Of a DNA stretch of 64,000 bases, positions 1 through 64,000 are shown piece after piece (positions within the stretch are counted from its first letter, which is position 1; each line of letters opens with the position of its first letter). This DNA is from Mycolicibacter engbaekii (GTDB taxonomy: Bacteria; Actinomycetota; Actinomycetes; Mycobacteriales; Mycobacteriaceae). Where the stretch lies: assembly GCF_002101585.1 (NCBI RefSeq), contig NZ_LQOT01000024.1, forward strand, positions 62,001 to 126,000, read 5' to 3'. A model generated the notes under the pieces. The model was given only the letters and a program-made list of their open reading frames with translations. It was not told where the DNA came from and made no database searches. The translations under genes were made by a program, and so were the position numbers.

Positions 1-604
1 CGATCGAGCTGGGTTGGGCCCCGAGTTTGGCGCGCAAGCGCTGGATGTGCACGTCGACTTTTCGCCGGCTGCCCTCGCCGCCCCATACCTCGCGGAGCAG
101 CCGGGTACGGGTGAACGCCTGGCCGGCATGCTGCACCAGATAGCTGAGCAGTTTGAACTCGGTGAGGGTGAGGCCGAGTTCGCGGTTGGCCAGGGACGCG
201 GTGAAACTGTCCGGGCGGATGACCAGCGCCCCGAATCGCACTGCGCTGTGGGCTGATCCGCTTCGGCGCGCCAGCGCCCGGTGTAGGCGCGCGTTGGCCT
301 CAAGCGGACCGGCGGTCGACACCAGTACGTCGTCCACCGGCCAGTCGAGGTCAACGGTGGCGAAGTCTTCGGCGGTCACCACGGCCACGACCGCAGGCCC
401 GAGGTCCCAGGCCGCGATCTTGCGACAGCTCTCGCGGGCACTGCACACGTCCGAGGATCCGTCCACCACTACCGCTTCGGCGTTGTGGCAGTCAGCCGGC
501 CCGGCGACGGCCAACGGTCCGCGGACCAGCGAATGCCCGAAGGCGCGCAACCCCGACAGCGACTTCTCGAACTCGTCGCTGTCGGTCAGTAACAGGATCT
601 CCAT
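1..604 (-). CDS. GlnR-like atypical response regulator (3' end cut by window edge)
   Basis: 201 codons are visible; the gene continues past base 1. The N-terminal ~115 residues resemble the degenerate receiver of GlnR-type orphan regulators, with VVVD at 45-48 at the usual phospho-acceptor place. Residues ~125-200 form an OmpR-type winged helix, with the LTEFKLL segment at 147-153 and VDVHIQRLRAKLG at 183-195. It probably binds DNA as a transcription factor. No histidine kinase is nearby, as expected for an orphan. The ATG at 602-604 follows a purine-poor leader. A SigF-type promoter lies about 55 bases upstream (660-684), which suggests it relays the SigF response. Family assignment is good; its target genes are unknown. 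Confidence 0.8.
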   Translation of the reverse strand, partial: MEILLLTDSDEFEKSLSGLRAFGHSLVRGPLAVAGPADCHNAEAVVVDGSSDVCSARESCRKIAAWDLGPAVVAVVTAEDFATVDLDWPVDDVLVSTAGPLEANARLHRALARRSGSAHSAVRFGALVIRPDSFTASLANRELGLTLTEFKLLSYLVQHAGQAFTRTRLLREVWGGEGSRRKVDVHIQRLRAKLGAQPSSI

Positions 605-659
605 GGTTGGCTCCGACTCGTGGATGCATTCGCCGTCAAGGCTTTCAGTACTGGTTTTA

Positions 660-684
660 ATACCCGATTTGCCGGGTGCGTAAC
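660..684 (-). promoter_or_regulatory. SigF-type promoter for the GlnR-like regulator
   Basis: On the minus strand GTTA (681-684) and GGGTAT (660-665) are separated by 15 bp, matching the mycobacterial SigF pattern GTTT-N15-17-GGGTAT with one -35 mismatch. It points at the regulator starting at 604. Confidence 0.55.
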
Positions 685-744
685 CGCCCGGAAGTAGCGA
701 CAGACCCGGCCCGCCTGGCAGACCGGGCCTGTCCTCCCCTCGGG

Positions 745-984
745 CTACTGGTGGGTCTGTTGGCGCGCTTCGGCGGCCTTCGCGCCCGCCTGGGCCGACT
801 CCGCCTCGGCCTGGTGCTTGGCGGCATCGCGCTGCGCCTCGCCCTTGTCCTGCTGCGCCCGGCCCTCGCGGACCGTCTCGTCGTCACCGGTAACGGTTCC
901 GATCACTTCCTTGGCCTTGCCCTTGACACCTTCCACGGCGCCTCGGACGCCGTCCTTGGTGGCGCGGCTCTTCTCGTCGGACAT
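745..984 (-). CDS. CsbD family stress protein
   Basis: 79 residues, small, very hydrophilic and rich in Ala, Glu, Lys and Gln. The N-terminal half matches the CsbD fold (VEGVKGKAKEVIGTVTGDDE, ~17-36), and the C-terminal half is a low-complexity Ala/Gln helix. CsbD proteins are abundant general-stress proteins of uncertain mechanism; mycobacterial members include the microaggregate-binding protein. The ATG is preceded by GAAGGGAG, a good ribosome site. A possible SigF promoter lies at 1046-1071. It stands alone between the regulator and a divergently oriented membrane gene. Confidence 0.85.
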   Translation of the reverse strand: MSDEKSRATKDGVRGAVEGVKGKAKEVIGTVTGDDETVREGRAQQDKGEAQRDAAKHQAEAESAQAGAKAAEARQQTHQ

Positions 985-1045
985 ACATGCTCCCTTCGTA
1001 ATGTGGCGGGCCTACGCGGTTCCCGGGTCCGCCACAATGGCAGGG

Positions 1046-1071
1046 CTTCCCGGGCTTCCGCGCGCTCAAAC
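1046..1071 (-). promoter_or_regulatory. Possible SigF promoter for csbD-like gene
   Basis: Minus strand GTTT (1068-1071), 16 bp, GGGAAG (1046-1051). The -10 differs from GGGTAT at two places, so this is weaker than the other candidates. It lies about 60 bp upstream of the CsbD start. Confidence 0.4.
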
Positions 1072-1130
1072 GTTGAACCCAGCGTTGAATCTTCTTGACG
1101 CAGCGGGCATCAGCGCGGACGGTGGGAGAC

Positions 1131-1502
1131 GTGGAACCATCGCAATCTGCTCACCGCGGTGATCGGCTGGGGCAGGAGGATGAGGAGGTCCGGGCGGCCA
1201 TCCGATTCGCCGGGCTGGTCGTCGTCGCGGCGTTGGTGTTCGTCGTCGTGGCCGTGCTGTGGGTGGGTTCCTGCGACCCGGCGTCGGCGTCGGCCGGGTG
1301 CGCACGGCCGTATCGGATCGTGCTGGCCGCCGGCGCTCCGGCGATCCTGGGCGCCGGCGCGCTGCGGGCCTTCGCGCGTACCTACCGGGTCTGGCGGGAG
1401 CGGGGCACATGGTGGGGCTGGCAGGGCGCGGGCTGGCTCCTGCTGACCTTGATGGTCGCCGTCGTGATGATGAGCACCGTACCGATCATCGGCATGGGTT
1501 GA
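1131..1502 (+). CDS. Small three-pass membrane protein
   Basis: 123 residues from the GTG at 1131; a TTG at 1095 would add 12 residues and has no better ribosome site. Three hydrophobic segments are clear: one near the N-terminus (FAGLVVVAALVFVVVAVLW), one centred on LAAGAPAILGAGALRAF, and one at the C-terminus (LLLTLMVAVVMMSTV). Two Cys residues flank the first loop. The layout resembles the 113-residue membrane protein at 11286-11627 (a similar Cys-containing loop after the first segment), so the two may be distant paralogs. I recognise no function. Start choice is uncertain. Confidence 0.6.
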   Translation: MEPSQSAHRGDRLGQEDEEVRAAIRFAGLVVVAALVFVVVAVLWVGSCDPASASAGCARPYRIVLAAGAPAILGAGALRAFARTYRVWRERGTWWGWQGAGWLLLTLMVAVVMMSTVPIIGMG

Positions 1503-1691
1503 CCGCGGTCGTCGTCCCTGATCATCGCCCGACACCTCGCTGTTGTGTCGCTGTGAACCTGCTGCGGGACAGGGCCTGACCCAAGCGCATCGGCATACGA
1601 TGGTTGGCAGGTCGCGGTCGGGGGCGCGCCCGGAAAAGCGGTGGAGTTCCCGGGGCGACCTTTACGGTCTGCGCACACGAGGAGGATCGCG

Positions 1692-2003
1692 ATGGGCGAC
1701 ACATTTCACGACCCCGTCGACCATGTCCGGACGACCCGGCCCCATGCGGGCCGCGCCATGATCGACGTGTTGGGCTGGCCCGGTTACTCCCTGCTGGTGG
1801 TGGGGATGGTGGCCGCAATCGCCTGCCTCGCCGCATTCGGAACCGGTCATGAGCGTCAGGGGGTGGAGGTGGCGGTTTTGGCGGTGCTCGCGGCCAGCCT
1901 CGGCACGGTATGGCTGCTGTTCGAAGATCGCCGGATCGGCAGGGTGAACCGGCAGTGGCACATGGCTCACGCTGAGGCGCCTCGGCAGCCCTCCAGACGA
2001 TAA
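1692..2003 (+). CDS. usfY: UsfY, small membrane protein upstream of the sigF operon
   Basis: 103 residues. The N-terminus (MGDTFHDPVDHVRTTRPHAG) is what I know from UsfY of the sigF locus (Rv3288c in M. tuberculosis), followed by two hydrophobic segments (~33-50 and ~58-76) and a basic tail. Function is unknown; the family tracks SigF. GGAGG at 1681-1685 precedes the ATG at 1692 with good spacing, so the longer reading from 1641 is rejected. A strong hairpin at 2018-2048 lies just after the stop and probably separates it from rsbW. Confidence 0.85.
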   Translation: MGDTFHDPVDHVRTTRPHAGRAMIDVLGWPGYSLLVVGMVAAIACLAAFGTGHERQGVEVAVLAVLAASLGTVWLLFEDRRIGRVNRQWHMAHAEAPRQPSRR

Positions 2004-2017
2004 CCCGGGGGGTCACG

Positions 2018-2048
2018 GCGGCCCGGCCGGGCGTCCCGGCCGGGCCGC
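2018..2048. terminator. Perfect 14-bp hairpin after usfY
   Basis: GCGGCCCGGCCGGG (2018-2031), a 3-nt loop, then its exact complement (2035-2048). There is no U-tract, as is common for mycobacterial terminators. It lies 15 bp past the usfY stop and before the rsbW promoter candidate. Confidence 0.65.
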
Positions 2049-2071
2049 TGCGTGGCGGGGGCGGGGATCAG

Positions 2072-2097
2072 GATTGAACTACGCGGTCAGGGGGTAC
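2072..2097 (+). promoter_or_regulatory. Candidate SigF promoter upstream of rsbW-sigF
   Basis: GATT (2072-2075), 16 bp, GGGTAC (2092-2097). One -35 mismatch and one -10 variant. Position is right for the autoregulated usfX/rsbW promoter known from M. tuberculosis, about 150 bp before the rsbW start. Confidence 0.45.
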
Positions 2098-2246
2098 AGA
2101 CGTTCCATGACTGATCTTTGGCCAGTCGGCGTGCGATGTTGACGGTTTCTGCAGAAGGCGGGATGCGACAGGGCCTGCGGGCGAGGGTGGTGAGCAGTCG
2201 AGTGACACGCAGCAGTAGTCTCGGTCCGATTCCGCCGGGAGGCCTC

Positions 2247-2684
2247 ATGACCGACATCCACAGTGACCCGACCCAGCGGGCGTGCAGTGAGCGGGCAGTT
2301 GAGCTGCGGGTCTCGCCCAGACTGGAAAGTCTGGCAGTGGTGCGCATGCTTGTCGGTGCGATCGCCACATTCGAGGATCTCGACGTCGACACCGTCGCCG
2401 ACCTGCGGCTGGCGATCGACGAGCTGTGTACCCAGCTGATCCGCAGCGCGGCGCCCGGCGCCATGCTGACGGTGGTCGTCGACCCGCACGACGACAGGGT
2501 CACCATTCAGGCGTCGGCAGCCGGTGACGGGGCCGGCGTGCTGGCCCCGGGGAGTTTCAGCTGGCACGTACTGACCTCGCTGGTCGACGACGTGCAGACG
2601 TTTCGGGGCGGCCATGAGTCCGACAGCCCGGGTGAGGTATTCGGGGTTACGCTGACAACCCGCCGGGCGGACTCCGAGCGGTGA
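2247..2684 (+). CDS. rsbW: Anti-sigma factor of SigF (RsbW/UsfX)
   Basis: 145 residues, typical of the RsbW/SpoIIAB HATPase-like family. The N-box region is LRLAIDELCTQLI (~52-64). Family members bind SigF and hold it inactive until a STAS antagonist displaces it. GGGAGG just before the ATG at 2247 fixes the start; the reading from 2118 adds 43 residues without support. The stop overlaps the sigF GTG by 3 bases (GTGA), so the two are translationally coupled. Two STAS proteins and two other HATPase proteins in the next 30 kb are plausible partners. Confidence 0.92.
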   Translation: MTDIHSDPTQRACSERAVELRVSPRLESLAVVRMLVGAIATFEDLDVDTVADLRLAIDELCTQLIRSAAPGAMLTVVVDPHDDRVTIQASAAGDGAGVLAPGSFSWHVLTSLVDDVQTFRGGHESDSPGEVFGVTLTTRRADSER

Positions 2685-3469
2685 CTCCGCGTGCCGCCGA
2701 CAGCGGCTCACAGTCCGGCTCGGAGTATTCCGATGTCGGCGATATGTTTCGGGAGCTGGCGCAATACGAACCCGGGTCGCCGGACTTCCGCAATCGCAAA
2801 GACAAGATCGTCGAACGGTGTCTGCCACTGGCGGATCACATCGCTCGCCGCTTCGAGGGACGCGGCGAGTTGCGAGACGACTTGGTTCAGGTCGCGCGGG
2901 TGGGTCTGGTCAACGCCGTGACGCGCTTTGACGTCGAGACCGGCTCGGATTTCGTCTCTTTCGCTGTGCCGACCATCATGGGCGAGGTCCGCCGCCACTT
3001 CCGCGACAACAGTTGGTCGGTCAAGGTGCCCCGCCGGCTCAAGGAACTGCACCTGCGGCTGGGCATGGCGACGGCTGAACTGTCCCAGCGACTGGGCAGG
3101 GCGCCCACCGCCTCGGAACTGGCGACCGAGCTGGAGCTGGGCCGTGACGAGGTGGTGGAAGGACTGGTCGCGGGAAGCTCCTACAACACGCTGTCCATCG
3201 ACGGTGGCGGCAGTTCGGATGAGGACGACGTCCGTTCGATCGCTGACACGCTCGGTGACGTCGATGCCCGGATGAACCGGATTGAGGATCGAGAGGCTTT
3301 GCGGCCCTTGCTGGAAGCCCTGCCGGAACGTGAACGCACCGTGCTGGTGCTGCGGTTCTTCGAGTCGATGACCCAGACGCAGATCGCGGAGCGGGTCGGT
3401 ATCTCGCAGATGCACGTGTCGCGCCTGCTGGCAAAGTCGCTGGCGAAGCTGCGCGACCAGCTGCAGTAG
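2681..3469 (+). CDS. sigF: RNA polymerase sigma factor SigF
   Basis: 262 residues, a full group 3 SigB/SigF/WhiG-type sigma factor. Region 2 contains RDDLVQVARVGLVNAVTRFD (~65-84). Region 3 covers ~110-175, and region 4 ends with the helix-turn-helix around MTQTQIAERVGISQMHVSRL (~230-249). It directs polymerase to stress and stationary-phase promoters of GTTT-N15-17-GGGTAT type, many of which occur downstream in this window. GTG start, overlapping the rsbW stop. The stop is only 3 bp from the stop of the convergent FAD/Rieske gene; in M. tuberculosis the convergent neighbour is accA3. Confidence 0.96.
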   Translation: MTPRAADSGSQSGSEYSDVGDMFRELAQYEPGSPDFRNRKDKIVERCLPLADHIARRFEGRGELRDDLVQVARVGLVNAVTRFDVETGSDFVSFAVPTIMGEVRRHFRDNSWSVKVPRRLKELHLRLGMATAELSQRLGRAPTASELATELELGRDEVVEGLVAGSSYNTLSIDGGGSSDEDDVRSIADTLGDVDARMNRIEDREALRPLLEALPERERTVLVLRFFESMTQTQIAERVGISQMHVSRLLAKSLAKLRDQLQ

Positions 3470-3472
3470 GGC

Positions 3473-4978
3473 TCAGCTGCTGGCGGTCAGGCCGCGGGTG
3501 GCCGGACCTTCCAGCAGGGTGCCGTCGGGGGCGAAGCGCGAGCCGTGCAGCGGGCACTCCCAGGCCAAGTCGGCGTCGTTCCAGGTGACGATGCCGCCCA
3601 GATGCGGGCAGACCGGTGAGAGGCGGTGCTCCACGCCGTCCACCCGGCACTGGGCCTGCAGGTGCCACGGGGGACCGCTGACCACACCGGCGTCCTTTCC
3701 CAAGAAGTGCTGGCCGATGTGTGTCGTCGGCGTGATCCAGCCCTTGGCCAGATTGAGGCCGACAGCGAAATTGGCCGCCGCGGCCTCGGGCAGCCCGCGG
3801 AGCTCACGAGGACTCCAACTGGCGAACGCCCGGTCCCACTCGGGTCGCTCGCCCAGCAGCCGGCCCGACAACGCCAGCGCTGCGGCTGCCCCGTTGGTCA
3901 TGCCCCATTTGTTGAAACCCGTCGCCACGTACGTGGTGTCGTTTCCGGGCAGGATGGGACCGACGTAGGGCAGCTCGTCGACGGGGGCGTAGTCCTGCGC
4001 CGACCACAGGTGCGTGCGGGTCGCGCCCGGGTAATGCCGGACTGCCCACGACTCCAGTTCGGCGAGCGCATCGATCGGGTACTTCTCGCGGCCGACGGTG
4101 TGCCCGGCCCCACCGACCAGCAGGCGCCGCGAGCCGTTGACCGGTGCATAGCGCAGCGATCGGGTCGGCGAATCGGTGGAGATCATCATGGGCCGGGTGA
4201 TCTCGCCGGGCACGTCGAACGCCATGCAGTAGGACCGGCTGGGTTTGACCCGGGCGAAGTACCCGCCGCGGTCCAGGATCGGGATGCCGGTGGCCAATAT
4301 CAGTTGGTTGGCATGCACCTCGGTCTGGCCGCGCGGGCCGTTCACGTCCAGGTGAAGGCCGCGGTGTTTGCTTGAAACACGTTGCACACGTGCATGTTCC
4401 AGAAGTTGTCCGCCATGTGCGAGCAGTTCGGCGCGCAGAGCGTCCAGGAAGGGCATCGGGTCGAACTGTGCCTGCTCGGCCAGTCGCACGCCGCCGTGGT
4501 AGCTGAACGGTACGTCGGCGTGCGGCTCCCACGTCACCGGCAGCCCCAGCGCGCGGCAGGCCTCGAACTCCGCGCGCGCGGCCGCCACGCCGCGCTCGGA
4601 CTGCGCGAAGCTGTAGGCGTCCTCACGCTGGACCGCGACCCCGGCCGCCGCGCAGAACGCCAGCAGCCAGTCCTGTCCGGCGCGGTTGCCCTCCAGGTAC
4701 TCCCCGGCCAGGCGTTTGCCCTGTTTGGCCCAGATCGCCGACAGTTGCGTGCCCTGCAGCAGACTGATCTTGGCCGTGGTGTTGCCGGTCGCGCAGGAAC
4801 CGACGGTCCGGGCCTCCAGCACCAGCACGTCGCGTCCGGCCCGCGCCAGCAGCACCGCGGTCATCAGACCGGTGATACCGGCGCCTGCCACCACCACGTC
4901 GGCGAAGCCGGGCAGGTCTTCGGCGGTACCCGAGTGCGGTGAGGTCGCGATCCGGTCGGCGAGCCACAAGGACGTCAT
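3473..4978 (-). CDS. FAD-dependent oxidoreductase with C-terminal Rieske domain
   Basis: 501 residues. An N-terminal dinucleotide fold (VVVAGAGITGLMTAVLLARAG, ~28-48) starts a DAO-type FAD domain filling ~25-400. A complete Rieske 2Fe-2S site lies at the C-terminus: C457-P-H459 and C475-P-L-H478. The protein probably oxidises an amine or amino acid, passing electrons through the cluster; the substrate cannot be told. No signal peptide. It has its own SigF-type promoter (4988-5012) back-to-back with that of the hemerythrin gene. Convergent with sigF. Confidence 0.88.
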   Translation of the reverse strand: MTSLWLADRIATSPHSGTAEDLPGFADVVVAGAGITGLMTAVLLARAGRDVLVLEARTVGSCATGNTTAKISLLQGTQLSAIWAKQGKRLAGEYLEGNRAGQDWLLAFCAAAGVAVQREDAYSFAQSERGVAAARAEFEACRALGLPVTWEPHADVPFSYHGGVRLAEQAQFDPMPFLDALRAELLAHGGQLLEHARVQRVSSKHRGLHLDVNGPRGQTEVHANQLILATGIPILDRGGYFARVKPSRSYCMAFDVPGEITRPMMISTDSPTRSLRYAPVNGSRRLLVGGAGHTVGREKYPIDALAELESWAVRHYPGATRTHLWSAQDYAPVDELPYVGPILPGNDTTYVATGFNKWGMTNGAAAALALSGRLLGERPEWDRAFASWSPRELRGLPEAAAANFAVGLNLAKGWITPTTHIGQHFLGKDAGVVSGPPWHLQAQCRVDGVEHRLSPVCPHLGGIVTWNDADLAWECPLHGSRFAPDGTLLEGPATRGLTASS

Positions 4979-4987
4979 GTTCGATCA

Positions 4988-5012
4988 GTACCCCGCGCGA
5001 CGCCGGTGAAAC
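4988..5012 (-). promoter_or_regulatory. SigF promoter for FAD/Rieske gene
   Basis: Minus strand GTTT (5009-5012), 15 bp, GGGTAC (4988-4993). The -10 is only 9 bp from the ATG at 4978, so the transcript would be almost leaderless. Its -35 lies 6 bp from the -35 of the divergent promoter at 5019-5043. Confidence 0.75.
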
Positions 5013-5018
5013 GTGCCG

Positions 5019-5043
5019 GTTTCGGACCTATCCGGGTGGGTAT
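5019..5043 (+). promoter_or_regulatory. SigF promoter for hemerythrin gene
   Basis: GTTT (5019-5022), 15 bp, GGGTAT (5038-5043): a full match to the SigF consensus. It is followed after 53 bp by the hemerythrin ATG with a GGGGAGGGG ribosome site. Confidence 0.8.
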
Positions 5044-5096
5044 GCGACCGAGCGGGTTCGGAGCCGGACTCATCATCGACCGGGGAGGGGAAACCC

Positions 5097-5681
5097 ATGG
5101 ACGCATTGAGCTTTCTGCGCGCAGACCACGAAAGCGTATTGGGGATGTTGGAGGTTCTCGACGGCGCGTCGCGCGGCGACGGTGCGCAGCAGAGCGGGTT
5201 GGGGACCATGGTCACCAACCTGGTGATCGCCGAGTCTCAACACGAGGCGGTCGAGGAGCAGCTGTTCTGGCCTGCTGTGCGTGCTGCGCTCGACGACGGA
5301 GACCATCTGGCCGACCACGCCATTGCGCAGGAGGAGGCCGGCAAGCAACTGCTGCAAGAGCTGGAGAACGGCCACCCCGGCGAGCCCGAATTTCACCGTG
5401 CGCTCGAAGAATTCATCGCCGCGGCCCGCGAACACATCAGTTACGAGGAGACCATCGTGTGGCCGCCATTCGCTGCGGCGGTCGGTACTGAGGAGCTCGA
5501 GAAGCTGGGCGACAGAATGCAGGCCGCGAAGAAGATTGCCCCGACCCGGCCGCACCCCAACGCCCCGTCGGGGGGCCTGGCCCAGAACACGGTGGGCTTG
5601 GCCGCCGCCGCCGCCGACCACCTGCGCGACCGGCTCAGCGGCCGGGCTGCCGACAACCCGCCCGACGCCCCCAAGAGCTGA
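5097..5681 (+). CDS. Hemerythrin HHE domain protein 1
   Basis: 194 residues. A four-helix HHE domain fills ~1-150, with iron-ligand candidates in LRADHESV (H9), ESQHEAVEEQLFW, DHLADHAIAQEE and AREHISYEET. The tail has an IAPTRPHP motif that recurs in the second hemerythrin of this window (13176-13736). Proteins of this kind bind a di-iron centre; mycobacterial members are linked to oxidative and nitrosative stress. GGGGAGGGG before ATG 5097 fixes the start, removing 28 residues of the longer reading. Cytoplasmic, no signal peptide. Followed by a terminator-like hairpin. Confidence 0.9.
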   Translation: MDALSFLRADHESVLGMLEVLDGASRGDGAQQSGLGTMVTNLVIAESQHEAVEEQLFWPAVRAALDDGDHLADHAIAQEEAGKQLLQELENGHPGEPEFHRALEEFIAAAREHISYEETIVWPPFAAAVGTEELEKLGDRMQAAKKIAPTRPHPNAPSGGLAQNTVGLAAAAADHLRDRLSGRAADNPPDAPKS

Positions 5682-5702
5682 ACCGGCGGGCGCTTGGGGG
5701 CG
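5666..5702. terminator. Bidirectional terminator between hemerythrin and manganese catalase
   Basis: CGCCCCCAAG (5666-5675) pairs exactly with CTTGGGGGCG (5693-5702). The hemerythrin stop codon is in the loop. It lies between two convergent genes. Confidence 0.6.
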
Positions 5703-5728
5703 AAGGGTAGATCTGGTATTGCCTGGTA

Positions 5729-6619
5729 TTACGTTGTGGCGCTGTGCTGTTCGTGTGCGAAGGGCTTTTCCGCATGGACCGCGGGGCTACCCTCGGGGTT
5801 GTCCTGCGGGCCGCGGTTGCGTCGAACGGAACCGTCGAGCCACTCTCGAGTCGGCGTCTTGATGTACTCCCACTCCATGCCCTGCGGCCACGGGCCCTGG
5901 CCCTGGTTCCAGGGACCGCGGCTGGACTCCCCTTCGGAGAGGTTGAACGCCACGTTCTGGAAGCGCTCGTCGCCCGGCGCCTGGCCGGGCGGGAAGTTGA
6001 CCGGCAACTCGTTGAGCGCGGCGGTGAACTGCTGGAAATGGGTGACTTCGCGGGTCATCAGAAAGGTCAGGGTGTCCTGGACCCCGGGGTCATCGGTGAA
6101 CTGTTTGAGGTATTCGTAGACGACCTTGGCCCGCGACTCGGCGCCGAGGTTGCTGCGCAAGTCCACTGATGGGTCGCCGTTGGCGTTGATGTAGGCGCCG
6201 GTGAACGGGGTGCCCGCGGCGTTGCTGACGTGCGGCCCCCCACCGGTCTCCACGAAGTGCAGCGGATTGAGGGCGACGTGGTGCAGGAGCTGCTCTCGTC
6301 CGTCGTGGCTGGACACCGCCGGCATCCAGTCGCAGCGCTCATTGGCATTCTTCAGATCGTCGTTGAGGCCGTCGAGCAGCATGGTGATCAGCGAACCGAC
6401 CATCTCGAGATGGCTCAGCTCCTCGGTGGCGATATCCATGAACAGGTCGTACATCTTCGGATTCTTGCGGCGCAGGATGAACGCCTGGGTGAAGTACTGG
6501 ATCGCCGCCTTGAGTTCGCCGTTCTCGCCACCGAACTGCTCCTGCAGCAGCCGGGCGAATCGCGGGTCCGGCCGCTCGACCCGGACCTCGAACTGCATCT
6601 CCTTGTTGTGCACGAACAT
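5729..6619 (-). CDS. Manganese catalase family protein
   Basis: 296 residues, close to the family length. A ferritin-like bundle carries the metal ligands: E in GELKAAIQYFTQAF, the EExxH-type ATEELSHLEMVG (~66-77), the segment around NPLHFVE, and E and H in MTREVTHFQQF (~180-190). It converts hydrogen peroxide to water and oxygen at a di-manganese site. The C-terminus ends in a long hydrophilic tail. The ATG at 6619 follows GAGGGAGTC; the open frame runs on to 7660 only as an antisense shadow of the neighbouring dehydrogenase. It is driven by its own SigF promoter at 6659-6683. Confidence 0.9.
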   Translation of the reverse strand: MFVHNKEMQFEVRVERPDPRFARLLQEQFGGENGELKAAIQYFTQAFILRRKNPKMYDLFMDIATEELSHLEMVGSLITMLLDGLNDDLKNANERCDWMPAVSSHDGREQLLHHVALNPLHFVETGGGPHVSNAAGTPFTGAYINANGDPSVDLRSNLGAESRAKVVYEYLKQFTDDPGVQDTLTFLMTREVTHFQQFTAALNELPVNFPPGQAPGDERFQNVAFNLSEGESSRGPWNQGQGPWPQGMEWEYIKTPTREWLDGSVRRNRGPQDNPEGSPAVHAEKPFAHEQHSATT

Positions 6620-6658
6620 GGTGACTCCCTCGGGCAATGCTGGATTGTTCACTGCGGC

Positions 6659-6683
6659 GTACCCGCCTGCGCCACGGCCAAAC
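6659..6683 (-). promoter_or_regulatory. SigF promoter for manganese catalase
   Basis: Minus strand GTTT (6680-6683), 15 bp, GGGTAC (6659-6664), 39 bp from the catalase start. Diverges from the promoter at 6721-6746. Confidence 0.75.
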
Positions 6684-6720
6684 CTTGCGGCGGAGACCGG
6701 CGAACGCCGGTGGGCAACGG

Positions 6721-6746
6721 GTTTGCATCGTGGAGCCCGCGGGTAG
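6721..6746 (+). promoter_or_regulatory. SigF promoter for zinc dehydrogenase
   Basis: GTTT (6721-6724), 16 bp, GGGTAG (6741-6746). The start codon at 6776 has AAGGGAGGCGAC as ribosome site. Confidence 0.7.
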
Positions 6747-6775
6747 CCGGGCGGTGACACAAGGGAGGCGACCTT

Positions 6776-7954
6776 ATGCGGGCAGTCACATGGCAGGCCA
6801 AGCGCAAAGTCCAGGTCGACACCGTCCCGGACCCGAAGATCGAGCAGCCCACCGATGCTGTGATCGAGGTGACGACCACCAACATCTGCGGGTCTGATCT
6901 GCACCTCTACGAGGTGCTCGGTGCGTTCATGGACCCCGGCGACATCCTCGGGCACGAGCCGATCGGCATCGTGGTCGAGGTAGGCCGAGAGGTCAGCAAC
7001 CTCAAGCCGGGAGACCGGGTGGTCATCCCGTTCCAGATCGCCTGCGGCAACTGCGGCATGTGCCGCCGCGGTCTGCCGACTCAATGCGACACCACCCGGG
7101 TGCGTGATCAGGACACCGGTGCGGCGCTGTTCGGGTATTCCAAGCTCTACGGCCAGGTCCCCGGCGCGCAGGCGCAGTACCTGCGGGTGCCGCAGGCTTC
7201 CTATACCCACATCAAAGTTCCTGAGGGTCCGCCGGATTCCCGGTTCGTCTACCTCTCGGATGTGTTGCCGACCGCGATGCAGGCCGTGGAGTACGCAGCC
7301 ATCCCCGACGGCGGTTCGGTGACGGTGCTGGGACTGGGACCGATCGGTGACATGGCGGCCCGGATCGCCGCCCACCAGGGGGCCCGGGTGATCGGCGTGG
7401 ACCGGGTGCCCGAGCGGCTGGGGCGGTTGGCCCGCCGCGGCATCGAGGTCATCGATATGCGCGAGGTGTCCGACCTCGCCGAGGTGATCCGCGACAGGAC
7501 CGCGGGGCAGGGGACCGATGCGGTGATCGACGCCGTGGGCATGGAGGCGCACGGCTCCGGTGGCGCCAAGGCCGTGCAGCAGCTGAGCTCGCTTCTGCCG
7601 GATGCCGTCGCCGGGCCGTTGATCAGCAAGGCCGGTATCGACCGGCTCGCCGCGCTGCACTCGGCGATCGAGATCGTGCGTCGCGGCGGCACCATTTCGG
7701 TGGTCGGTGTCTACGGCGGCAAGCTCGACCCGCTACCGATGTTCACCCTGTTCGACAAGCAGATCACGCTGCGGATGGGGCAGGCCAACGTCAAGCCGCG
7801 GGTCGACACCCTGATGGGGTGGCTGACCGACGACGACCCCCTCGGCGTCGACACCTTCGCCACCCACGAACTGTCGCTCGAACAGGCCCCGCACGCGTAC
7901 AAGATATTTCAGGAAAAGCGCGACGGCGCCGTGAAGATCACGCTCAAGCCGTAG
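6776..7954 (+). CDS. Zinc-dependent alcohol/formaldehyde dehydrogenase-like protein
   Basis: 392 residues, medium-chain dehydrogenase family. Catalytic zinc ligands are C38 and the HE pair at 60-61. The structural zinc site has C90, C93, C96 and C104. The Rossmann motif is VTVLGLGPIGDMA at ~182-194. The length and insert pattern resemble the glutathione-dependent formaldehyde dehydrogenase-like subgroup often found in stress loci, where the true substrate is not known. It probably oxidises or reduces an alcohol/aldehyde with NAD(P). Preceded by a SigF promoter and a strong ribosome site; the next gene is convergent. Confidence 0.85.
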   Translation: MRAVTWQAKRKVQVDTVPDPKIEQPTDAVIEVTTTNICGSDLHLYEVLGAFMDPGDILGHEPIGIVVEVGREVSNLKPGDRVVIPFQIACGNCGMCRRGLPTQCDTTRVRDQDTGAALFGYSKLYGQVPGAQAQYLRVPQASYTHIKVPEGPPDSRFVYLSDVLPTAMQAVEYAAIPDGGSVTVLGLGPIGDMAARIAAHQGARVIGVDRVPERLGRLARRGIEVIDMREVSDLAEVIRDRTAGQGTDAVIDAVGMEAHGSGGAKAVQQLSSLLPDAVAGPLISKAGIDRLAALHSAIEIVRRGGTISVVGVYGGKLDPLPMFTLFDKQITLRMGQANVKPRVDTLMGWLTDDDPLGVDTFATHELSLEQAPHAYKIFQEKRDGAVKITLKP

Positions 7955-7995
7955 GGCGCCGGGCGCTCGCCCCGCGAGTCAGCGCGCCCCGCGAG

Positions 7996-8670
7996 TCACA
8001 GCGGCTGCCCGGGCGGTGCTGCCGGCGGCAGGAGGCGGCCGACCGCGAAGTCCGCCGCTTGGGCTGTCATCCCGTTTGCCGCATAGGCCGCGTGCGCGCT
8101 GCCGTCGCCGCCCGGCGAACAGATCGGATCCCCGGGCGCACACAGGTCGATCGTCTTGCCTGCGTAGGCCGGCCCGACCGCCAGGGCCGGCGCCCCGAGT
8201 GAATTCAGAAACGCCGGTGACGGCTTGCCCAGTAGCGCGACGGCGGAGACGTGGCCTGCGGCGTCGGGCGGCAATCCCTCGCCAAGCCCCCCGGCTGCGG
8301 GTTCGGTCACATACCCGATCAGGGCCGCGCCGCGCGAATATCCGCCGAGCACGAGTTGCGTAGCCGGGCAGCCGGCCGTCATCTCCCGGATATGGCGGGA
8401 GGCGTCGGCGACACCGGCGGCCGACGGGCCGAACTCGGGCACCGCGGGGAAGTCGACCGGGTAGACGCCCACGGCTCGTCCCCAGGTGCGCCAGCGCAGG
8501 GCGTCGATGAACTGCTGGCCTATCCACCCGACTCCGGGCGGTTCTCCCGTACCGCGGGCGAAAACCACCTCGACGTCGGGACAATCCGCGGCATCCGCGG
8601 GGCCGGGGGAAGTCCAGCCCAGCACGGCTCCGCTCGCCAGACCCGCCACAGCGAGGACTCGAGTAATCAC
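7996..8670 (-). CDS. Secreted cutinase-family esterase 1
   Basis: 224 residues from the GTG at 8670. A signal peptide (VITRVLAVAGLASG..., cleaved near ADA-A) leads into a cutinase fold: VVFARGTGEPPG, nucleophile elbow GYSRG, the Asp/Cys region LCAPGDPIC and a late His (SAH). It hydrolyses esters outside the cell; mycobacterial members act on lipids or polyesters. A longer GTG start at 8691 lies inside the -10 box of the SigF promoter at 8684-8709, so I prefer 8670, which gives an almost leaderless mRNA and a proper signal peptide. Related to the second cutinase at 15129. Confidence 0.85.
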   Translation of the reverse strand: MITRVLAVAGLASGAVLGWTSPGPADAADCPDVEVVFARGTGEPPGVGWIGQQFIDALRWRTWGRAVGVYPVDFPAVPEFGPSAAGVADASRHIREMTAGCPATQLVLGGYSRGAALIGYVTEPAAGGLGEGLPPDAAGHVSAVALLGKPSPAFLNSLGAPALAVGPAYAGKTIDLCAPGDPICSPGGDGSAHAAYAANGMTAQAADFAVGRLLPPAAPPGQPL

Positions 8671-8683
8671 AGCACTGGGTCCG

Positions 8684-8709
8684 ATACCCACTGCAACGGG
8701 CAGGCAAAC
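8684..8709 (-). promoter_or_regulatory. SigF promoter for cutinase 1
   Basis: Minus strand GTTT (8706-8709), 16 bp, GGGTAT (8684-8689). The -10 overlaps the upstream GTG candidate at 8691 and is 13 bp from the preferred start, so it decides the start codon. Confidence 0.75.
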
Positions 8710-8787
8710 CGGGGTTTAGCCCGGGCGAAAACGGCAAGCCTAGTTCGGTGCCGTCGTCGACGGAACACGAGTGGAAGGGGAAATTCC

Positions 8788-9318
8788 ATGATCACAACGT
8801 CTTTGGCCAGGCTTGCCGCCACCGGTGGCATGGCGCTGGCGTTGGCGGCCGGCACCGGACTGGCGAACGCCGAGCCGATCCAGCCGGGCGTCCCAGGCGT
8901 GCCGGGCCCGGGCGTCCCCGCCCCGGGCGCCCCCGCTGCGGGCATTCCGGGCCAGCAGGGTATCCCCGGCCAGCCCGTTCCGCCGGGTCAGCAGGGCCTC
9001 CCGCCGGGTCAGCGGGATCTGCCGCCGGGTCAGCTGAACCCGTCCGGCCCGCCGGGAGGGCCCGGCCACTGGTCGCAGCACCCCGCGGTGAACACCACGT
9101 GCAACTACTCCCAGGTGGTCGCCGCGATGAACGCGCAGTCTCCGGAAGCGGCAGCACAATTCAACGCCACACCCCTGGCGCAGTCGTTCCTGCAGAACTT
9201 CCTCAACTCGCCGGCCCCGCAGCGTGAGGAGATGCTCGAGCAGGCGCAGGCGGTGCCCGAGGCGGCGCAGTACGTCAACCTTGTCGGTCCCATCGCCAAG
9301 ACGTGTGACAAGTACTGA
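8788..9318 (+). CDS. Secreted Pro/Gly-rich hemophore-like protein
   Basis: 176 residues. A signal peptide ends at ANA (~29). It is followed by a Pro-Gly-Gln-rich segment (~30-95) of collagen-like PGxPG and PPGQ repeats, then a helical domain (~100-176) with two Cys (TTCNYSQV and KTCDKY). That C-terminal domain matches the small mycobacterial hemophore-type family (Rv0203-like), which binds haem outside the cell. Two Cys at the domain ends could form a disulfide. The ATG at 8788 has GGAAGGGG upstream; the frame open from 8251 is antisense shadow of the cutinase. No clear SigF promoter was found. Confidence 0.75.
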   Translation: MITTSLARLAATGGMALALAAGTGLANAEPIQPGVPGVPGPGVPAPGAPAAGIPGQQGIPGQPVPPGQQGLPPGQRDLPPGQLNPSGPPGGPGHWSQHPAVNTTCNYSQVVAAMNAQSPEAAAQFNATPLAQSFLQNFLNSPAPQREEMLEQAQAVPEAAQYVNLVGPIAKTCDKY

Positions 9319-9346
9319 ATGACGCCCTAGTCGACCGGGGCCGGCA

Positions 9347-9408
9347 GCACCATCGCGGACGGGCCAAACGGGGCACCGCCCCTTTGGCGGGGGGAGACGC
9401 GATGGTGC
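9347..9408. terminator. Large nested hairpin
   Basis: GCACCATCGCG (9347-9357) pairs exactly with CGCGATGGTGC (9398-9408). Inside, CCAAAcGGGGC and GCCCCTTTGG form a second stem. It lies 29 bp after the hemophore-like gene and about 100 bp before the Rieske membrane gene, so it is probably a terminator, or less likely a leader structure. Confidence 0.5.
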
Positions 9409-9508
9409 GGCCACGGACGGGTTGACCGTGGCGGCACCGTGGCCGCCGCGGTCGCCCGCAGCCGGTGGCACGGCCGGACAGATGCGGCCCATGAAGATCG
9501 GAGGGGAC

Positions 9509-10390
9509 ATGCCCAAGCAATCGACGGCCACAGCGTTGGCCCGGCGCCTGACCGAGGCCGTGGAGCGCGCAGGCGTTCTGGATACCCCGGCTGCGCTGGC
9601 CGGCGCCCGAGTGCGTCGGCTGATCGGGCGGGGCAGGCTCAAGGACCTCATCAGCGGAACCGGATTGGGGCATCCCGCCCATCCGCCGATGACCAGCCTG
9701 GTTATCGGCTCGTTTCTGTCTGCGCTGTTGCTGGACGTGCTGGCCCCGCGTTCCGGTTCGGCGGCGGCCAACCGGCTGACCGCAGTCGGGATCGTCGCGT
9801 TCGCGCCGACCGCCATCACCGGTATCAGCGACTGGGCCGACACCGAACTGTCCGATGAGGCGGTCCGGCGGGTGGGGCTGGCCCACGCCAGCGCCAATTC
9901 CGGCGCGCTGCTGCTCTATGTCGCGTCGCTGGTCAACCGGCTGCGGGGCAGGCGCTTGCGCGCTGCGTCGCTGGGCCTCGGTGGCGCCCTCACCCTGGGC
10001 CTGGGCGGCTATCTGGGCGGCCACCTGGCCTATGCCCGCGGCGTCGGCGTCAACCAGACGGTGTTCGATCCGGGCCCGGCCGGCTGGACACCGGTGCTCG
10101 ACAGTGCCGAGCTGGTCGAGGATCGCCTGCTTGGCGCCCATGCCGACGGCACACCGGTGTTGCTGCTGCGCCACGGTGGCCGGGTGCTGGCCATCCACGA
10201 CCGTTGCGGGCACCGTGGCTGCCTGCTGAGCAAGGGTGACCTGGACGGCACCGTGGTGACCTGTTCGTGCCACGGCTCACGCTTCGACATCAGCGACGGG
10301 ACGCTGCTCAGCGGGCCGGCCACCGGTGATCAGCCGGCTCTGGAGTGCCGTGAGGTCGGTGGCCGGATCGAGGTGCGCGCAGCGCCCTGA
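9509..10390 (+). CDS. Membrane Rieske protein with DUF2231-like domain
   Basis: 293 residues from the ATG at 9509, which has GGAGGGG 5 bp upstream; the frame opens earlier at 9422. The N-terminal two thirds hold four hydrophobic segments of DUF2231 type, with a HPAHPPMTSL motif at ~51-60. The C-terminal ~100 residues are a Rieske domain with CGHRG and CSCHGSRFD ligand boxes. It is a membrane-bound 2Fe-2S protein, possibly an electron carrier. The C-terminal GTLLSGPAT echoes GTLLEGPAT of the FAD/Rieske protein at 3473-4978, so the Rieske domains may be related. Its redox partner is unknown. Confidence 0.82.
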   Translation: MPKQSTATALARRLTEAVERAGVLDTPAALAGARVRRLIGRGRLKDLISGTGLGHPAHPPMTSLVIGSFLSALLLDVLAPRSGSAAANRLTAVGIVAFAPTAITGISDWADTELSDEAVRRVGLAHASANSGALLLYVASLVNRLRGRRLRAASLGLGGALTLGLGGYLGGHLAYARGVGVNQTVFDPGPAGWTPVLDSAELVEDRLLGAHADGTPVLLLRHGGRVLAIHDRCGHRGCLLSKGDLDGTVVTCSCHGSRFDISDGTLLSGPATGDQPALECREVGGRIEVRAAP

Positions 10391-10489
10391 CTTTCGGCAA
10401 GCATCGCTATCGCCTATCGCCCGGGGCAACCCGTGGCGCTCTTTCTGACGCCGGGGATCCACGGGTACCGACACCCACGGGGCTGCGGA

Positions 10490-10520
10490 CCGGGCCGGCC
10501 CGGACGGTAGGCCGGCCCGG
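10490..10520. terminator. GC-rich hairpin after the Rieske membrane gene
   Basis: CCGGGCCGGCC (10490-10500), 9-nt loop, exact complement at 10510-10520. No U-tract. It lies 100 bp after the stop. Confidence 0.5.
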
Positions 10521-10644
10521 CGGTCAATGCCCCGCAGCGCCGCGTTGGTTGTGTGCGGCTGTCGGGTGAACTCGCCCGCACTCGGCCCGTCCCTTCATGA
10601 CTGGCGGGATACCCCCGCAATTGCACTGCTACACCACCCTTTCC

Positions 10645-10670
10645 GTTTCTGTTCCCGGCGACCCGGGTAT
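10645..10670 (+). promoter_or_regulatory. SigF promoter for PfpI-type gene
   Basis: GTTT (10645-10648), 16 bp, GGGTAT (10665-10670): full consensus, 46 bp before the ATG at 10717. Confidence 0.8.
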
Positions 10671-10716
10671 GCGAGCCGGTACCGGGCAACCGCCGGGAGC
10701 AGGGGAAGGGGAGATC

Positions 10717-11286
10717 ATGTCCAGACCACTGGAGGGCCGACGGATCGCATTTCTGGTGGCGCCGGAGGGTGCCGAACAGGTCGAGCTGACTGAGCCCTGG
10801 CGCGCGGTCACCGAGGCAGGTGGGCGGGCAGAGCTGGTGTCCACCGACGTCGGACCGGTTCAGGCGTTCAACCATCTGGACCGCGGAGACAAATTCACCG
10901 TGGACCGACAGGTCAACGACGTCTCGGCGGACGACTTCGACGCGCTCGTCCTGCCGGGTGGGGTGGCCAACCCCGACCAGTTGCGCATGCAGGATCGCGC
11001 GGTGGCGTTCATCCGGGAATTCTTCGACGCCGGCAAACCCGTTGCGGTCATCTGCCACGGTCCCTGGACGCTGGTGGAAGCCGGCGTCGTTCGCGGCAGG
11101 CAGCTCACGTCGTGGCCCAGTTTGCGCACCGACATCGTCAACGCGGGTGGCCAGTGGGTCGACCGGGAGGTGGTTCGCTGCGACGGCGGGCCGTCGGTCC
11201 TGGTGTCGAGCCGCAAACCCGACGACCTGCCCGCGTTCTGCAGCGCGCTGGTCGAGGAGTTCGCGGTACGTGGGGCGGGGTTGTAA
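10717..11286 (+). CDS. DJ-1/PfpI family protein
   Basis: 189 residues, the normal length of the family. The glutamine-amidotransferase-like fold shows a conserved Glu near the N-terminus (~17-20), ALVLPGGVANPD (~75-86) and the nucleophile elbow VICHGPW with the reactive Cys at ~115. Such proteins act as deglycases, chaperones or proteases; the general-stress protein 18 type fits best. AGGGGAAGGGGAG before ATG 10717 sets the start. The stop TAA overlaps the ATG of the next gene by one base, so the two are co-transcribed from the SigF promoter upstream. Confidence 0.88.
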   Translation: MSRPLEGRRIAFLVAPEGAEQVELTEPWRAVTEAGGRAELVSTDVGPVQAFNHLDRGDKFTVDRQVNDVSADDFDALVLPGGVANPDQLRMQDRAVAFIREFFDAGKPVAVICHGPWTLVEAGVVRGRQLTSWPSLRTDIVNAGGQWVDREVVRCDGGPSVLVSSRKPDDLPAFCSALVEEFAVRGAGL

Positions 11287-11627
11287 TGGCAGAGCCGATT
11301 GCTGCCGAGACGGACAATCGCCGAGCCCGGCTGTGGGTCAACTGGGTGGCTGCTCTGCTGACCGTCGCGGGTGCCGCTCTGGTCATGGTGTTCGCGACGG
11401 GAGCGGTGCTCAGCACGGCCGCCTGCAGCACCGGAACCTGTCCCGACCTCGGGCCGAGCGGCGCGGTCTTCGGCGTGCTCTATTACGGCGCTCCGGTGAT
11501 CGCCGCACTGACCGTCCTGGTGTCGTTCTTCACGGCGGGCCGGCGCCGCGGATTCCTGGTCCCGGTTGCCGGTTGGGTGCTGCTGACCGCCGATCTTTTG
11601 GCGCTGCTCATCGCGTTCCGGCGCTGA
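11286..11627 (+). CDS. Small three-pass membrane protein
   Basis: 113 residues with three hydrophobic segments (~17-38, ~57-76, ~88-108). Two Cys lie in the first loop (STAACSTGTCPDLG), possibly a disulfide outside the membrane. The start overlaps the stop of the PfpI gene (TAATG), so it is translationally coupled. It resembles the protein at 1131-1502 in layout. Function not recognised. The frame opens upstream to 11112 only as shadow. Confidence 0.75.
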   Translation: MAEPIAAETDNRRARLWVNWVAALLTVAGAALVMVFATGAVLSTAACSTGTCPDLGPSGAVFGVLYYGAPVIAALTVLVSFFTAGRRRGFLVPVAGWVLLTADLLALLIAFRR

Positions 11628-11645
11628 ACGGGCCCGCACCTGCCG

Positions 11646-11670
11646 GTTACCGGCCGCCTCACCTGGGTAT
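11646..11670 (+). promoter_or_regulatory. SigF promoter for PLP decarboxylase
   Basis: GTTA (11646-11649), 15 bp, GGGTAT (11665-11670). The ATG at 11682 is 11 bp after the -10, so the mRNA would have a 5-nt leader at most. Confidence 0.7.
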
Positions 11671-11681
11671 GCGTCACCGCT

Positions 11682-13139
11682 ATGGATCAGCGCCGGGCAC
11701 CGGTACTGGAAGCGTTGGCCGACTACCAGCGCAAGGATCGGTACGGGTTCAGCCCACCTGGACATCGACGGGGCCGCGGGGCCGATGCGTCGGTGCTCGC
11801 CGCGCTGGGAAGTGACCTCTTCGCGGCCGACGTGCTCGCGCGCGGCGGTTTGGACGACTGGCCGGCGCGCGGCGACTTCCTCACCGACGCCGAGCAGCTC
11901 ATGGCCGACGCGGTCGGCGCATCGGCGGCCTTCTTCTCCACCTGCGGCAGTTCGCTGTCGGTTCGGGCCGCGATGATGGCGGTGGCCGGCACCGACGGCG
12001 GACTGCTGCTGCCGCGCGACAGCCACAAAGCGGTGGTGGGCGGGCTGATCTTCTCCGGCATCGCACCGCGTTGGATCGCCCCGCGCTGGGATGCCGAGCG
12101 GCACCTGTGCCATCCGCCCTCGCCCGAACGGGTCGCCGACGCCTGGGAGCAGAACCCCGATGCCGCGGGAGCCCTGGTCGTCAGCCCCTCGCCGTACGGC
12201 ACCTGCGCGGACCTGGCTGCCATCGCCGAGATCTGTCATCGCCGGGGCAAGCCGCTGATCGTCGACGAGGCATGGGGGGCGCACCTGCCCTTCCATGAGG
12301 ACCTGCCGACCTGGGCGATGGACGCCGGCGCCGACATCTGCGTGGTCAGCGTGCACAAGATGGGGGCCGGTTTCGAACAGGGCTCGGTGTACCACGTCCA
12401 GGGTGATCTCATCGACCGGGATCGGCTCCGGGCGTGCGCCGACCTGTTGATGACCACCAGCCCCAGCGTGCCGATCTACGCGGCGCTCGACGGCTGGCGA
12501 CGGCAGATGGTGCGACACGGGCATGACCTGTTGGACGCCGCATTGACCTTGGCGGCCGACGTGCGTGATCGCGTCGGCGAGATCCCCGACGTCGAGGTGC
12601 TCGACGATGCGCTGCTCGGCACAGAGGCCTCGCACGATCTGGACCGGTTGCAGGTGCTGATCGATGTGTCGGCTACCGGTACCTCGGGCTACCAGGCCCG
12701 GGACTGGTTACGCGAACACCGTTGCCTTGACGTCGGATTGGCCGATCATCGGCGGGTGCTGGCCACTCTGTCGTTCGCCGACGATTCCAGCACCGCTGAC
12801 CGGCTGCTGGATGCGTTGCGCGGGTGGCGGAGCGCCGCGGCGTGTTTCGACCCGCCGGCTCCGATCTGCCTGCCCTCGCCGCGGGACCTGCAGCTCGATT
12901 CGGTGCAGCTGCCCCGAGACGCCTTTTTCGGCGCTACCGAAATGGTAGCCGCATCGCGGGCCGGCGGGCGCATCGCGGCAGAGCAGATCACGCCGTATCC
13001 GCCCGGAGTGCCGGCGGTGGTGCCCGGTGAGCGACTCACCCCCGCGGTCATCGATTATCTGCGCTCGGGGCTGTCAGCCGGAATGGTGCTGCCCGACGCC
13101 ACCGATTCGACACTGGAGCACATCCGCGTGGTGGCCTAG
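11682..13139 (+). CDS. Orn/Lys/Arg decarboxylase-family PLP enzyme
   Basis: 485 residues, fold type I. The N-terminal GFSPPGHRRGRG (~22-33) and the PLP-lysine motif VVSVHKMGAG (~222-231) are typical of the major Orn/Lys/Arg decarboxylase domain. DEAWGAH (~195-201) supplies the Asp that contacts the pyridine nitrogen. It lacks the large wing domain of the inducible enterobacterial enzymes, matching the shorter Gram-positive type. It probably decarboxylates a basic amino acid, making a polyamine or consuming protons under acid stress. Nearly leaderless SigF transcript predicted. Confidence 0.85.
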   Translation: MDQRRAPVLEALADYQRKDRYGFSPPGHRRGRGADASVLAALGSDLFAADVLARGGLDDWPARGDFLTDAEQLMADAVGASAAFFSTCGSSLSVRAAMMAVAGTDGGLLLPRDSHKAVVGGLIFSGIAPRWIAPRWDAERHLCHPPSPERVADAWEQNPDAAGALVVSPSPYGTCADLAAIAEICHRRGKPLIVDEAWGAHLPFHEDLPTWAMDAGADICVVSVHKMGAGFEQGSVYHVQGDLIDRDRLRACADLLMTTSPSVPIYAALDGWRRQMVRHGHDLLDAALTLAADVRDRVGEIPDVEVLDDALLGTEASHDLDRLQVLIDVSATGTSGYQARDWLREHRCLDVGLADHRRVLATLSFADDSSTADRLLDALRGWRSAAACFDPPAPICLPSPRDLQLDSVQLPRDAFFGATEMVAASRAGGRIAAEQITPYPPGVPAVVPGERLTPAVIDYLRSGLSAGMVLPDATDSTLEHIRVVA

Positions 13140-13140
13140 G

Positions 13141-13166
13141 GTTTTGCCCCCAGCCGGTGGGGGTAG
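13141..13166 (+). promoter_or_regulatory. SigF promoter for hemerythrin 2
   Basis: GTTT (13141-13144), 16 bp, GGGTAG (13161-13166). A GTG at 13170 would precede the expected transcription start, so the ATG at 13176 is preferred. Confidence 0.7.
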
Positions 13167-13175
13167 CCAGTGAAC

Positions 13176-13736
13176 ATGGCACACAAGACTTTGCACGGCC
13201 CCATTGATGTCGTTGACTTCCTCACCGAACAGCATCACCGGATCAAGGCCCTGTTCGACGAGACGCTGCGGGCTGCCGGCGGCGAGCGCGACGAGTCTTT
13301 CGTTCGGCTGCGCCGCCTGCTGGCCGTTCACGAGACGGCCGAAGAGGAGATCGTGCACCCGCGTGCCGCCCACGAACTCGAGGACGGCCGCAGCATGATC
13401 CAGGCGCGCCTGGCCGAGGAGAAGCAGGCCAAAACGAAGCTCAGTGAACTCGAGGGCGTCGACGTCGATTCGGAGTTCTTCACCGAGAAGCTCCGGGAAC
13501 TGCGCGACGAGGTCGTCGACCACGCCGAGCACGAAGAGCGCGAGGAGTTCGCAGGACTGCGCAGCGAACTCAGCGACTCCGAACTCAAACTGCTGGAGCG
13601 TGCGGTCAAGCTCGCCGAGACCATCGCACCGACGCGACCGCACCCCGGGGTGGAGGGCGCACTGGCCAACGCCTTCGTCGGGCCGTTTGCCTCGATGATG
13701 GATCGGGCACGTGACGCGATCCTGGGGTACGACTGA
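13176..13736 (+). CDS. Hemerythrin HHE domain protein 2
   Basis: 186 residues. The HHE bundle carries His/Glu pairs: VDFLTEQHHRIKALFDE, AVHETAEEEIVHPRA and VVDHAEHEEREEF. It ends with the IAPTRPHP motif shared with hemerythrin 1, then a short amphipathic tail. Likely a cytoplasmic di-iron oxygen or NO-responsive protein. The start is set by the SigF promoter: the -10 ends 9 bp before ATG 13176, giving a leaderless or nearly leaderless mRNA. The stop overlaps the next small gene (TGATG). Confidence 0.88.
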   Translation: MAHKTLHGPIDVVDFLTEQHHRIKALFDETLRAAGGERDESFVRLRRLLAVHETAEEEIVHPRAAHELEDGRSMIQARLAEEKQAKTKLSELEGVDVDSEFFTEKLRELRDEVVDHAEHEEREEFAGLRSELSDSELKLLERAVKLAETIAPTRPHPGVEGALANAFVGPFASMMDRARDAILGYD

Positions 13737-13891
13737 TGATCGGCCTCGGACTGCTGCTACTGATCCTGGGACTGGTGTTTCACGTCTACGTGCTCTGGGC
13801 GGTCGGGATCGTCCTCCTGGTCATCGGGGCCGTGTTCTGGCTGCTCGGTGCCGCGGGACGGCCGGTCGGCGGCCGACGGCACTGGTACTGA
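13736..13891 (+). CDS. DUF6131-type small membrane protein, copy 1
   Basis: 51 residues, two hydrophobic segments (MIGLGLLLLILGLVF and VGIVLLVIGAVFWLLG) and a basic tail ending GRRHWY. This is the pattern of the actinobacterial DUF6131 family. Its ATG overlaps the stop of hemerythrin 2, so it is in the same SigF operon. A second copy with the same length and tail lies at 31020-31175. Function unknown. Confidence 0.8.
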   Translation: MIGLGLLLLILGLVFHVYVLWAVGIVLLVIGAVFWLLGAAGRPVGGRRHWY

Positions 13892-13931
13892 GCGCCCCCG
13901 TGTGGGGTGCGCGGCTAGCGCGGCGCCGCCG

Positions 13932-14885
<954 letters not shown>

Positions 14886-15128
14886 TCACGCAGACCCGAC
14901 GCCAAGGCCCGGCGGCCGGGTGTGCGAGAGGGGAGAAAGTCGACACAGGGCCTGTGAGGCTTTGGTTCCATCCGCTGGCATACCAGACACCGCGGATCGC
15001 TGCCCTTCAGTCTGAAGACAGAGACCTGACCTATTTGTCTTAACAAAGCAGGGGGCCGTTGTCCAGTGGTGCTTCGAATGCCTTCGAATGCCATGGCCGG
15101 CCAAAAAATTTTGGCTCGGTCGGTTTGA

Positions 15129-15860
15129 GTGGGTCCAGAGGTGGTTACCTCCATCGACATGTTCGCGCCTACCTGCCTCGGTTCCCTTGCCCCGCTGGCC
15201 ATCGCGGTTTCCGCGGCCGGAGCGGCGGTGCTGCTCGGCCCCGGTGCTCCCGGGGCGGGCGCCGCTCCGTGCCCCGATACCGAGGTGGTCTTTGCCCGGG
15301 GGACCGGGGAACCGCCCGGCGTCGGCCCGACCGGACAGGAGTTCCTCAACGCGCTGAACGCACGCCTGGGAACCAGCCCCGCCGTCTACGCGGTCAATTA
15401 CCCGGCCAATGACCACTGGGACACCGGTGTCGACGGTATTCGTGACGCGGGAGCCCACGTCGTCTCCCGAGCCACCAGCTGCCCCAGTACCAAGATGGTG
15501 CTGGGGGGTTACTCCCAGGGCGCCGCGGTGATGGGCTTCGTGACGTCGGCTCAAGTACCCGACGGCGTAGACCCCGCGACCGTGCCCAAGCCGCTGGATC
15601 CCGACATCGCCGAGCATGTGGCAGCGGTGGTGCTGTTCGCCATGCCCAACGAGCGGGCGATGAACTTCCTCAACGAGCCCGCGGTCGTGATCGGCCCCCT
15701 GTATCGGGCGAAGACGCTGCAGGTATGTGCGCCGGAGGACGCGGTGTGTTCCGACGGTATGAACTTTGCCGCACATGACAGTTATTCCGGGGCCGACGCC
15801 TCGATGGTTCAGCAGGGAGCGGACTTCGCCGCCCGCCAGCTGGCAGGCCGGGTCGGATAG
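15129..15860 (+). CDS. Secreted cutinase-family esterase 2
   Basis: 243 residues from GTG 15129; an ATG at 15159 is an equally good start and leaves the signal region intact. The hydrophobic leader ends near AGAAP. The mature cutinase has VVFARGTGEPPG, nucleophile elbow GGYSQGAAV, and LQVCAPEDAVC plus FAAHDSY for the Asp and His. Four Cys suit two disulfides, as in CFP21. It shares the VFARGTGEPPGVG block with cutinase 1 at 7996-8670. No SigF promoter was found; the start stays uncertain. Confidence 0.82.
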   Translation: MGPEVVTSIDMFAPTCLGSLAPLAIAVSAAGAAVLLGPGAPGAGAAPCPDTEVVFARGTGEPPGVGPTGQEFLNALNARLGTSPAVYAVNYPANDHWDTGVDGIRDAGAHVVSRATSCPSTKMVLGGYSQGAAVMGFVTSAQVPDGVDPATVPKPLDPDIAEHVAAVVLFAMPNERAMNFLNEPAVVIGPLYRAKTLQVCAPEDAVCSDGMNFAAHDSYSGADASMVQQGADFAARQLAGRVG

Positions 15861-15923
15861 TAACCCCGGGGAGACCCCTGCGGCTTATGGCCGTCGGCGA
15901 GGCGATGCTGGGCCGTAACGACA

Positions 15924-15967
15924 TTCGCTCCGAGGCGGCGGCCGTCGACCGCCGACCTCGGAGCGAA
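15924..15967. terminator. Bidirectional terminator between cutinase 2 and STAS gene
   Basis: TTCGCTCCGAGG (15924-15935) pairs exactly with CCTCGGAGCGAA (15956-15967), with a further inner CGGCGG/CCGCCG stem. The flanking genes converge here. Confidence 0.65.
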
Positions 15968-15973
15968 CTGCAC

Positions 15974-16399
15974 TCAGGGCCGCGGGCCCAGGTTCTGCAC
16001 GCCCGCCAAAGCCTCGGCCAGCGACGACGACGTCGGCAAGGCCTGCGTCGGGTCGCAGATGCGCAACAGGCGCGCGACCGCCGCGCCGGGCACCGTCGTG
16101 CAGTGGACGCTGGTCTTGGCGCATCGTTCGGCGATAGTCCGTAACGCCGAAAAGCCTGCGACACCAAAAAAATCCAGGTTGTCGAGGTCCAGAACCAACC
16201 ATTCGCAGTAGCGCGCGCATTGCTGCACGTAGTCGGCCAGCTGGCCGGCGTTGGCGGCGTCGAGTTCGCCGCCCACGGTGACCACCGCACCGCAGCGTCC
16301 CCAGCGGGTGACGGAGCGCGCGGTGCGGCTTTCCCAGGTATCGGAAGGGGGAGGGGCGTGCGGCGGCGATGCCGAGCCGACGGTTTTCAAAGCGGGCAT
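15974..16399 (-). CDS. STAS domain protein A (anti-anti-sigma type)
   Basis: 141 residues with one STAS domain (~35-135). Strand-helix core: AVVTVGGELDAANAG, WLVLDLDNLDFFGVAGFSALR. STAS antagonists normally release SigF from RsbW when unphosphorylated. At the usual phospho-Ser position (DSSG in SpoIIAA) this protein has GVAG, so control by that Ser is unlikely. A paralog lies at 32766-33203. The ATG at 16399 has GATGGAG upstream, as in the paralog. The two genes also share a 16-bp element upstream. Its partner is not known; RsbW of this window is the nearest candidate. Confidence 0.82.
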   Translation of the reverse strand: MPALKTVGSASPPHAPPPSDTWESRTARSVTRWGRCGAVVTVGGELDAANAGQLADYVQQCARYCEWLVLDLDNLDFFGVAGFSALRTIAERCAKTSVHCTTVPGAAVARLLRICDPTQALPTSSSLAEALAGVQNLGPRP

Positions 16400-16519
16400 G
16401 GGGATTACTCCATCAGTGGAAACTCATACTGTGGATCGCGTCGATGCGAGTTACACCTCACGGATGAGAAGCAGGGAGGAAGCCTCCCTGGCTGGCGTGG
16501 ATGACGCGTCTTTCCGGGT

Positions 16520-16535
16520 GGCTGTGAACTCAACC
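16520..16535 (-). promoter_or_regulatory. 16-bp element shared by both STAS genes
   Basis: On the minus strand the sequence is GGTTGAGTTCACAGCC. A 15/16 match (GGTTGAGCTCACAGCC) sits at 33294-33309, upstream of the second STAS gene at a similar distance (about 120 and 91 bp). It may be a promoter or activator site, or simply duplicated flank. Confidence 0.4.
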
Positions 16536-16645
16536 TGCTACTGAACCTACGCCGATATTCGCCGCTCTGCAACGATTCGGTAACGGCGGTTATGGCAGTG
16601 CGCCCCGATTCCGTTGCAGCAAACCGCTTCCCCGTGACGTTCGGT

Positions 16646-16670
16646 GTTTAACCGCCGCAGGTCGGGGTAA
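16646..16670 (+). promoter_or_regulatory. SigF promoter for GT4 operon
   Basis: GTTT (16646-16649), 15 bp, GGGTAA (16665-16670). The ATG at 16680 follows after 9 bp, so a leaderless mRNA is expected. Confidence 0.72.
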
Positions 16671-16679
16671 AAGCCGATA

Positions 16680-17693
16680 ATGGCGTTTGCGCAGACCACC
16701 CCCCGTTGCATCCTGGTCTGGCATGTGCACGGCTCGTGGATGGATTCCTTTGTCGCCGGTCCGCACCGCTACCTCATTCCGGTCAACGCGCCCCGCGATC
16801 CCGACGGGCGGGGGTGCTGCGGCCGGGACTGGCGGCAGGCGCAGGAAGTCCCCATGGGTGCCCTGCGCGATCGGGAGATCGACCTAGTGGTGCTGCAGCG
16901 GCCGCACGAGGTGGAATTGGCCGCACGCCTGCTGGGCCGCCGGCCCGGAGTGGACGTCCCCGCGGTGTACGTCGAGCACAACACGCCCCGGCCATTTGTG
17001 GTGGAGAGCCGGCACCCGATCGCGGACCGCGACGACATCCCATTGATCCATGTCACCGCTTTCAACCAGCTCATGTGGGACAACGGCCGCGCGCCGACCA
17101 TGGTCATCGATCACGGGATCGCCGACCCGGGCCATCTGTACACCGGCGACATTGCGGCCGCAGGTGTCCTGATCAACGAACCGCTGCGGCGGTGGCGCAC
17201 GGTGGGCGCCGACCTGCTGGGCGTACTCGGGCAGTCCGCGCCGGTCGACGTGTGGGGCATCGGCACCGAAGCCCTCAACGAGCCGGCGCATCGGTGCGCC
17301 GGCGTGGTCGGCCGTGGCGACTTGCGGTCCGACCAGCTCATGAAGGAACTGGCGCACCGCCGGGTGTATCTGCATACCGCGCGCTGGACCTCCTTGGGCC
17401 TGTCGCTGCTGGAAGCCATGTTTCTGGGCATGCCGGTGGTGGCGGTGGCCGCGACCATGGCCCCGCTGGTGGTGCCGCCCGAGGCGGGTGTGGTCAGCGC
17501 CGACCTCGACACGTTGGGGGCCGCGCTCCGCGGCCTCATCGCCGACCGCTACCTGGCCGAGGTGGTCGGCAAGGCGGCCCGCAACTACGCCATGGAGCAC
17601 TTCGGCCTCGATCGGTTCCTGCACCAATGGGACCAGGTCATCGAGGCGCAGTGCACGTCCGCGGGCGGCGGTACCGGGGGAGGGGTGCAGTGA
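16680..17693 (+). CDS. GT4-type glycosyltransferase 1
   Basis: 337 residues, GT-B fold. The N-terminal domain holds HVHGSW (~15-20) and an R-P-H-E motif; the C-terminal domain has the acceptor/donor motif [18 protein letters not shown] (~238-255), the E-x7-E region of GT4 enzymes. It probably transfers a sugar from a nucleotide donor to a glycan or lipid. It starts at an ATG right after the SigF -10, with no ribosome site, and its stop overlaps the GTG of the next GT4 gene. Acceptor unknown. Confidence 0.8.
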
Positions 17694-18916
17694 AGGTCGC
17701 CATGGTGTCCGAACATGCCAGTCCGCTCGCGGAACTGGGCGGGGCCGATGCGGGCGGCCAGAACGTCCATGTCGCCGAGCTGTCGGCGGCGCTGGCCCGC
17801 CGCGGTCACGATGTCGAGGTCTACACCCGTCGCGACAACCCCGACCTGCCCGAACGCGTGCGCACCGACCGGGGATACACGGTGGTGCACGTGCCGGTGG
17901 GGCCGCCGCTGCCCATGCCCAAAGACGAACTGCTGCAGTACATGGTCGGCTTCGGTCGCTATCTGGACGCGCAGTGGGAGCGCGAGCGGCCGGACATCGC
18001 GCATGCGCACTTCTGGATGTCGGGGATCGCCGCCCAGCTGGCCGCCAAACGCCGCCGGGTCCCCACGGTCCAGACCTTTCACGCGTTGGGCGTGGTGAAG
18101 CGGCGCCACCAGGGCAATCGCGATACCAGCCCGGCCGAGCGGCTGCGGCTGGAGGCCCGCGTCGCCGAAGATGCGACCTGGGTGACGGCCGGCTGTACCG
18201 ACGAGGTATTCGAGTTGAGGCGACTGGGCCGGGACCGACTGCGCATCTCGGTGGTGCCCTGCGGCGTCGACGTGGATCGGTTCACCCCCCGCGGCCCAGT
18301 CGCGGCCCGCTCGGCGCGGCGGCGCATCGTCGCGGTCGGACGGTTCGTGCCTCGCAAGGGATTCGACACGCTGATAGCGGCGTTGCCCCGCCTGCCCAGC
18401 GCTGAGCTGGTGATCGCGGGGGGGCCACAGCGGGCCGATCTCGACGCCGTCCCCGAGGTACGGCGGCTGTTGGAGATGGCCGCCGATCTCGGTGTTGCCG
18501 AACGGGTCTCGCTGTGCGGTTCGGTGGCCCGCAGCGATATGCCGGCGCTGTTGCGGTCCGCCGATGTCGTGGCATGCACACCGTGGTACGACCCCTTCGG
18601 CATCGTCCCGCTGGAAGCGATGGCCTGTGGGGTGCCGGTGGTGGCGTCGTCGGTGGGCGGCATGCTCGACACCGTCGTGCACGACAAGACCGGCCTACTG
18701 ATACCGCCGAAGGATCCGGCGGCCTGCGCCAACGCGATCGGCGCCATCTTGGGGAATCCTCGTGCGGCGGAGGGCTTCGGGGCCGCCGGGCGCGAACGGG
18801 TCCGGTCGCGATACTCCTGGGATCGCATCGCCGGCGACACGGTGCGGGTCTACCAACGGCTCCTTCCTGCCGTGCCGTCGGCCCGCAGGGTGGCCCATGT
18901 CCCCGGGTCCAGGTGA
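17690..18916 (+). CDS. GT4-type glycosyltransferase 2
   Basis: 408 residues, GT-B fold. N-terminus [26 protein letters not shown] with the GGQ-type loop; C-terminal [16 protein letters not shown] (~210-225) and [19 protein letters not shown] (~302-320) are the donor-binding E-x7-E region. It resembles sucrose-phosphate synthase/MshA-like enzymes. GTG start overlaps the previous stop (GTGA), so both glycosyltransferases are made together from one SigF promoter. The likely product is a SigF-induced glycan or glycolipid; the epimerase and GT2 genes at 22137-24351 may belong to the same pathway. Confidence 0.83.
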
Positions 18917-19005
18917 GCGCCCACCTGTCGGTGCCAGAAGTGGTTGCCCCGTCAGCCCCAGCGTAGGAACATAGATAGATCTGACGGAGCTGGGCGGAGC
19001 GAAGG

Positions 19006-19695
19006 ATGGCGGTGACGAGCCGCAACGACCTCATGCGCGAGGTGGCTGATCTGGTTCAGAACTTGAATCAGCGATCAGGCGTCGAGTCCGACAGCGCGCT
19101 CGATGAGTTGGTGGTGAACCTCTTGGCGCACATGCCCTGTGCCCAGCACGCCGGCGTCACGCTCACCACCTCGCGCGGCGAGGTCCAGACACCGTGGGCC
19201 ACCGATCCCTACCCGGCGCTGTTGGACGATGTCCAGCGCCGTCTCGGCGACGGACCCTGTCTGACAGCGGCCTGGGAGCACCACCTGGTCCGGGTGGACG
19301 ATATCGCGTGCGAGCAGCGCTGGCCGTCTTTCTGCCGGGAGGTGTTGGCCACCACGCCCATCCGGTCCATCTTGGCGTTCGAACTGTTCACCGGCGAGGA
19401 CACCACCGGTGCGCTGAACTTCTACTCCGAGTCCGCCAACGCGTTCGACGACGACTCGGTGGAGCTGGGCTTGACTCTCGCCACCCACGCCGCGCTGGCC
19501 TGGCACATGGTTCGCCGTGACGAACAGTTCCGCAGTGCGTTGGCCTCTCGCGACGTGATCGGCCAGGCCAAGGGCATGCTCATGGAACGGTTCGGCATCG
19601 ACGCCCTGCAAGCCTTCGAGTTGCTCAAGCGCCTGTCGCAGACGTCGAACACTCCGCTGGCCGGGGTGGCACAGCAAGTGGTGAACCACCGATGA
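19006..19695 (+). CDS. GAF-ANTAR signalling protein
   Basis: 229 residues. An N-terminal GAF domain (~20-165) is followed by a C-terminal ANTAR domain (~170-228) with DVIGQAKGMLMERFGIDALQAFELLKRLS. ANTAR domains bind paired RNA hairpins and act as antiterminators; the GAF part would sense a ligand or partner. AGCGAAGG lies before the ATG. It faces convergently a STAS-HATPase gene, and a second ANTAR protein is at 20660. No hairpin-pair target was sought systematically. Confidence 0.85.
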   Translation: MAVTSRNDLMREVADLVQNLNQRSGVESDSALDELVVNLLAHMPCAQHAGVTLTTSRGEVQTPWATDPYPALLDDVQRRLGDGPCLTAAWEHHLVRVDDIACEQRWPSFCREVLATTPIRSILAFELFTGEDTTGALNFYSESANAFDDDSVELGLTLATHAALAWHMVRRDEQFRSALASRDVIGQAKGMLMERFGIDALQAFELLKRLSQTSNTPLAGVAQQVVNHR

Positions 19696-19707
19696 TGCCG
19701 GCGACGG

Positions 19708-20511
19708 TCAGATCCGGTTCTCCGGGCCGAGCACAGCCCACACCGTTTTGCCGTTCGGGGCGGGGTTGCTACCCCATGCGCGACACAGGGCGCCGACAAC
19801 CGCCAGGCCGGAGGCCCGATCGACTCCTCCGGTGGCGGATTCGTGGCGGATCGCGGGGACGTCACTGGTGTCGTGAACCGCGATGGTGATCGTGGAGCTG
19901 GCGCTTTCGAGTGCTACCACCGCGGGGCTGTCGGTGTGCCGCAGCACGTTTTCCACCAGCACGTCGACGATCACCTGCGCTGCCGGTATCAGGTGTTCCT
20001 GCGACCAGTTGGTCAGCCATTCGCCGACGAAGTCGCGGGAACCGCGCAGGCTGCTCACGCGATGAGGCAACACGGTATGGGCGCGTCGGCGTGGAGGCGA
20101 ATTTTCCGCCAGCGAGGCCACCGCGGATTCGACGTCGGCGTGCACCGGGAGGTAGCGCGTCACTCCGGCGTTCGAGATCGCAGCGGCCACGTCCGGTTGC
20201 GGACAGACCAGCAGGATCGGTATAGCGGGCCAGGTGCTGACATGCCATCGGGCACTCGTGAAAACCGACCACGCCGACGACGCCGGGACGTCAAGCCGAC
20301 TGACGTCGATCACCACTGCGGGCGGCTCGGCGAGTGCCGCCCTAATCACACAGTCGCGCAATTCGAGGTAGGTACTGCTGTCCAAGGTGCCGGCTGCGGT
20401 CAGCAGACTGGCCTCGGCGCCGGTCGCCACCGTCACCGTCAGCTGACTTGACGCGCTAGTCAGGGTCGTCCCCCTGCGGGCAGACCATCTTGGCCCGCGA
20501 CATCGTCTCAA
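19708..20511 (-). CDS. STAS-HATPase fusion protein
   Basis: 267 residues. The N-terminal half is STAS-like (ALAEPPAVVIDVSRLDVPASSAW, ~58-80; SSA in place of SSG). The C-terminal half is an RsbW-type HATPase (N-box VLVENVLRHTDSP, ~184-196; G-box region weak; SGLAVVGAL, ~238-246). It thus joins a sigma-antagonist and an anti-sigma kinase fold in one chain. It could be a self-contained partner-switching regulator. The start is uncertain: the frame opens at a TTG (20511), with GTG codons 25 and 27 residues further in. A possible SigF promoter is at 20592-20617. Confidence 0.72.
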   Translation of the reverse strand: MRRCRGPRWSARRGTTLTSASSQLTVTVATGAEASLLTAAGTLDSSTYLELRDCVIRAALAEPPAVVIDVSRLDVPASSAWSVFTSARWHVSTWPAIPILLVCPQPDVAAAISNAGVTRYLPVHADVESAVASLAENSPPRRRAHTVLPHRVSSLRGSRDFVGEWLTNWSQEHLIPAAQVIVDVLVENVLRHTDSPAVVALESASSTITIAVHDTSDVPAIRHESATGGVDRASGLAVVGALCRAWGSNPAPNGKTVWAVLGPENRI

Positions 20512-20591
20512 CCCCGCCGGCCGTTGCTCCCACGCCTGCGAGGTTGCGGGGGCGGCCTCGCCCTGCCATCACACTCTCCACCTGTGAGTGG

Positions 20592-20617
20592 CTACCCACT
20601 CCGGCCGCGCAGGCAAC
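20592..20617 (-). promoter_or_regulatory. Possible SigF promoter for STAS-HATPase gene
   Basis: Minus strand GTTG (20614-20617), 16 bp, GGGTAG (20592-20597). One -35 mismatch, 80 bp from the TTG start. Confidence 0.5.
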
Positions 20618-20659
20618 CTTCACCGTGCGGCGGCTCCAGCGCAGTCTTCGGGCCGGGTG

Positions 20660-21328
20660 TCAGGTCACGGTCAAAAGGGTGTGGTCAAGATCGGACAGGA
20701 CATCACCCGGCAACTTGCCGGTGAACGCCGCCAGGAATCGGGTCGCCAGGTCGCGCACTTTGACGTTGGTTTCCTGCGAACGCCACACCAGAATGTCGAA
20801 CGCCCGCTCGGCGGAGATGCCGTAGGCGACCATCAGCACACCCTTGGCCTGCTCGATCACCGCTCGTGACTGCGCAACCTCGGAGACCGCGGCGCTGACG
20901 TCGGCCTGCAGCACCTCGGTGACATCGACATAGAAGCCCGCCGTGCCGGTCACCACGCCGGCCTCGTCGAGCATGCGGTCACCGACCACGATCACCCAGT
21001 GCTCCTGGCCGCCGGTGTCGATGATCCGGTGCCGGCTGCTGAACGGCTCGCCCTGCAGGACCCGCTCCAACACCTCGGCGACCTGGGGCCGGTCCTCCGG
21101 ATGCTTGTGCTGCAGCAGCAACTCCGTGTTCGGCACGATCGTGCCGGGCTCGTAGCCATGCATGCGCGCCACGGCATCCGACCATTCCCAGCGCTGCTCG
21201 CCCAGCCAGTACCGGAACCGGCCGACCCGCTGCGGCTCGCCATGGCCGACGATCAGGTCCAAGTCGCTGTGGACCTCGGAATCGTCGCCCCGGGGCGTCG
21301 CGAACGAAGCATCGATATCGCCGATCAC
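20660..21328 (-). CDS. PAS-ANTAR signalling protein
   Basis: 222 residues. The PAS domain occupies ~35-145 (FRYWLGEQRWEWSDAVARMHGY, then GTAGFYVDVTEV as PAC end). The C-terminal ANTAR domain (~155-215) has SRAVIEQAKGVLMVAYGISAERAFDIL. It probably regulates transcript elongation at RNA hairpins in response to a small signal or redox state. GTG start with AGGAGAAGG about 11 bp upstream. It is divergent from the MPT63-like gene. Domain order differs from the GAF-ANTAR neighbour only in the sensor. Confidence 0.85.
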   Translation of the reverse strand: MIGDIDASFATPRGDDSEVHSDLDLIVGHGEPQRVGRFRYWLGEQRWEWSDAVARMHGYEPGTIVPNTELLLQHKHPEDRPQVAEVLERVLQGEPFSSRHRIIDTGGQEHWVIVVGDRMLDEAGVVTGTAGFYVDVTEVLQADVSAAVSEVAQSRAVIEQAKGVLMVAYGISAERAFDILVWRSQETNVKVRDLATRFLAAFTGKLPGDVLSDLDHTLLTVT

Positions 21329-21508
21329 CGCATACCCGCCTTCTCCTGCCTCAACGAGATGAGTTGATTTCCCCAGCGCCGGCGGGCAAGCCGCGGCCTG
21401 GAAAAGCAGGCGTGAACGCCCGGACAGTCCAGACCGGCGCTACTTACTGAACGCCCGAGCCCCGTAACTATCCATAAATTCCCCATGCCGTGCAACCACC
21501 TTATCCGT

Positions 21509-21534
21509 GTTTCCCCGCACGTCGTGCTGGGTAA
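21509..21534 (+). promoter_or_regulatory. SigF promoter for MPT63-like gene
   Basis: GTTT (21509-21512), 16 bp, GGGTAA (21529-21534), giving about a 70-nt leader before GTG 21611. The rest of the 282-bp gap between 21328 and 21611 shows no gene. Confidence 0.68.
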
Positions 21535-21610
21535 GCGCTGTGACGAGGCGCGGAGCGGTTCCCGCGAAGGGAACCCGTCCGTTAAGTATCGACTCGATGG
21601 GAGGGGCCAG

Positions 21611-22096
21611 GTGAAGGTTTCCAAAACTGCGGTCAAGACGGCTGCCGGTGCGGCCGGAATCGCCGTGCTGGGCGTTTTCGCCGTTTCCACCGCGACGGCC
21701 GAACCGGCGATCCAACCGTTCGGGACACCCGAACAGCTCGACGACGGGGCGCTGGCGACGACGTACACGGTCAGCGGTCTGGGACCCGCCGACGTCGTGA
21801 TCCCCGGCTACCAACCCCGCGGCAAGCTTTATCAAGCCGACGTGACCGCCCACGCCGACCGTGGAACGGTGACCCCGGTGGTGGCAGACTTCAGCGCCCG
21901 TGCCGGCGACAGCCAGGCCTACCGGGTTATCAACACCGTCCCCACACCGGGCGGTATCAGCCCCGGGCCCATCCCTGCGGGCAGCGCTGCGGACGGCAAG
22001 ATCTACTTCGACGTCATCGGCCCGCCGCCGGACGAAGTGGTCTACAACGACGGCGTTCAGGATGTGTTGATCTGGACGAGCCAGACCCGACACTGA
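21611..22096 (+). CDS. MPT63-like secreted protein (DUF1942)
   Basis: 161 residues. A signal peptide (VKVSKTAVKTAAGAAGIAVLG..., cleaved after ATA, ~30) leads to a beta-rich domain: LATTYTVSGLGPADVVIPGYQPRGKLYQADVT at the start and YNDGVQDVLIW at the end, as in the mycobacterial immunogenic protein MPT63, which has an immunoglobulin-like fold. Function unknown; extracellular. GGGAGGGG precedes the GTG. Followed by a hairpin at 22106-22131. Confidence 0.85.
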   Translation: MKVSKTAVKTAAGAAGIAVLGVFAVSTATAEPAIQPFGTPEQLDDGALATTYTVSGLGPADVVIPGYQPRGKLYQADVTAHADRGTVTPVVADFSARAGDSQAYRVINTVPTPGGISPGPIPAGSAADGKIYFDVIGPPPDEVVYNDGVQDVLIWTSQTRH

Positions 22097-22105
22097 GCGG
22101 CAATG

Positions 22106-22131
22106 GGCCCGACCGGCGGATCGGGCCCACA
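22106..22131. terminator. Hairpin after MPT63-like gene
   Basis: TGGGCCCGA (22106-22114), 8-nt loop, TCGGGCCCA (22123-22131). It ends 5 bp before the start of the epimerase gene. Confidence 0.6.
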
Positions 22132-22136
22132 CGGAC

Positions 22137-23117
22137 GTGGTCGCGGTGCACGCGCTCGACCGGGTTCTGATCACCGGTGGCGCCGGATTCCTCGGGAGTC
22201 GGTTGTGCGCCGCACTGATCGCCCGGGGCGCGCAGCGAGTGTGGTGTGTCGATGACCTGTCCACCAGTTCGGCGGCCAGTTTCGCCGCCGTGCGCCGGCT
22301 TGCCGGACTGGAGTTCCTCGAGCACGATGTCGCCCTGGGCTTTGAGGATCCCACCCGGTTCGGGCCGCTTGACGCGGTGTTCCATCTGGCCTCGCCGGCC
22401 TCGCCGGTGGACTATCTGCGGCTGCCGATTGCCACCCTGCGGGCCGGCGCTGCGGGGACCCTGGCCGCGCTGCGTCTCGCCGAGGCGTGCCGAGCGCGGT
22501 TCGTGCTGGCGTCCACCAGTGAGGTCTACGGTGATCCGCTCGTGCACCCTCAGCCCGAAAGTTATTGGGGCAACGTCAATCCGATCGGACCACGCAGCGT
22601 CTACGACGAGGCTAAGCGGTATGCCGAGGCGCTGTCGTTCGCCTATCGCCGAACCCGCGAGGCGGACATCGGGGTGGCCCGAATCTTCAACAGTTACGGG
22701 CCCGGAATGCGGCCGGACGACGGCCGGATGGTGCCGACATTTTGTAGACAGGCCCTGCGTGGCGAACCGATCACGGTCGCCGGCACCGGTCTGCAGACCC
22801 GCTCACTGTGCTTCGTCGACGACACCATCGCCGGGTTGATCGCCCTGGCGGAGCGCGACGTCACCGGCCCGGTCAACATCGGCAGCCCGGACGAGCTCAC
22901 GGTGCTGCACGTCGCCGAGCTGATCCGCGAGGTGTCGGCAAGCCCTTCGCAGATCCGCCATGTGCCCGCCGCACCGGATGACCCGCGCCGGCGCTGTCCC
23001 GATATCCGCCTGGCCCGCGAAGCTCTGCAATGGCATCCTGCCGTTCCAGCCGCCCAGGGTCTCGAGCGGACCGTCTCCTGGTGCCGAAGCCAGATCGGTT
23101 TCACCGCAAGGCTTTAG
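22137..23117 (+). CDS. NAD-dependent sugar epimerase/dehydratase
   Basis: 326 residues, extended SDR family. NAD motif GGAGFLGS (~15-22), Asp at strand 2 (CVDDLSTSS), Ser-Thr-Tyr triad in ASTSEVYG and the YxxxK at YDEAKRYAE (~159-167). The motif set resembles UDP-glucuronate decarboxylase (UDP-xylose synthase). It would make a nucleotide sugar for a glycan. GTG start. It is followed by a carbamoyltransferase remnant and a GT2 gene, probably a reduced glycan cluster. Confidence 0.83.
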   Translation: MVAVHALDRVLITGGAGFLGSRLCAALIARGAQRVWCVDDLSTSSAASFAAVRRLAGLEFLEHDVALGFEDPTRFGPLDAVFHLASPASPVDYLRLPIATLRAGAAGTLAALRLAEACRARFVLASTSEVYGDPLVHPQPESYWGNVNPIGPRSVYDEAKRYAEALSFAYRRTREADIGVARIFNSYGPGMRPDDGRMVPTFCRQALRGEPITVAGTGLQTRSLCFVDDTIAGLIALAERDVTGPVNIGSPDELTVLHVAELIREVSASPSQIRHVPAAPDDPRRRCPDIRLAREALQWHPAVPAAQGLERTVSWCRSQIGFTARL

Positions 23118-23135
23118 AGAACCGCTTCACCAGCC

Positions 23136-23160
23136 GTTTAGCAGCGCTTCTGGTGGGTAG
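23136..23160 (+). promoter_or_regulatory. SigF promoter before carbamoyltransferase remnant and GT2
   Basis: GTTT (23136-23139), 15 bp, GGGTAG (23155-23160), 46 bp before the GTG at 23207. Confidence 0.68.
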
Positions 23161-23206
23161 TCCCCCTGGGGTATCGAAGCGGTTCGCGTAGTCCGGGGGA
23201 GTACGG

Positions 23207-23341
23207 GTGCGGGTTCTGGGCATCAGCGCCGTTTTCCACGACCCAGCCGCGACGCTGGTCGTCGACGGCCGGGTCGTTGCGGCGGCCGAGCAGGAGCTCG
23301 AGGGCCAGGATCCCTTCGTGATGCGGCGGGATGCCCAATGA
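23207..23341 (+). pseudogene. Truncated carbamoyltransferase (NodU/HypF-type) remnant
   Basis: Only 44 codons remain. The translated N-terminus VRVLGISAVFHDPAATLVVD then RVVAAAEQE is the characteristic start of NodU-family carbamoyltransferases, normally ~550-600 residues. After residue ~32 the match is lost and a stop follows. It keeps a GGGGGAG ribosome site and the SigF promoter. The stop overlaps the ATG of the GT2 gene by four bases (ATGA). An internal deletion that joined its start to the next gene is the simplest explanation. It may still serve as a leader for GT2 translation. Confidence 0.72.
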
Positions 23342-24351
23342 CGCCGAGTTATGCACTGGTGATAGCCACGACCGGGCGCCCGTCGCTGAATCGGCTGCTG
23401 GCCGGGCTGGGCGACGGGAGCAGGCTGCCCGCCGGCGAGGTGATCATCGTCGATGACCGGCCGGGCAGGCCGGCGCCGTTATGGCCCACCACGGGCTTCC
23501 TGTCGGTCACCGGCCTGCGTTCCGGGGGGCGCGGACCGGCCGCTGCGCGCAACGTCGGCTGGCGGGCGGCCCGCGCGGACTGGATCTGCTTCCTGGACGA
23601 CGACGTGGTGCCCGGACACAACTGGTGTGAACGCCTGGAAGCCGACCTGCGTGATGCCGGCCCGGACGTGGTCGGCTCGCAGGCGAGGAACGCGGTGCCC
23701 AGGCTGACGTACCGCCGCCCGTTCGATGCTGAAGGGCGCACCCTGCGGCGGGCTGATGCACGCTTGATCACCGCGGACATGGTGTATCGGCGCGAGGCGC
23801 TGGTGGCCTGCGGCGGTTTCGACGAACGCTTCCCGCGCGCATTGCGCGAGGACGCCGATATTGCACTGCGCCTGATGAAGGCGGGCGGCCGGATCACGGT
23901 CGGGACCCGCGAATCAGCGCATCCACCAGTGGGCCGAGGGTGGGGTGCGAGGCGTGTCGTGAGCGGTGTTGGCGCCCAGCGCGGTGACGCGCTGACGCGC
24001 CGCAGGCACCGCCACGGGTGGCGGGCCATCGGTGGACGGTTGCCACTGCACCTGATCGCCTGCGCTGCGGGGATGGTCGGCATAGTGGGGTTGCTGGGTC
24101 GCCGGCGCCGTCTGTTGCGCATCGGGTGGCCGGCCTGGCTCGGGATCGCCGCCGACTTTGCGCTGCGCCGTATCGCGGCCGGGTCCGGGAGCCGTCGCGC
24201 GGTGATCGCCGGCGTGCTCATTCCTCCGGCAGCGGTGGCACCGCGTGCCGCAAGCGGCGCCGTGGTGGTTGATACGCGCGACATCGTCGATCTCGGTGCC
24301 AGTCGCCGTGCCCGAACGACCTGCGTGGGCAATGGCACACCGGGCGGCTAG
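23338..24351 (+). CDS. GT2-type glycosyltransferase
   Basis: 337 residues. The GT-A domain shows ALVIATTGRPSLNRLL (~6-21), VIIVDDRPG, the DxD-like CFLDDDVVPG (~83-92) and RREALVACGGFDERFP with the ED of LREDADIALR. The C-terminal third is basic with two hydrophobic stretches. It would transfer a sugar from a nucleotide donor. The last ~40 residues look unlike a normal end of such proteins and are Ala/Arg/Thr-rich, so a late frameshift is possible. The start overlaps the carbamoyltransferase remnant. Confidence 0.78.
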   Translation: MTPSYALVIATTGRPSLNRLLAGLGDGSRLPAGEVIIVDDRPGRPAPLWPTTGFLSVTGLRSGGRGPAAARNVGWRAARADWICFLDDDVVPGHNWCERLEADLRDAGPDVVGSQARNAVPRLTYRRPFDAEGRTLRRADARLITADMVYRREALVACGGFDERFPRALREDADIALRLMKAGGRITVGTRESAHPPVGRGWGARRVVSGVGAQRGDALTRRRHRHGWRAIGGRLPLHLIACAAGMVGIVGLLGRRRRLLRIGWPAWLGIAADFALRRIAAGSGSRRAVIAGVLIPPAAVAPRAASGAVVVDTRDIVDLGASRRARTTCVGNGTPGG

Positions 24352-24373
24352 TGACCGGGTTTTCGCCGACGAT

Positions 24374-24398
24374 GTTTATGCGCCGACCATCGGGGTAA
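24374..24398 (+). promoter_or_regulatory. SigF promoter for secreted Ser/Thr-rich protein
   Basis: GTTT (24374-24377), 15 bp, GGGTAA (24393-24398), 53 bp before ATG 24452. Confidence 0.68.
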
Positions 24399-24451
24399 AC
24401 GCCCTCAAGAACGTGCCATCGACGGCACGACGGATTCACCAGGGGGGCGGC

Positions 24452-24712
24452 ATGGGTGCGCTGAGACTTTCGGGCAAGACGCTGGGCTCATCGGCGGCGA
24501 TCGCAGGTCTGGCGGTCGCCGCAGTGGTGGTGGTTGCCGGGCCGGGTTCGGCCGGGCCCGCGAGCGCGGACCCCGAGTCTGTGGACACCTCGGAGACCGT
24601 GAGCACTTCGACGGACACCTCGGAGACCGCGAGCTCGTCGGCCACGACGAGTTCCGCCACCACGACGATCTCGGGATCGACCTCCGTCAGCGCTCCGGCG
24701 ACCGGGAACTGA
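24452..24712 (+). CDS. Small secreted Ser/Thr-rich protein
   Basis: 86 residues. A signal peptide (LRLSGKTLGSSAAIAGLAVAAVVVV, cleaved near ASA-D, ~40) precedes a low-complexity tail of Ser, Thr, Glu and Ala with repeated SETxS/TDTSET units. Such tails are often O-mannosylated in mycobacteria. Function not recognised. CAGGGGGGCGGC precedes the ATG, and a SigF promoter lies upstream, which supports it as a real gene despite its low complexity. Confidence 0.7.
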   Translation: MGALRLSGKTLGSSAAIAGLAVAAVVVVAGPGSAGPASADPESVDTSETVSTSTDTSETASSSATTSSATTTISGSTSVSAPATGN

Positions 24713-24809
24713 ACCGCATCGCCGTGCTCGATCTTGTGCGGCCACGGTGCCGCAGCAACGCGCCGCCGTCGCGGACAGCGCAGCACGCTCGCGAACCGGT
24801 GGCCTAGCG

Positions 24810-25496
24810 ATGGCAGAGCCGAAAGTTCCGGGTGCGCAACGCTACCTGCCGGAGCGGCGAACACTGTCCGCGTTGCGCGAGGCAGCCGGTCAATGCCGGG
24901 GCTGCACCCTGTACCGCGATGCGACCCAGATCGTCTTCGGCGAGGGCCGCCGAGGCGCGCCGTTGATGCTGGTCGGTGAACAACCCGGCGACCACGAGGA
25001 TCTCGAGGGGCACCCATTCGTGGGTCCTGCCGGGCGCTTGTTGGACCGGGCCGTCCGGGAGGCCGGCATCGACCCGGAACTGACCTATGTCACCAATGCC
25101 GTCAAACATTTCAAATTCACCAGCCGTACGGGAACCACCCGCCGGATCCACCAGACGCCCAGCCGCACCGAGGTGGTGGCGTGCCGCCCGTGGCTGATCG
25201 CCGAGATCGATTCGGTGCGGCCTTACGTGGTGGTCTGCTTGGGAGCCACCGCCGCACAGTCATTGCTGGGACCGTCATTTCGGATCTCCGACGGTCGCGG
25301 ACAGCTGCGGTGCCTGCCGGGCCTGGCGGGATCCGGCGGCAGGCCGCGGGTGCTGGCCACGGTGCATCCCTCGGCAGTGCTGCGCGACCGCAGCGAACAG
25401 CATGCCGAGGCCTACCGGGCGTTCGTCGACGACCTGCGGGTGGCTCGCAAAGCCGTGGCCGAAACCGGTGTGCCGGCGGCACAACCCACCGTTTGA
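24810..25496 (+). CDS. udgX: UdgX-type uracil-DNA glycosylase
   Basis: 228 residues. Family 4-like UDG with an iron-sulfur cluster: CRGCTLY (~29-35) is the first Cys pair and VVACRPWL and related Cys complete the site. The uracil-site motif is GEQPGDHEDLEG (~57-68). TRRIHQTPSRTEV carries the His that in M. smegmatis UdgX bonds covalently to the abasic site. TVHPSAVLR is the family C-terminal motif. It removes uracil and stays cross-linked to DNA. ATG 24810 fits the known N-terminus; a GTG at 24747 would add 21 residues. The SigF -35 of the next gene overlaps its stop. Confidence 0.9.
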   Translation: MAEPKVPGAQRYLPERRTLSALREAAGQCRGCTLYRDATQIVFGEGRRGAPLMLVGEQPGDHEDLEGHPFVGPAGRLLDRAVREAGIDPELTYVTNAVKHFKFTSRTGTTRRIHQTPSRTEVVACRPWLIAEIDSVRPYVVVCLGATAAQSLLGPSFRISDGRGQLRCLPGLAGSGGRPRVLATVHPSAVLRDRSEQHAEAYRAFVDDLRVARKAVAETGVPAAQPTV

Positions 25497-25515
25497 CAAC
25501 GCCGGTGGCGGGTAA
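25491..25515 (+). promoter_or_regulatory. SigF promoter for TPP enzyme operon
   Basis: GTTT (25491-25494), 15 bp, GGGTAA (25510-25515). The GTTTGA overlaps the udgX stop codon. The start at 25543 has GAAGGGAG upstream. Confidence 0.7.
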
Positions 25516-25542
25516 CCGTGTGCCAGTCGAAGGGAGCAATTG

Positions 25543-27363
25543 ATGCCGAATACCGCGGACTTCATCCTCGAGCGGCTTCGTCAGTGGGGGGTCCACCGAA
25601 TCTTCGGCTACCCCGGCGACGGCATTCTGTCGATGGTGGGTGCGCTGGACCGCGCCGGCGGCGACCCCGAGTTCATCCAGCCGCGCCATGAGGAGATGGC
25701 CGCGTTCATGGCGACCGGCCACGCCAAGTTCACCGGAGAACTCGGCTGCTGCCTTGCCACGTCCGGCGGCGGTGCCATCCATCTGCTCAACGGCCTCTAC
25801 GACGCCAAGCTGGACCACCAGCCGGTGGTTGCGATCGTCGGTCAGCAGCGGCGGTTGTCGCTGGGTACGGCGTTCCAGCAGGAGATCGACGCAAACTCGC
25901 TGTATAAGGACGTCGCTTCGGATTTCGTCCAAACGTGCATGGCGCCCGTGCAAGCCCGCCATCTGGTGGACCGAGCCTGCAAGGTGGCGCTGACCAATCG
26001 GACGGTGGCCACCATCATCCTGCCGGAGGACGTGGCCGAGGAAGAGGCGGTGACCTCGCCGCCGCGGCAGCACGGTGCCGTGTTCAGCAGCGTCGGATGG
26101 ACCAAGCCGCGGATGGTCCCGCCACCGAGCGAACTGCGCAGAGCTGCCGAGATCCTCAACGAGGGCGAGAAGGTGGCGATCCTGGTCGGGGCCGGCGCCG
26201 CCGATGCCGCCGACGAAGTGGCCGAGGCCGCCGATCTGCTCGGCGCCGGGGTGGCCAAGACGGCGCTGGGCCGCGCGGCGTTACCCGATGAACTGCCCTA
26301 CGTGACCGGGCCGATAGGCCTGCTGGGCTCCACGGCCAGTGTTGCGATGATGTCCGGCGCCGACACCTTGTTCATGATCGGGACCAGCTTTCCCTATTCC
26401 GAGTGGCTGCCCGAGGAGGGACAGGCCCGGGGGGTGGAGATCAACCACGACGAGAAGATGATCGGGGTGCGCTATCCCGTCCAGGCGAACCTGGTCGGCG
26501 ACTCGAAAGACACGCTCGCCGAACTGATTCCATTGTTGCATCGCAAGCAAGACCGGTCGTGGCGGAACAAGATCGAAAGCGAGGTACAGACCTGGTGGCG
26601 GGTGCTGGACGACCGCGCTCACGACAAGGCCAGCCCGCTGCACCCCGAGTTGGTGGTTCATGAGCTGTCCAAGCGGCTACCGGAGAACGCCGTGGTCACC
26701 ACCGATGCCGGGTCGGTCACCAACTGGTGGGCGCGGCACCTGCGGCTACGGCGCGGCATGGCGGCCTCGCTGTCCGGCAACCTCGCGACCATGGGCCCCG
26801 GGACCCCGTATGCGATCAGCGCCAAACTGGCCCACCCGCATCGGCCGGTGATCGCCATCGTCGGCGATGGCGCGTTTCAGATGAACGGCATGGCGGAGAT
26901 GATCACCGTGAAGCGCTATCGCGACCGGTTGTCCGCGGGACCGCTGATTTTCTGCGTGTTCAACAACAAAGACCTCAACCAGGTGACCTGGGAGCAGCGG
27001 GCGATGGGCGGTGAGCCCAAATTCGAAGACTCGCAGACACTTCCAGACGTACCCTATGCCGAGTTCGCGCAGCTGCTGGGTTTGACCGGCATCCGTTGCG
27101 ACAGCCCCGAGACCATAGGTGCCGCGTGGGACCAGGCATTGGCCGCGTCCGGACCGGTGGTGCTGGAAGTGGTTGTGGACCCTGATGTCCCGCCGGTGCC
27201 GCCGCACATCGAGAAGTCGATGGCCAAGAACACCGCCAAAGCGATGCTCAAGGACCCAGACCGGGCAGGCGTCCTCGCCCAGGGCGCGCGACAGAAGATG
27301 CACGAGTTCACCGAGTCCGCCCGGCAGTCGGTGCGCGACATCCGCAGCAAGAACGGCGGTTAG
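25543..27363 (+). CDS. Thiamine pyrophosphate-dependent enzyme (pyruvate oxidase/acetolactate synthase-like)
   Basis: 606 residues, three TPP-enzyme domains. The N-terminal Pyr domain has GYPGDGILS and the cofactor Glu at HEEMAAFMATGHAKFTG (~48). The C-terminal PP domain has IVGDGAFQMNGMAEMITV with the FNNKDLNQ Asn (GDG...NN motif) for Mg/TPP. It belongs to the stress-linked group near pyruvate oxidase; the exact reaction, decarboxylation of pyruvate or another 2-keto acid, is not certain. ATG 25543 or the TTG one codon earlier. It is followed after 6 bp by a methyltransferase and probably co-transcribed from the SigF promoter. Confidence 0.85.
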   Translation: MPNTADFILERLRQWGVHRIFGYPGDGILSMVGALDRAGGDPEFIQPRHEEMAAFMATGHAKFTGELGCCLATSGGGAIHLLNGLYDAKLDHQPVVAIVGQQRRLSLGTAFQQEIDANSLYKDVASDFVQTCMAPVQARHLVDRACKVALTNRTVATIILPEDVAEEEAVTSPPRQHGAVFSSVGWTKPRMVPPPSELRRAAEILNEGEKVAILVGAGAADAADEVAEAADLLGAGVAKTALGRAALPDELPYVTGPIGLLGSTASVAMMSGADTLFMIGTSFPYSEWLPEEGQARGVEINHDEKMIGVRYPVQANLVGDSKDTLAELIPLLHRKQDRSWRNKIESEVQTWWRVLDDRAHDKASPLHPELVVHELSKRLPENAVVTTDAGSVTNWWARHLRLRRGMAASLSGNLATMGPGTPYAISAKLAHPHRPVIAIVGDGAFQMNGMAEMITVKRYRDRLSAGPLIFCVFNNKDLNQVTWEQRAMGGEPKFEDSQTLPDVPYAEFAQLLGLTGIRCDSPETIGAAWDQALAASGPVVLEVVVDPDVPPVPPHIEKSMAKNTAKAMLKDPDRAGVLAQGARQKMHEFTESARQSVRDIRSKNGG

Positions 27364-27369
27364 CCACCG

Positions 27370-28065
27370 ATGACAACCTTCTACAGGCCCAACGCACTAC
27401 GTCGTAGGCCGCTGAACGTGGACGGCGTCTATGCGCCGCAGGACGATTCGCACCTTCTCATCGACACTATGAATGACAGCGGCCTGGTCGGTGGGGCCCG
27501 TGTGCTGGATCTGTGCACGGGTAGTGGGGTGGCGGCCATCGCGGCGGCCGAGCTGGGTGCGGCAAGCGTCACCGCCTACGACATCTGCCCGCGGGCGGTG
27601 CGGTGCGCACGGGACAACGCACGTGCGGCCGGTGTGGATGTGACGATCCGGCAGGGGACCTGGAGTCAGGCACTGCGGTGCGCGCCCTTCGATCTGGTGG
27701 TTGCCAATCCGCCTTACGTTCCCTCGCCGGCCGGCGGCGGTCCCATCCCGTCGGCGGGCGGACCCGAATGGTCCTGGAACGGCGGCGTCGACGGACGGAT
27801 CGTGCTGGATCCGCTGTGCCGCTCCGCGGTATCGCTGTTGGGCGGGGGCGGGACCCTGCTGCTGGTGCAGTCCGCTCTTGCCGGGGTGGCGCACTCGTTG
27901 CGGAGTCTGCGCCAATCGGGCCTTGCCGCCCAGGTCGTGGCGGTGCGCGACATCCCGTTCGGCCCGGTGCTCTCCGCGCACGCCGACTGGCTGGAGCAGA
28001 CCGGTCGAGTGCCGCGCGGCTGTCGCGTGGAACAGTTGGTCGTCATCCGGGCGGTCAAGCCGTGA
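27370..28065 (+). CDS. HemK-type SAM-dependent methyltransferase
   Basis: 231 residues. SAM motif VLDLCTGSGVAAIAAAELG (~42-60), Asp at motif II (YDICPRAV), and the NPPY catalytic motif VVANPPYVPSP (~114-124) of the N5-glutamine methyltransferase/HemK2 class. Probably methylates a Gln in a protein or another acceptor. It lies 6 bp after the TPP enzyme and overlaps the GTG of the CDGSH gene, so it is part of a three-gene SigF operon. Confidence 0.85.
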   Translation: MTTFYRPNALRRRPLNVDGVYAPQDDSHLLIDTMNDSGLVGGARVLDLCTGSGVAAIAAAELGAASVTAYDICPRAVRCARDNARAAGVDVTIRQGTWSQALRCAPFDLVVANPPYVPSPAGGGPIPSAGGPEWSWNGGVDGRIVLDPLCRSAVSLLGGGGTLLLVQSALAGVAHSLRSLRQSGLAAQVVAVRDIPFGPVLSAHADWLEQTGRVPRGCRVEQLVVIRAVKP

Positions 28066-28265
28066 GCACCGTGGTGCGGCCCGTCCGCAACGGCCCGGTG
28101 CTGGTCGCCGGGCCCGTACGCATCGAGACGCCCGAAGGTGTCGTCGAATCGGATCGGTTCATGGTGGCCATCTGCACCTGTGGCCGCAGCCGCAACTATC
28201 CGCTGTGCGACACCAGTCATCGGCGGTGCAAGGGGGCGCGCGGCGACCGGGCCGACACGCAGTAG
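28062..28265 (+). CDS. CDGSH iron-sulfur protein
   Basis: 67 residues. The Cys3His cluster motif is CTCGRSRNYPLCDTSH (~38-53), the CDGSH type that holds a labile 2Fe-2S cluster. Likely an electron or cluster carrier or redox sensor. The GTG overlaps the methyltransferase stop (GTGA), so it is coupled. Single CDGSH repeat, no membrane segment. Confidence 0.85.
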   Translation: MSTVVRPVRNGPVLVAGPVRIETPEGVVESDRFMVAICTCGRSRNYPLCDTSHRRCKGARGDRADTQ

Positions 28266-28274
28266 CCGCGTCGT

Positions 28275-28481
28275 TTAGCCTTCGGCCTGGTAGTCGTCGT
28301 CGGGCAGCGGAACACTGATGGCCTGCTCGATCACGTCGGCAGGATTGGCGTCGACCTCGGCGATGTTTTCCAGCCGGGCGGGGTCCAGCCCCTCGTCGTC
28401 GGCGTCGGCGGGAATGCGCTGTTCGGCGAGGTCCGCCTCCGATGCGTCGGTCGGCGGCAGATCCTGAGGGTTGCTCATCAT
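28275..28481 (-). CDS. Small acidic protein in MerR operon
   Basis: 68 residues, strongly acidic (many Asp/Glu), no Cys, probably flexible. Its ATG overlaps the stop of the MerR gene (ATGA), so the two are translated together. AAGGGG precedes the start. I do not recognise a domain. Ends 10 bp from the convergent CDGSH gene. Confidence 0.7.
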   Translation of the reverse strand: MMSNPQDLPPTDASEADLAEQRIPADADDEGLDPARLENIAEVDANPADVIEQAISVPLPDDDYQAEG

Positions 28482-28915
28482 GACCCCTTTCGTTTGCGTG
28501 TTCGCGGCCCGGCCTGCGCGGGCCGGTCGGCGCGCTGCGCGGCCGCGAGCAGGGCATAGTCCGATTTCAGCGCAGTGTTGTCAGATCTCAACCGAGTGTT
28601 GTCGGTCTGCAGTCTATTGTTGTCCGACTCCAGGCGAACGTTGTCGGCCTCCAGCCGGGCGTTGCGGGCTTCCAGGCCGAGGATCTGCCCGATGCCCGCC
28701 GTGTTGATCCCGATGGCCACCAGCTCGGTGATGCGGCGCAACCGAGCGAGATCGTCGTCGCTGTAGCGACGTGTCCCGCCGGCGGTGCGCGCCGGGGTGA
28801 GCAGCCCACGGCTCTCGTAGAGCCGCAGGGTCTGCGGGCCGATACCGGACAACTCAGCTGCCACCGAGATGCCGTATACCCCCAGCCCGGACCGGGCACT
28901 CATCGCATCACTCAC
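28478..28915 (-). CDS. MerR-family regulator with coiled-coil repeats
   Basis: 145 residues. An N-terminal MerR winged helix (YGISVAAELSGIGPQTLRLYESRGLLTPART, ~14-43; RRYSDDDLARL) resembles HspR. It is followed by heptad repeats (~84-118) with the pattern LExDNxRL repeated at least four times, a dimerising coil built from near-identical DNA units. A basic tail ends in RKRKGS. It is divergent from hsp20 and probably represses it through the palindromes between them (28968-29010). GTG start; the ATG four codons on is an alternative. Ligand unknown; no effector domain. Confidence 0.85.
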   Translation of the reverse strand: MSDAMSARSGLGVYGISVAAELSGIGPQTLRLYESRGLLTPARTAGGTRRYSDDDLARLRRITELVAIGINTAGIGQILGLEARNARLEADNVRLESDNNRLQTDNTRLRSDNTALKSDYALLAAAQRADRPAQAGPRTRKRKGS

Positions 28916-28967
28916 CGCGTATCGCTCCCACTCGCCGAAAACTCCTTCGCTACCTCTTGCGGCAATC

Positions 28968-29010
28968 TAGCACCAGTGCTATATAAAAATCTATGTCGGC
29001 AGACATAGAT
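28968..29010. promoter_or_regulatory. Operator palindromes between merR and hsp20
   Basis: Two adjacent inverted repeats: TAGCAC-CA-GTGCTA (28968-28981) and ATCTATGTC-GGCA-GACATAGAT (28989-29010). They are AT-rich for this genome and lie in the divergent gap, as MerR operators do. The HspR box of other mycobacteria (CTTGAGT-N7-ACTCAAG) is not present in this form. Confidence 0.6.
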
Positions 29011-29037
29011 GATCTGCCGTAGGACTAGGAGGTGGAG

Positions 29038-29457
29038 ATGATGTTGATGCGTACAGACCCGTTGCGTGATCTCGACCGGTGGACCCAGCAGGTGTTGGGC
29101 ACCGCGGCCCGGCCGGCGGTCATGCCCATGGACGCCTGGCGCGACGGTGACGAGTTCATCGTCGAATTCGACCTGCCCGGCGTCGCGGAAGACTCCTTGG
29201 ATCTCGATGTCGAGCGCAATGTGCTGACGGTGCACGCCGAGCGCCCCCTGGACCAGAACCGCGAAATGGTGTCCGCGGAGCGGCCGCGCGGTGTGTTCAG
29301 CCGGCAGCTGTTTCTCGGCGACAACCTCGACGTCGAACACATCCAGGCCAGTTACCACGACGGCGTGCTACGGCTGACCATCCCGGTCGCGGAGAAGGCG
29401 AAGCCGCGCCGCATCAAGATCGCCAGCGGCCACGGCGATCGGATCATCAACGCCTGA
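29038..29457 (+). CDS. Hsp20/alpha-crystallin small heat shock protein
   Basis: 139 residues, with a full alpha-crystallin domain (~37-130: [21 protein letters not shown] and the GVL-type [12 protein letters not shown]) and a short C-terminal IKI anchor. It is an ATP-independent holding chaperone. AGGAGG 6 bp before ATG 29038 sets the start. It is divergent from a MerR regulator and followed by a small conserved gene, as in the acr2 locus (Rv0251c-Rv0250c, from memory) of M. tuberculosis. Confidence 0.92.
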
Positions 29458-29507
29458 TTGCGAGGGGCCGGGCGGCGGCCTGCTACCCGGTGAAGGAGGT
29501 GAGCACC

Positions 29508-29780
29508 ATGACCACCGACACCCTGTCCGCGGAGGTCCTCGACGAAGCGGAGGACATTGTGCGCGCCGAATGGTTGCGCCTGTTCGCCGCGATACCGCAG
29601 ACCTGCACCGCGGCACGCACCGAAATGCCCGTCGCCCGGCCTCGCCTTCGTACGCTCGCCGCCGTCAGGCCGGCCCGGCGTGGTTGGCCCGAACCCGTAC
29701 TGCTCCGGTGCGGGTGCGAACCGCGGCAGCGCAGCGGAACCGTGTGGCCGACACAGCGGTCGCCTCCGAGGCCGCGGTGA
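29508..29780 (+). CDS. Small protein downstream of hsp20 (Rv0250c-like)
   Basis: 90 residues from ATG 29508 with GAAGGAGGTGAGC upstream; a GTG at 29490 adds six. The N-terminus MTTDTLSAEVLDEAEDIVRAEW fits what I remember of the small protein that follows acr2-type hsp20 genes. The middle is Pro/Arg-rich. It may be a genuine conserved protein, with the C-terminus (RSPPRPR) possibly altered. Function unknown. Same strand as hsp20, 50 bp after it. Confidence 0.6.
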   Translation: MTTDTLSAEVLDEAEDIVRAEWLRLFAAIPQTCTAARTEMPVARPRLRTLAAVRPARRGWPEPVLLRCGCEPRQRSGTVWPTQRSPPRPR

Positions 29781-29859
29781 CTGCCAGGCCGCGAAGAAGG
29801 AGGTGATGTTCCAGCGATAACCGGTGTGCCATCGCCGCCCGCGATGTCACCGTGCGCGT

Positions 29860-29911
29860 CGGCGGGGTACCCGCTGTCTGTCTGCTCTCCTCGGCAGCGG
29901 GTACCCCGCCG
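29860..29911. terminator. 17-bp perfect inverted repeat (terminator-like)
   Basis: CGGCGGGGTACCCGCTG (29860-29876) pairs exactly with 29895-29911, loop 18 nt. It lies between converging genes (29508-29780 and 29971-30915). The arms contain GGGTAC but no GTTT is 15-17 bp away, so it is not a promoter. Confidence 0.6.
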
Positions 29912-29970
29912 GTGCTCTGCGCGCAACGTGCTCGCCGACGCACCGGCCGGGCCGAGGCGCAGCCAGTGCG

Positions 29971-30915
29971 TCAGCTCATCCGAAGGTGCGCCTGCACGGT
30001 GGTTCCGGTCGCGGCCGTGTGGATGCGGACCAGGTCCGCGGTCGCGTTGACGACGAAGAGGCCGCATCCGTGCCCATCTCCATCGATAAAGGGCCGCCGG
30101 CCGGCCAATCGGTCCGTCAAGTACCCCAGATCGCGTGCCTGGCAGACCAATTGGTCGCCACTGTCCCAGAGCAGAAGTGTGCACGGGCCACGTCCGTGCT
30201 GCAGGCTGTTGGATGCCAGCTCATTGACGATCAGTTGCAAGTCCGCGATATCGGTGCCGGCGAAGCCGAACCAGCGCGCGTACTTCGCGCAGAACTGCCG
30301 GGCACCGGCCAGATCGGTGAGCCGGTGCAGCGTGTAGCTCGCCGCCGTGGGGCTCGGCGGCAGCGGCTCGTTGTAGCGGGCCCACGCGGCATCGGGCGCG
30401 AAATCCGAACTCGCTCGCTGTGGTTGCCCGGAATGCCCGAGCAGGGGATGGGTGATCTCGGCGTCGGCGAGCGTCTTCGAGTCCAGGCCTGCGTCGTAGG
30501 GGCACAGCACGGTGATGTCCCGGCCGTCAAAGGCCTCGTTGACCAGAGCCTCATGCTGGACGCAGGCCGGATACTCCGGTGCCGATCGGCCCTGCCAGAC
30601 CAGCTCGCAAACCATCCGTACCGCACTCGAGGGGTGCCTGTCGGCGAATGTGCCCAGTACGCCGCCCAGTACGTGACCGGGGTTGCGCCCCACGGTGCCG
30701 ATGTCGATCAGGCTCACAGCCGCGGCGGTGTCCGCGGGTAAGGCCTGGCGCAGTCGCGACAGGTTCGGGCCGGGCACCGCCACCAATACGGGCTGCCCAG
30801 CCGCCACACCGTCGGCGACGAACGGCACCAGGCAGTCGAGATACTCCTGCGGTGACCGGTAGAACAGGGCGATGTGCCCGGCAGGGCCGCGCTGAAGATC
30901 GGCAGTGACCGTCAT
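29971..30915 (-). CDS. MEDS-HATPase sensor/anti-sigma regulator
   Basis: 314 residues. An N-terminal MEDS domain (~10-170: IALFYRSPQEYLDCLVPFV, LCPYDAG) is followed by an RsbW-type HATPase (~190-310: IVNELASNSLQHGRGPCTLLL N-box, GHGCGLFVV G-box). MEDS proteins sense methanogen/methylotroph-type or redox signals, and the HATPase half would act on a sigma or STAS partner. The ATG is preceded by GGGCTGGGAGCG. It is a separate partner-switching candidate from RsbW and from the STAS-HATPase fusion. Confidence 0.85.
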   Translation of the reverse strand: MTVTADLQRGPAGHIALFYRSPQEYLDCLVPFVADGVAAGQPVLVAVPGPNLSRLRQALPADTAAAVSLIDIGTVGRNPGHVLGGVLGTFADRHPSSAVRMVCELVWQGRSAPEYPACVQHEALVNEAFDGRDITVLCPYDAGLDSKTLADAEITHPLLGHSGQPQRASSDFAPDAAWARYNEPLPPSPTAASYTLHRLTDLAGARQFCAKYARWFGFAGTDIADLQLIVNELASNSLQHGRGPCTLLLWDSGDQLVCQARDLGYLTDRLAGRRPFIDGDGHGCGLFVVNATADLVRIHTAATGTTVQAHLRMS

Positions 30916-31019
30916 CGCTCCCAGCCCTGTCTATCCGCGCGTGAACGAGCCGCAGCGCAGGCTCGAGTCCATCAGCGCGAGGCGCGGTCCGGGGGCGTCC
31001 GGTGTGCCGCGGGTACCGA

Positions 31020-31175
31020 TCAATACCAGTAGCGCCGACCGGCCACCGGGCGCCCGACTGCGCCCAGAATCCACAAGGCCGCGCCGACGATCAGCAGAAT
31101 GATGCCGACAGTCCAGAGGATGTTGATCTTGAAGATGAGCGCCAGAATAATCAGGATTACTCCGAGGGCAATCAT
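31020..31175 (-). CDS. DUF6131-type small membrane protein, copy 2
   Basis: 51 residues: MIALGVILIILALIF, a second hydrophobic segment and the tail GRRYWY. It matches copy 1 at 13736-13891 in length, layout and tail. The ATG at 31175 has GAGAGAAGGG upstream and lies 15 bp after the stop of the 77-residue gene, so both are in one SigF operon. Function unknown. Too short to be picked up by usual size cut-offs. Confidence 0.78.
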   Translation of the reverse strand: MIALGVILIILALIFKINILWTVGIILLIVGAALWILGAVGRPVAGRRYWY

Positions 31176-31190
31176 CACTAATCCCTTCTC

Positions 31191-31424
31191 TCACACAATG
31201 AAACTGACCGCATCCGACGAAGAGGGCTGCGGTAAACGGCAATCCGAGACCACAGGCTTGACGCCCGCATAGTTCAGCGGGCCGGCCAAGACGGTGACGG
31301 CGATGGTACCGGCCGAGGCGCAACTGGTGGGGCCCTCGTGGAAGTACCCGCGCTGCCACGCCGCGAAGGCGCCGATGAGCAACCACAACAGCACCACCGT
31401 CCCGGCCAATCCACCGAAGCGCAT
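31191..31424 (-). CDS. Small membrane/secreted protein, 77 aa
   Basis: 77 residues. An N-terminal hydrophobic segment (GLAGTVVLLWLLIGAFAAW, ~5-23) is followed by a soluble part with two Cys (TSCASAG and SDCRLPQP). Probably an anchored or secreted protein with a disulfide. Resembles conserved mycobacterial proteins of unknown function. GGAGG before ATG 31424 sets the start; the frame opens at 31454. A SigF-type promoter is at 31453-31478. Confidence 0.72.
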   Translation of the reverse strand: MRFGGLAGTVVLLWLLIGAFAAWQRGYFHEGPTSCASAGTIAVTVLAGPLNYAGVKPVVSDCRLPQPSSSDAVSFIV

Positions 31425-31452
31425 CCGTCCTCCATTCACCTGTAGGGCCACC

Positions 31453-31478
31453 ATTCCCCGGCCAAAGCCATTTCAAAC
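31453..31478 (-). promoter_or_regulatory. SigF-type promoter for 77-aa and DUF6131 genes
   Basis: Minus strand GTTT (31475-31478), 16 bp, GGGAAT (31453-31458). One -10 change from the consensus. Confidence 0.5.
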
Positions 31479-31538
31479 CTGATTCGCAGAAACCGGCCTC
31501 GATCGCGAGGTTTGACCATCCGCATGGATGCGGCAGAG

Positions 31539-31564
31539 GATTTCCGGCCGGACCCGGTGGGTAT
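31539..31564 (+). promoter_or_regulatory. SigF-type promoter for ChaB-like gene
   Basis: GATT (31539-31542), 16 bp, GGGTAT (31559-31564). One -35 mismatch; 32 bp before ATG 31597. Confidence 0.5.
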
Positions 31565-31596
31565 CCCGGAGGCATCGGATCGCTATTGGAGGTCTC

Positions 31597-32010
31597 ATGC
31601 CCAAGACGACGAAGAGCGGCACCGCCAAACGCGGCGAGTTGCCCACCACGCTGCAGCGTTCCAGCGCCAAGGCACAACGCACCTTCGCCAAAGCCCACGA
31701 CGCGGCGGCCAAGGAGTACGGCAGCGAGCAGCGCGCCCACCGAGTCGCCTACGCAGCGCTCAAGCACAGTTTCGAGAAGGTCGGCGACCATTGGGAGCCG
31801 AAGAAGAAGCGGGGCCCCTCAGATCAGCTCGCGGCCGGTGGCGGGCCGAACAACTCCGGAAGCTCAGCAGAGGGCGTCGACGCCAACGCGAGCAAGCGGC
31901 ACCTGCTCGACCTTGCCCGGCGGCTGGACATTCACGGACGCTCGACGATGCGAAAGTCCGAGCTGGTCACGGCGATCAAGAAACACAACCGCCGGGTCCG
32001 GGGAAAGTAG
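31597..32010 (+). CDS. ChaB-like protein with Rho-N/SAP-type C-terminus
   Basis: 137 residues, very basic. The N-terminal ~65 residues match the ChaB family (ELPTTLQRSSAKAQRTFAKAHDAA). A linker follows, then a C-terminal ~40-residue SAP/Rho-N-like helical hairpin (KRHLLDLARRLDIHGRSTMRKSELVTAIKKH) that suits nucleic-acid binding. It is probably a small DNA- or RNA-binding stress protein. TTGGAGGTCTC before ATG 31597 sets the start. Confidence 0.8.
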   Translation: MPKTTKSGTAKRGELPTTLQRSSAKAQRTFAKAHDAAAKEYGSEQRAHRVAYAALKHSFEKVGDHWEPKKKRGPSDQLAAGGGPNNSGSSAEGVDANASKRHLLDLARRLDIHGRSTMRKSELVTAIKKHNRRVRGK

Positions 32011-32035
32011 CCGACTGTCGGCGGCCGTCCGCCAT

Positions 32036-32722
32036 TCACTGCGGGCCGCGGCCGCCGGCCAACCCGGCGATCGGCGTCTGACCCAGGTGTGCCGACAGAT
32101 CCTCGGCATTGTCGAAAACCGCAGCGGCCCCGGCATTTTCCAGCTCCAAGCGGCATGCGCCGCCGCTGAGCAGACCGATGCTGACCACCCCCGCACGTGC
32201 GCATGCCTTCGCGTCCCAGACCGCGTCGCCCACAAAGACCGCGCTTTCAGCCGTGGCGCCGACGCGATCCAGTGCGACGCCGATGATGCCCGGGTGCGGC
32301 TTGGCGACATCGACGTCGGCCGATGAGGTGACTGCCGTGATCAACTCATCGCACGCGAGGACCTGGCGCAGGACCGTCAACTCGTCCTCTGGGGCAGAAG
32401 TGGCCAGCACCACCGGAAGGCCCAAGGCGGCAACCGATTCCAGAAGTGCGCGAGCTCCCGGAAGTGGTGCGAGCAGCTCCGCGGACTGAAGGTAGTAGCG
32501 CGAGTGCAGGTCTTGGAGCCGGTGGCGAACGTCCTCATCGGCATCGCCGGACAATGTGCGTACCAGCTCCGCGCCGTCCATGCCGATGGCGCGGTGGATG
32601 CGCCAGCATTCCACCTCGACGTTCAACTCGGCGAACGAACGCTGCCAGGCGTACACATGCAGGTAATTGGAATCGACGAGGGTGCCGTCGATGTCGAACA
32701 GCACAGCCGGTTGCCCACGCAC
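32036..32722 (-). CDS. HAD-family hydrolase
   Basis: 228 residues. HAD motifs in order: I, LFDIDGTLVDSN (~8-19); II, the ATSAPE Ser/Thr (~109-114); III, the KPHPGI Lys (~144); IV, VGDAVWDAKA (~165-174). It belongs to the beta-phosphoglucomutase/phosphoglycolate phosphatase-like group with a helical cap between I and II. A phosphatase or mutase for a small sugar phosphate is likely. GAAGGGGAACAC before the GTG at 32722 sets the start. Confidence 0.85.
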   Translation of the reverse strand: MRGQPAVLFDIDGTLVDSNYLHVYAWQRSFAELNVEVECWRIHRAIGMDGAELVRTLSGDADEDVRHRLQDLHSRYYLQSAELLAPLPGARALLESVAALGLPVVLATSAPEDELTVLRQVLACDELITAVTSSADVDVAKPHPGIIGVALDRVGATAESAVFVGDAVWDAKACARAGVVSIGLLSGGACRLELENAGAAAVFDNAEDLSAHLGQTPIAGLAGGRGPQ

Positions 32723-32765
32723 GTGTTCCCCTTCCGTCGCCGATGTCCCGGCGGGGTGAGGACCG

Positions 32766-33203
32766 TCAGGGCACCAGGCGAAGCGGGCGGCCCGACCGCT
32801 GAACGTCGGCCAAGGCATCCGCCAGCGAGGTAACCAGCGGAAGACGCGACTGCGGGTCACAGATTCGCAGCAGGTTCGACAGGGCGGGGCTTGTGACCAC
32901 TTTGAATTGCGTCTGCGCGCTTTCGCACCGCGCGCTGATCGATTGCAGCGCCGTAAAACCGGCGGTGCCAATGAATGTCAGCTCAGCCAAGTCGACTACC
33001 AGCCACTCGCAGCATTCGGCGCAACGTTGCGCGTAGTCGGCGAACGGGCCGGCGTTGACGGCGTCGACCTCTCCGTTGACGGCGACGACGGCACCCGTGC
33101 GGCCCCAATGGACGGTGAACCGGGCGGTATGACTCCGCCAGACCTGGGTGGCTTCTGTGGCGGGCGCGGCGAAAGCGTTCTGCGACAAATCGATGGTGGT
33201 CAT
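32766..33203 (-). CDS. STAS domain protein B
   Basis: 145 residues, one STAS domain: AVVAVNGEVDAVNAG, LVVDLAELTFIGTAGFTALQS. The usual phospho-Ser position is Ala (GTAG) as in protein A at 15974. It starts MTTIDLSQN; Thr at residue 2 is the position that PknD phosphorylates in the M. tuberculosis STAS protein Rv0516c (from memory), so a Thr in the tail may be used for control instead. The ATG at 33203 has GATGGAG upstream; the frame opens at 33290. Paralog of protein A, with a shared upstream element. Confidence 0.82.
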   Translation of the reverse strand: MTTIDLSQNAFAAPATEATQVWRSHTARFTVHWGRTGAVVAVNGEVDAVNAGPFADYAQRCAECCEWLVVDLAELTFIGTAGFTALQSISARCESAQTQFKVVTSPALSNLLRICDPQSRLPLVTSLADALADVQRSGRPLRLVP

Positions 33204-33293
33204 GCTTATGGCTCCATCAGTCGACGAATCGTGCTGTTGGATCATGTCAACGAAATCACTTACGGATCCGTGTTGACATGGACGCTTCACTGC

Positions 33294-33309
33294 GGCTGTG
33301 AGCTCAACC
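33294..33309 (-). promoter_or_regulatory. 16-bp element shared by both STAS genes (second copy)
   Basis: Minus strand GGTTGAGCTCACAGCC, 15/16 identical to 16520-16535, 91 bp before the STAS B start. Confidence 0.4.
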
Positions 33310-33396
33310 GGAGAAACCAGACGTTACCGACATCCGCTTCGACTGGTAAAGGGATCGTCCGACACTTTCGGGAAACTCCCAGCCCAGACTTAACTT

Positions 33397-34404
33397 TCAG
33401 TTTGTCAGCAACGACGAACGCCCCGCTGACCAGGCTGACGTCATGACATCGGCGAGCCGACTTTCCACAGCATCGTGAGCCCGGATACCGAACACGACAT
33501 CGGTCTCCAACCGCGGAGAGTGGTCCAACAGGTCGCCGATAACGTCCGCGCGGACCACCTGTTCGTGCACTGCGTCGGCCTCGACGTGCTCTGCATAGAA
33601 CGCCACGCAGGCGTCCGGTGCACCGAAGCGGCGCAATGCCGCGACGATTCGGCTCGATCCGGGCGGCGAGGTGATCTCGGTGGCGGCGAAATGTCCGGCG
33701 GCCGCGCCCCGCCAGCGACGATGAAGCCCGAACAGCGACATCAGATTCACCACTGCCAGCGATTCGGCGGGAACCACGTCGAGGTAGGCGAGGTACCCGG
33801 CATCCAGGCCGGCGGCGGTGAGCAGATCGGCGAACAGTTGCTGGTGCACCCGCGCGCCCCGTCCGGCGCCGTACTCGTCGAACTCGACCGCGACGAACGA
33901 GGCCTTGGCCTGGCCGGTGAGCCGCGGGATCACCCAGGCGTGCGGATCGCCCTCCTTGAGGTGATACAGCGAGCGGTGCACGAAGTATTCGCGGGCCTGG
34001 TCCCAGGTGCCGCGGTCGCGCAGGTACCAGGACGGCCCGGTACCGTGCAGCGGCTCCGTCGCGGCAGCGTCCATCTCGGCGCGGGCGGACGCGGACGCGG
34101 GCACGGGCCCGACATCACTGCGCACCCGGTCGAGAAATGCCCGCTCGAGTTCGGCGCGCAGCGCCAACAACGTGGCGTCCCATTCCCAGCCGGGGTCCAC
34201 GCCGGCGAAGCCCCGGTAGTGCAGCTCGTAGCAGACGTAGAGCGCCAGTTGCAGGTCGCGCGCGTAGCCGTCGACGCCGGCGGTGGGCGGCAGCGGCCCC
34301 GGCGACGTCCCGGGTGGCCGGCGCAGAAGCCGGCACACCGCCGCCGACAGGGGCCCGCACTCGAGGGGCAGGTTCGCTTCGGTCTGAATCGCTGCGGTGG
34401 GCAC
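33397..34404 (-). CDS. Haem-oxygenase-like iron-containing redox protein
   Basis: 335 residues from the GTG at 34404. The all-helical body is the haem-oxygenase-like di-metal oxidase type, with an E/H-rich core (YELHYRGFAGVDPGWEWD, VHRSLYHLKEGDPHAW, VEFDEYGAGR, FYAEHVEADAVHEQVV). These proteins bind a di-iron site and carry out oxygen-dependent reactions; the substrate is unknown. The start is inferred from the SigF promoter: the -10 is 8 bp upstream, giving a leaderless mRNA. The frame opens upstream to 34596 but that part is antisense to the neighbouring promoter. Confidence 0.78.
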   Translation of the reverse strand: MPTAAIQTEANLPLECGPLSAAVCRLLRRPPGTSPGPLPPTAGVDGYARDLQLALYVCYELHYRGFAGVDPGWEWDATLLALRAELERAFLDRVRSDVGPVPASASARAEMDAAATEPLHGTGPSWYLRDRGTWDQAREYFVHRSLYHLKEGDPHAWVIPRLTGQAKASFVAVEFDEYGAGRGARVHQQLFADLLTAAGLDAGYLAYLDVVPAESLAVVNLMSLFGLHRRWRGAAAGHFAATEITSPPGSSRIVAALRRFGAPDACVAFYAEHVEADAVHEQVVRADVIGDLLDHSPRLETDVVFGIRAHDAVESRLADVMTSAWSAGRSSLLTN

Positions 34405-34412
34405 CCTCGCGT

Positions 34413-34439
34413 GTACCCCGCGCACCCGCCTCACCAAAC
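34413..34439 (-). promoter_or_regulatory. SigF promoter for haem-oxygenase-like gene
   Basis: Minus strand GTTT (34436-34439), 17 bp, GGGTAC (34413-34418). The start codon at 34404 is 8 bp past the -10. Confidence 0.65.
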
Positions 34440-34448
34440 GGCGGTGCC

Positions 34449-34473
34449 GTTTCGCCGGTAGGACCGTGGGTAC
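34449..34473 (+). promoter_or_regulatory. SigF promoter for F420 oxidoreductase
   Basis: GTTT (34449-34452), 15 bp, GGGTAC (34468-34473). ATG 34483 is 9 bp after the -10. The -35 lies 9 bp from that of the divergent promoter. Confidence 0.75.
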
Positions 34474-34482
34474 CCCGCGAGC

Positions 34483-35469
34483 ATGACACGCTTCGGCTAC
34501 ACCCTGATGACCGAGCAGAACGGTCCCGCCGAACTGGTGCGCTGCGCGGTTGCGGCCGAGGAGCACGGCTTCGATTTCGCGGTCTGCAGCGATCACTTCT
34601 CGCCCTGGCTGGCATCACAGGGGCATGCTCCCAACGCCTGGGCGTTGCTGGGTGCGATCGCCCACGCCACCGCCCAGCTGGACCTGTACAGCTACGTGAC
34701 CTGTCCCACCATGCGTTACCACCCGGCGATCGTGGCTCAGCAGGCGGCCACCGTGCAGATCCTCGCCGAGGGCCGCTTCACCCTGGGCCTGGGCAGTGGC
34801 GAGAACCTCAACGAGCACATTGTGACCGGCCCCGGCTGGCCGAATCTCGCGCGCCGCCAAGCCATGCTCACCGAAGCGATCAAGATCATCCGCGAGCTGC
34901 TCATGGGCGAGACGGTCAACCACGACGGCGATTACTTCCACGTCGACCAGGCGCGGTTGTGGGACCTCCCCGACATTCCGGTCGCGCTGGCCGTCGCGAT
35001 GTCGGGTCCCAAGGGAGTCGAGAGGTTCGCCGCAGCCGCCGATCACCTGATCGCGGTGCAACCCGACCGCCAATTGGTGCACTCTTGGCACGCTGCCCGG
35101 CAGGGGACCGGGCTGCCCGGCGGACGCATCGTCGGGCAGTTGCCGGTGTGCTGGGATCAAGACCGCGACACGGCGGTGCAGCGTGCACACCGGCAGTTTC
35201 GCTGGTTCGGCGGCGGTTGGCCGGTCAACGCGGAGCTGCCCACCCCGGCGGCCTTCGAGGCGGCCACACGCTACGTGACGCCCCAGGACGTCGCGGCGGC
35301 GATCCCGTGCGGTCCGGATCTGGACGCGATCGTGCAGGCCGTGGGCGCCTATCGGGAAGCGGGGTTCACCGACATCGCGTTGATCCAGATCGGTGGCGAA
35401 TCCCAGGAGGCCTTCTTCAAAGAGGCTGCCGGACCGCTGTTGGCGGCGCTGCGCGACGCCGCGGCCTAG
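34483..35469 (+). CDS. F420-dependent LLM-class oxidoreductase (G6PDH-like, TIGR03557 type)
   Basis: 328 residues, TIM-barrel luciferase-like family. N-terminal FGYTLMTEQNGP with SDHFSPW (~36-42), then TLGLGSGENLNEHI (~99-112) are the F420/glucose-6-phosphate dehydrogenase-like hallmarks. It probably uses coenzyme F420 to oxidise or reduce a small substrate. Nearly leaderless transcript. Followed by the 92-residue membrane gene, which has its own SigF promoter. Confidence 0.88.
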   Translation: MTRFGYTLMTEQNGPAELVRCAVAAEEHGFDFAVCSDHFSPWLASQGHAPNAWALLGAIAHATAQLDLYSYVTCPTMRYHPAIVAQQAATVQILAEGRFTLGLGSGENLNEHIVTGPGWPNLARRQAMLTEAIKIIRELLMGETVNHDGDYFHVDQARLWDLPDIPVALAVAMSGPKGVERFAAAADHLIAVQPDRQLVHSWHAARQGTGLPGGRIVGQLPVCWDQDRDTAVQRAHRQFRWFGGGWPVNAELPTPAAFEAATRYVTPQDVAAAIPCGPDLDAIVQAVGAYREAGFTDIALIQIGGESQEAFFKEAAGPLLAALRDAAA

Positions 35470-35480
35470 GGGCCACCGGG

Positions 35481-35506
35481 GTTTCGGGGGACTGCGCTTC
35501 GGGTAC
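35481..35506 (+). promoter_or_regulatory. SigF promoter for 92-aa membrane protein
   Basis: GTTT (35481-35484), 16 bp, GGGTAC (35501-35506). ATG 35517 is 10 bp after the -10. Confidence 0.68.
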
Positions 35507-35516
35507 AGACAGTCTC

Positions 35517-35795
35517 ATGGACGACACCGAGGAAGGCATGGACCTACGGCGCACGACGCGACCGCGGACCGGACTGGTGTTCAAGGATGGCCATGAGCTG
35601 CCGGCGTTGGCCGTGCTGCTGATGGCCACGGCTGCACTGGTGGGCGCGCTGTGCGCCGCCGCCCAGCAGAACGGTGAGTGGACCCTGGGTTTCGGGATCG
35701 TCGCGCTAGTCTTGGCGATCGTCGGCTCGATCTGGTTTTACATCACCCGACACCGGGCCACCCACCCCGCCGGCGGTCACCACCGTCATCCCTAA
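35517..35795 (+). CDS. Small two-pass membrane protein
   Basis: 92 residues. A hydrophilic N-terminus is followed by two hydrophobic segments (LPALAVLLMATAALVGALCAA and GFGIVALVLAIVGSIWFY) and a His-rich tail (HPAGGHHRHP). No family recognised. The SigF promoter and near-leaderless start support it. Its last 90 bp overlap the reading of a possible minus-strand gene (35706-36062). Confidence 0.68.
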   Translation: MDDTEEGMDLRRTTRPRTGLVFKDGHELPALAVLLMATAALVGALCAAAQQNGEWTLGFGIVALVLAIVGSIWFYITRHRATHPAGGHHRHP

Positions 35796-36062
35796 AGCGC
35801 CCGCGGCGAAACGGGACACCGACTGTGCCCCGGTCTGGGCGGCGTCGAGGTGGCCTGCCCGGTGGCGGGTGCTGATTTCGCCCGAGACCGGATCCAGCGT
35901 CACCTCGGCCAGCAGCTCACCCGTCGTCGGCTTGCACACCGCCCACAGATAGCGCGTCTCGCCGGCCCACCCCAGGGCGGCCTTGGCCACGTAGTCCGGA
36001 TCCGTCTCACCGAGGTCGGCGAGGCTCGGGCGATCATCGACCCGGTCGTCAGCCCGTGGCAT
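35706..36062 (-). CDS. Possible conserved protein, upstream of sigF island edge
   Basis: 118 residues from ATG 36062. The central part (ALGWAGETRYLWAVCKPTTGELLAEVTLDPVSGEI) reads like a real globular protein, but no domain is recognised. The frame is open further upstream toward accA3 and the true start may be earlier. It overlaps the 92-residue membrane gene on the other strand by 90 bp, so one or both may end differently. It is transcribed in the same direction as accA3, 94 bp downstream. Confidence 0.4.
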   Translation of the reverse strand: MPRADDRVDDRPSLADLGETDPDYVAKAALGWAGETRYLWAVCKPTTGELLAEVTLDPVSGEISTRHRAGHLDAAQTGAQSVSRFAAGALGMTVVTAGGVGGPVSGDVKPDRADDRQD

Positions 36063-36156
36063 CCGCAGATACCACGGGCCGGCGTTGATCTCGACCGGCT
36101 CTATGTCCGGTTCCTCGCTCTTGGGCTCAGCACGGCTGTCGGACGGGGGAGGCCGG

Positions 36157-37980
<1,824 letters not shown>

Positions 37981-38039
37981 TTAAGAATGTAACTTCACAG
38001 CAGTGTAAAGCGCGACCACCCAACCTGTTCCAGGTGCCC

Positions 38040-38456
38040 CTACGCTGCGCGCAAATGCCGCTTGATGCGCGTCAACATGGCCGACATTCCGCGCAGGCGC
38101 AACGGGCTGATCAGGGCCGCCAGGCCCAGTCGCGAGGCGAAATCCTCCGGCACGGCCAAGATGACGTCGGCCGGCTGCCCGTCGAGGCCCGCCGCCCAGA
38201 TCGAGGCGAAGCCGCGCGTCGTCGGCGCCTCGGGGGGCGCGCTGAAGTACAGCCGCACCCGCTGCGGGTCGGCGGCATCGACATGCATGAACAGCGGCGA
38301 CTGGCACTCCGGTACCGGTTCCATGGCCGACTCGGCCAGGTCATCGGGCAGCTCGGGCAGCTCGTCGGCGAATTCCAGCAGCAGTCGCAGCTTGTCCTGG
38401 CCTTCGACCTCGGCGAAGTCGGAGACCACCTGCGCCAATGCCTCCGGCAGACTCAT
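38040..38456 (-). CDS. SufE-like protein
   Basis: 138 residues, family length. The sulfur-accepting Cys is in VPECQSPLF (~47-55). SufE proteins carry sulfane sulfur from cysteine desulfurase to the assembly machinery. The ATG overlaps the sseA stop (TGATG), so it is coupled with the sulfurtransferase; this is the Rv3284-Rv3283 pair of M. tuberculosis. Confidence 0.88.
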
Positions 38457-39358
38457 CAGCCGGCTGCGGCTGCTGGTAGCGCTCCGGGCTCCGGACCGTC
38501 GACGATGGGCACGCGAACGGTGTTACCCCACTCGGTCCACGAGCCGTCGTAGTTGCGGACCCCCTCCATGCCCAGCAGGTGGGTCAGCACGAACCAGGTG
38601 TGGCTGGAGCGTTCCCCGATGCGGCAGTACGCGATCGGCTTGTCGTCGGGCTCGAGGAAGGAGTACAGCTGCTCGAGTTCCTCGCGCTTGCGGAATCGGC
38701 CGGCATCGTCGGCGGCCTTGCTCCACGGGACTGACACCGCGGTGGGGATGTGGCCGCCGCGCAGCACACCCTCCTCGGGGTATTCCGGCATGTGGGTGCG
38801 CTCGCCGGTGTACTCCTGCGGCGAGCGGACGTCGATCAGCGGTACCCGGCCGATGTGGGCCAGCACGTCGTCCTTGTAGGCCCGGATGGGAGCGTCGTTG
38901 CGGGTCACGACGGGGTAGCCGGTCGTCTGTTTCGACGGCACGTCGAGGGTGGTCTCGCGGCCCGAGGAGACCCACAGGTCGCGCCCGCCGTCGAGCAGCC
39001 GGACGTCTTCGTGACCGAACAGGGTGAAGACCCACAACGCGTAGGCGGCCCACCAGTTGGACTTGTCGCCGTAGATGACCACGGTGTCGTCGCGGGAGAT
39101 GCCCTTGCGGTTCATCAGGTCGGCGAACTGCTCACCGGTGATGTAGTCGCGGACCGGGGAATCGTTGAGATCGGTAACCCAGTCGATCTTGACGGCGGTC
39201 GGGATGTGGCCGATGTCGTAGAGCAACACGTCCTCGTCGGACTCCACCACGACGAGGCCCGGCCTGCCGAGATTGCCCGCGAGCCAATCGGCTGTCACCA
39301 GCCGTTCGGGGTGGGCGTAGGACTGCAGGGCGGGCGCGGGATCGGCAGGAACTGGCAC
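38456..39358 (-). CDS. sseA: Thiosulfate sulfurtransferase (rhodanese) SseA
   Basis: 300 residues from the GTG at 39358. Two rhodanese domains: the N-terminal is inactive (~15-140, with [11 protein letters not shown] at the active loop), the C-terminal active (~160-290) with the catalytic Cys in [13 protein letters not shown]. It transfers sulfur from thiosulfate or mercaptopyruvate. Co-transcribed with the SufE-like gene. Immediately upstream is the perfect palindrome at 39399-39456. Confidence 0.93.
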
Positions 39359-39398
39359 GATGCCGAGCCTACCGCGTTGCTTTGCTGTGGCCAGCGCA

Positions 39399-39456
39399 CC
39401 GAGTGTGAACTGGGGGCGGAAATCAGGTGGGAATCCCGCCCCCAGTTCACACTCGG
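39399..39456. repeat. Palindromic intergenic repeat, copy 1
   Basis: A 21-bp perfect inverted repeat (39399-39419 with 39436-39456; each arm begins CCGAGTGTGAACTGG) and a 16-nt loop. A degenerate copy lies at 40320-40377. It covers the stop of the DUF559 gene and could act as its terminator; related sequences may be dispersed in the genome. Confidence 0.65.
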
Positions 39457-40286
39457 CGGGCTCGTGCTTCCCCCACCCGGCCGACGATTCCGCCGACGGT
39501 GTCGTCCTTGGTGATGCGCACGTCGATCCAGCCCATCTCGGCCAGCGCCTCGGCACGACGAATGTCGTGGTTGAACTGCCTGACGCTCAGACGGTGATGG
39601 TCGCCCTCGTAGTCGACACCGACTTTGATCTCCTCCCAACCCATGTCGACGACCGCGATCAGCGTGCGGTATTCGCCGTAGACCGGGATCTGGGTGGTGG
39701 GCCGGGGGAAGCCGGCTCTGATCAACAGCAGGCGCAGCCAGGTCTCCCTGGGCGACTCGGCCCCCGGATCGACCAGTCCGATGGCGGCACGGGCGTGCCG
39801 GATGCCCCGATGCCCCGGGTAGCGCTGGGCGAACAGTTCGATGTCGGCCACTTTCAATCTGGTCGAGCGGGCCAGCGCGTCGATCGTGGCGACGGCCGCA
39901 TCCAGCCGGTAGCGCGACGCGATGTCGAACGCGGTGCGCAGCGGCGTCGTCACCGGTATGCCGCCGACCGCGGTGACCTCGTCTGAGGCGAGTTCGTCAG
40001 CCCACGTCCTGATGCCCGGCGGCGGACGGCGGTTGGCGTAGTGCAGCTCGGCCGGGTAACCCGCGTCGAGCCACTTCGCGCCGTGCAGCGCCGCCGCCGA
40101 GCGGCCGGCCGGCACGGCGCGCCGCCGCGACCACAGCCAGGCGGCCTGCGCACGGTTCACCGGTGTGAGGGGCTTGCCCGCGGGCAGGTACACGCCCGGA
40201 TAGACGACGCGGTGCCGGCTGCGCAGTGCGTGCCGGGTCAACCGGCCGGCTGCGAGGGCCTCACTGCCGAGGAAGGGCTCGTCCAT
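39447..40286 (-). CDS. DUF559/AbiEi-like mycobacterial protein
   Basis: 279 residues. The C-terminal domain is a DUF559-type nuclease-like fold ([17 protein letters not shown] with D/E residues; [16 protein letters not shown]). The N-terminal part resembles AbiEi-type DNA-binding antitoxins ([21 protein letters not shown]). This is a common mycobacterial family of unknown role; I see no partner toxin. It is flanked on both sides by the same palindrome type. It is not part of the M. tuberculosis order as I remember it, so it may have been inserted. Confidence 0.75.
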
Positions 40287-40319
40287 GACGAGAGCCTGCC
40301 GAACAGCACCGACAGTGCA

Positions 40320-40377
40320 CCGAGTGTGAAGTGGTGGCGGGAATCCGGCGGGAATCCCGCCCGGAGTTCACGCTCGG
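40320..40377. repeat. Palindromic intergenic repeat, degenerate copy 2
   Basis: CCGAGTGTGAA arm (from 40320) facing a TTCACGCTCGG arm (ending ~40377), 17 of 22 positions paired. Same consensus as copy 1. It lies at the maf stop. Confidence 0.55.
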
Positions 40378-41015
40378 CGAGCGGGGTTGGTCGCCCACAG
40401 CTCGGCGACCGAGAGGCCGGCGTGACGCAACAGCCGGCGCACCATCGGCAGGCTGATGCCGATGACGCTGGAGGGGTCGCCGTCGACACCGTCGACGAAC
40501 CAGCCCCCCAGACCGTCCAGGGTGAATCCGCCGGCCACCCGCAGCGGCTCCCCGCTGGCCAGGTAGGCCTCCAGGTCGTCGTCATCGGGGCAACCGAATC
40601 GCACCGTGGTGACAGCGGTTTCGGTGATCTGATGGGTGATCACGTTGTCACGCAGCCGGATCAGGCTGTGACCGGTGTGCAGCTGGCCGGACTTGCCGGC
40701 CATCGCGCGCCAGCGAATGCGGGCCTGCTCGACCGTCGGCGGCTTGCCGCACAGCTTGCCGTCGATGTAGAGCATCGAATCGCAGCCGATCACAACGCAA
40801 TCGGCGCTTACCGGGGGCTGAAGAACAGCGGCCACCTGCTCGGCTTTGGCGGCGGCCAAGGCGCCGGTGACCGCAGCCGGGCCGGCGTCCTCGGGCAGAC
40901 TTGCCATGACGGCGTCCTCATCGACACCGGAGACCACCACCAGGGGGTCGATTCCAGCGCCGCGCAGCACGGCCAGCCGGCCAGCGGAGGCCGAACCGAG
41001 AACCAGCCGCGTCAC
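40368..41015 (-). CDS. maf: Maf-family nucleotide pyrophosphatase
   Basis: 215 residues from the GTG at 41015. [19 protein letters not shown] is the N-terminal phosphate-binding motif; [14 protein letters not shown] is the central active-site region; [27 protein letters not shown] closes the fold. Maf enzymes hydrolyse non-canonical nucleoside triphosphates. The start lies 7 bp after the accE5 stop. Confidence 0.9.
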
Positions 41016-41022
41016 CGGTGTG

Positions 41023-42980
<1,958 letters not shown>

Positions 42981-43988
42981 CTAGGCAAAGAGCCCGCCGG
43001 GGGCGCCGGCTTCGCGGACCGGTGGCGGGGGCGCGATGTCCGGCCGCCGCTGCGCCGCGCCGAGGGTGACTTCCTTGACGAAGTCGCCGATGTAGCCGAT
43101 GGCCCGGCGTCCCTCGGGCAGCACGTCGGCGGCCAGCGGGAAGTCGTGCACCTGGCCTTCCCACAGGTGCAGGTCGCAACGCACCCCCGCGGCATCCAGG
43201 CGCTGCTCCATCACCTCGGCGTCGGGAAGCAGCAGTTCGTCCATGCTGGCGTGAATGGTGACCGGCGGCAGTGCCGACAGGTCGGCGTCGATCGGCGACA
43301 AGGCCCGCGCGCGCTGCAGGTAACGGGTGAACGCCGTGAGTGCCTCGCACGGAAACATCGCACAGCGCTGGGCATTGCGGTGCGCCAGCTTCGCGGTGGG
43401 GTCCGCGTCGGTGAACGGTGAGACGGTCGCCACGCCCGCAGGAGTCAACAGCTGCGTCTGCACGGCGGTCAGCGCGGTCAGGAATGCCAGATAGCCGCCG
43501 GCGGAGTCCCCGGCGACCACGATCTGCTCCGGGTCGTAGCCGTGGCGCAGCAACCAGCGCAAGCCGTTCAGGCCGTCGTCGATCGCGTCGGCAATCCGGT
43601 GTTGCGGAAGCATCCGGTAGCCGACGTTGAGCACCGTCGCATCCGCCGCTCGCGACAATCGGGCGACCAGCGTGCGATGGGTGTTGAGTCCGCAGGTCAA
43701 AAACGCGCCCCCGTGCAGATACAGGATGGCCCGCTGGTCGGAGACGTCGTGGGCGCGAACCTGCTCGGCGGCGCAGTGGCCGAGGGCGAAGCGCTCCACT
43801 CGCGCTGAGGGCGGCCGCGGCACCACCCCAGCCAGGCGGTCCACCGAAGCGAGCGGCCACCCCAGGTCGGGTTGCAGCGCCCACACGCGCACCAGATTCT
43901 TCACCACAAACCGGCTGGCCAGCGACACCGCGACCGACTGGGCGCTGTGACGGTGGTGAACACGCCGCGTCAAACCCCTGGTGACCAT
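42981..43988 (-). CDS. Alpha/beta hydrolase (HSL-like esterase)
   Basis: 335 residues. Oxyanion motif YLHGGAFLTC (~88-97), nucleophile elbow GDSAGGYL (~166-173), a late Asp and the His in VHDFPLA. It is a hormone-sensitive-lipase type carboxylesterase acting on short or medium esters or lipids, cytoplasmic as judged by no signal peptide. GAGGAGGTGATCGA before the ATG gives a strong start. It could be co-transcribed into accD5. Confidence 0.87.
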   Translation of the reverse strand: MVTRGLTRRVHHRHSAQSVAVSLASRFVVKNLVRVWALQPDLGWPLASVDRLAGVVPRPPSARVERFALGHCAAEQVRAHDVSDQRAILYLHGGAFLTCGLNTHRTLVARLSRAADATVLNVGYRMLPQHRIADAIDDGLNGLRWLLRHGYDPEQIVVAGDSAGGYLAFLTALTAVQTQLLTPAGVATVSPFTDADPTAKLAHRNAQRCAMFPCEALTAFTRYLQRARALSPIDADLSALPPVTIHASMDELLLPDAEVMEQRLDAAGVRCDLHLWEGQVHDFPLAADVLPEGRRAIGYIGDFVKEVTLGAAQRRPDIAPPPPVREAGAPGGLFA

Positions 43989-44074
43989 TCGATCACCTCC
44001 TCCACCTGGCCGCTTACCCGCGAACCGGGCGTTTCAACCGGTGTGGCCGGGGAGCTGGTGGCTAAGCTGGCGCA

Positions 44075-44887
44075 ATGAGTTCTCCGCCCCGGCCGCCGCT
44101 GGACGCGACGGTGTTGCGGGCGGGCCTGACCACGCCCAACGGCCCGTGGCGTGTCGTGGATGTCGTCGACAGCACGGGTTCCACCAACGCCGATCTGTTG
44201 GCGCGCGCGGCCGCCGGGGAAGACATCGACGGGGCCGTGCTGCTGGCCGAGCACCAGACCGCCGGTCGTGGGCGGCACGGTCGGCACTGGAGCACCCCGG
44301 CGCACAGCCAGCTCGCGCTGTCGGTGGGCGTTGCCGCAAACACCGTGCCCACATCCGGCTGGGGGTGGCTGCCCCTGGCCACCGGGGTTGCGGTGGCCGA
44401 TGCCATCGCCGACGTCGCGGGCCTGCGCGTCGGCCTCAAGTGGCCCAACGACGTCATCGTGGGGGAGGGCAAGCTGGCCGGCATCCTGGCCGAAGTGGCC
44501 GCGCCCCAGCAGCTGATCGTGGTGGGTCTCGGACTCAACGTGACCATGACGGCGCAGGAAGCGCCGGAGCCGACGGCGGTGTCGCTGGCCATGCTCGGTG
44601 CCCCGGTAGTCGATCGAAACATTGTGGCCACCAAGGTCCTTCGTAACCTGGCGGATCGGATCGCGGCCTGGCGTGCGGCCGGTGGCGCCGACGACGCGCT
44701 GCTGTCGGATTACCGGCGGCACAGCTGCACGCTGGGCGCCAAGGTGCGCGCCGACATACCCGGTGGCCGGCGCGTGGAGGGACTGGCCGAATCCATCGAT
44801 GACACGGGGCGCCTGGTCATCGACACCGGCGATGGCACCGTCACCGTCTCTGCCGGCGACGTCACCCGGCTGCGGCCCAACGAATAG
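44075..44887 (+). CDS. birA: Biotin-protein ligase BirA
   Basis: 270 residues, ligase without N-terminal DNA-binding domain, as in mycobacteria. The biotin/ATP motif TAGRGRHGRHW (~66-76) and KWPNDVIVGEGKLAGIL (~126-142) are complete. It makes biotinyl-AMP and attaches biotin to AccA3 Lys ~562 in this window. Divergent from the hydrolase gene; 8 bp upstream of the PH-domain gene. Confidence 0.95.
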   Translation: MSSPPRPPLDATVLRAGLTTPNGPWRVVDVVDSTGSTNADLLARAAAGEDIDGAVLLAEHQTAGRGRHGRHWSTPAHSQLALSVGVAANTVPTSGWGWLPLATGVAVADAIADVAGLRVGLKWPNDVIVGEGKLAGILAEVAAPQQLIVVGLGLNVTMTAQEAPEPTAVSLAMLGAPVVDRNIVATKVLRNLADRIAAWRAAGGADDALLSDYRRHSCTLGAKVRADIPGGRRVEGLAESIDDTGRLVIDTGDGTVTVSAGDVTRLRPNE

Positions 44888-44895
44888 GGCTGCCA

Positions 44896-45405
44896 GTGGG
44901 TTATCCGGAAAGCGTGCTCGCCGCCGATGAGCACGTCGTGTTGCACCGGCACCCGCACGTCAAGCGCCTGATTGCGCCGGTGCTGGTGCTGCTGCTGGCC
45001 ACGGCCTGCGCGGCGTTCGCCGCCGGTCTGATCAACCCGCTGGCCTGGGATCCGACCGCCAAGAACGTCGTGTTCGCAGTGATCTGGGCGATCTGGCTGG
45101 TGGTGGTCGGTTGGCTGACGCTCTGGCCGTTCTTGAGCTGGCTGACCACGCATTTCGTGGTCACCGACCGGCGGGTGATGTTCCGCCACGGATTGCTGAC
45201 CCGCAGCGGCATCGACATCGCGCTGGCGCGGATCAACAGTGTGGAGTTCGTCCACGGGTTCATCGACCGGATCCTGCGGACCGGCACGCTGATCATCGAG
45301 TCGGCGTCACAGGAGCCGTTGGAGTTCTATGACATTCCGCGCGTGGAGCAGGTGCACACGCTGCTCTATCACGAAGTCTTCGACAGGCCGTCCGCCGGCG
45401 GTTGA
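44896..45405 (+). CDS. PH-domain (DUF304-type) membrane protein
   Basis: 169 residues. Two hydrophobic segments (~24-48, ~55-80) followed by a bacterial PH domain (VVTDRRVMFRHGLLTRSGIDIALARINSVEF, ~86-116). GTG start after birA, which fits Rv3278c in M. tuberculosis. Role unknown; such proteins sit in the membrane and may organise envelope functions. Its 3' end overlaps the convergent GtrA gene by 37 bp. Confidence 0.8.
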   Translation: MGYPESVLAADEHVVLHRHPHVKRLIAPVLVLLLATACAAFAAGLINPLAWDPTAKNVVFAVIWAIWLVVVGWLTLWPFLSWLTTHFVVTDRRVMFRHGLLTRSGIDIALARINSVEFVHGFIDRILRTGTLIIESASQEPLEFYDIPRVEQVHTLLYHEVFDRPSAGG

Positions 45406-46019
45406 TGACGACGGGCCGGGCGCCTGAACAAGGTCACCACGCCGGTGTCCCCGCCGGCCTCCAGCGAGTCCTCGATCGCCTCGGCGAGCGCGCCGGTCTG
45501 CAGCGTGGCGTCCAGCGCGGCTTCGGAACTGCGGGCGAACTCGTCGGGAAAGACCCAGCGGCGAAATGCCCAGAACCGGAACGCCATCTGCAGCAGGTTG
45601 CCGATGATGTAGGCCGAGAAGAAGTCTGACAGGTTCTCGACGGTCAACGAAACCATGGGCGCTCGCAGCCCGAGCACGTAACTGGAGAACCACAGCGGGG
45701 CCATAGACAACAGCACACCGACGCCGCTGACGCCGAAGAACAGCAGGGCCTCGTGGTGGCGTTCCCGGCCACCCCGGTCCTTGAAGCTCCACTCCCGGTT
45801 GAGGATGTAGGAGGCGATCACCGCGACGATCCCGGAGATGACCTTGGCGGTGACGGGCTTGGGAGACAGGATCGTCAGCTTGAGCGTGTAGAACAACGCC
45901 GAGTCGATGACGAATGTGGTTGCCCCGACGATGGCGAACTTGATCAACTCGTGATGGCGTTCGGCCAGCGGGCGGATCACCCGCGGCAGGCGGGCGATGG
46001 TGGCGTCGGTAAAAGACAC
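45369..46019 (-). CDS. GtrA-family membrane protein
   Basis: 216 residues from the GTG at 46019. Four hydrophobic segments in the GtrA pattern (FAIVGATTFVIDSALFYTL, VISGIVAVIASYILN, FFGVSGVGVLLSMAPLWF, FSAYIIGNLLQMAFRFW). GtrA proteins are thought to flip polyprenyl-linked sugars; in mycobacteria the Rv3277 protein is this relative. The C-terminal ~45 residues are hydrophilic. A TTG one codon earlier is possible. Confidence 0.83.
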   Translation of the reverse strand: MSFTDATIARLPRVIRPLAERHHELIKFAIVGATTFVIDSALFYTLKLTILSPKPVTAKVISGIVAVIASYILNREWSFKDRGGRERHHEALLFFGVSGVGVLLSMAPLWFSSYVLGLRAPMVSLTVENLSDFFSAYIIGNLLQMAFRFWAFRRWVFPDEFARSSEAALDATLQTGALAEAIEDSLEAGGDTGVVTLFRRPARRHQPPADGLSKTS

Positions 46020-46093
46020 AAGTTGCCAGTGTACGGACTCGGCACCCTTCCCACCTAACGACTGCGTAACGACCCTGGGGCGCCCAGGTGGCC

Positions 46094-46164
46094 GCGCCGC
46101 ACTTGCGATCGGCTGTGCCTGAGGCGGCGACCCGCTGCGTGCGGCTGCGCCGCACTTGCGATCG
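46094..46164. repeat. 18-bp direct repeat upstream of purK
   Basis: GCGCCGCACTTGCGATCG occurs exactly at 46094-46111 and again at 46147-46164, 53 bp apart (start to start). It lies in the purK/GtrA divergent gap and may be a regulator site or a dispersed repeat. Confidence 0.6.
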
Positions 46165-46193
46165 CCGCGTACGGGCGTGACACGATATTGCCC

Positions 46194-47417
46194 GTGCCGA
46201 ACGCCGCAACCACCCCGCCGCCATCGGATGGCCGCAGCCCCCTGGTCGCCATGGTGGGCGGTGGTCAGCTGGCGCGGATGACCCATCAGGCAGCGATCGC
46301 GCTCGGACAGCGGTTGCGGGTGCTGGCGGCCGCTCCCGACGAGCCGGCAGCCCAAGTCACCCCGGACGTCGTACTGGGCTCCCACACCGACCTCGACGAC
46401 CTGCGCCGCGCTGCCGACGGCGCCACCGTGCTCACCTTCGACCACGAGCACGTCCCGGGCGAACTGCTCGACCGGCTGGTCGCCGAAGGGGTCAACGTCG
46501 CACCGCCACCGGCGGCTCTGCGGCACGCCCAGGACAAGCTGGTGATGCGCCGCAGACTGGCGGAGCTGGGGGCGCCGGTGCCCCGCTTCGCCGCGATCGA
46601 GACCACCGAAGACCTTGAGCGTTTCGCGGAGCTGACCGGTGGGCCGATGGTGGTGAAGGCGGCCCGGGGCGGTTATGACGGCCGTGGGGTTTCCCTGGTC
46701 GACGACCTGCCCCAGGCCCGGGCGGTGGTCGCCGACTATCTGGCGGCCGGAGTACCGGTGCTGGCCGAGGAGCGCGTGGTGATGCGCCGCGAGCTTTCCG
46801 CACTGGTGGCCCGCTCACCGTTCGGCCAGGGCGCGGCCTGGCCGGTGGTCGAGACCGTGCAGGAAGACGGGATCTGCGTGACGGTGATCGCGCCGGCCCC
46901 CGACCTCTCCGATGAGACAGCCGCCGCCGCCCAGCAACTGGCGCTGCGGCTGGCCGATGAGCTGGGGGTCGTCGGTGTGCTGGCCGTTGAGCTGTTCGAG
47001 ACCGCTGAGGGCCAGTTGCTGGTCAACGAGCTGGCGATGCGACCGCACAACTCGGGGCACTGGACCATGGACGGGGCGGCCACCGGCCAGTTCGAGCAGC
47101 ATCTGCGCGCGGTGCTGGACTATCCGCTCGGCGCCACCACGCCGATCGCCCCGCTGACCGTGATGGCCAATGTGCTGGGCGCCGCGCAGACCCCGTCGAT
47201 GTCGATGGACGAGCGGCTGCACCATCTGTTCGCGCGGTATCCCGACGCCCGGGTCCACCTCTACGGCAAGGGCGAACGGCCCGGTCGCAAGATCGGCCAT
47301 ATCAACCTGCTCGGGCATGACACCAAGGACTCGGCGACGCTGCGCGAGCGGGCCGAAAGCGCGGCACACTGGTTGTCGCACGGGGAATGGAGCGATGGAT
47401 GGAATCCGCATGAGTGA
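46194..47417 (+). CDS. purK: N5-carboxyaminoimidazole ribonucleotide synthase PurK
   Basis: 407 residues, ATP-grasp. N-terminal [23 protein letters not shown]-binding [15 protein letters not shown] and the [24 protein letters not shown] active site are complete. It carboxylates AIR in purine synthesis. A GTG at 46194 (or TTG at 46188). Its end overlaps purE by 8 bases. Confidence 0.94.
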
Positions 47418-47925
47418 GCACAAGCCCGGTCCCCGGGTCGGCGTCATCATGGGCAGCGACAGCGACTGGTCGGTGATGGAGGAGGCGGCGCTGGCGCTCG
47501 CCGAGTTCGACGTCCCGTTCGAGGTCGGGGTGGTCTCGGCGCACCGCACGCCGCAGCGGATGTTCGACTACGCGCGCGACGCCGCGGGACGCGGCATCCA
47601 GGTGATCATCGCCGGGGCCGGCGGCGCCGCGCACCTGCCCGGGATGGTGGCCTCGGCCACACCCCTGCCGGTGATCGGGGTGCCGGTCCCGTTGGCGCGC
47701 CTGGACGGGCTGGATTCTTTGCTGTCGATCGTGCAGATGCCGGCGGGCGTGCCGGTGGCCACCGTGTCCATCGGTGGTGGGCGCAACGCAGGTTTGCTGG
47801 CGGTGCGCATTCTGGGCTCGGCCGACGCTGCGCTGCGGGCGCGAATGGTGGATTATCAAGACCAGTTGGCACAGAGCGTGCTTGCGAAGGACGCGATGCT
47901 TCAAGGTAAAGTTACCGGCGAGTAG
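47410..47925 (+). CDS. purE: N5-CAIR mutase PurE
   Basis: 171 residues. [17 protein letters not shown] at the N-terminus, [11 protein letters not shown] with the catalytic His, and [14 protein letters not shown] are the PurE motifs. It rearranges N5-CAIR to CAIR after PurK. ATG at 47410 overlaps the purK stop, so the two are coupled. Confidence 0.95.
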
Positions 47926-47939
47926 CTTAGGAGGCTGTC

Positions 47940-49109
47940 ATGTCTGGGTGGGCCGGGGATCCGTCGTTCGACCTGTTCAAACTCCCGCAGGAGCATGACG
48001 AACTACGGGCGGCGATTCGGGCGCTGGCGGAGAAGGAGATCGCTCCGTACGCCAAAGAGGTCGACGAGCAGGCCCGGTTCCCCGACGAGGCGCTGGCCGC
48101 GCTGAACGCATCGGGTTTCAACGCGGTGCACGTGCCCGAGGCCTACGGCGGGCAGGGCGCGGACTCGGTCGCGGCCTGCATCGTGATCGAAGAGGTGGCC
48201 CGGGTATGCGCCTCGTCGTCGCTGATACCGGCGGTGAACAAGCTCGGCACCATGGGGCTGATCCTGTCCGGCTCCGAAGAGCTCAAGGCGCAGGTGCTGC
48301 CGGCGCTCGCCGCCGGCGAGGTGATGGCCTCCTACGCGCTGTCCGAGCGCGAAGCGGGCAGTGACGCCGCGGCGATGCGCACGCGCGCCAAGGCCGACGG
48401 CGACGACTGGATCCTCAACGGGTCGAAGTGCTGGATCACCAACGGCGGCAAGTCCAGTTGGTACACCGTGATGGCCGTGACCGATCCGGATCTGGACGCC
48501 AACGGGATTTCGGCCTTCATGGTGCACATCGACGACGAGGGTTTCACCATCGGGCCCAAGGAGCACAAGCTCGGCATCAAGGGGTCGCCGACCACGGAGC
48601 TCTATTTCGAGAACTGCCGGATTCCGGGGGACCGGATCATCGGCGAGCCGGGAACCGGGTTCAAAACGGCGCTGCGCACCCTGGACCACACCCGTCCGAC
48701 GATCGGCGCCCAGGCGGTGGGCATCGCCCAGGGCGCGCTGGACGCGGCGATCGAGTACACCAAGGACCGCAAGCAGTTCGGCAAGAACATCAGCACCTTC
48801 CAGGGTGTGCAGTTCATGCTGGCCGACATGGCGATGAAGCTCGAGGCGGCCCGCCTGATGGTGTACTCGGCCGCGGCGCGCGCCGAGCGGGGCGAGACCG
48901 GTCTGGGTTTCATCTCGGCGGCCAGCAAGTGCTTTGCCTCCGACGTCGCCATGGAGGTCACCACCGACGCGGTGCAGTTGTTCGGCGGCGCGGGCTACAC
49001 CACCGACTTCCCGGTCGAGCGGATGATGCGTGACGCCAAGATCACCCAGATCTACGAGGGCACCAACCAGATCCAGCGCGTCGTGATGAGCCGGCACCTC
49101 CTGCGCTGA
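47940..49109 (+). CDS. fadE25: Acyl-CoA dehydrogenase FadE25
   Basis: 389 residues. FAD/substrate motifs YALSEREAGSDAAAM and WITNGG (~165-170), and the catalytic Glu in IYEGTNQIQ near the C-terminus. It performs the first step of beta-oxidation or a related desaturation. TAGGAGG precedes the ATG. Order purK-purE-fadE25 is the M. tuberculosis one in reverse. Confidence 0.94.
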   Translation: MSGWAGDPSFDLFKLPQEHDELRAAIRALAEKEIAPYAKEVDEQARFPDEALAALNASGFNAVHVPEAYGGQGADSVAACIVIEEVARVCASSSLIPAVNKLGTMGLILSGSEELKAQVLPALAAGEVMASYALSEREAGSDAAAMRTRAKADGDDWILNGSKCWITNGGKSSWYTVMAVTDPDLDANGISAFMVHIDDEGFTIGPKEHKLGIKGSPTTELYFENCRIPGDRIIGEPGTGFKTALRTLDHTRPTIGAQAVGIAQGALDAAIEYTKDRKQFGKNISTFQGVQFMLADMAMKLEAARLMVYSAAARAERGETGLGFISAASKCFASDVAMEVTTDAVQLFGGAGYTTDFPVERMMRDAKITQIYEGTNQIQRVVMSRHLLR

Positions 49110-49113
49110 CATC

Positions 49114-49698
49114 GTGAGCTCCCGAATCGAGATCGCCCGACACGCTCGGCACGCGTTCGTCGACACGGTTGACGGGCTCACCGACGCCGAATTCGACCAC
49201 GGCACCACCTTGTGCACAGACTGGTCGCCGCGCGATGTGCTGTCGCACCTGATCGGTACCGCCGAGATCGGCCGCTACCTGCGCGCCCCGTGGCGGTTGC
49301 ACCGGATCAACGCCGAGGCGGTGGCCGCCGGACGCCGGCTCAGTCGCGCGGAGTTGATCGCTGCCGGCCGCCGCTGGGCGCAGGTGCCGGACCGGGCGCT
49401 GGCCGGCCTGCTGCTGGGCGACGTGGCGATGCATCACCAGGATGTGCTGCGCGGCCTGGGCCGTACCCGGACGATCCCGCCCGTCGAAGAGGCCGCCATC
49501 CTCGCCGAGGGTGTGAGCCTGACCGTGCAGAAGCTGCAGCCGACCTTGCTGCGCTACCGGGTCGAGCCCACCAATGGGATCGGCCGGCCCCGGGGCCGGG
49601 GCCGCGTGGTCCGCGGCACCGCGGAGGCGCTGGGCATGTGGCTGGGGGGCCGGAACGTCGCCGAGGTGCAGATCGAAGGCGTGCCCCTGCAGCAGTGA
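49114..49698 (+). CDS. DinB-like/maleylpyruvate isomerase-family protein
   Basis: 194 residues. A DinB-like four-helix fold of TIGR03083 type, with TLCTDWSPRDVLSHLIGTAEIGRYL (~31-55) as the conserved N-terminal helix and a DVAMHHQDVLRGL (~105-117) metal-ligand-like His pair. Mycobacterial members may be mycothiol-dependent. GTG start, 4 bp after fadE25. Substrate unknown. Confidence 0.78.
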   Translation: MSSRIEIARHARHAFVDTVDGLTDAEFDHGTTLCTDWSPRDVLSHLIGTAEIGRYLRAPWRLHRINAEAVAAGRRLSRAELIAAGRRWAQVPDRALAGLLLGDVAMHHQDVLRGLGRTRTIPPVEEAAILAEGVSLTVQKLQPTLLRYRVEPTNGIGRPRGRGRVVRGTAEALGMWLGGRNVAEVQIEGVPLQQ

Positions 49699-49762
49699 TC
49701 AGCCCACCGCGCCGGCCCGACATGGGCATTCGGCGCTGTCCGTCCCACCTAGGAGAGGCTTC

Positions 49763-50890
49763 ATGCCAGGACTACTGCCCGAGGTCGACCCCGACGGTCT
49801 GCTCGAGTACTCCGTCGTCTACACCGACCGGGCACTCAACCACATGTCCGGACGCTTCCAGTCGGTCATGAACGAGGTCTCGGCCATGCTCCGCGAGGTG
49901 TACCACGCCGACGCGGCCGTCATCGTGCCCGGCAACGGCACGTGTGGCATGGAGGCGGTGGCGCGCCAATTCGCCAACGACGCCGAGGTGCTGGTCGTGC
50001 GCAACGGGTTCTTCAGTTACCGGTGGAGCCAGATTCTTCAGACCGGCCGGATCACCGACCGCGTCACTGTTCTCACCGCCCGCCCGACCGGCGACGGCGA
50101 CGAGGCGCCCTGGACGCCCGCGCCCATCGACGAGGTCGAGGAGGCCATAGCGCGAACCCGGCCCGCGCTGGTGTGCGTCCCGCACGTCGAAACCGCCAGC
50201 GGGATCCTGCTGCCCGACGACTATCTGGCGCGCGTCGGCGCGGCGACCGCGGCAGTGGGAGGTTTGTTCGTGCTGGACTGCATCGCCTCCGGTGCGGTCT
50301 GGGCGGACATGGCGACGCTGGGGGTCGACGTCCTGGTCACCGCACCCCAGAAAGACTGGAGCGCCGAGCCGGGCTGCGCGATGGTCTGTCTGTCCGAGCG
50401 GGCCGTCGATGTCATGGACCGCACCACCAGCACCAGCTTCGCGCTCGACCTGAAGAAGTGGCGCGAGATCATGATCGCCTACGAGAACGGCGGGCATGCC
50501 TACCACGCGACCATGCCGACCGGTGTCATCACCGGACTGCGCGACGCCATGGCCCAGACCCGTGATCGCGGCTTCGGTGCGGTGCAAGAGCAGCAGTTCA
50601 CGCTGGGGCGCAAGGTCCGGGCGCTGCTGGCCGAACGCGGCTTCCCCAGCGTGGCCGCACCGGGATTCGAAGCCCCCGGTGTGGTGGTCAGCTACACCAC
50701 CGACCCCGAGATCCGGACCGGGCGAAAGTTTTTGGCCCAGGGGATTCAGACCGCGGCGGGAGTGCCCCTGCAATGCGGCGAGCCGGACACATTCTCCACC
50801 TTCCGAGTGGGATTGTTCGGGCTGGACAAGCTGGCCGACGTCGAGGGAACGGTTGCGCGGCTGAGCCGCGCGATCGACCAGATCGCCTGA
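49763..50890 (+). CDS. Class V aminotransferase (alanine-glyoxylate type)
   Basis: 375 residues, fold type I PLP enzyme. VPGNGTCGMEAVARQF (~52-67), DCIASGAVWADM (~172-183) and the PLP-Lys in TAPQKDWSAEPGC (~193-205). Similar to alanine-glyoxylate or related aminotransferases; the amino donor is not clear. AGGAGAGGC before ATG 49763 sets the start. It begins the segment not seen in the M. tuberculosis order. Confidence 0.82.
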   Translation: MPGLLPEVDPDGLLEYSVVYTDRALNHMSGRFQSVMNEVSAMLREVYHADAAVIVPGNGTCGMEAVARQFANDAEVLVVRNGFFSYRWSQILQTGRITDRVTVLTARPTGDGDEAPWTPAPIDEVEEAIARTRPALVCVPHVETASGILLPDDYLARVGAATAAVGGLFVLDCIASGAVWADMATLGVDVLVTAPQKDWSAEPGCAMVCLSERAVDVMDRTTSTSFALDLKKWREIMIAYENGGHAYHATMPTGVITGLRDAMAQTRDRGFGAVQEQQFTLGRKVRALLAERGFPSVAAPGFEAPGVVVSYTTDPEIRTGRKFLAQGIQTAAGVPLQCGEPDTFSTFRVGLFGLDKLADVEGTVARLSRAIDQIA

Positions 50891-51006
50891 GCTGTCAGTG
50901 CACGTCGGTGGGCTGCGCGGGCTGGGGTATCTGATTAGGCTTGACCACATGTCGCTGTCTGCGGCCTACGGTGTCGCCCGGGCATCCGGAGAATGGGTCT
51001 GATCCG

Positions 51007-53106
51007 ATGTCGCAAACATCTGCCGGTGCGTCGAGCATCTACCTCGCCGCTGCCGAAGGCGGCTCCGGCAAGTCCGTGCTCGCGCTGGGCCTGCTGCACC
51101 TGTTGGCGGCCTCCTCGGCCCGCGTCGGGGTGTTCCGCCCGGTGGTGCGGTCGCTCGACGAGCCCGACGGGCAACTCGAACTGCTGCTCGAGCATGCCAC
51201 CGCCGCCATCGAGGACCACAGTTCCTGCCGCGGCGTGACCTATCAGCAGGTCTTCGCCGACCGGGAGGCGGCGCTGGGCGAGATCGTCTCGCGATTCCAC
51301 GATGTCGCCCGGCACTGCGACACCGTGCTGGTGGTCGGCAGCGACTACACCGACGTCGTCAACCCGAGCGAGTTGAGCTTCAACGCCCGGGTCGCGGTGA
51401 ATCTCGGCGCGCCGCTGGTGCTTGCGGTCAACGGCTACAACCGCGACGCCCAGTCTGTCGCCGATATCACCGCACGCTGCCTGGCCGAAGTGGCTGCGGT
51501 ACACGCTCATCCGGCGGCGGTGATCGCCAACCGCTGCGATCCCGACCGGCTCTGCGATGTCAGCCAGGCGATCTCGCAGCAGCTGCCCGACATCGATGTG
51601 CCGGTGTTCGCAGTTCCCGAGGTGGCGCTGTTGTCGGCCCCGACGATGGCCGAACTCTGCTCGGCGCTGGACGGCACCGTCTACAGCGGCGACCCGGAGT
51701 TGCTTCGCCGGGAGGCGCTCAGCGTCATGGTCGGTGGCATGACCGCGGAGAACATTCTCGACAGGCTGTCCGAGGGCCAGGTGGTGATCGTGCCGGCCGA
51801 CCGGTCCGACGTGCTGCTGGCTTTGGTGAACGCCCATGAAGCGCAGGGATTTCCGTCACTGGCGGGGATCATTCTCAACGGCGGCCTGTTGCCTCATCCC
51901 GCTATCGACAAGCTGGTCAAGGGTCTTCGGCCGACACTGCCGCTGATCGCCACCAGCCACCGCACCTACGACACCGCCGAAAAGGTGTCGCATACCGGTT
52001 CGCGGATCACCGTGGGCGCATTGCGCAAGATCGACACCGCTATCGCGCTGATCGCCAAGCACATCGACGGTGCCGAGCTGGCCGAGCGGATCCGGGTGCC
52101 GGCGTCGAACGTCATCACGCCGCAGATGTTCGAATACCGGCTGCTGGAACGAGCCCGGGCAGACCGCCGGCACATTGTGCTTCCGGAGGCGACTGACGAC
52201 CGGATTCTGCTGGCCGCCGGCCGGTTGCTGTCGCGCGGCATCGTCGACCTGACGTTGCTCGGCGTCGAAGGTGCGGTGCGCCGCCGCGGCGCCGAGCTGG
52301 GGGTGGACCTCGACGCCGCGCGCGTGATCGACCCGGAGACCTCGCAGTTGCGGGACGCGTTCGGCGCCGAGTACACCCGGCTGCGGTCGCACAGGGGCAT
52401 GACCGAAGACCGTGCCCGCGAGATCATGCGCGACATCTCCTATTTCGGCACCATGATGGTGCACCAGGGTATTGCCGACGGGATGGTGTCGGGGGCTGCG
52501 CACACCACCGCGCACACGATCCGGCCGGCGTTCGAGATCATCCGGACTGCGCCCGGGGTGTCGACGGTGTCCAGTGTGTTCCTGATGTGTCTGTCGGACC
52601 GGGTGCTGGCCTACGGCGACTGTGCGGTGGTTCCCGATCCCACCGTCGAGCAGCTGGCCGACATCGCGATCTCCTCGGCGGCCACCGCGGCGGCGTTCGG
52701 CATCGAACCCCGGGTGGCGCTGCTGTCCTACTCGACCGGCGAGTCCGGCTCGGGTGCCGGCGTGGACAAGGTCCGTGCCGCAACGCAATTGGTGCACCAG
52801 CGTCGCCCCGACCTGCTCGCCGACGGTCCCATCCAGTACGACGCCGCGGTCGACGCGGGGGTGGCGGCAGCCAAGAGACCGGACTCGCCGGTCGCCGGTC
52901 GGGCCACCGTGCTGGTGTTCCCCGACCTCAACACCGGCAACAACACCTACAAGGCGGTGCAGCGCAGTGCCGGTGCCGTCGCGATCGGCCCGGTGCTGCA
53001 GGGCCTGGCCAAACCCGTCAACGACCTGTCCCGGGGAGCGCTGGTCGACGACATCGTCTACACGGTGGCCATCACCGCGATCCAGGCGCAGGGAGCAGCC
53101 CAGTGA
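51007..53106 (+). CDS. pta: Phosphate acetyltransferase Pta
   Basis: 699 residues. An N-terminal ATPase-like regulatory domain ([16 protein letters not shown]-loop, ~12-27; DRTGG-type region), a DRTGG-like middle (~230-330) and the C-terminal PTA domain (~365-699, with [28 protein letters not shown] and [13 protein letters not shown]). It interconverts acetyl-CoA and acetyl phosphate. ATG 51007; the frame opens at 50941. Its stop overlaps the ackA GTG. Confidence 0.95.
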
Positions 53107-54257
53107 CAGCAAGCGCGCCCGGTCTGGTGCTGGTGCTCAACTCCGGCTCGTCGTCGATCAAGTTCCAGTTGGTCGACCCGGAGGCCGGGACCGCGCTGCT
53201 GTCCGGCCTGGTGGAGCAGATCGGCGAGGCGAACAGCCCCGTCGCGGACCACGCCGCCGGACTGCGGCTGATCCACCGAAAACTCACCGACTCCGGCATC
53301 GACCTGGCGGCCGTCCGCGCTGTCGGGCATCGCGTGGTGCACGGGGGCCAGCTGTTCTCCCGCCCGACCCTGATCACCGACGAGGTGGTGGCCGAAGTCG
53401 CGCGGCTGGCGGAGCTGGCGCCCCTGCACAATCCCGCCAACGTGATCGGGATCGAAGTGGCCCGCAAGGACTTCCCCGACGTTCCGCACGTCGCGGTGTT
53501 CGACACCGGCTTCTTCCATTCCTTGCCGGCCGCGGCCGCCGCCTACGCCATAGATCACGACCTGGCCACCCGATTGGGCATCCGCCGCTACGGGTTCCAC
53601 GGCACCTCACACGAGTACGTGGCCGGTGAGGTCGCGGTGCTGCTCGACCGTGACCCCGCCGAGCTGAACCTCATCGTCGCGCATCTCGGTAACGGGGCGT
53701 CGGCGTCGGCGATCCGGGGCGGAGTGGCAGTCGAGACGTCGATGGGGCTGACGCCGCTGGAGGGTCTGGTGATGGGCACCCGCAGCGGCGACATCGATCC
53801 CGGGGTGCTGTTCCATCTGCACCGCACGGCCGGGCTCGGCGTCGACGAACTCGACGAGTTGCTCAACCGCCGCTCCGGGCTCAAGGGCCTCTGCGGGGTC
53901 AACGACTTCCGGGCGCTGCTGGAGCAGCGTGCGGTCGGAGGCGAGCCGGGCGAGGCCGCCAGGCTGGCCTACGACGTCTATGTTCACCGCCTTCGCAAGT
54001 ACGTCGGCGCGTATCTGGCCGTGCTGGGCAGAGTCGACGCCATCGCCTTCACCGCCGGGGTGGGGGAGAACGCGCCGAGCGTGCGCGAAGACGCGTTGGC
54101 CGGTCTGGAGGGCCTGGGCATCGTGGTGGACCCCGAACGCAACCGCGCCGGCAAGGGCGCCCGCATCATCTCCGCGCCGGGATCGCCCACCACCGTGCTG
54201 GTGGTCCCCACCAATGAGGAGCTGGCGATCGCCCGGGCCGCCTGGAAGTTCGTCTGA
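53103..54257 (+). CDS. ackA: Acetate kinase AckA
   Basis: 384 residues. [14 protein letters not shown] at the N-terminus, [12 protein letters not shown] (~160-171), HLGNGAS, and [14 protein letters not shown] near the C-terminus are all present. It makes ATP and acetate from acetyl phosphate. GTG start overlaps pta, so pta-ackA are coupled, as in M. tuberculosis Rv0408-Rv0409. Confidence 0.95.
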
Positions 54258-54340
54258 ACACGCGCCCGATGGGCGTGGCGGCAGGGGCGCTCCGGCGGTA
54301 TCGGACCCGCCCGCGGCGAATCGCGGTACAGTTCCGTCCT

Positions 54341-55453
54341 GTGAAATGGGGCCGATCGGCGTCGCTGACCGCGCTGCTCGTTGTTGGCGCACTGGCGGTT
54401 TCGTCCTGCGGCGGTCGCGCGGGCGAGCCGGTGCCGGACGAGGCCCCGACGGCGGCCGTGGACTGCGCCGGCAAGCAGGAGCTGCGCGCCGGCGGCCCGA
54501 GCGCTCAGGCGAAGGCGATCCAGCAGTTCGTCTACGCCTACACCGCGGCGTGCCCGGGCCGGACGCTCAATTACCGCGCCAGCGGCGCAGCCGCGGCGGT
54601 CGACGACTTCATCGACAACGACCTGGACCTGGCCGGCTCCGAGGCGGCGCTGGATCCCGCCAAGACGCAGCCGGAGCGGGCGGCGGAGCGGTGCGGCTCG
54701 CCGGCCTGGCACCTGCCGCTGGTGTTCGACCCGATCGCCGTCACCTATCACATCCCGGGCGTCACCGGCCTGATCCTGGACGCGCCCACCCTGGCGAAGA
54801 TCTTCAGCGGCACGATCGGCAGTTGGGACAACCCCGCGATCAAGGCCCTCAACCCGGGTGCGGCGCTGCCCACGCTGCCCATCCACGTGGTGTACCGCAG
54901 CGACCGGTCGCCGAGCACCGCCGCCTTCCAGAAGTATCTCGAGGTCGCCTCCGACGGCGGGTGGTTCGGCGGCGGCGAGACCTTCAACGGCGGGGTCGGT
55001 GAAGCGGTCGTCGGCAACAACGGCGCCGCGGCGGCACTGCAGGCCACCGACGGCTCCATCACCTACAGCGAATGGTCGTTCGCGGTCGGCAAGCAGCTGC
55101 CGATGGCGCAGCTCATCACCGCCGGCGCGGCGCCGGTGGCGGTCTCCGTCGAGTCGGTCGGCAAGGCCCTCGCCGGGGCGAGGTTCGTCGCCGACGGCAA
55201 TCCGCACAACGACCTGGTGCTCGACCCGGCGTCGCTGTACAGACCCGCCGACCACGGCGCCTACCCGATCGTGACGGCCATCTATCAGATCGTCTGCTCG
55301 AAATACCCCGACGCCGCCACAGGTACGGCCGTCAAGGCGTTCCTGCAGGCCGCGATCGGTCCTGGCCAGGACGGCCTGGACCAGTACGGCTTCGTTCCCG
55401 TACCGGAACCCCTCACATCCCGGCTTCTGGCGTCGGCGAACGCGATCTCGTAG
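54341..55453 (+). CDS. PstS2-like phosphate-binding lipoprotein with altered binding residues
   Basis: 370 residues from the GTG at 54341. A signal peptide with lipobox VSSC precedes a periplasmic-binding fold similar to PstS2. Several usual phosphate contacts differ: AGSE where AGSD is normal, RSDRSPST where RSDxSGTT is normal, and GPSAQ where GSTAQ is normal. Ligand binding may be weak or changed. It is followed after 84 bp by the PknD-like kinase, the same order as pstS2-pknD in M. tuberculosis (Rv0932c-Rv0931c). It has no PstCAB genes nearby and follows ackA on the same strand. Confidence 0.82.
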   Translation: MKWGRSASLTALLVVGALAVSSCGGRAGEPVPDEAPTAAVDCAGKQELRAGGPSAQAKAIQQFVYAYTAACPGRTLNYRASGAAAAVDDFIDNDLDLAGSEAALDPAKTQPERAAERCGSPAWHLPLVFDPIAVTYHIPGVTGLILDAPTLAKIFSGTIGSWDNPAIKALNPGAALPTLPIHVVYRSDRSPSTAAFQKYLEVASDGGWFGGGETFNGGVGEAVVGNNGAAAALQATDGSITYSEWSFAVGKQLPMAQLITAGAAPVAVSVESVGKALAGARFVADGNPHNDLVLDPASLYRPADHGAYPIVTAIYQIVCSKYPDAATGTAVKAFLQAAIGPGQDGLDQYGFVPVPEPLTSRLLASANAIS

Positions 55454-55537
55454 GCGTTTGCGGCGTCGGTCCCGGTTAGTCTGGTAGCCAATCTTTCGCC
55501 GCAGTGCGCGGCACTGTGCTCGAAGGGAGCGCCGTCG

Positions 55538-57505
55538 GTGAACAGTCCCGAGCCGGGTTCGCGAACCGGATCGCGATTCGGCCCGTACCAATTGGGCCGG
55601 CTGCTGGGCCAGGGAGTGGTAGGCGAGGCCTACCGGGCCGAAGACACCCGCAACCACGAAAACGTGGCGCTCACACTGATCTGCGACTCGCTCTCCTCCG
55701 ACGCCGCCTTTCGCAGCCGGCTGGAGGATGAGGCCGAGGCCGCCGCTCAGCTGACCGAGCCGCACGCCGTGCCGATCCGCGCCTACGGCGAGATCGAGGG
55801 CGTCCTCTATCTGGAAACCGGCCTGATCGACGGCACCGACCTGGCCACCGTCCTGGCCGAGGACGGCCCGCTGAGCCCGCCGCGAGCGGTGGCCGTCATA
55901 CGCCAGATCGCCGCGGCACTCGACGCGGCACACGATGCCTACGTCGTGCACCGCGACGTCCGGCCCGAGAACATTCTGCTCACCTGCGACGACCTGGCGT
56001 ATCTGACCGACTTCGGTGTCGCGGCGGCCATCGCCGAACCGGGCGTGCGGGCCGACCCGGCGACTGGCGCCATCACCCACATGGCGCCCGAGCGCCTGGC
56101 CGGTGAGCCGGTCACGCACCTCGCCGACATCTACTCGCTGGCCGCGGTGTTGGCGCAGGCCCTGACCGGGGTGCCCCCGTTCGCGGCGGCCACCGTCGAC
56201 GAGGCGATCGAAGAGCGCCGCACCGCCGAGCCTCCGCGGCCGAGCGCACTGCGCCCCGGGCGGGTCCCGGCGGCCATCGATGCGGTGCTGGCGCGCGGGC
56301 TGGCGCCCAAACCCGAGGAGCGCTACAGCAGCGCCGGGGAGTTCGCCGCAGCCGCTTACCAGGCCCTGACCGAGCCGGAACGCCACCAGGTCGCCCGGAT
56401 CCTGCGCCGTGGCGAACCCGCGCTGCACCTGGCCGCAGGCCTCGAACCCGAGCCCCGGTTCAGCCGCACCGAACCGGTCCGGGCGCCGGGGACGCCGCCG
56501 GAGCTGCGATTCGGTGGTGCCGTTGACGTCGGCCTGGGCGGTCCGGCCCCGGTGCCGTTCCCGATGCCGCAACTGCTGCACAGCGACCAAGCCCCGGTGC
56601 TGCCCACCCCGTCGCGGCGCTGGCAGCCGCCGCGCAAGCCGGTGCTGGTGGCGGCCGCGGCGATCGTCGCGGTCATGGTGGTCGGCGGCGTCGGGCAGCT
56701 GCTGTCCCGGCCCTCGTCGGCGACACCGGTGGCTGCGCCCCCGCAGGACGTGCTGCCCTTCACCGGACTCGACTACCGGCTATCACCGGGCGGGGTGGCA
56801 CTGGACGGCGACGGCAACGTCTACGTCACCAGTGACGGCATGCACGGGCGGGTGGTGCGCCTGGCCGCCGATTCGCATGCATCCACGGTGGTGCCCTACA
56901 GCGACCTGTACCAGCCGCGCGGTGTGGTGGTCGACGACACCGGCACCGTGTACTTCTCCGACGTCAACAGTCGCGTGGTCAAAGTGGACGCCGGCTCCGA
57001 TGTTCACACGGTGCTGCCGTTCATCGGCCTCGACGATCCCGACGGGGTGGCGGTGGACTCGGCCGGCAACGTCTACGTCGCCGACCGCGGCAATGATGTG
57101 GTTCTGCGACTCGACGCCGACACCAACGTTTCGACCACGGTGCCGTTCGTCGGCCTCGACAGGCCCGACGGGGTGGCGGTGGACTCCGCCGGCAACGTCT
57201 ATGTCACCGACACCGGCAACGACCGGGTGCTCAAGCTGCCGGCCGCCACCAACGAACAGGTGGTGTTGCCCTTTGCCGGGATCGTCGCGCCGTGGGGCAT
57301 CGCGGTCGACGATGCCGGCGACATCTACGTCACCGAACACAACCGCAACCGGGTGGTGAAACTGGCGGCCGGCGCGGCGATCCCGGAGGTGCTGCCGTTC
57401 ACCGGGCTCAACGCGCCGCTGGATGTCGCGGTCGACCGGCACGGCCACGTCTATGTCGCCGACCGCGGCAACGACCGCGTCGTCAAGGTGAACGGCAACC
57501 GCTGA
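55538..57505 (+). CDS. PknD-like receptor kinase lacking the ATP-binding lysine
   Basis: 655 residues. The N-terminal kinase domain (~15-275) has a glycine loop LGQGVVGEAY, HRDVRPEN (138-145) and TDFG (157-160). The beta-3 site reads VALTLI, with Thr46 in place of the invariant Lys (VALKLI in PknD of M. tuberculosis). The activation loop (~163-182) is shortened and poor in Thr. A linker, a transmembrane segment (~369-389) and six NHL-type beta-propeller repeats (~405-655) follow, all complete. It may be a pseudokinase that keeps an extracellular sensor. GTG start, AAGGGAGC upstream. Confidence 0.88.
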   Translation: MNSPEPGSRTGSRFGPYQLGRLLGQGVVGEAYRAEDTRNHENVALTLICDSLSSDAAFRSRLEDEAEAAAQLTEPHAVPIRAYGEIEGVLYLETGLIDGTDLATVLAEDGPLSPPRAVAVIRQIAAALDAAHDAYVVHRDVRPENILLTCDDLAYLTDFGVAAAIAEPGVRADPATGAITHMAPERLAGEPVTHLADIYSLAAVLAQALTGVPPFAAATVDEAIEERRTAEPPRPSALRPGRVPAAIDAVLARGLAPKPEERYSSAGEFAAAAYQALTEPERHQVARILRRGEPALHLAAGLEPEPRFSRTEPVRAPGTPPELRFGGAVDVGLGGPAPVPFPMPQLLHSDQAPVLPTPSRRWQPPRKPVLVAAAAIVAVMVVGGVGQLLSRPSSATPVAAPPQDVLPFTGLDYRLSPGGVALDGDGNVYVTSDGMHGRVVRLAADSHASTVVPYSDLYQPRGVVVDDTGTVYFSDVNSRVVKVDAGSDVHTVLPFIGLDDPDGVAVDSAGNVYVADRGNDVVLRLDADTNVSTTVPFVGLDRPDGVAVDSAGNVYVTDTGNDRVLKLPAATNEQVVLPFAGIVAPWGIAVDDAGDIYVTEHNRNRVVKLAAGAAIPEVLPFTGLNAPLDVAVDRHGHVYVADRGNDRVVKVNGNR

Positions 57506-57566
57506 GGCTCGCGCGGACTGTGTCTGTGACGGCTGCCTCATCGAACCGCCAGGTAGCATTTTTTGC

Positions 57567-58298
57567 GTGGACGGTAGCGTCGTGGGCCCCGAAGCGGGCA
57601 TCACTTACCCGGTGACCGACGCTCCGGCGGCGACCCTTGAGCACCACGATCATGATCACGCGGGGCACCAGCACCGCGTTCCCGTCGTTCACGACGCGGG
57701 TTGGCGCCGTGCCGCGGTCTGGGCCCGGCGGCTGGCCTGGATAAGCCTGATCCTGGTGGGCGTCGAAGGCGTGCTGGGCCTGTGGCAGGGCCTGGCGGCC
57801 GGTTCGATCGCCCTGACGGGCTGGGCGCTGGGCGCCATTCCCGAGGCGCTGGCCGGGGCCGTGGTGATCTGGCGGTTCACCGGCGCCCGCACGCTGTCCG
57901 ACACCGCTGAACGCCGCGCCCAGATCGGTGTGGCGATCTCGTTCTGGATCAACGCGCCCTACATCGCCGCGGAATCCGTGCACCACTTCTTCGGCGATCA
58001 GCGCAGTGAAGGCAGCGTCATCGGTATTGCGATCACCGCCGCGGCCGCGCTGGTGATGCCGATCCTGGGCCGAGCCCAGCGACGGCTCGGCGTCCGGCTG
58101 GGCTCGGCGGCGACGGTCGGCGAGGGAGTGCAGAACTATCTGTGTGCGGTCCAGGCGGCTGCGGTTCTGGTGGGGCTGACCCTTACCGCGCAGTGGGCCG
58201 GGGCCTGGTGGCTGGACCCGCTGATCGGTCTGGGGGTGGCCGGCGTTTCGGTGTGGCAGGGCTGCCGCTCCTGGCGCGGCGAGGGTTGCGGCTGCTGA
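57567..58298 (+). CDS. CDF-like membrane protein with His-rich N-terminus
   Basis: 243 residues. A His-rich stretch (HHDHDHAGHQH, ~26-36) could bind metal. Five or six hydrophobic segments follow, with WINAPYIAAESVHHFF and LDPLIGLGVAGVSVWQ resembling cation-diffusion-facilitator transporters. It probably moves a divalent metal and lies next to the ctpC/pacL metal genes. It corresponds in place to Rv3271c. GTG start. Convergent with ctpC, separated by a hairpin. Confidence 0.72.
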   Translation: MDGSVVGPEAGITYPVTDAPAATLEHHDHDHAGHQHRVPVVHDAGWRRAAVWARRLAWISLILVGVEGVLGLWQGLAAGSIALTGWALGAIPEALAGAVVIWRFTGARTLSDTAERRAQIGVAISFWINAPYIAAESVHHFFGDQRSEGSVIGIAITAAAALVMPILGRAQRRLGVRLGSAATVGEGVQNYLCAVQAAAVLVGLTLTAQWAGAWWLDPLIGLGVAGVSVWQGCRSWRGEGCGC

Positions 58299-58343
58299 GC
58301 GCTGCCGAGACGCCCGCGATTGCTGCGCTGTGTGAAACGTGAA

Positions 58344-58394
58344 GTCCCGACTGCCCTGGAGCTGGTGGTGGTGCTCGACAGGAACAGTCGGGAC
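58344..58394. terminator. Bidirectional terminator between CDF-like gene and ctpC
   Basis: GTCCCGACTG (58344-58353) pairs exactly with CAGTCGGGAC (58385-58394), loop 31 nt, between converging genes. Confidence 0.55.
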
Positions 58395-58403
58395 CCGGAC
58401 AGA

Positions 58404-60629
58404 TTACGGCACTGCGGGGGCTGATGCCAACGGGCCCGAGTCCAGCCGGTAGCGGATCAACCGCGAGCTGTTGGCGACGACGGCCACCGACGACGCGTTG
58501 TGCAGCAGCGCCGCCAGCACCGGGGACAGCGCCCCGCCGGCGCCGATCAACAGTCCGGCGGCGTTGACCGCGATCGACATGCCGTAGTTCTGCCTGATCA
58601 CCTCGACGGCCCGTGCGCCCAGGTCCCGCACGTCGAGCAGCCGGCGCAGGTCGTCGTTGGCCAGGGCGACGTCGGCGGTCTCGACGGCGACGTCGGTACC
58701 GGCCAGGCCCATCGCGATTCCCATGTCGGCCGCAGCCAGGGCCGGTGCATCGTTGACGCCGTCGCCGATCATGCTCACCACGTAGCCCTCGTCCTGAAGC
58801 TCGCGGACCACCTGCAGCTTGTCCTCGGGCAGCACCTCGGCCCGCCATTCGGCGATGCCGAGTTCGTCCGCCACCGCGGCCGCGGTCTCCGGATGATCGC
58901 CGGTGAGCATGATGATGCGACGAATGCCTTTGGCGCGCAGCGCTTCGAGCACCTCGCGGGCTTCCGGGCGCACCTCGTCCCGCAGACTGATCAACCCGAC
59001 CAGCACGCCGTCGACCGCGAGCAGCAGCGGGGTCTCGGCCTGGGCGCGCAGTTTGGTGACCCAGGCCGCCGCCTTCTTGGAGATGCGGACCTTCTCCGCG
59101 CGCAGCAGGTTGGGACTGCCCAGCAGCAACGTGCGACCGTCGGCCCAGGTGCGGATGCCCAGGCCCACCAGAACTTCGCACTCCTCATGCGGCGGGATGC
59201 TGATGCGGCGTTCCTCGGTGGAGCGGATCACCGCTTCGGCCAGCGGGTGCCGGGAGTGCAGTTCCGAGCTGGCGGCGTAGGCGAGTACCTGTTCGGGTTG
59301 CCAATCAGGGTGAATCGCAACGATATTGGTCACCACCGGCCGGCCCACCGTCAGGGTTCCGGTTTTGTCGAACACGATCGCGTCCACGCGGCCGGCCTGC
59401 TCGAGGTGAGAACCGCCCTTGATCAGGATGCCGCGCCGTGCGCCGTTGCCGATCGCCGCGCTGATCGCCGTCGGCGTGGACAGACCCACCGCGCAGGGGC
59501 AGGCGATCAGCAGCATGGTCATGGCCCGGCGGACATCGCCGGTGAACACCAGGGTGAGCGCTGAGAGGATGAACGACGCCGGTACGAAGCGCCGGGAGAA
59601 GTTCTCGCCCACGGTCTGGATCGGCGCCCGGTCGTGCTGCGCCTCCTCGACCCGGCTGATGATGCGGCCGATCACGGTCTGGCTTCCCACCGCGGTGGCG
59701 CGGACCACCAGGCGGCCGCGCACCACCACCGAACCGGCATGCACGGTTGCGCCGGTGATCACGCTGACCGGCAGGGTCTCCCCGGTGATCGCGGACTGGT
59801 CGACGATGGCGTCGCCGTCGACGACCTCGCCGTCGACCGGGATCGCCACGTGGTCGTGGATGATGATTTCGTCACCGATCTGCAGCGAGTCGATCGGCAC
59901 CTGAACCTCGGTGTATTCCGCGTTTTCCGGGGGCCCTTGGCCCACCCGGACCCAGGCGGTGTCCTGGTTGCCGCGCAGCAGATCGGAGATGGCGCGCCGG
60001 GTGCGGCGCAGCGTCAGATCCTGCAGGTACTCACCGATGTTGAGCAGCCACAGCACGGTGAGCGCGACCACGTTCTCCCGAAGAACCAGGCTGGCCACGG
60101 TCGCGGCGGTCACCAGCGCGTCGGTGCCGGCCCGGCCGGAGCGGATCGAGCGCAGCGCCCCCCGCAGGAAGGGATAACCCATGAAGACGGTGGCGCCGGT
60201 CGCCACGAGCTGGCCGCTGGGGCCCAGCAGGGGCGGCCGCGCGAAGACGTAGCGGCGCATCCCCAGCAGTGCCAGTGCGGCGCCGCCGATCACCATGCGC
60301 AGCACGTCGGTGTTACGGATGTCGGCCGAGCGAGGAGTGCGGGTGGGGATCAGCTCCGCGGAGACGGTGGCCGCCGACGCGATCGCGGCGAGTATCTCCG
60401 CGGGGTCGCTGCGCTGGGGGGAGTACCAGACCACCACGGCGCCGGTGCGCGGGTAGCCATGCGCGGTCCGCACCCCGTGGACCCTGCCGGCGGCCTCCTC
60501 GGCGGCCACCGCGCGGCGCGAATCGCCGCGCACCCACGGGGCCTGCACCCGCATGCGGCCCGCCGCGTCGGAAACGACGATCAACTCCGCGTCGCCGGGC
60601 GTGATCTGTGCAGCGCCGCTGCCTGTCAT
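58404..60629 (-). CDS. ctpC: P1-type metal ATPase CtpC
   Basis: 741 residues from the ATG at 60629 (GGGGAG upstream). Transmembrane CPC motif LLIACPCAVGLSTP, phosphorylation site DKTGTLT, the HP motif in SRHPLAEAV and GDGVNDAPAL are all present. CtpC exports manganese or zinc (Rv3270). No N-terminal HMA Cys motif. It is followed upstream by the pacL1-like gene, which lies 31 bp before it and should be co-transcribed. Confidence 0.95.
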   Translation of the reverse strand: MTGSGAAQITPGDAELIVVSDAAGRMRVQAPWVRGDSRRAVAAEEAAGRVHGVRTAHGYPRTGAVVVWYSPQRSDPAEILAAIASAATVSAELIPTRTPRSADIRNTDVLRMVIGGAALALLGMRRYVFARPPLLGPSGQLVATGATVFMGYPFLRGALRSIRSGRAGTDALVTAATVASLVLRENVVALTVLWLLNIGEYLQDLTLRRTRRAISDLLRGNQDTAWVRVGQGPPENAEYTEVQVPIDSLQIGDEIIIHDHVAIPVDGEVVDGDAIVDQSAITGETLPVSVITGATVHAGSVVVRGRLVVRATAVGSQTVIGRIISRVEEAQHDRAPIQTVGENFSRRFVPASFILSALTLVFTGDVRRAMTMLLIACPCAVGLSTPTAISAAIGNGARRGILIKGGSHLEQAGRVDAIVFDKTGTLTVGRPVVTNIVAIHPDWQPEQVLAYAASSELHSRHPLAEAVIRSTEERRISIPPHEECEVLVGLGIRTWADGRTLLLGSPNLLRAEKVRISKKAAAWVTKLRAQAETPLLLAVDGVLVGLISLRDEVRPEAREVLEALRAKGIRRIIMLTGDHPETAAAVADELGIAEWRAEVLPEDKLQVVRELQDEGYVVSMIGDGVNDAPALAAADMGIAMGLAGTDVAVETADVALANDDLRRLLDVRDLGARAVEVIRQNYGMSIAVNAAGLLIGAGGALSPVLAALLHNASSVAVVANSSRLIRYRLDSGPLASAPAVP

Positions 60630-60660
60630 CGCTGCGCTCCCCATCGTCGGCGCCGGACGG

Positions 60661-60942
60661 TCAGTGGTCGTGGTCGTGCGCGACGGCTGCCGCCGGCGGG
60701 GTGGCCTCCTCGCCGATGCGTTCGCGGGCCTCGGCGACCACATCGGCCACCTTCAGCCGCGCCGACTCCGCGACCTCCTCGGCCCGCCGCGTTCCACGCA
60801 GGCCCCATTCGGTGGCGGTGACCGCGGCCTGGTGCAGCGGGGCCTTGTTCAGTGCCCGGCGTGCCACCTCGTACGCGCTCACGCCGACCAGCCCGGTGAA
60901 CACCGTCGACGCCGCTTTTGCCAGCAATCCCTGCACCGCCAT
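60661..60942 (-). CDS. pacL1: PacL1-like small membrane metal-binding partner (DUF1490)
   Basis: 93 residues. An N-terminal hydrophobic stretch (AASTVFTGLVGVSAYEVA, ~10-27) anchors it in the membrane, a helix follows, and the C-terminus AHDHDH binds metal. PacL proteins deliver Zn/Mn to CtpC-type ATPases and stabilise them (Rv3269). First gene of the ctpC operon; AGGAGAGGCTC precedes the ATG. Confidence 0.88.
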   Translation of the reverse strand: MAVQGLLAKAASTVFTGLVGVSAYEVARRALNKAPLHQAAVTATEWGLRGTRRAEEVAESARLKVADVVAEARERIGEEATPPAAAVAHDHDH

Positions 60943-60979
60943 GAGCCTCTCCTCGTGTCTGGGTTTCTGCGGGCCAGAG

Positions 60980-61006
60980 TATCAGCATATAAGCATTTAT
61001 GCATGA
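60980..61006 (-). promoter_or_regulatory. AT-rich palindromic site upstream of pacL1-ctpC
   Basis: The stretch 60984-61004 contains GCATA-TAAGCATT-TATGC, an imperfect palindrome in GC-rich surroundings. It resembles operators of ArsR/SmtB-type metal sensors. It is 38 bp upstream of pacL1. Confidence 0.5.
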
Positions 61007-61038
61007 GTCGCCCGGGTGGTGGGGAGGGCCGCGGCCGC

Positions 61039-61776
61039 TCAGCTCAGAATCCGGGTGACCTTCTCGCTGGCCCGCCGGCGCTCCTGCAGATCCGGATCGG
61101 GCCGGGCGACCTGCACCAGCGACGCGCCCACGGCGAACACCGACAGCAAGTTGTCGATCAGGGCGGCCGGGGTGTCCCAGTCGTGGGCCGACCACACCCG
61201 GTCCGCCGCGGTCAGGCCCCGCGCGGCTGCACTGGTGGCGCAGGCCGCCAGCACGTCGTCGGCGGACATGCCGGCCAGGGCCGGGCCGGGGAGGGTTTCG
61301 GCGGCGATCTGGTCGCCGTGCACGCGTACGGCGGTCGCATAGTCGGTGACACCGACCGGCACATCGGGTGCGGGCCGCCCGAACGGGTCCAGCGACAGCA
61401 CCGCGACCTCGCCGCCGGCAGCGGCTACCGCGCCGTCGGCCTGCGCAAGCCGGTCGGCGGTGCACAGCGCGACATCGGCGTCGTCGCACGAGGCGTCGAG
61501 CAGCACCTCCGCCCCGATCCACCAGGTGCCGAACAGCACCGCAGCCGTCTGCCAGTGGGCCGGCAGCAACACCGCGATCCGGCTGCCCGCTCCGGCGCCG
61601 AGTTCGTCGCGCAGCAGATTGCCGGTCTTGGCGGCCCAGTTCGCCAGCGTCGCCGCGGACAGCTCGATGCGCTCGGGGGTGGCGGTGCTGTGGTAGGCGT
61701 CGTCGTAGTAGGTGATCCGCGGGCCCACCGGGTCGGCGCGCATGATCGGATCAAGGATCGCCGAACTGAGGTTGGT
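61039..61776 (-). CDS. TIGR03089-family AMP-binding-like protein
   Basis: 245 residues from the GTG at 61776 (VTNLSSAILDP), which matches the usual N-terminus; a GTG at 61803 would overlap lcp1. The N-terminal part looks like the start of an acyl-CoA synthetase (RITYYDDA, ELSAATLANWAAKTGNLL, LLPAHWQTAAVLFGTWWIG), but it lacks the C-terminal catalytic half, so it is probably not a normal adenylating enzyme. Conserved next to lcp1 (Rv3268-Rv3267). Confidence 0.82.
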   Translation of the reverse strand, partial: TNLSSAILDPIMRADPVGPRITYYDDAYHSTATPERIELSAATLANWAAKTGNLLRDELGAGAGSRIAVLLPAHWQTAAVLFGTWWIGAEVLLDASCDDADVALCTADRLAQADGAVAAAGGEVAVLSLDPFGRPAPDVPVGVTDYATAVRVHGDQIAAETLPGPALAGMSADDVLAACATSAAARGLTAADRVWSAHDWDTPAALIDNLLSVFAVGASLVQVARPDPDLQERRRASEKVTRILS

Positions 61777-61790
61777 CACGTCAGGCGACG

Positions 61791-63263
61791 TTAGTTCACG
61801 CACTGCGGGTCGTTGGCTCCCGCGGTCAGAATGGGTGCGGCGGCGGGAATCTGGGGTTCCTGCTCGTCGGCGGTGCGGGCGATGGCGGCCATCTCGGTCC
61901 GGTCGCCGGTGCCCAGGCCCGAGCCGGGCCCGGTGTAGTCGTTGGCCAGCACAACGCGCACCGTTCCGGTCGGGACGGCATCGTTGGACACCACCGGCAG
62001 CCCGCCCAGATCCCGGGCCACCGCCTGCGCGCCGGGGTCGTCGACCGAGGCGGCCTGCACCTGGCTGGTGCTCACATGCGCGGACTCGTTGTTGCCCACG
62101 GTTCCCGTCCCGTAGCCCCGGGCGCCGAGCACCCCGGAGACCGCGGCGGCCAGGCCGTTGATGTCGGTGTCGTTGAGCACGCTGGCGGTGGTCTCTTCCG
62201 GGTTGTAGGCCAGCAGCTCGGTCTTGTCCTCGTCCTGCTCGTGCAGCAGTGAGTCCACCCAGTCGGCCACCTGGCCGGGATCCACGCGCACCACGCTCTG
62301 CATGCCGTCGTCGCTCCAGCCGGCCTCCTCGAGTACCGGGATGGTGGCGAACGCCACCTTGCCCGCGGCCAGATCCTGCAGCTTGGTGATGAAGTCCAGT
62401 ACGTCCCAGCCTTCGGAGAGCACCACCGAACGCTGTACCGCCGCCTGGAGCCGCGACAGCGTGCCAGGACTGGACAGTGTCTTGCCGGAGATGACCTTGT
62501 GCGCCAGCGCGGCCATCACCGCCTGCTGACGTCGGACCCGGTCCAGGTCGCCGTGCGGCAGTCCATGGCGCTGCCGCACGAAGCTCAGCGCCTCGCCGCC
62601 CCCGAGCCGCTGCCAGCCGGCCGGGAAGTCCGCGCCGGAGAGCTCCTCATACGCCGGTTCCTTGAGGCAGACGTCGACGCCGCCGAGGGCGTCGGTGATC
62701 AGGGCGAAGCCGAGCAGTCCCACCTCGGCGTAGTGGTCGACGGTGACTCCGGTCAGGTCGGCCACCGTCTTGATCAGCGCCTCGCGGCCCGCCTCGGTGC
62801 CGCGCGCCTGCGCCTGGATGGGATCCATCCCGGTGGCCACGAGCGCATCGGCGGTTTCCAGCCGGGTGGCTCCGTAGACGCCGTTGATCTTGGTCTTGTC
62901 CAGTCCGGGCGCCGCGACGTAGGAGTCGCGGGGGATCGAGATGGCGGTGGCCGACTTCCCGTTGTTGGGGATCCGGACCAAGATGATGGTGTCGGTGTTG
63001 GTGGCGTCGTCATCGCCCACGCGCAGCGCCGCGAGTTCCTCGGGGGTCAGCGGGTTGCCGTGCGCGTCGGTGCGGCTGTCCATGCCGACCAGCAGGATGT
63101 CTACGGCGCCGTCGGAGCCGCCCTTGCCCAGCGCCATCGAGGAGACGTGGAAGATGCCGTCCTCGAAGGACCGGACGCGGCTCCAGGCCACACCGGTGCC
63201 CAGGACGACGGTGACGGCTGCCACCGTGGCGATCACCCGAATCACACGTTGCGCAGGCATCAC
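61791..63263 (-). CDS. lcp1: LCP-family ligase (LytR-CpsA-Psr)
   Basis: 490 residues. An N-terminal transmembrane segment (~9-27) is followed by the LCP domain (~50-300: ILLVGMDSR, TDTIILVRIPNNG, ISIPRDSYV, DALGGVDVCL, LSFVRQRHGLPHGDLDRVRRQQ) with the Arg/Asp pyrophosphate-binding residues, and a C-terminal LytR_C domain (~370-460). Lcp1 attaches arabinogalactan to peptidoglycan (Rv3267). ATG 63263 with an ATG one codon in as alternative. Its stop lies 15 bp before the preferred TIGR03089 start. Confidence 0.92.
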   Translation of the reverse strand: MMPAQRVIRVIATVAAVTVVLGTGVAWSRVRSFEDGIFHVSSMALGKGGSDGAVDILLVGMDSRTDAHGNPLTPEELAALRVGDDDATNTDTIILVRIPNNGKSATAISIPRDSYVAAPGLDKTKINGVYGATRLETADALVATGMDPIQAQARGTEAGREALIKTVADLTGVTVDHYAEVGLLGFALITDALGGVDVCLKEPAYEELSGADFPAGWQRLGGGEALSFVRQRHGLPHGDLDRVRRQQAVMAALAHKVISGKTLSSPGTLSRLQAAVQRSVVLSEGWDVLDFITKLQDLAAGKVAFATIPVLEEAGWSDDGMQSVVRVDPGQVADWVDSLLHEQDEDKTELLAYNPEETTASVLNDTDINGLAAAVSGVLGARGYGTGTVGNNESAHVSTSQVQAASVDDPGAQAVARDLGGLPVVSNDAVPTGTVRVVLANDYTGPGSGLGTGDRTEMAAIARTADEQEPQIPAAAPILTAGANDPQCVN

Positions 63264-63330
63264 TTCAGATTACTTGTGTCACGGGTGTAACTGCGGTAGC
63301 CGAGTCCGGCGTGCCAGACCCGGCGGGACG

Positions 63331-63410
63331 GCTGGGACCGCCGAATAAGCCCGGCGGTTCAGCGAGGCTCGACGGAGGAGAGGCGAAGCTGGGACCGCCG
63401 AATAAGCCCG
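63331..63410. repeat. 23-bp direct repeat upstream of rmlD
   Basis: An exact 23-bp sequence beginning GCTGGGACCGCCGAATAAG is at 63331-63353 and again at 63388-63410, 57 bp apart. The interval between lcp1 and rmlD holds nothing else obvious. Confidence 0.65.
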
Positions 63411-63426
63411 CATAAGCTCGGCGGCT

Positions 63427-64000
63427 ATGACGAGCCAGCGGATCGTGATCACCGGCGCCGGCGGCCAGGTCGGTGCGTTCCTGGCGGCCCGTGCCGCCCA
63501 GACGGGGCATGAGGTGCTGGCGCTGACCTCGGCGCAGTGCGAGATCACCGATCCCGCCGCCGTGGCGCGCATCGGCCTGCGAACGGGCGACGTTCTGGTC
63601 AACTGTGCGGCATATACGCAGGTCGACGCCGCAGAGGCCGACCCGGAGCGCGCGCACGCCGTCAACGCCGCCGGGCCGGGTCACCTGGCCGACGCCTGCG
63701 CGCGCGCCGGTGCGCTGCTCATCCACATCTCCACCGACTACGTCTTCGACGGCGACTTCGGCGGCGCCGCGCCGCGCCCGTACGAGCCGGGCGACCCGAC
63801 CCGGCCGCTGTCGGTCTACGGCCGCACCAAACTGGCCGGTGAGAACGCGGTACTGGCCGCATCTGCTGATGCGCTGGTGGTGCGCACCGCCTGGGTCTAC
63901 ACCGGCGCCGCGGGCGGTTCGGACTTCGTCGCGGTGATGCGGGAACGGGCGTCGGCCGGTGCGCGCGTGGAGGTGGTCGACGACCAGATCGGGTCCCCGA
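63427..64000 (+). CDS. rmlD: dTDP-4-dehydrorhamnose reductase RmlD (3' end cut by window edge)
   Basis: 191 codons are visible. NAD(P) motif RIVITGAGGQVGAFLA (~5-20), NCAAYTQVDAAEADPE (~60-75), the STDYVFDG active-site segment (~101-108) and the YGRTKLAGE catalytic Tyr/Lys (~130-138) are present. It makes dTDP-L-rhamnose for the rhamnose linker between arabinogalactan and peptidoglycan, the substrate region attached by Lcp1 next door. ATG 63427; divergent from lcp1. Confidence 0.93.
   Translation, partial: MTSQRIVITGAGGQVGAFLAARAAQTGHEVLALTSAQCEITDPAAVARIGLRTGDVLVNCAAYTQVDAAEADPERAHAVNAAGPGHLADACARAGALLIHISTDYVFDGDFGGAAPRPYEPGDPTRPLSVYGRTKLAGENAVLAASADALVVRTAWVYTGAAGGSDFVAVMRERASAGARVEVVDDQIGSP

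What the first reader, a model, noticed from the sequence alone, without database searches (positions are those of the whole stretch)
54341..57505. PstS2-PknD-like pair in which both proteins have lost key residues
Seen: the kinase has Thr46 where the ATP-binding Lys should be (VALTLI), HRDVRPEN in place of HRDxKPEN and a short activation loop, but intact propeller and membrane segment. The PstS-like lipoprotein has AGSE for AGSD and SPS for the SGT phosphate loop. Known: M. tuberculosis pstS2-pknD is a neighbour pair and PknD acts on SigF regulation through a STAS protein. Inference: a sensor-decoy or pseudokinase that signals by binding rather than phosphorylation.
Basis: partly seen in the sequence, partly recalled or inferred. 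Interest (0 to 1): 0.75.

Follow-up and report, generated by a model that had tools for sequence, protein, structure and literature searches.

The report
Dead-kinase twin of receptor PknD
In one branch of mycobacteria a copy of the membrane sensor PknD, encoded beside a phosphate-binding-like lipoprotein, has lost the lysine that kinases use to hold ATP, and relatives lost it again and again while selection kept the protein whole, so it likely passes signals by touching partners rather than by phosphorylating them.

Summary
The window encodes a PstS-like lipoprotein (54341-55453) and a 655-aa PknD-like receptor (55538-57505) with Thr46 at the ATP lysine, HRDVRPEN, an activation loop one residue short, and an intact propeller and membrane helix. 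The lipoprotein's phosphate pocket is altered at five positions. Thr46 recurs in 96% and 89% identical relatives, so it is no sequencing error. The gene belongs to a paralogous clade ("A") near ackA, apart from the canonical pst-cluster pknD. All 22 orthologs lack the canonical activation-loop threonines; the ATP lysine was lost at least 7 times on the best tree (T, N, R, M). 21 of 22 are full length, and kinase-domain omega is about 0.10 (0.13-0.20 for the Thr46 pair), so the gene is not decaying. Of 21 genomes searched, 17 also carry an intact PknD; the window's has none. Clade-wide charge changes sit at N-lobe positions aligned with the kinase dimer face. Best reading: a maintained pseudokinase receptor that signals by binding. 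Activity, ATP and phosphate binding and partners are untested; HRD Asp is never lost, and 14 of 22 orthologs keep all five catalytic residues. New variant of a known kind.

The parts
54341..55453 (+). PstS-like lipoprotein (P0002, 370 aa), lipobox LAVSSC; PstS fold with altered phosphate pocket
   Evidence: TIGR00975 266 bits over cut-off 205; PF12849; best solved relative PstS3 4lvq; pocket table
54641..54643 (+). codon of Glu101, at the position of E. coli PstS Asp56
   Evidence: alignments; E. coli numbering recalled
54911..54916 (+). codons of Pro191-Ser192, at the positions of E. coli PstS Gly140-Thr141
   Evidence: E. coli numbering recalled
55538..57505 (+). PknD-like receptor (P0001, 655 aa): kinase domain 15-288, linker, membrane helix 373-389, six-bladed NHL propeller about 405-653
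   Evidence: 1rwi propeller, 64% identity
55673..55675 (+). codon ACA of Thr46 in place of the ATP-binding Lys
55961..55963 (+). codon CGG of Arg142 (HRDVRPEN) in place of the catalytic-loop Lys
53070..54257 (+). ackA, upstream landmark of the locus (pta before it at 50941-53106)
   Evidence: PF00871; pta NCBIfam; ackA lies 0.07-11 kb upstream of the pair on the same contig and strand in 20 of 21 genomes, on another contig in G362
57567..58298 (+). cation-efflux-like gene, downstream landmark; in 6 relatives an intact pknD (copy T) lies between the pseudokinase and this gene
   Evidence: PF01545

Best explanation
The window encodes a PknD-type membrane receptor that has lost its ATP-binding lysine, next to a PstS-like lipoprotein with an altered phosphate site, and it is likely a pseudokinase that would relay an envelope signal by protein contact. 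Shown from sequence: it belongs to a paralogous clade near ackA; all 22 orthologs lack the canonical activation-loop threonines and single catalytic residues were lost many times; reading frames and purifying selection are kept; fixed charge changes cover N-lobe positions that align with the dimer face of PknB. Inferred: the propeller, with the lipoprotein, senses an extracellular state; this changes how the folded kinase domain associates through its altered N-lobe face; the bound partner (ancestrally the intact sister kinase T encoded next to it, here more likely another Ser/Thr kinase or a kinase substrate) is thereby held, titrated or switched. Because the lipoprotein's pocket is also altered, the signal in this lineage is probably no longer free phosphate.
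For: Motifs: ATP Lys lost in 5 of 22 locus-confirmed orthologs (T, T, N, R, R), any of five catalytic residues lost in 8 of 22; of the 34 other PknD copies in that alignment 1 has a loss. Database: any of five lost in 17 of 39 clade-A proteins against 1 of 80 canonical ones. Fewest changes on the best 65-row tree: ATP Lys 7, HRDxK Lys 6, Asn 3, DFG Asp 3. Clade A is one branch, SH-aLRT 100. Kinase-domain omega 0.10 against 0.055-0.072 in intact copies; 0.13 (YN00) and 0.20 (NG86) for the pair G000-G073, both with Thr46. Fold confidently predicted, nearest kinase structure PknE 2h34. Kept locus: the downstream metal-transport genes adjoin in 20 of 21 relatives (not in the short stretch fetched for G086) and ackA lies upstream in 20 of 21 genomes. 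Of 20 fixed differences 15 fall in the kinase domain and 3 in the propeller, among them R41E and D82A, 22 of 22 against 34 of 34. No other pknD found in G000 or G073. Precedent: MviN, a mycobacterial pseudokinase domain with VALT at the same motif, is reported to recruit FhaA once phosphorylated by PknB and to form back-to-back dimers (PMC12599244).
Against: HRD Asp is kept in 22 of 22 orthologs and 39 of 39 database relatives, and alpha-C Glu in 22 of 22 (37 of 39), more than a purely dead domain would need. 17 of 22 orthologs keep the ATP Lys and 14 of 22 keep all five residues, so the clade is not uniformly dead. 10 of 22, the window protein included, have another Thr (PAT) in the loop that could be a phosphosite. 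In the Thr46 pair the kinase domain evolves faster than the propeller (0.13 against 0.05). No partner was identified. The dimer-face reading rests on alignment and recalled PknB numbering, not on a complex structure. Lipoprotein and receptor were not shown to interact.
Confidence: 0.6

Rival explanations
1. The extracellular half does the work: propeller and lipoprotein have an envelope role (binding, adhesion, solute capture) and the kinase domain is kept only as a folded anchor.
For: Propeller and membrane helix intact. In the Thr46 pair the propeller is tighter (omega 0.05 YN00) than the kinase domain (0.13). In the species without copy T that were tested the propeller of A is more constrained (0.103) than in species with T (0.191).
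Against: Over the subtrees kinase-domain omega (0.099 and 0.103) is no higher than that of the propeller (0.103 and 0.191). 15 of 20 fixed clade differences fall in the kinase domain, a sign of a changed role there rather than passive keeping.
Confidence: 0.2
2. It is still an active kinase that uses unconventional catalysis or very low activity.
For: HRD Asp, DFG Asp, Asn145 and alpha-C Glu are all present in the window protein, and HRD Asp was not lost in any clade member examined. A Thr remains in the loop (PAT).
Against: No lysine in the glycine-loop strand could replace Lys46 as in WNK kinases (sequence; WNK rule recalled). The 89% relative P0004 with the same Thr has also lost DFG Asp, and P0020-P0022 have Met at the Lys site plus NFG. 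The canonical activation-loop threonines are gone and the P+1 Thr is Ala here.
Confidence: 0.12
3. The pair is decaying after loss of function and the missing residues are drift.
For: Catalytic residues are lost many times; the lipoprotein's omega is three times higher in the tested species without T (0.152 against 0.052); canonical pknD and a 7.6-kb pst block are absent from this genome.
Against: Full-length reading frames in 21 of 22 orthologs (the 22nd, G086, lies in two pieces on two contigs), omega 0.10 in the kinase domain, 0.13-0.20 in the pair lacking the lysine, and a kept locus.
Confidence: 0.08

Closest known systems
PknD with PstS2 (canonical receptor kinase pair of the mycobacterial pst cluster)
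   Same: Kinase - linker - one membrane helix - six-bladed NHL propeller (1rwi, 64% identity over the propeller); PstS-type lipoprotein gene directly upstream; about 51% identical to copy B of G130
   Different: Other locus (near ackA, not pst), separate clade, ATP Lys and HRDxK Lys lost, canonical activation-loop threonines lost, N-lobe positions aligned with the dimer face changed, phosphate pocket changed
MviN pseudokinase domain (ActPs3 family)
   Same: Mycobacterial membrane protein with a pseudokinase domain; VALT at the VAIK motif; N-lobe dimer face under family-specific constraint (PMC12599244)
   Different: ActPs3 members have lost all three motifs and MviN is a peptidoglycan-synthesis protein; here HRD and DFG are intact and the outer half is a propeller
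PstS3 / PstS phosphate-binding proteins
   Same: Fold and length; PstS3 4lvq is the best structure match
   Different: Five of eight pocket positions differ (Thr10, Ser38, Asp56, Gly140, Thr141 in E. coli numbering, recalled) and no transporter genes adjoin in the window
StpK7 (NCBIfam NF052427)
   Same: Best NCBIfam hit of the kinase domain, 278 bits
   Different: Far below the cut-off of 900; matches the kinase domain only

Membership tests
PknD receptor kinases | Kinase domain, single membrane helix, six-bladed NHL propeller | tested here: met
PknD receptor kinases | Intact ATP Lys, catalytic Lys and canonical phosphorylatable activation loop | tested here: not met
   Thr46, Arg142, no LTQTG-type threonines; so it is filed as a PknD-derived pseudokinase, not as a PknD kinase
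PknD receptor kinases | Orthologous position in the pst cluster | tested here: not met
   separate clade near ackA; the pst cluster of G000 lacks the pknD block
Pseudokinases (sequence definition) | Loss of at least one of VAIK Lys, HRD Asp, DFG Asp | tested here: met
   VAIK Lys lost
Pseudokinases (sequence definition) | No phosphotransfer activity | not testable with these tools
   needs purified protein
Pseudokinases (sequence definition) | Kept as a folded, selected protein | tested here: met
   (fold predicted, not solved)
ActPs3 (MviN) pseudokinases | Degradation of all three motifs with activation-loop deletion | tested here: not met
   HRD and DFG intact; definition from PMC12599244
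PstS phosphate-binding proteins | Scores over the curated PstS cut-off | tested here: met
   TIGR00975 266.3 against 205
PstS phosphate-binding proteins | Conserved phosphate-contact residues | tested here: not met
PstS phosphate-binding proteins | Binds phosphate | not testable with these tools
   needs purified protein
PknD-STAS-SigF pathway | Acts on a STAS anti-anti-sigma factor | not tested
   6 STAS domains found in the genome; no link tested

The most novel reading that the evidence does not exclude
An ancestral three-gene receptor unit (PstS2-like lipoprotein, PknD copy A, PknD copy T) split its labour: T kept catalysis and phosphate sensing, while A became a regulatory receptor whose catalysis is dispensable and whose N-lobe face was re-specified. 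Where T was lost, A took over as a stand-alone pseudokinase receptor, its propeller tightening and the lipoprotein's phosphate pocket dissolving, and the ATP lysine was discarded again and again: a natural, replicated experiment in the birth of a bacterial pseudokinase receptor.
Probability: 0.3. Interest if true: 0.8.

Novelty: new variant of a known kind. Interest (0 to 1): 0.6.

Why it matters
Bacterial pseudokinases are described as largely unexplored experimentally (abstract of PMC12599244). Here one receptor family shows canonical kinases, motif-intact but loop-altered forms and forms without catalytic residues side by side, with at least seven losses of the ATP lysine inside one clade on the best tree, so the order of events and the retained function can be tested by comparison. 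It also suggests a kinase-independent route by which a PknD-type propeller could signal, in species in which no other PknD was found.

Tried and rejected
Sequencing error or pseudogene: rejected (same Thr in relatives, low omega). A relocated lysine of WNK type: none in the glycine-loop strand (sequence). A link between loss of the sister kinase T and decay of the phosphate pocket: suggestive only. 6 of 6 species with T keep the pocket and 13 of 16 without T have it altered (no whole-genome search for T was made in M. icosiumassiliensis, where only the locus was seen), but this rests on 1 or 2 independent pairs and cannot reach significance; and 3 of 9 outgroup PstS2 proteins have an altered pocket beside an intact kinase. 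Pocket change and kinase loss were not correlated either. IQ-TREE runs printed no omega in the files I read and were redone with bootstraps; those omegas are whole-subtree values, 20 bootstraps each, from subtrees of different depth, and 11 of the 16 species without T and 8 of the 14 B copies were used. The named genome scan gave 5 loci, 3 of them useful. Catalytic-loop flags printed were off by one residue and were recounted. The trait columns were not taken out of the tree (5 of 695). Of 33 canonical-type copies outside T and B in the alignment, 14 were carried into.
Full report
What is there. P0002 (54341-55453) is a PstS-type lipoprotein (TIGR00975 266 bits, cut-off 205) whose best solved relative is PstS3. 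P0001 (55538-57505) has a kinase domain, a linker, a membrane helix and a six-bladed NHL propeller; the best structural matches are the PknD propeller 1rwi (64% identity) and, for the kinase, PknE 2h34. Upstream lie pta and ackA; downstream a cation-efflux gene, a P-type ATPase and a DUF1490 gene. The genome (G000, 4.52 Mb, 79 contigs, completeness 100) is unnamed; named close relatives are mostly Mycolicibacter species.

The residues. Thr46 is coded ACA; Arg142 is coded CGG; DFG, HRD, Asn145 and alpha-C Glu65 are intact. The activation segment reads DFGVAAAIAEPGVRADPATGAITHMAPERL. In 20 of 22 orthologs it is one residue shorter, and in G291 and G350 seven shorter, than in the 34 canonical copies aligned, which nearly all have LTQTG-like threonines. 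The canonical threonines are absent in 22 of 22; 10 of 22, the window included, have a different Thr (PAT); the P+1 Thr is replaced in 7 of 22 (Ala here). The lipoprotein has Pro53-Ser54, Ala83, Glu101 and Ser190-Pro191-Ser192 where canonical PstS proteins have Ser-Thr, Ser, Asp and Ser-Gly-Thr. E. coli ligand numbering is recalled; the structure titles show only that Asp56 and Asp137 are studied residues.

Relatives. A search of 396 genomes of the genus (drawn from a larger group) found clade-A orthologs over the threshold in 20, all without stops inside (the window's genome included). M. icosiumassiliensis (L044) and G086 (two pieces on two contigs) make 22. The downstream metal-transport genes adjoin in 20 of 21 relatives (the stretch fetched for G086 does not reach them). 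ackA lies upstream on the same contig and strand, 0.07 to 11 kb away, in 20 of 21 genomes and on another contig in G362; so the pair is near ackA but in most genomes not in one operon with it. All 22 kinases form one branch (SH-aLRT 100), apart from 14 copies B, 6 copies T directly downstream of A, and 14 other copies. B is found in 14 of the 21 genomes searched and T in 6, one or both in 17; neither is found in G000, G073, G174 and G181. G073 is a single-contig genome, so absence there is unlikely to be a gap. B was seen among several pst genes in the 7 genomes for which longer stretches were fetched; in the other 7 only the adjoining pstS-type gene was seen (a second one in G347). In G022 the block at L060:2676-10317 (7.6 kb) holds pstS, pstC, pstA, pknD, pstS2 and a second pstB; in G000 the flanks meet with 50 bases between them, and pstS, pstC, pstA and pstB of the other set remain. 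The block missing relative to G078 is also 7.6 kb, relative to G150 4.7 kb. G000, G073 and G174 have two PstS relatives each at E 1e-20; the other five genomes searched have 4 to 6.

Repeated loss. Among the 22: ATP Lys lost in 5 (G000 T, G073 T, G371 N, G101 R, G362 R), HRDxK Lys in 3 (G000, G073, G174), catalytic Asn in 2 (G078, G320), DFG Asp and HRD Asp in 0; any in 8 of 22. Of the 34 other copies in that alignment 1 has a loss (G131, Thr at HRDxK). The wider alignment holds seven such copies with HRDVTPGN (G131, G048, G046, G061, G103, G118, G129), of which I carried only G131 on; all seven keep the ATP Lys. In the protein database (best 120 of 693 hits listed), of 39 clade-A proteins (the window's own included, fragment P0041 dropped) 11 lost the ATP Lys, 9 HRDxK, 3 Asn, 5 DFG Asp, 0 HRD Asp, any 17; of 80 canonical ones 1 lost any (P0083, HRG). 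Several of the 39 are the same species as loci above, so the two counts overlap. Thr46 with NFG occurs in P0004 (Mycobacterium sp. UM_Kg1, 89%), and Met with NFG in P0020-P0022 (P0021 labelled M. heraklionensis). On the best tree of 65 rows the fewest changes are 7 for the ATP Lys, 6 for HRDxK, 3 for Asn, 3 for DFG Asp, 0 for HRD Asp, and 10 for any; 19 of 61 inner branches are weak. P0039, at the base of the clade, and the canonical P0043 each list one contig of 6510 bases, consistent with an old A-T tandem outside the 22; I could not read that contig.

Selection. For G000 against G073 (both Thr46), dN/dS is 0.13 (YN00) or 0.20 (NG86) in the kinase domain, 0.05 or 0.09 in the propeller, and 0.15 or 0.27 in the lipoprotein. 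Subtree omegas (20 codon bootstraps; range in brackets): kinase domain A with T (6 species) 0.103 (0.082-0.123), A without T (11 of 16) 0.099 (0.074-0.125), T 0.055, B (8 of 14) 0.072; propeller A with T 0.191 (0.143-0.252), without T 0.103 (0.080-0.125), T 0.080, B 0.129; lipoprotein with T 0.052 (0.030-0.067), without T 0.152 (0.122-0.180), B partners 0.076. The kinase domain of A is thus constrained, with omega about 1.4 to 1.9 times that of intact copies.

N-lobe face. Twenty positions are fixed differently in A (at least 20 of 22) and elsewhere (at least 31 of 34): 15 in the kinase domain, 3 in the propeller, 2 between. N-lobe changes include E33R, R41E, R64D, H81R and D82A; R41, R64 and D82 are 34 of 34 in the other copies and 0 of 22 in A. 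Alignment with the genome's own PknB-like protein puts 39 and 82 opposite PknB residues 33 and 76 (numbering counted from its likely start), which I recall as back-to-back dimer contacts; [quoted passage not shown] PMC3601408 (passages) states that N-lobe dimerisation activates PknD allosterically. PMC2875399 (passages) reports that a conserved dimer-face His of PknJ, chosen by analogy with PknE and PknD, is needed for autophosphorylation, although the dimer band persisted; whether it is position 81 is inference. Whether the charge changes insulate A from intact PknD or favour pairing with it cannot be told without a complex structure.

Phosphate pocket and T. All 6 species with T keep the pocket; of 16 without T, 13 have it altered (intact: G181, G291, G350). 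All 14 B partners keep it; 3 of 9 other PstS2 partners do not, beside intact kinases. The link with T rests on one or two independent pairs.

Novelty. Searches for PknD with pseudokinase (11 papers, listing; passages of one of them, PMC3601408, read), PknD with pstS2 or paralog (listing only), bacterial pseudokinases (64 papers, 20 listed, one read in part), Mycolicibacter with PknD (0 papers) and kinome surveys (14 papers, 12 listed) showed me no report of a PknD-derived pseudokinase; only open-licence papers are held and most were seen as titles. The bacterial pseudokinase review does not contain the word PknD.

Noticed in passing
G000:C33:50989-52797 (L136), orthologs L137-L143: The StpK7-like kinase of this genus has HRG or HQG in place of HRD in 8 of 8 genomes searched (DFA instead of DFG in G000 and G073): a second conserved, probably catalytically dead protein annotated as a kinase.
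   Followed up: partly
L031, L034, L036, L038, L041, L042, L087: Seven PknD copies of other mycobacteria have HRDVTPGN and an R-Q-G-G glycine loop, a separate partial departure from the canonical kinase.
   Followed up: no
L026, L025, L067: PstS2 partners of intact PknD copies in G036, G060 and G083 have Gly at the Asp56 position and SANS in the phosphate loop.
   Followed up: no
L070:14244-14293 against L060:2676-10317: The pst cluster of the window's genome lacks a 7.6-kb block with pstS, pstC, pstA, pknD, pstS2 and a second pstB.
   Followed up: partly
L054:11824-13410, L098:10107-11369, L099:1601-3196 and 3619-4725, L100:1342-2442, L101:1745-3343 and 3775-4869: In 5 of the 6 species with copy T (not G331), oppositely transcribed PstS-like reading frames (365-533 aa) lie upstream of the lipoprotein gene; none was found at that threshold in the stretches of the 16 species without T (Pfam run on three of them).
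   Followed up: partly
window 16010-16288, 20122-20409, 32817-33089 (-): Three of the genome's six STAS domains lie in this window.
   Followed up: no
window 57567-60942: Cation-efflux gene, P-type ATPase and DUF1490 gene: a metal-transport cluster kept next to the receptor pair in 20 of 21 relatives.
   Followed up: no
G086:C199, C73, C111, C210: G086 has the receptor split over two contigs and kinase copies with the same scores as in G181 and G101: possibly a mixed or broken assembly.
   Followed up: no
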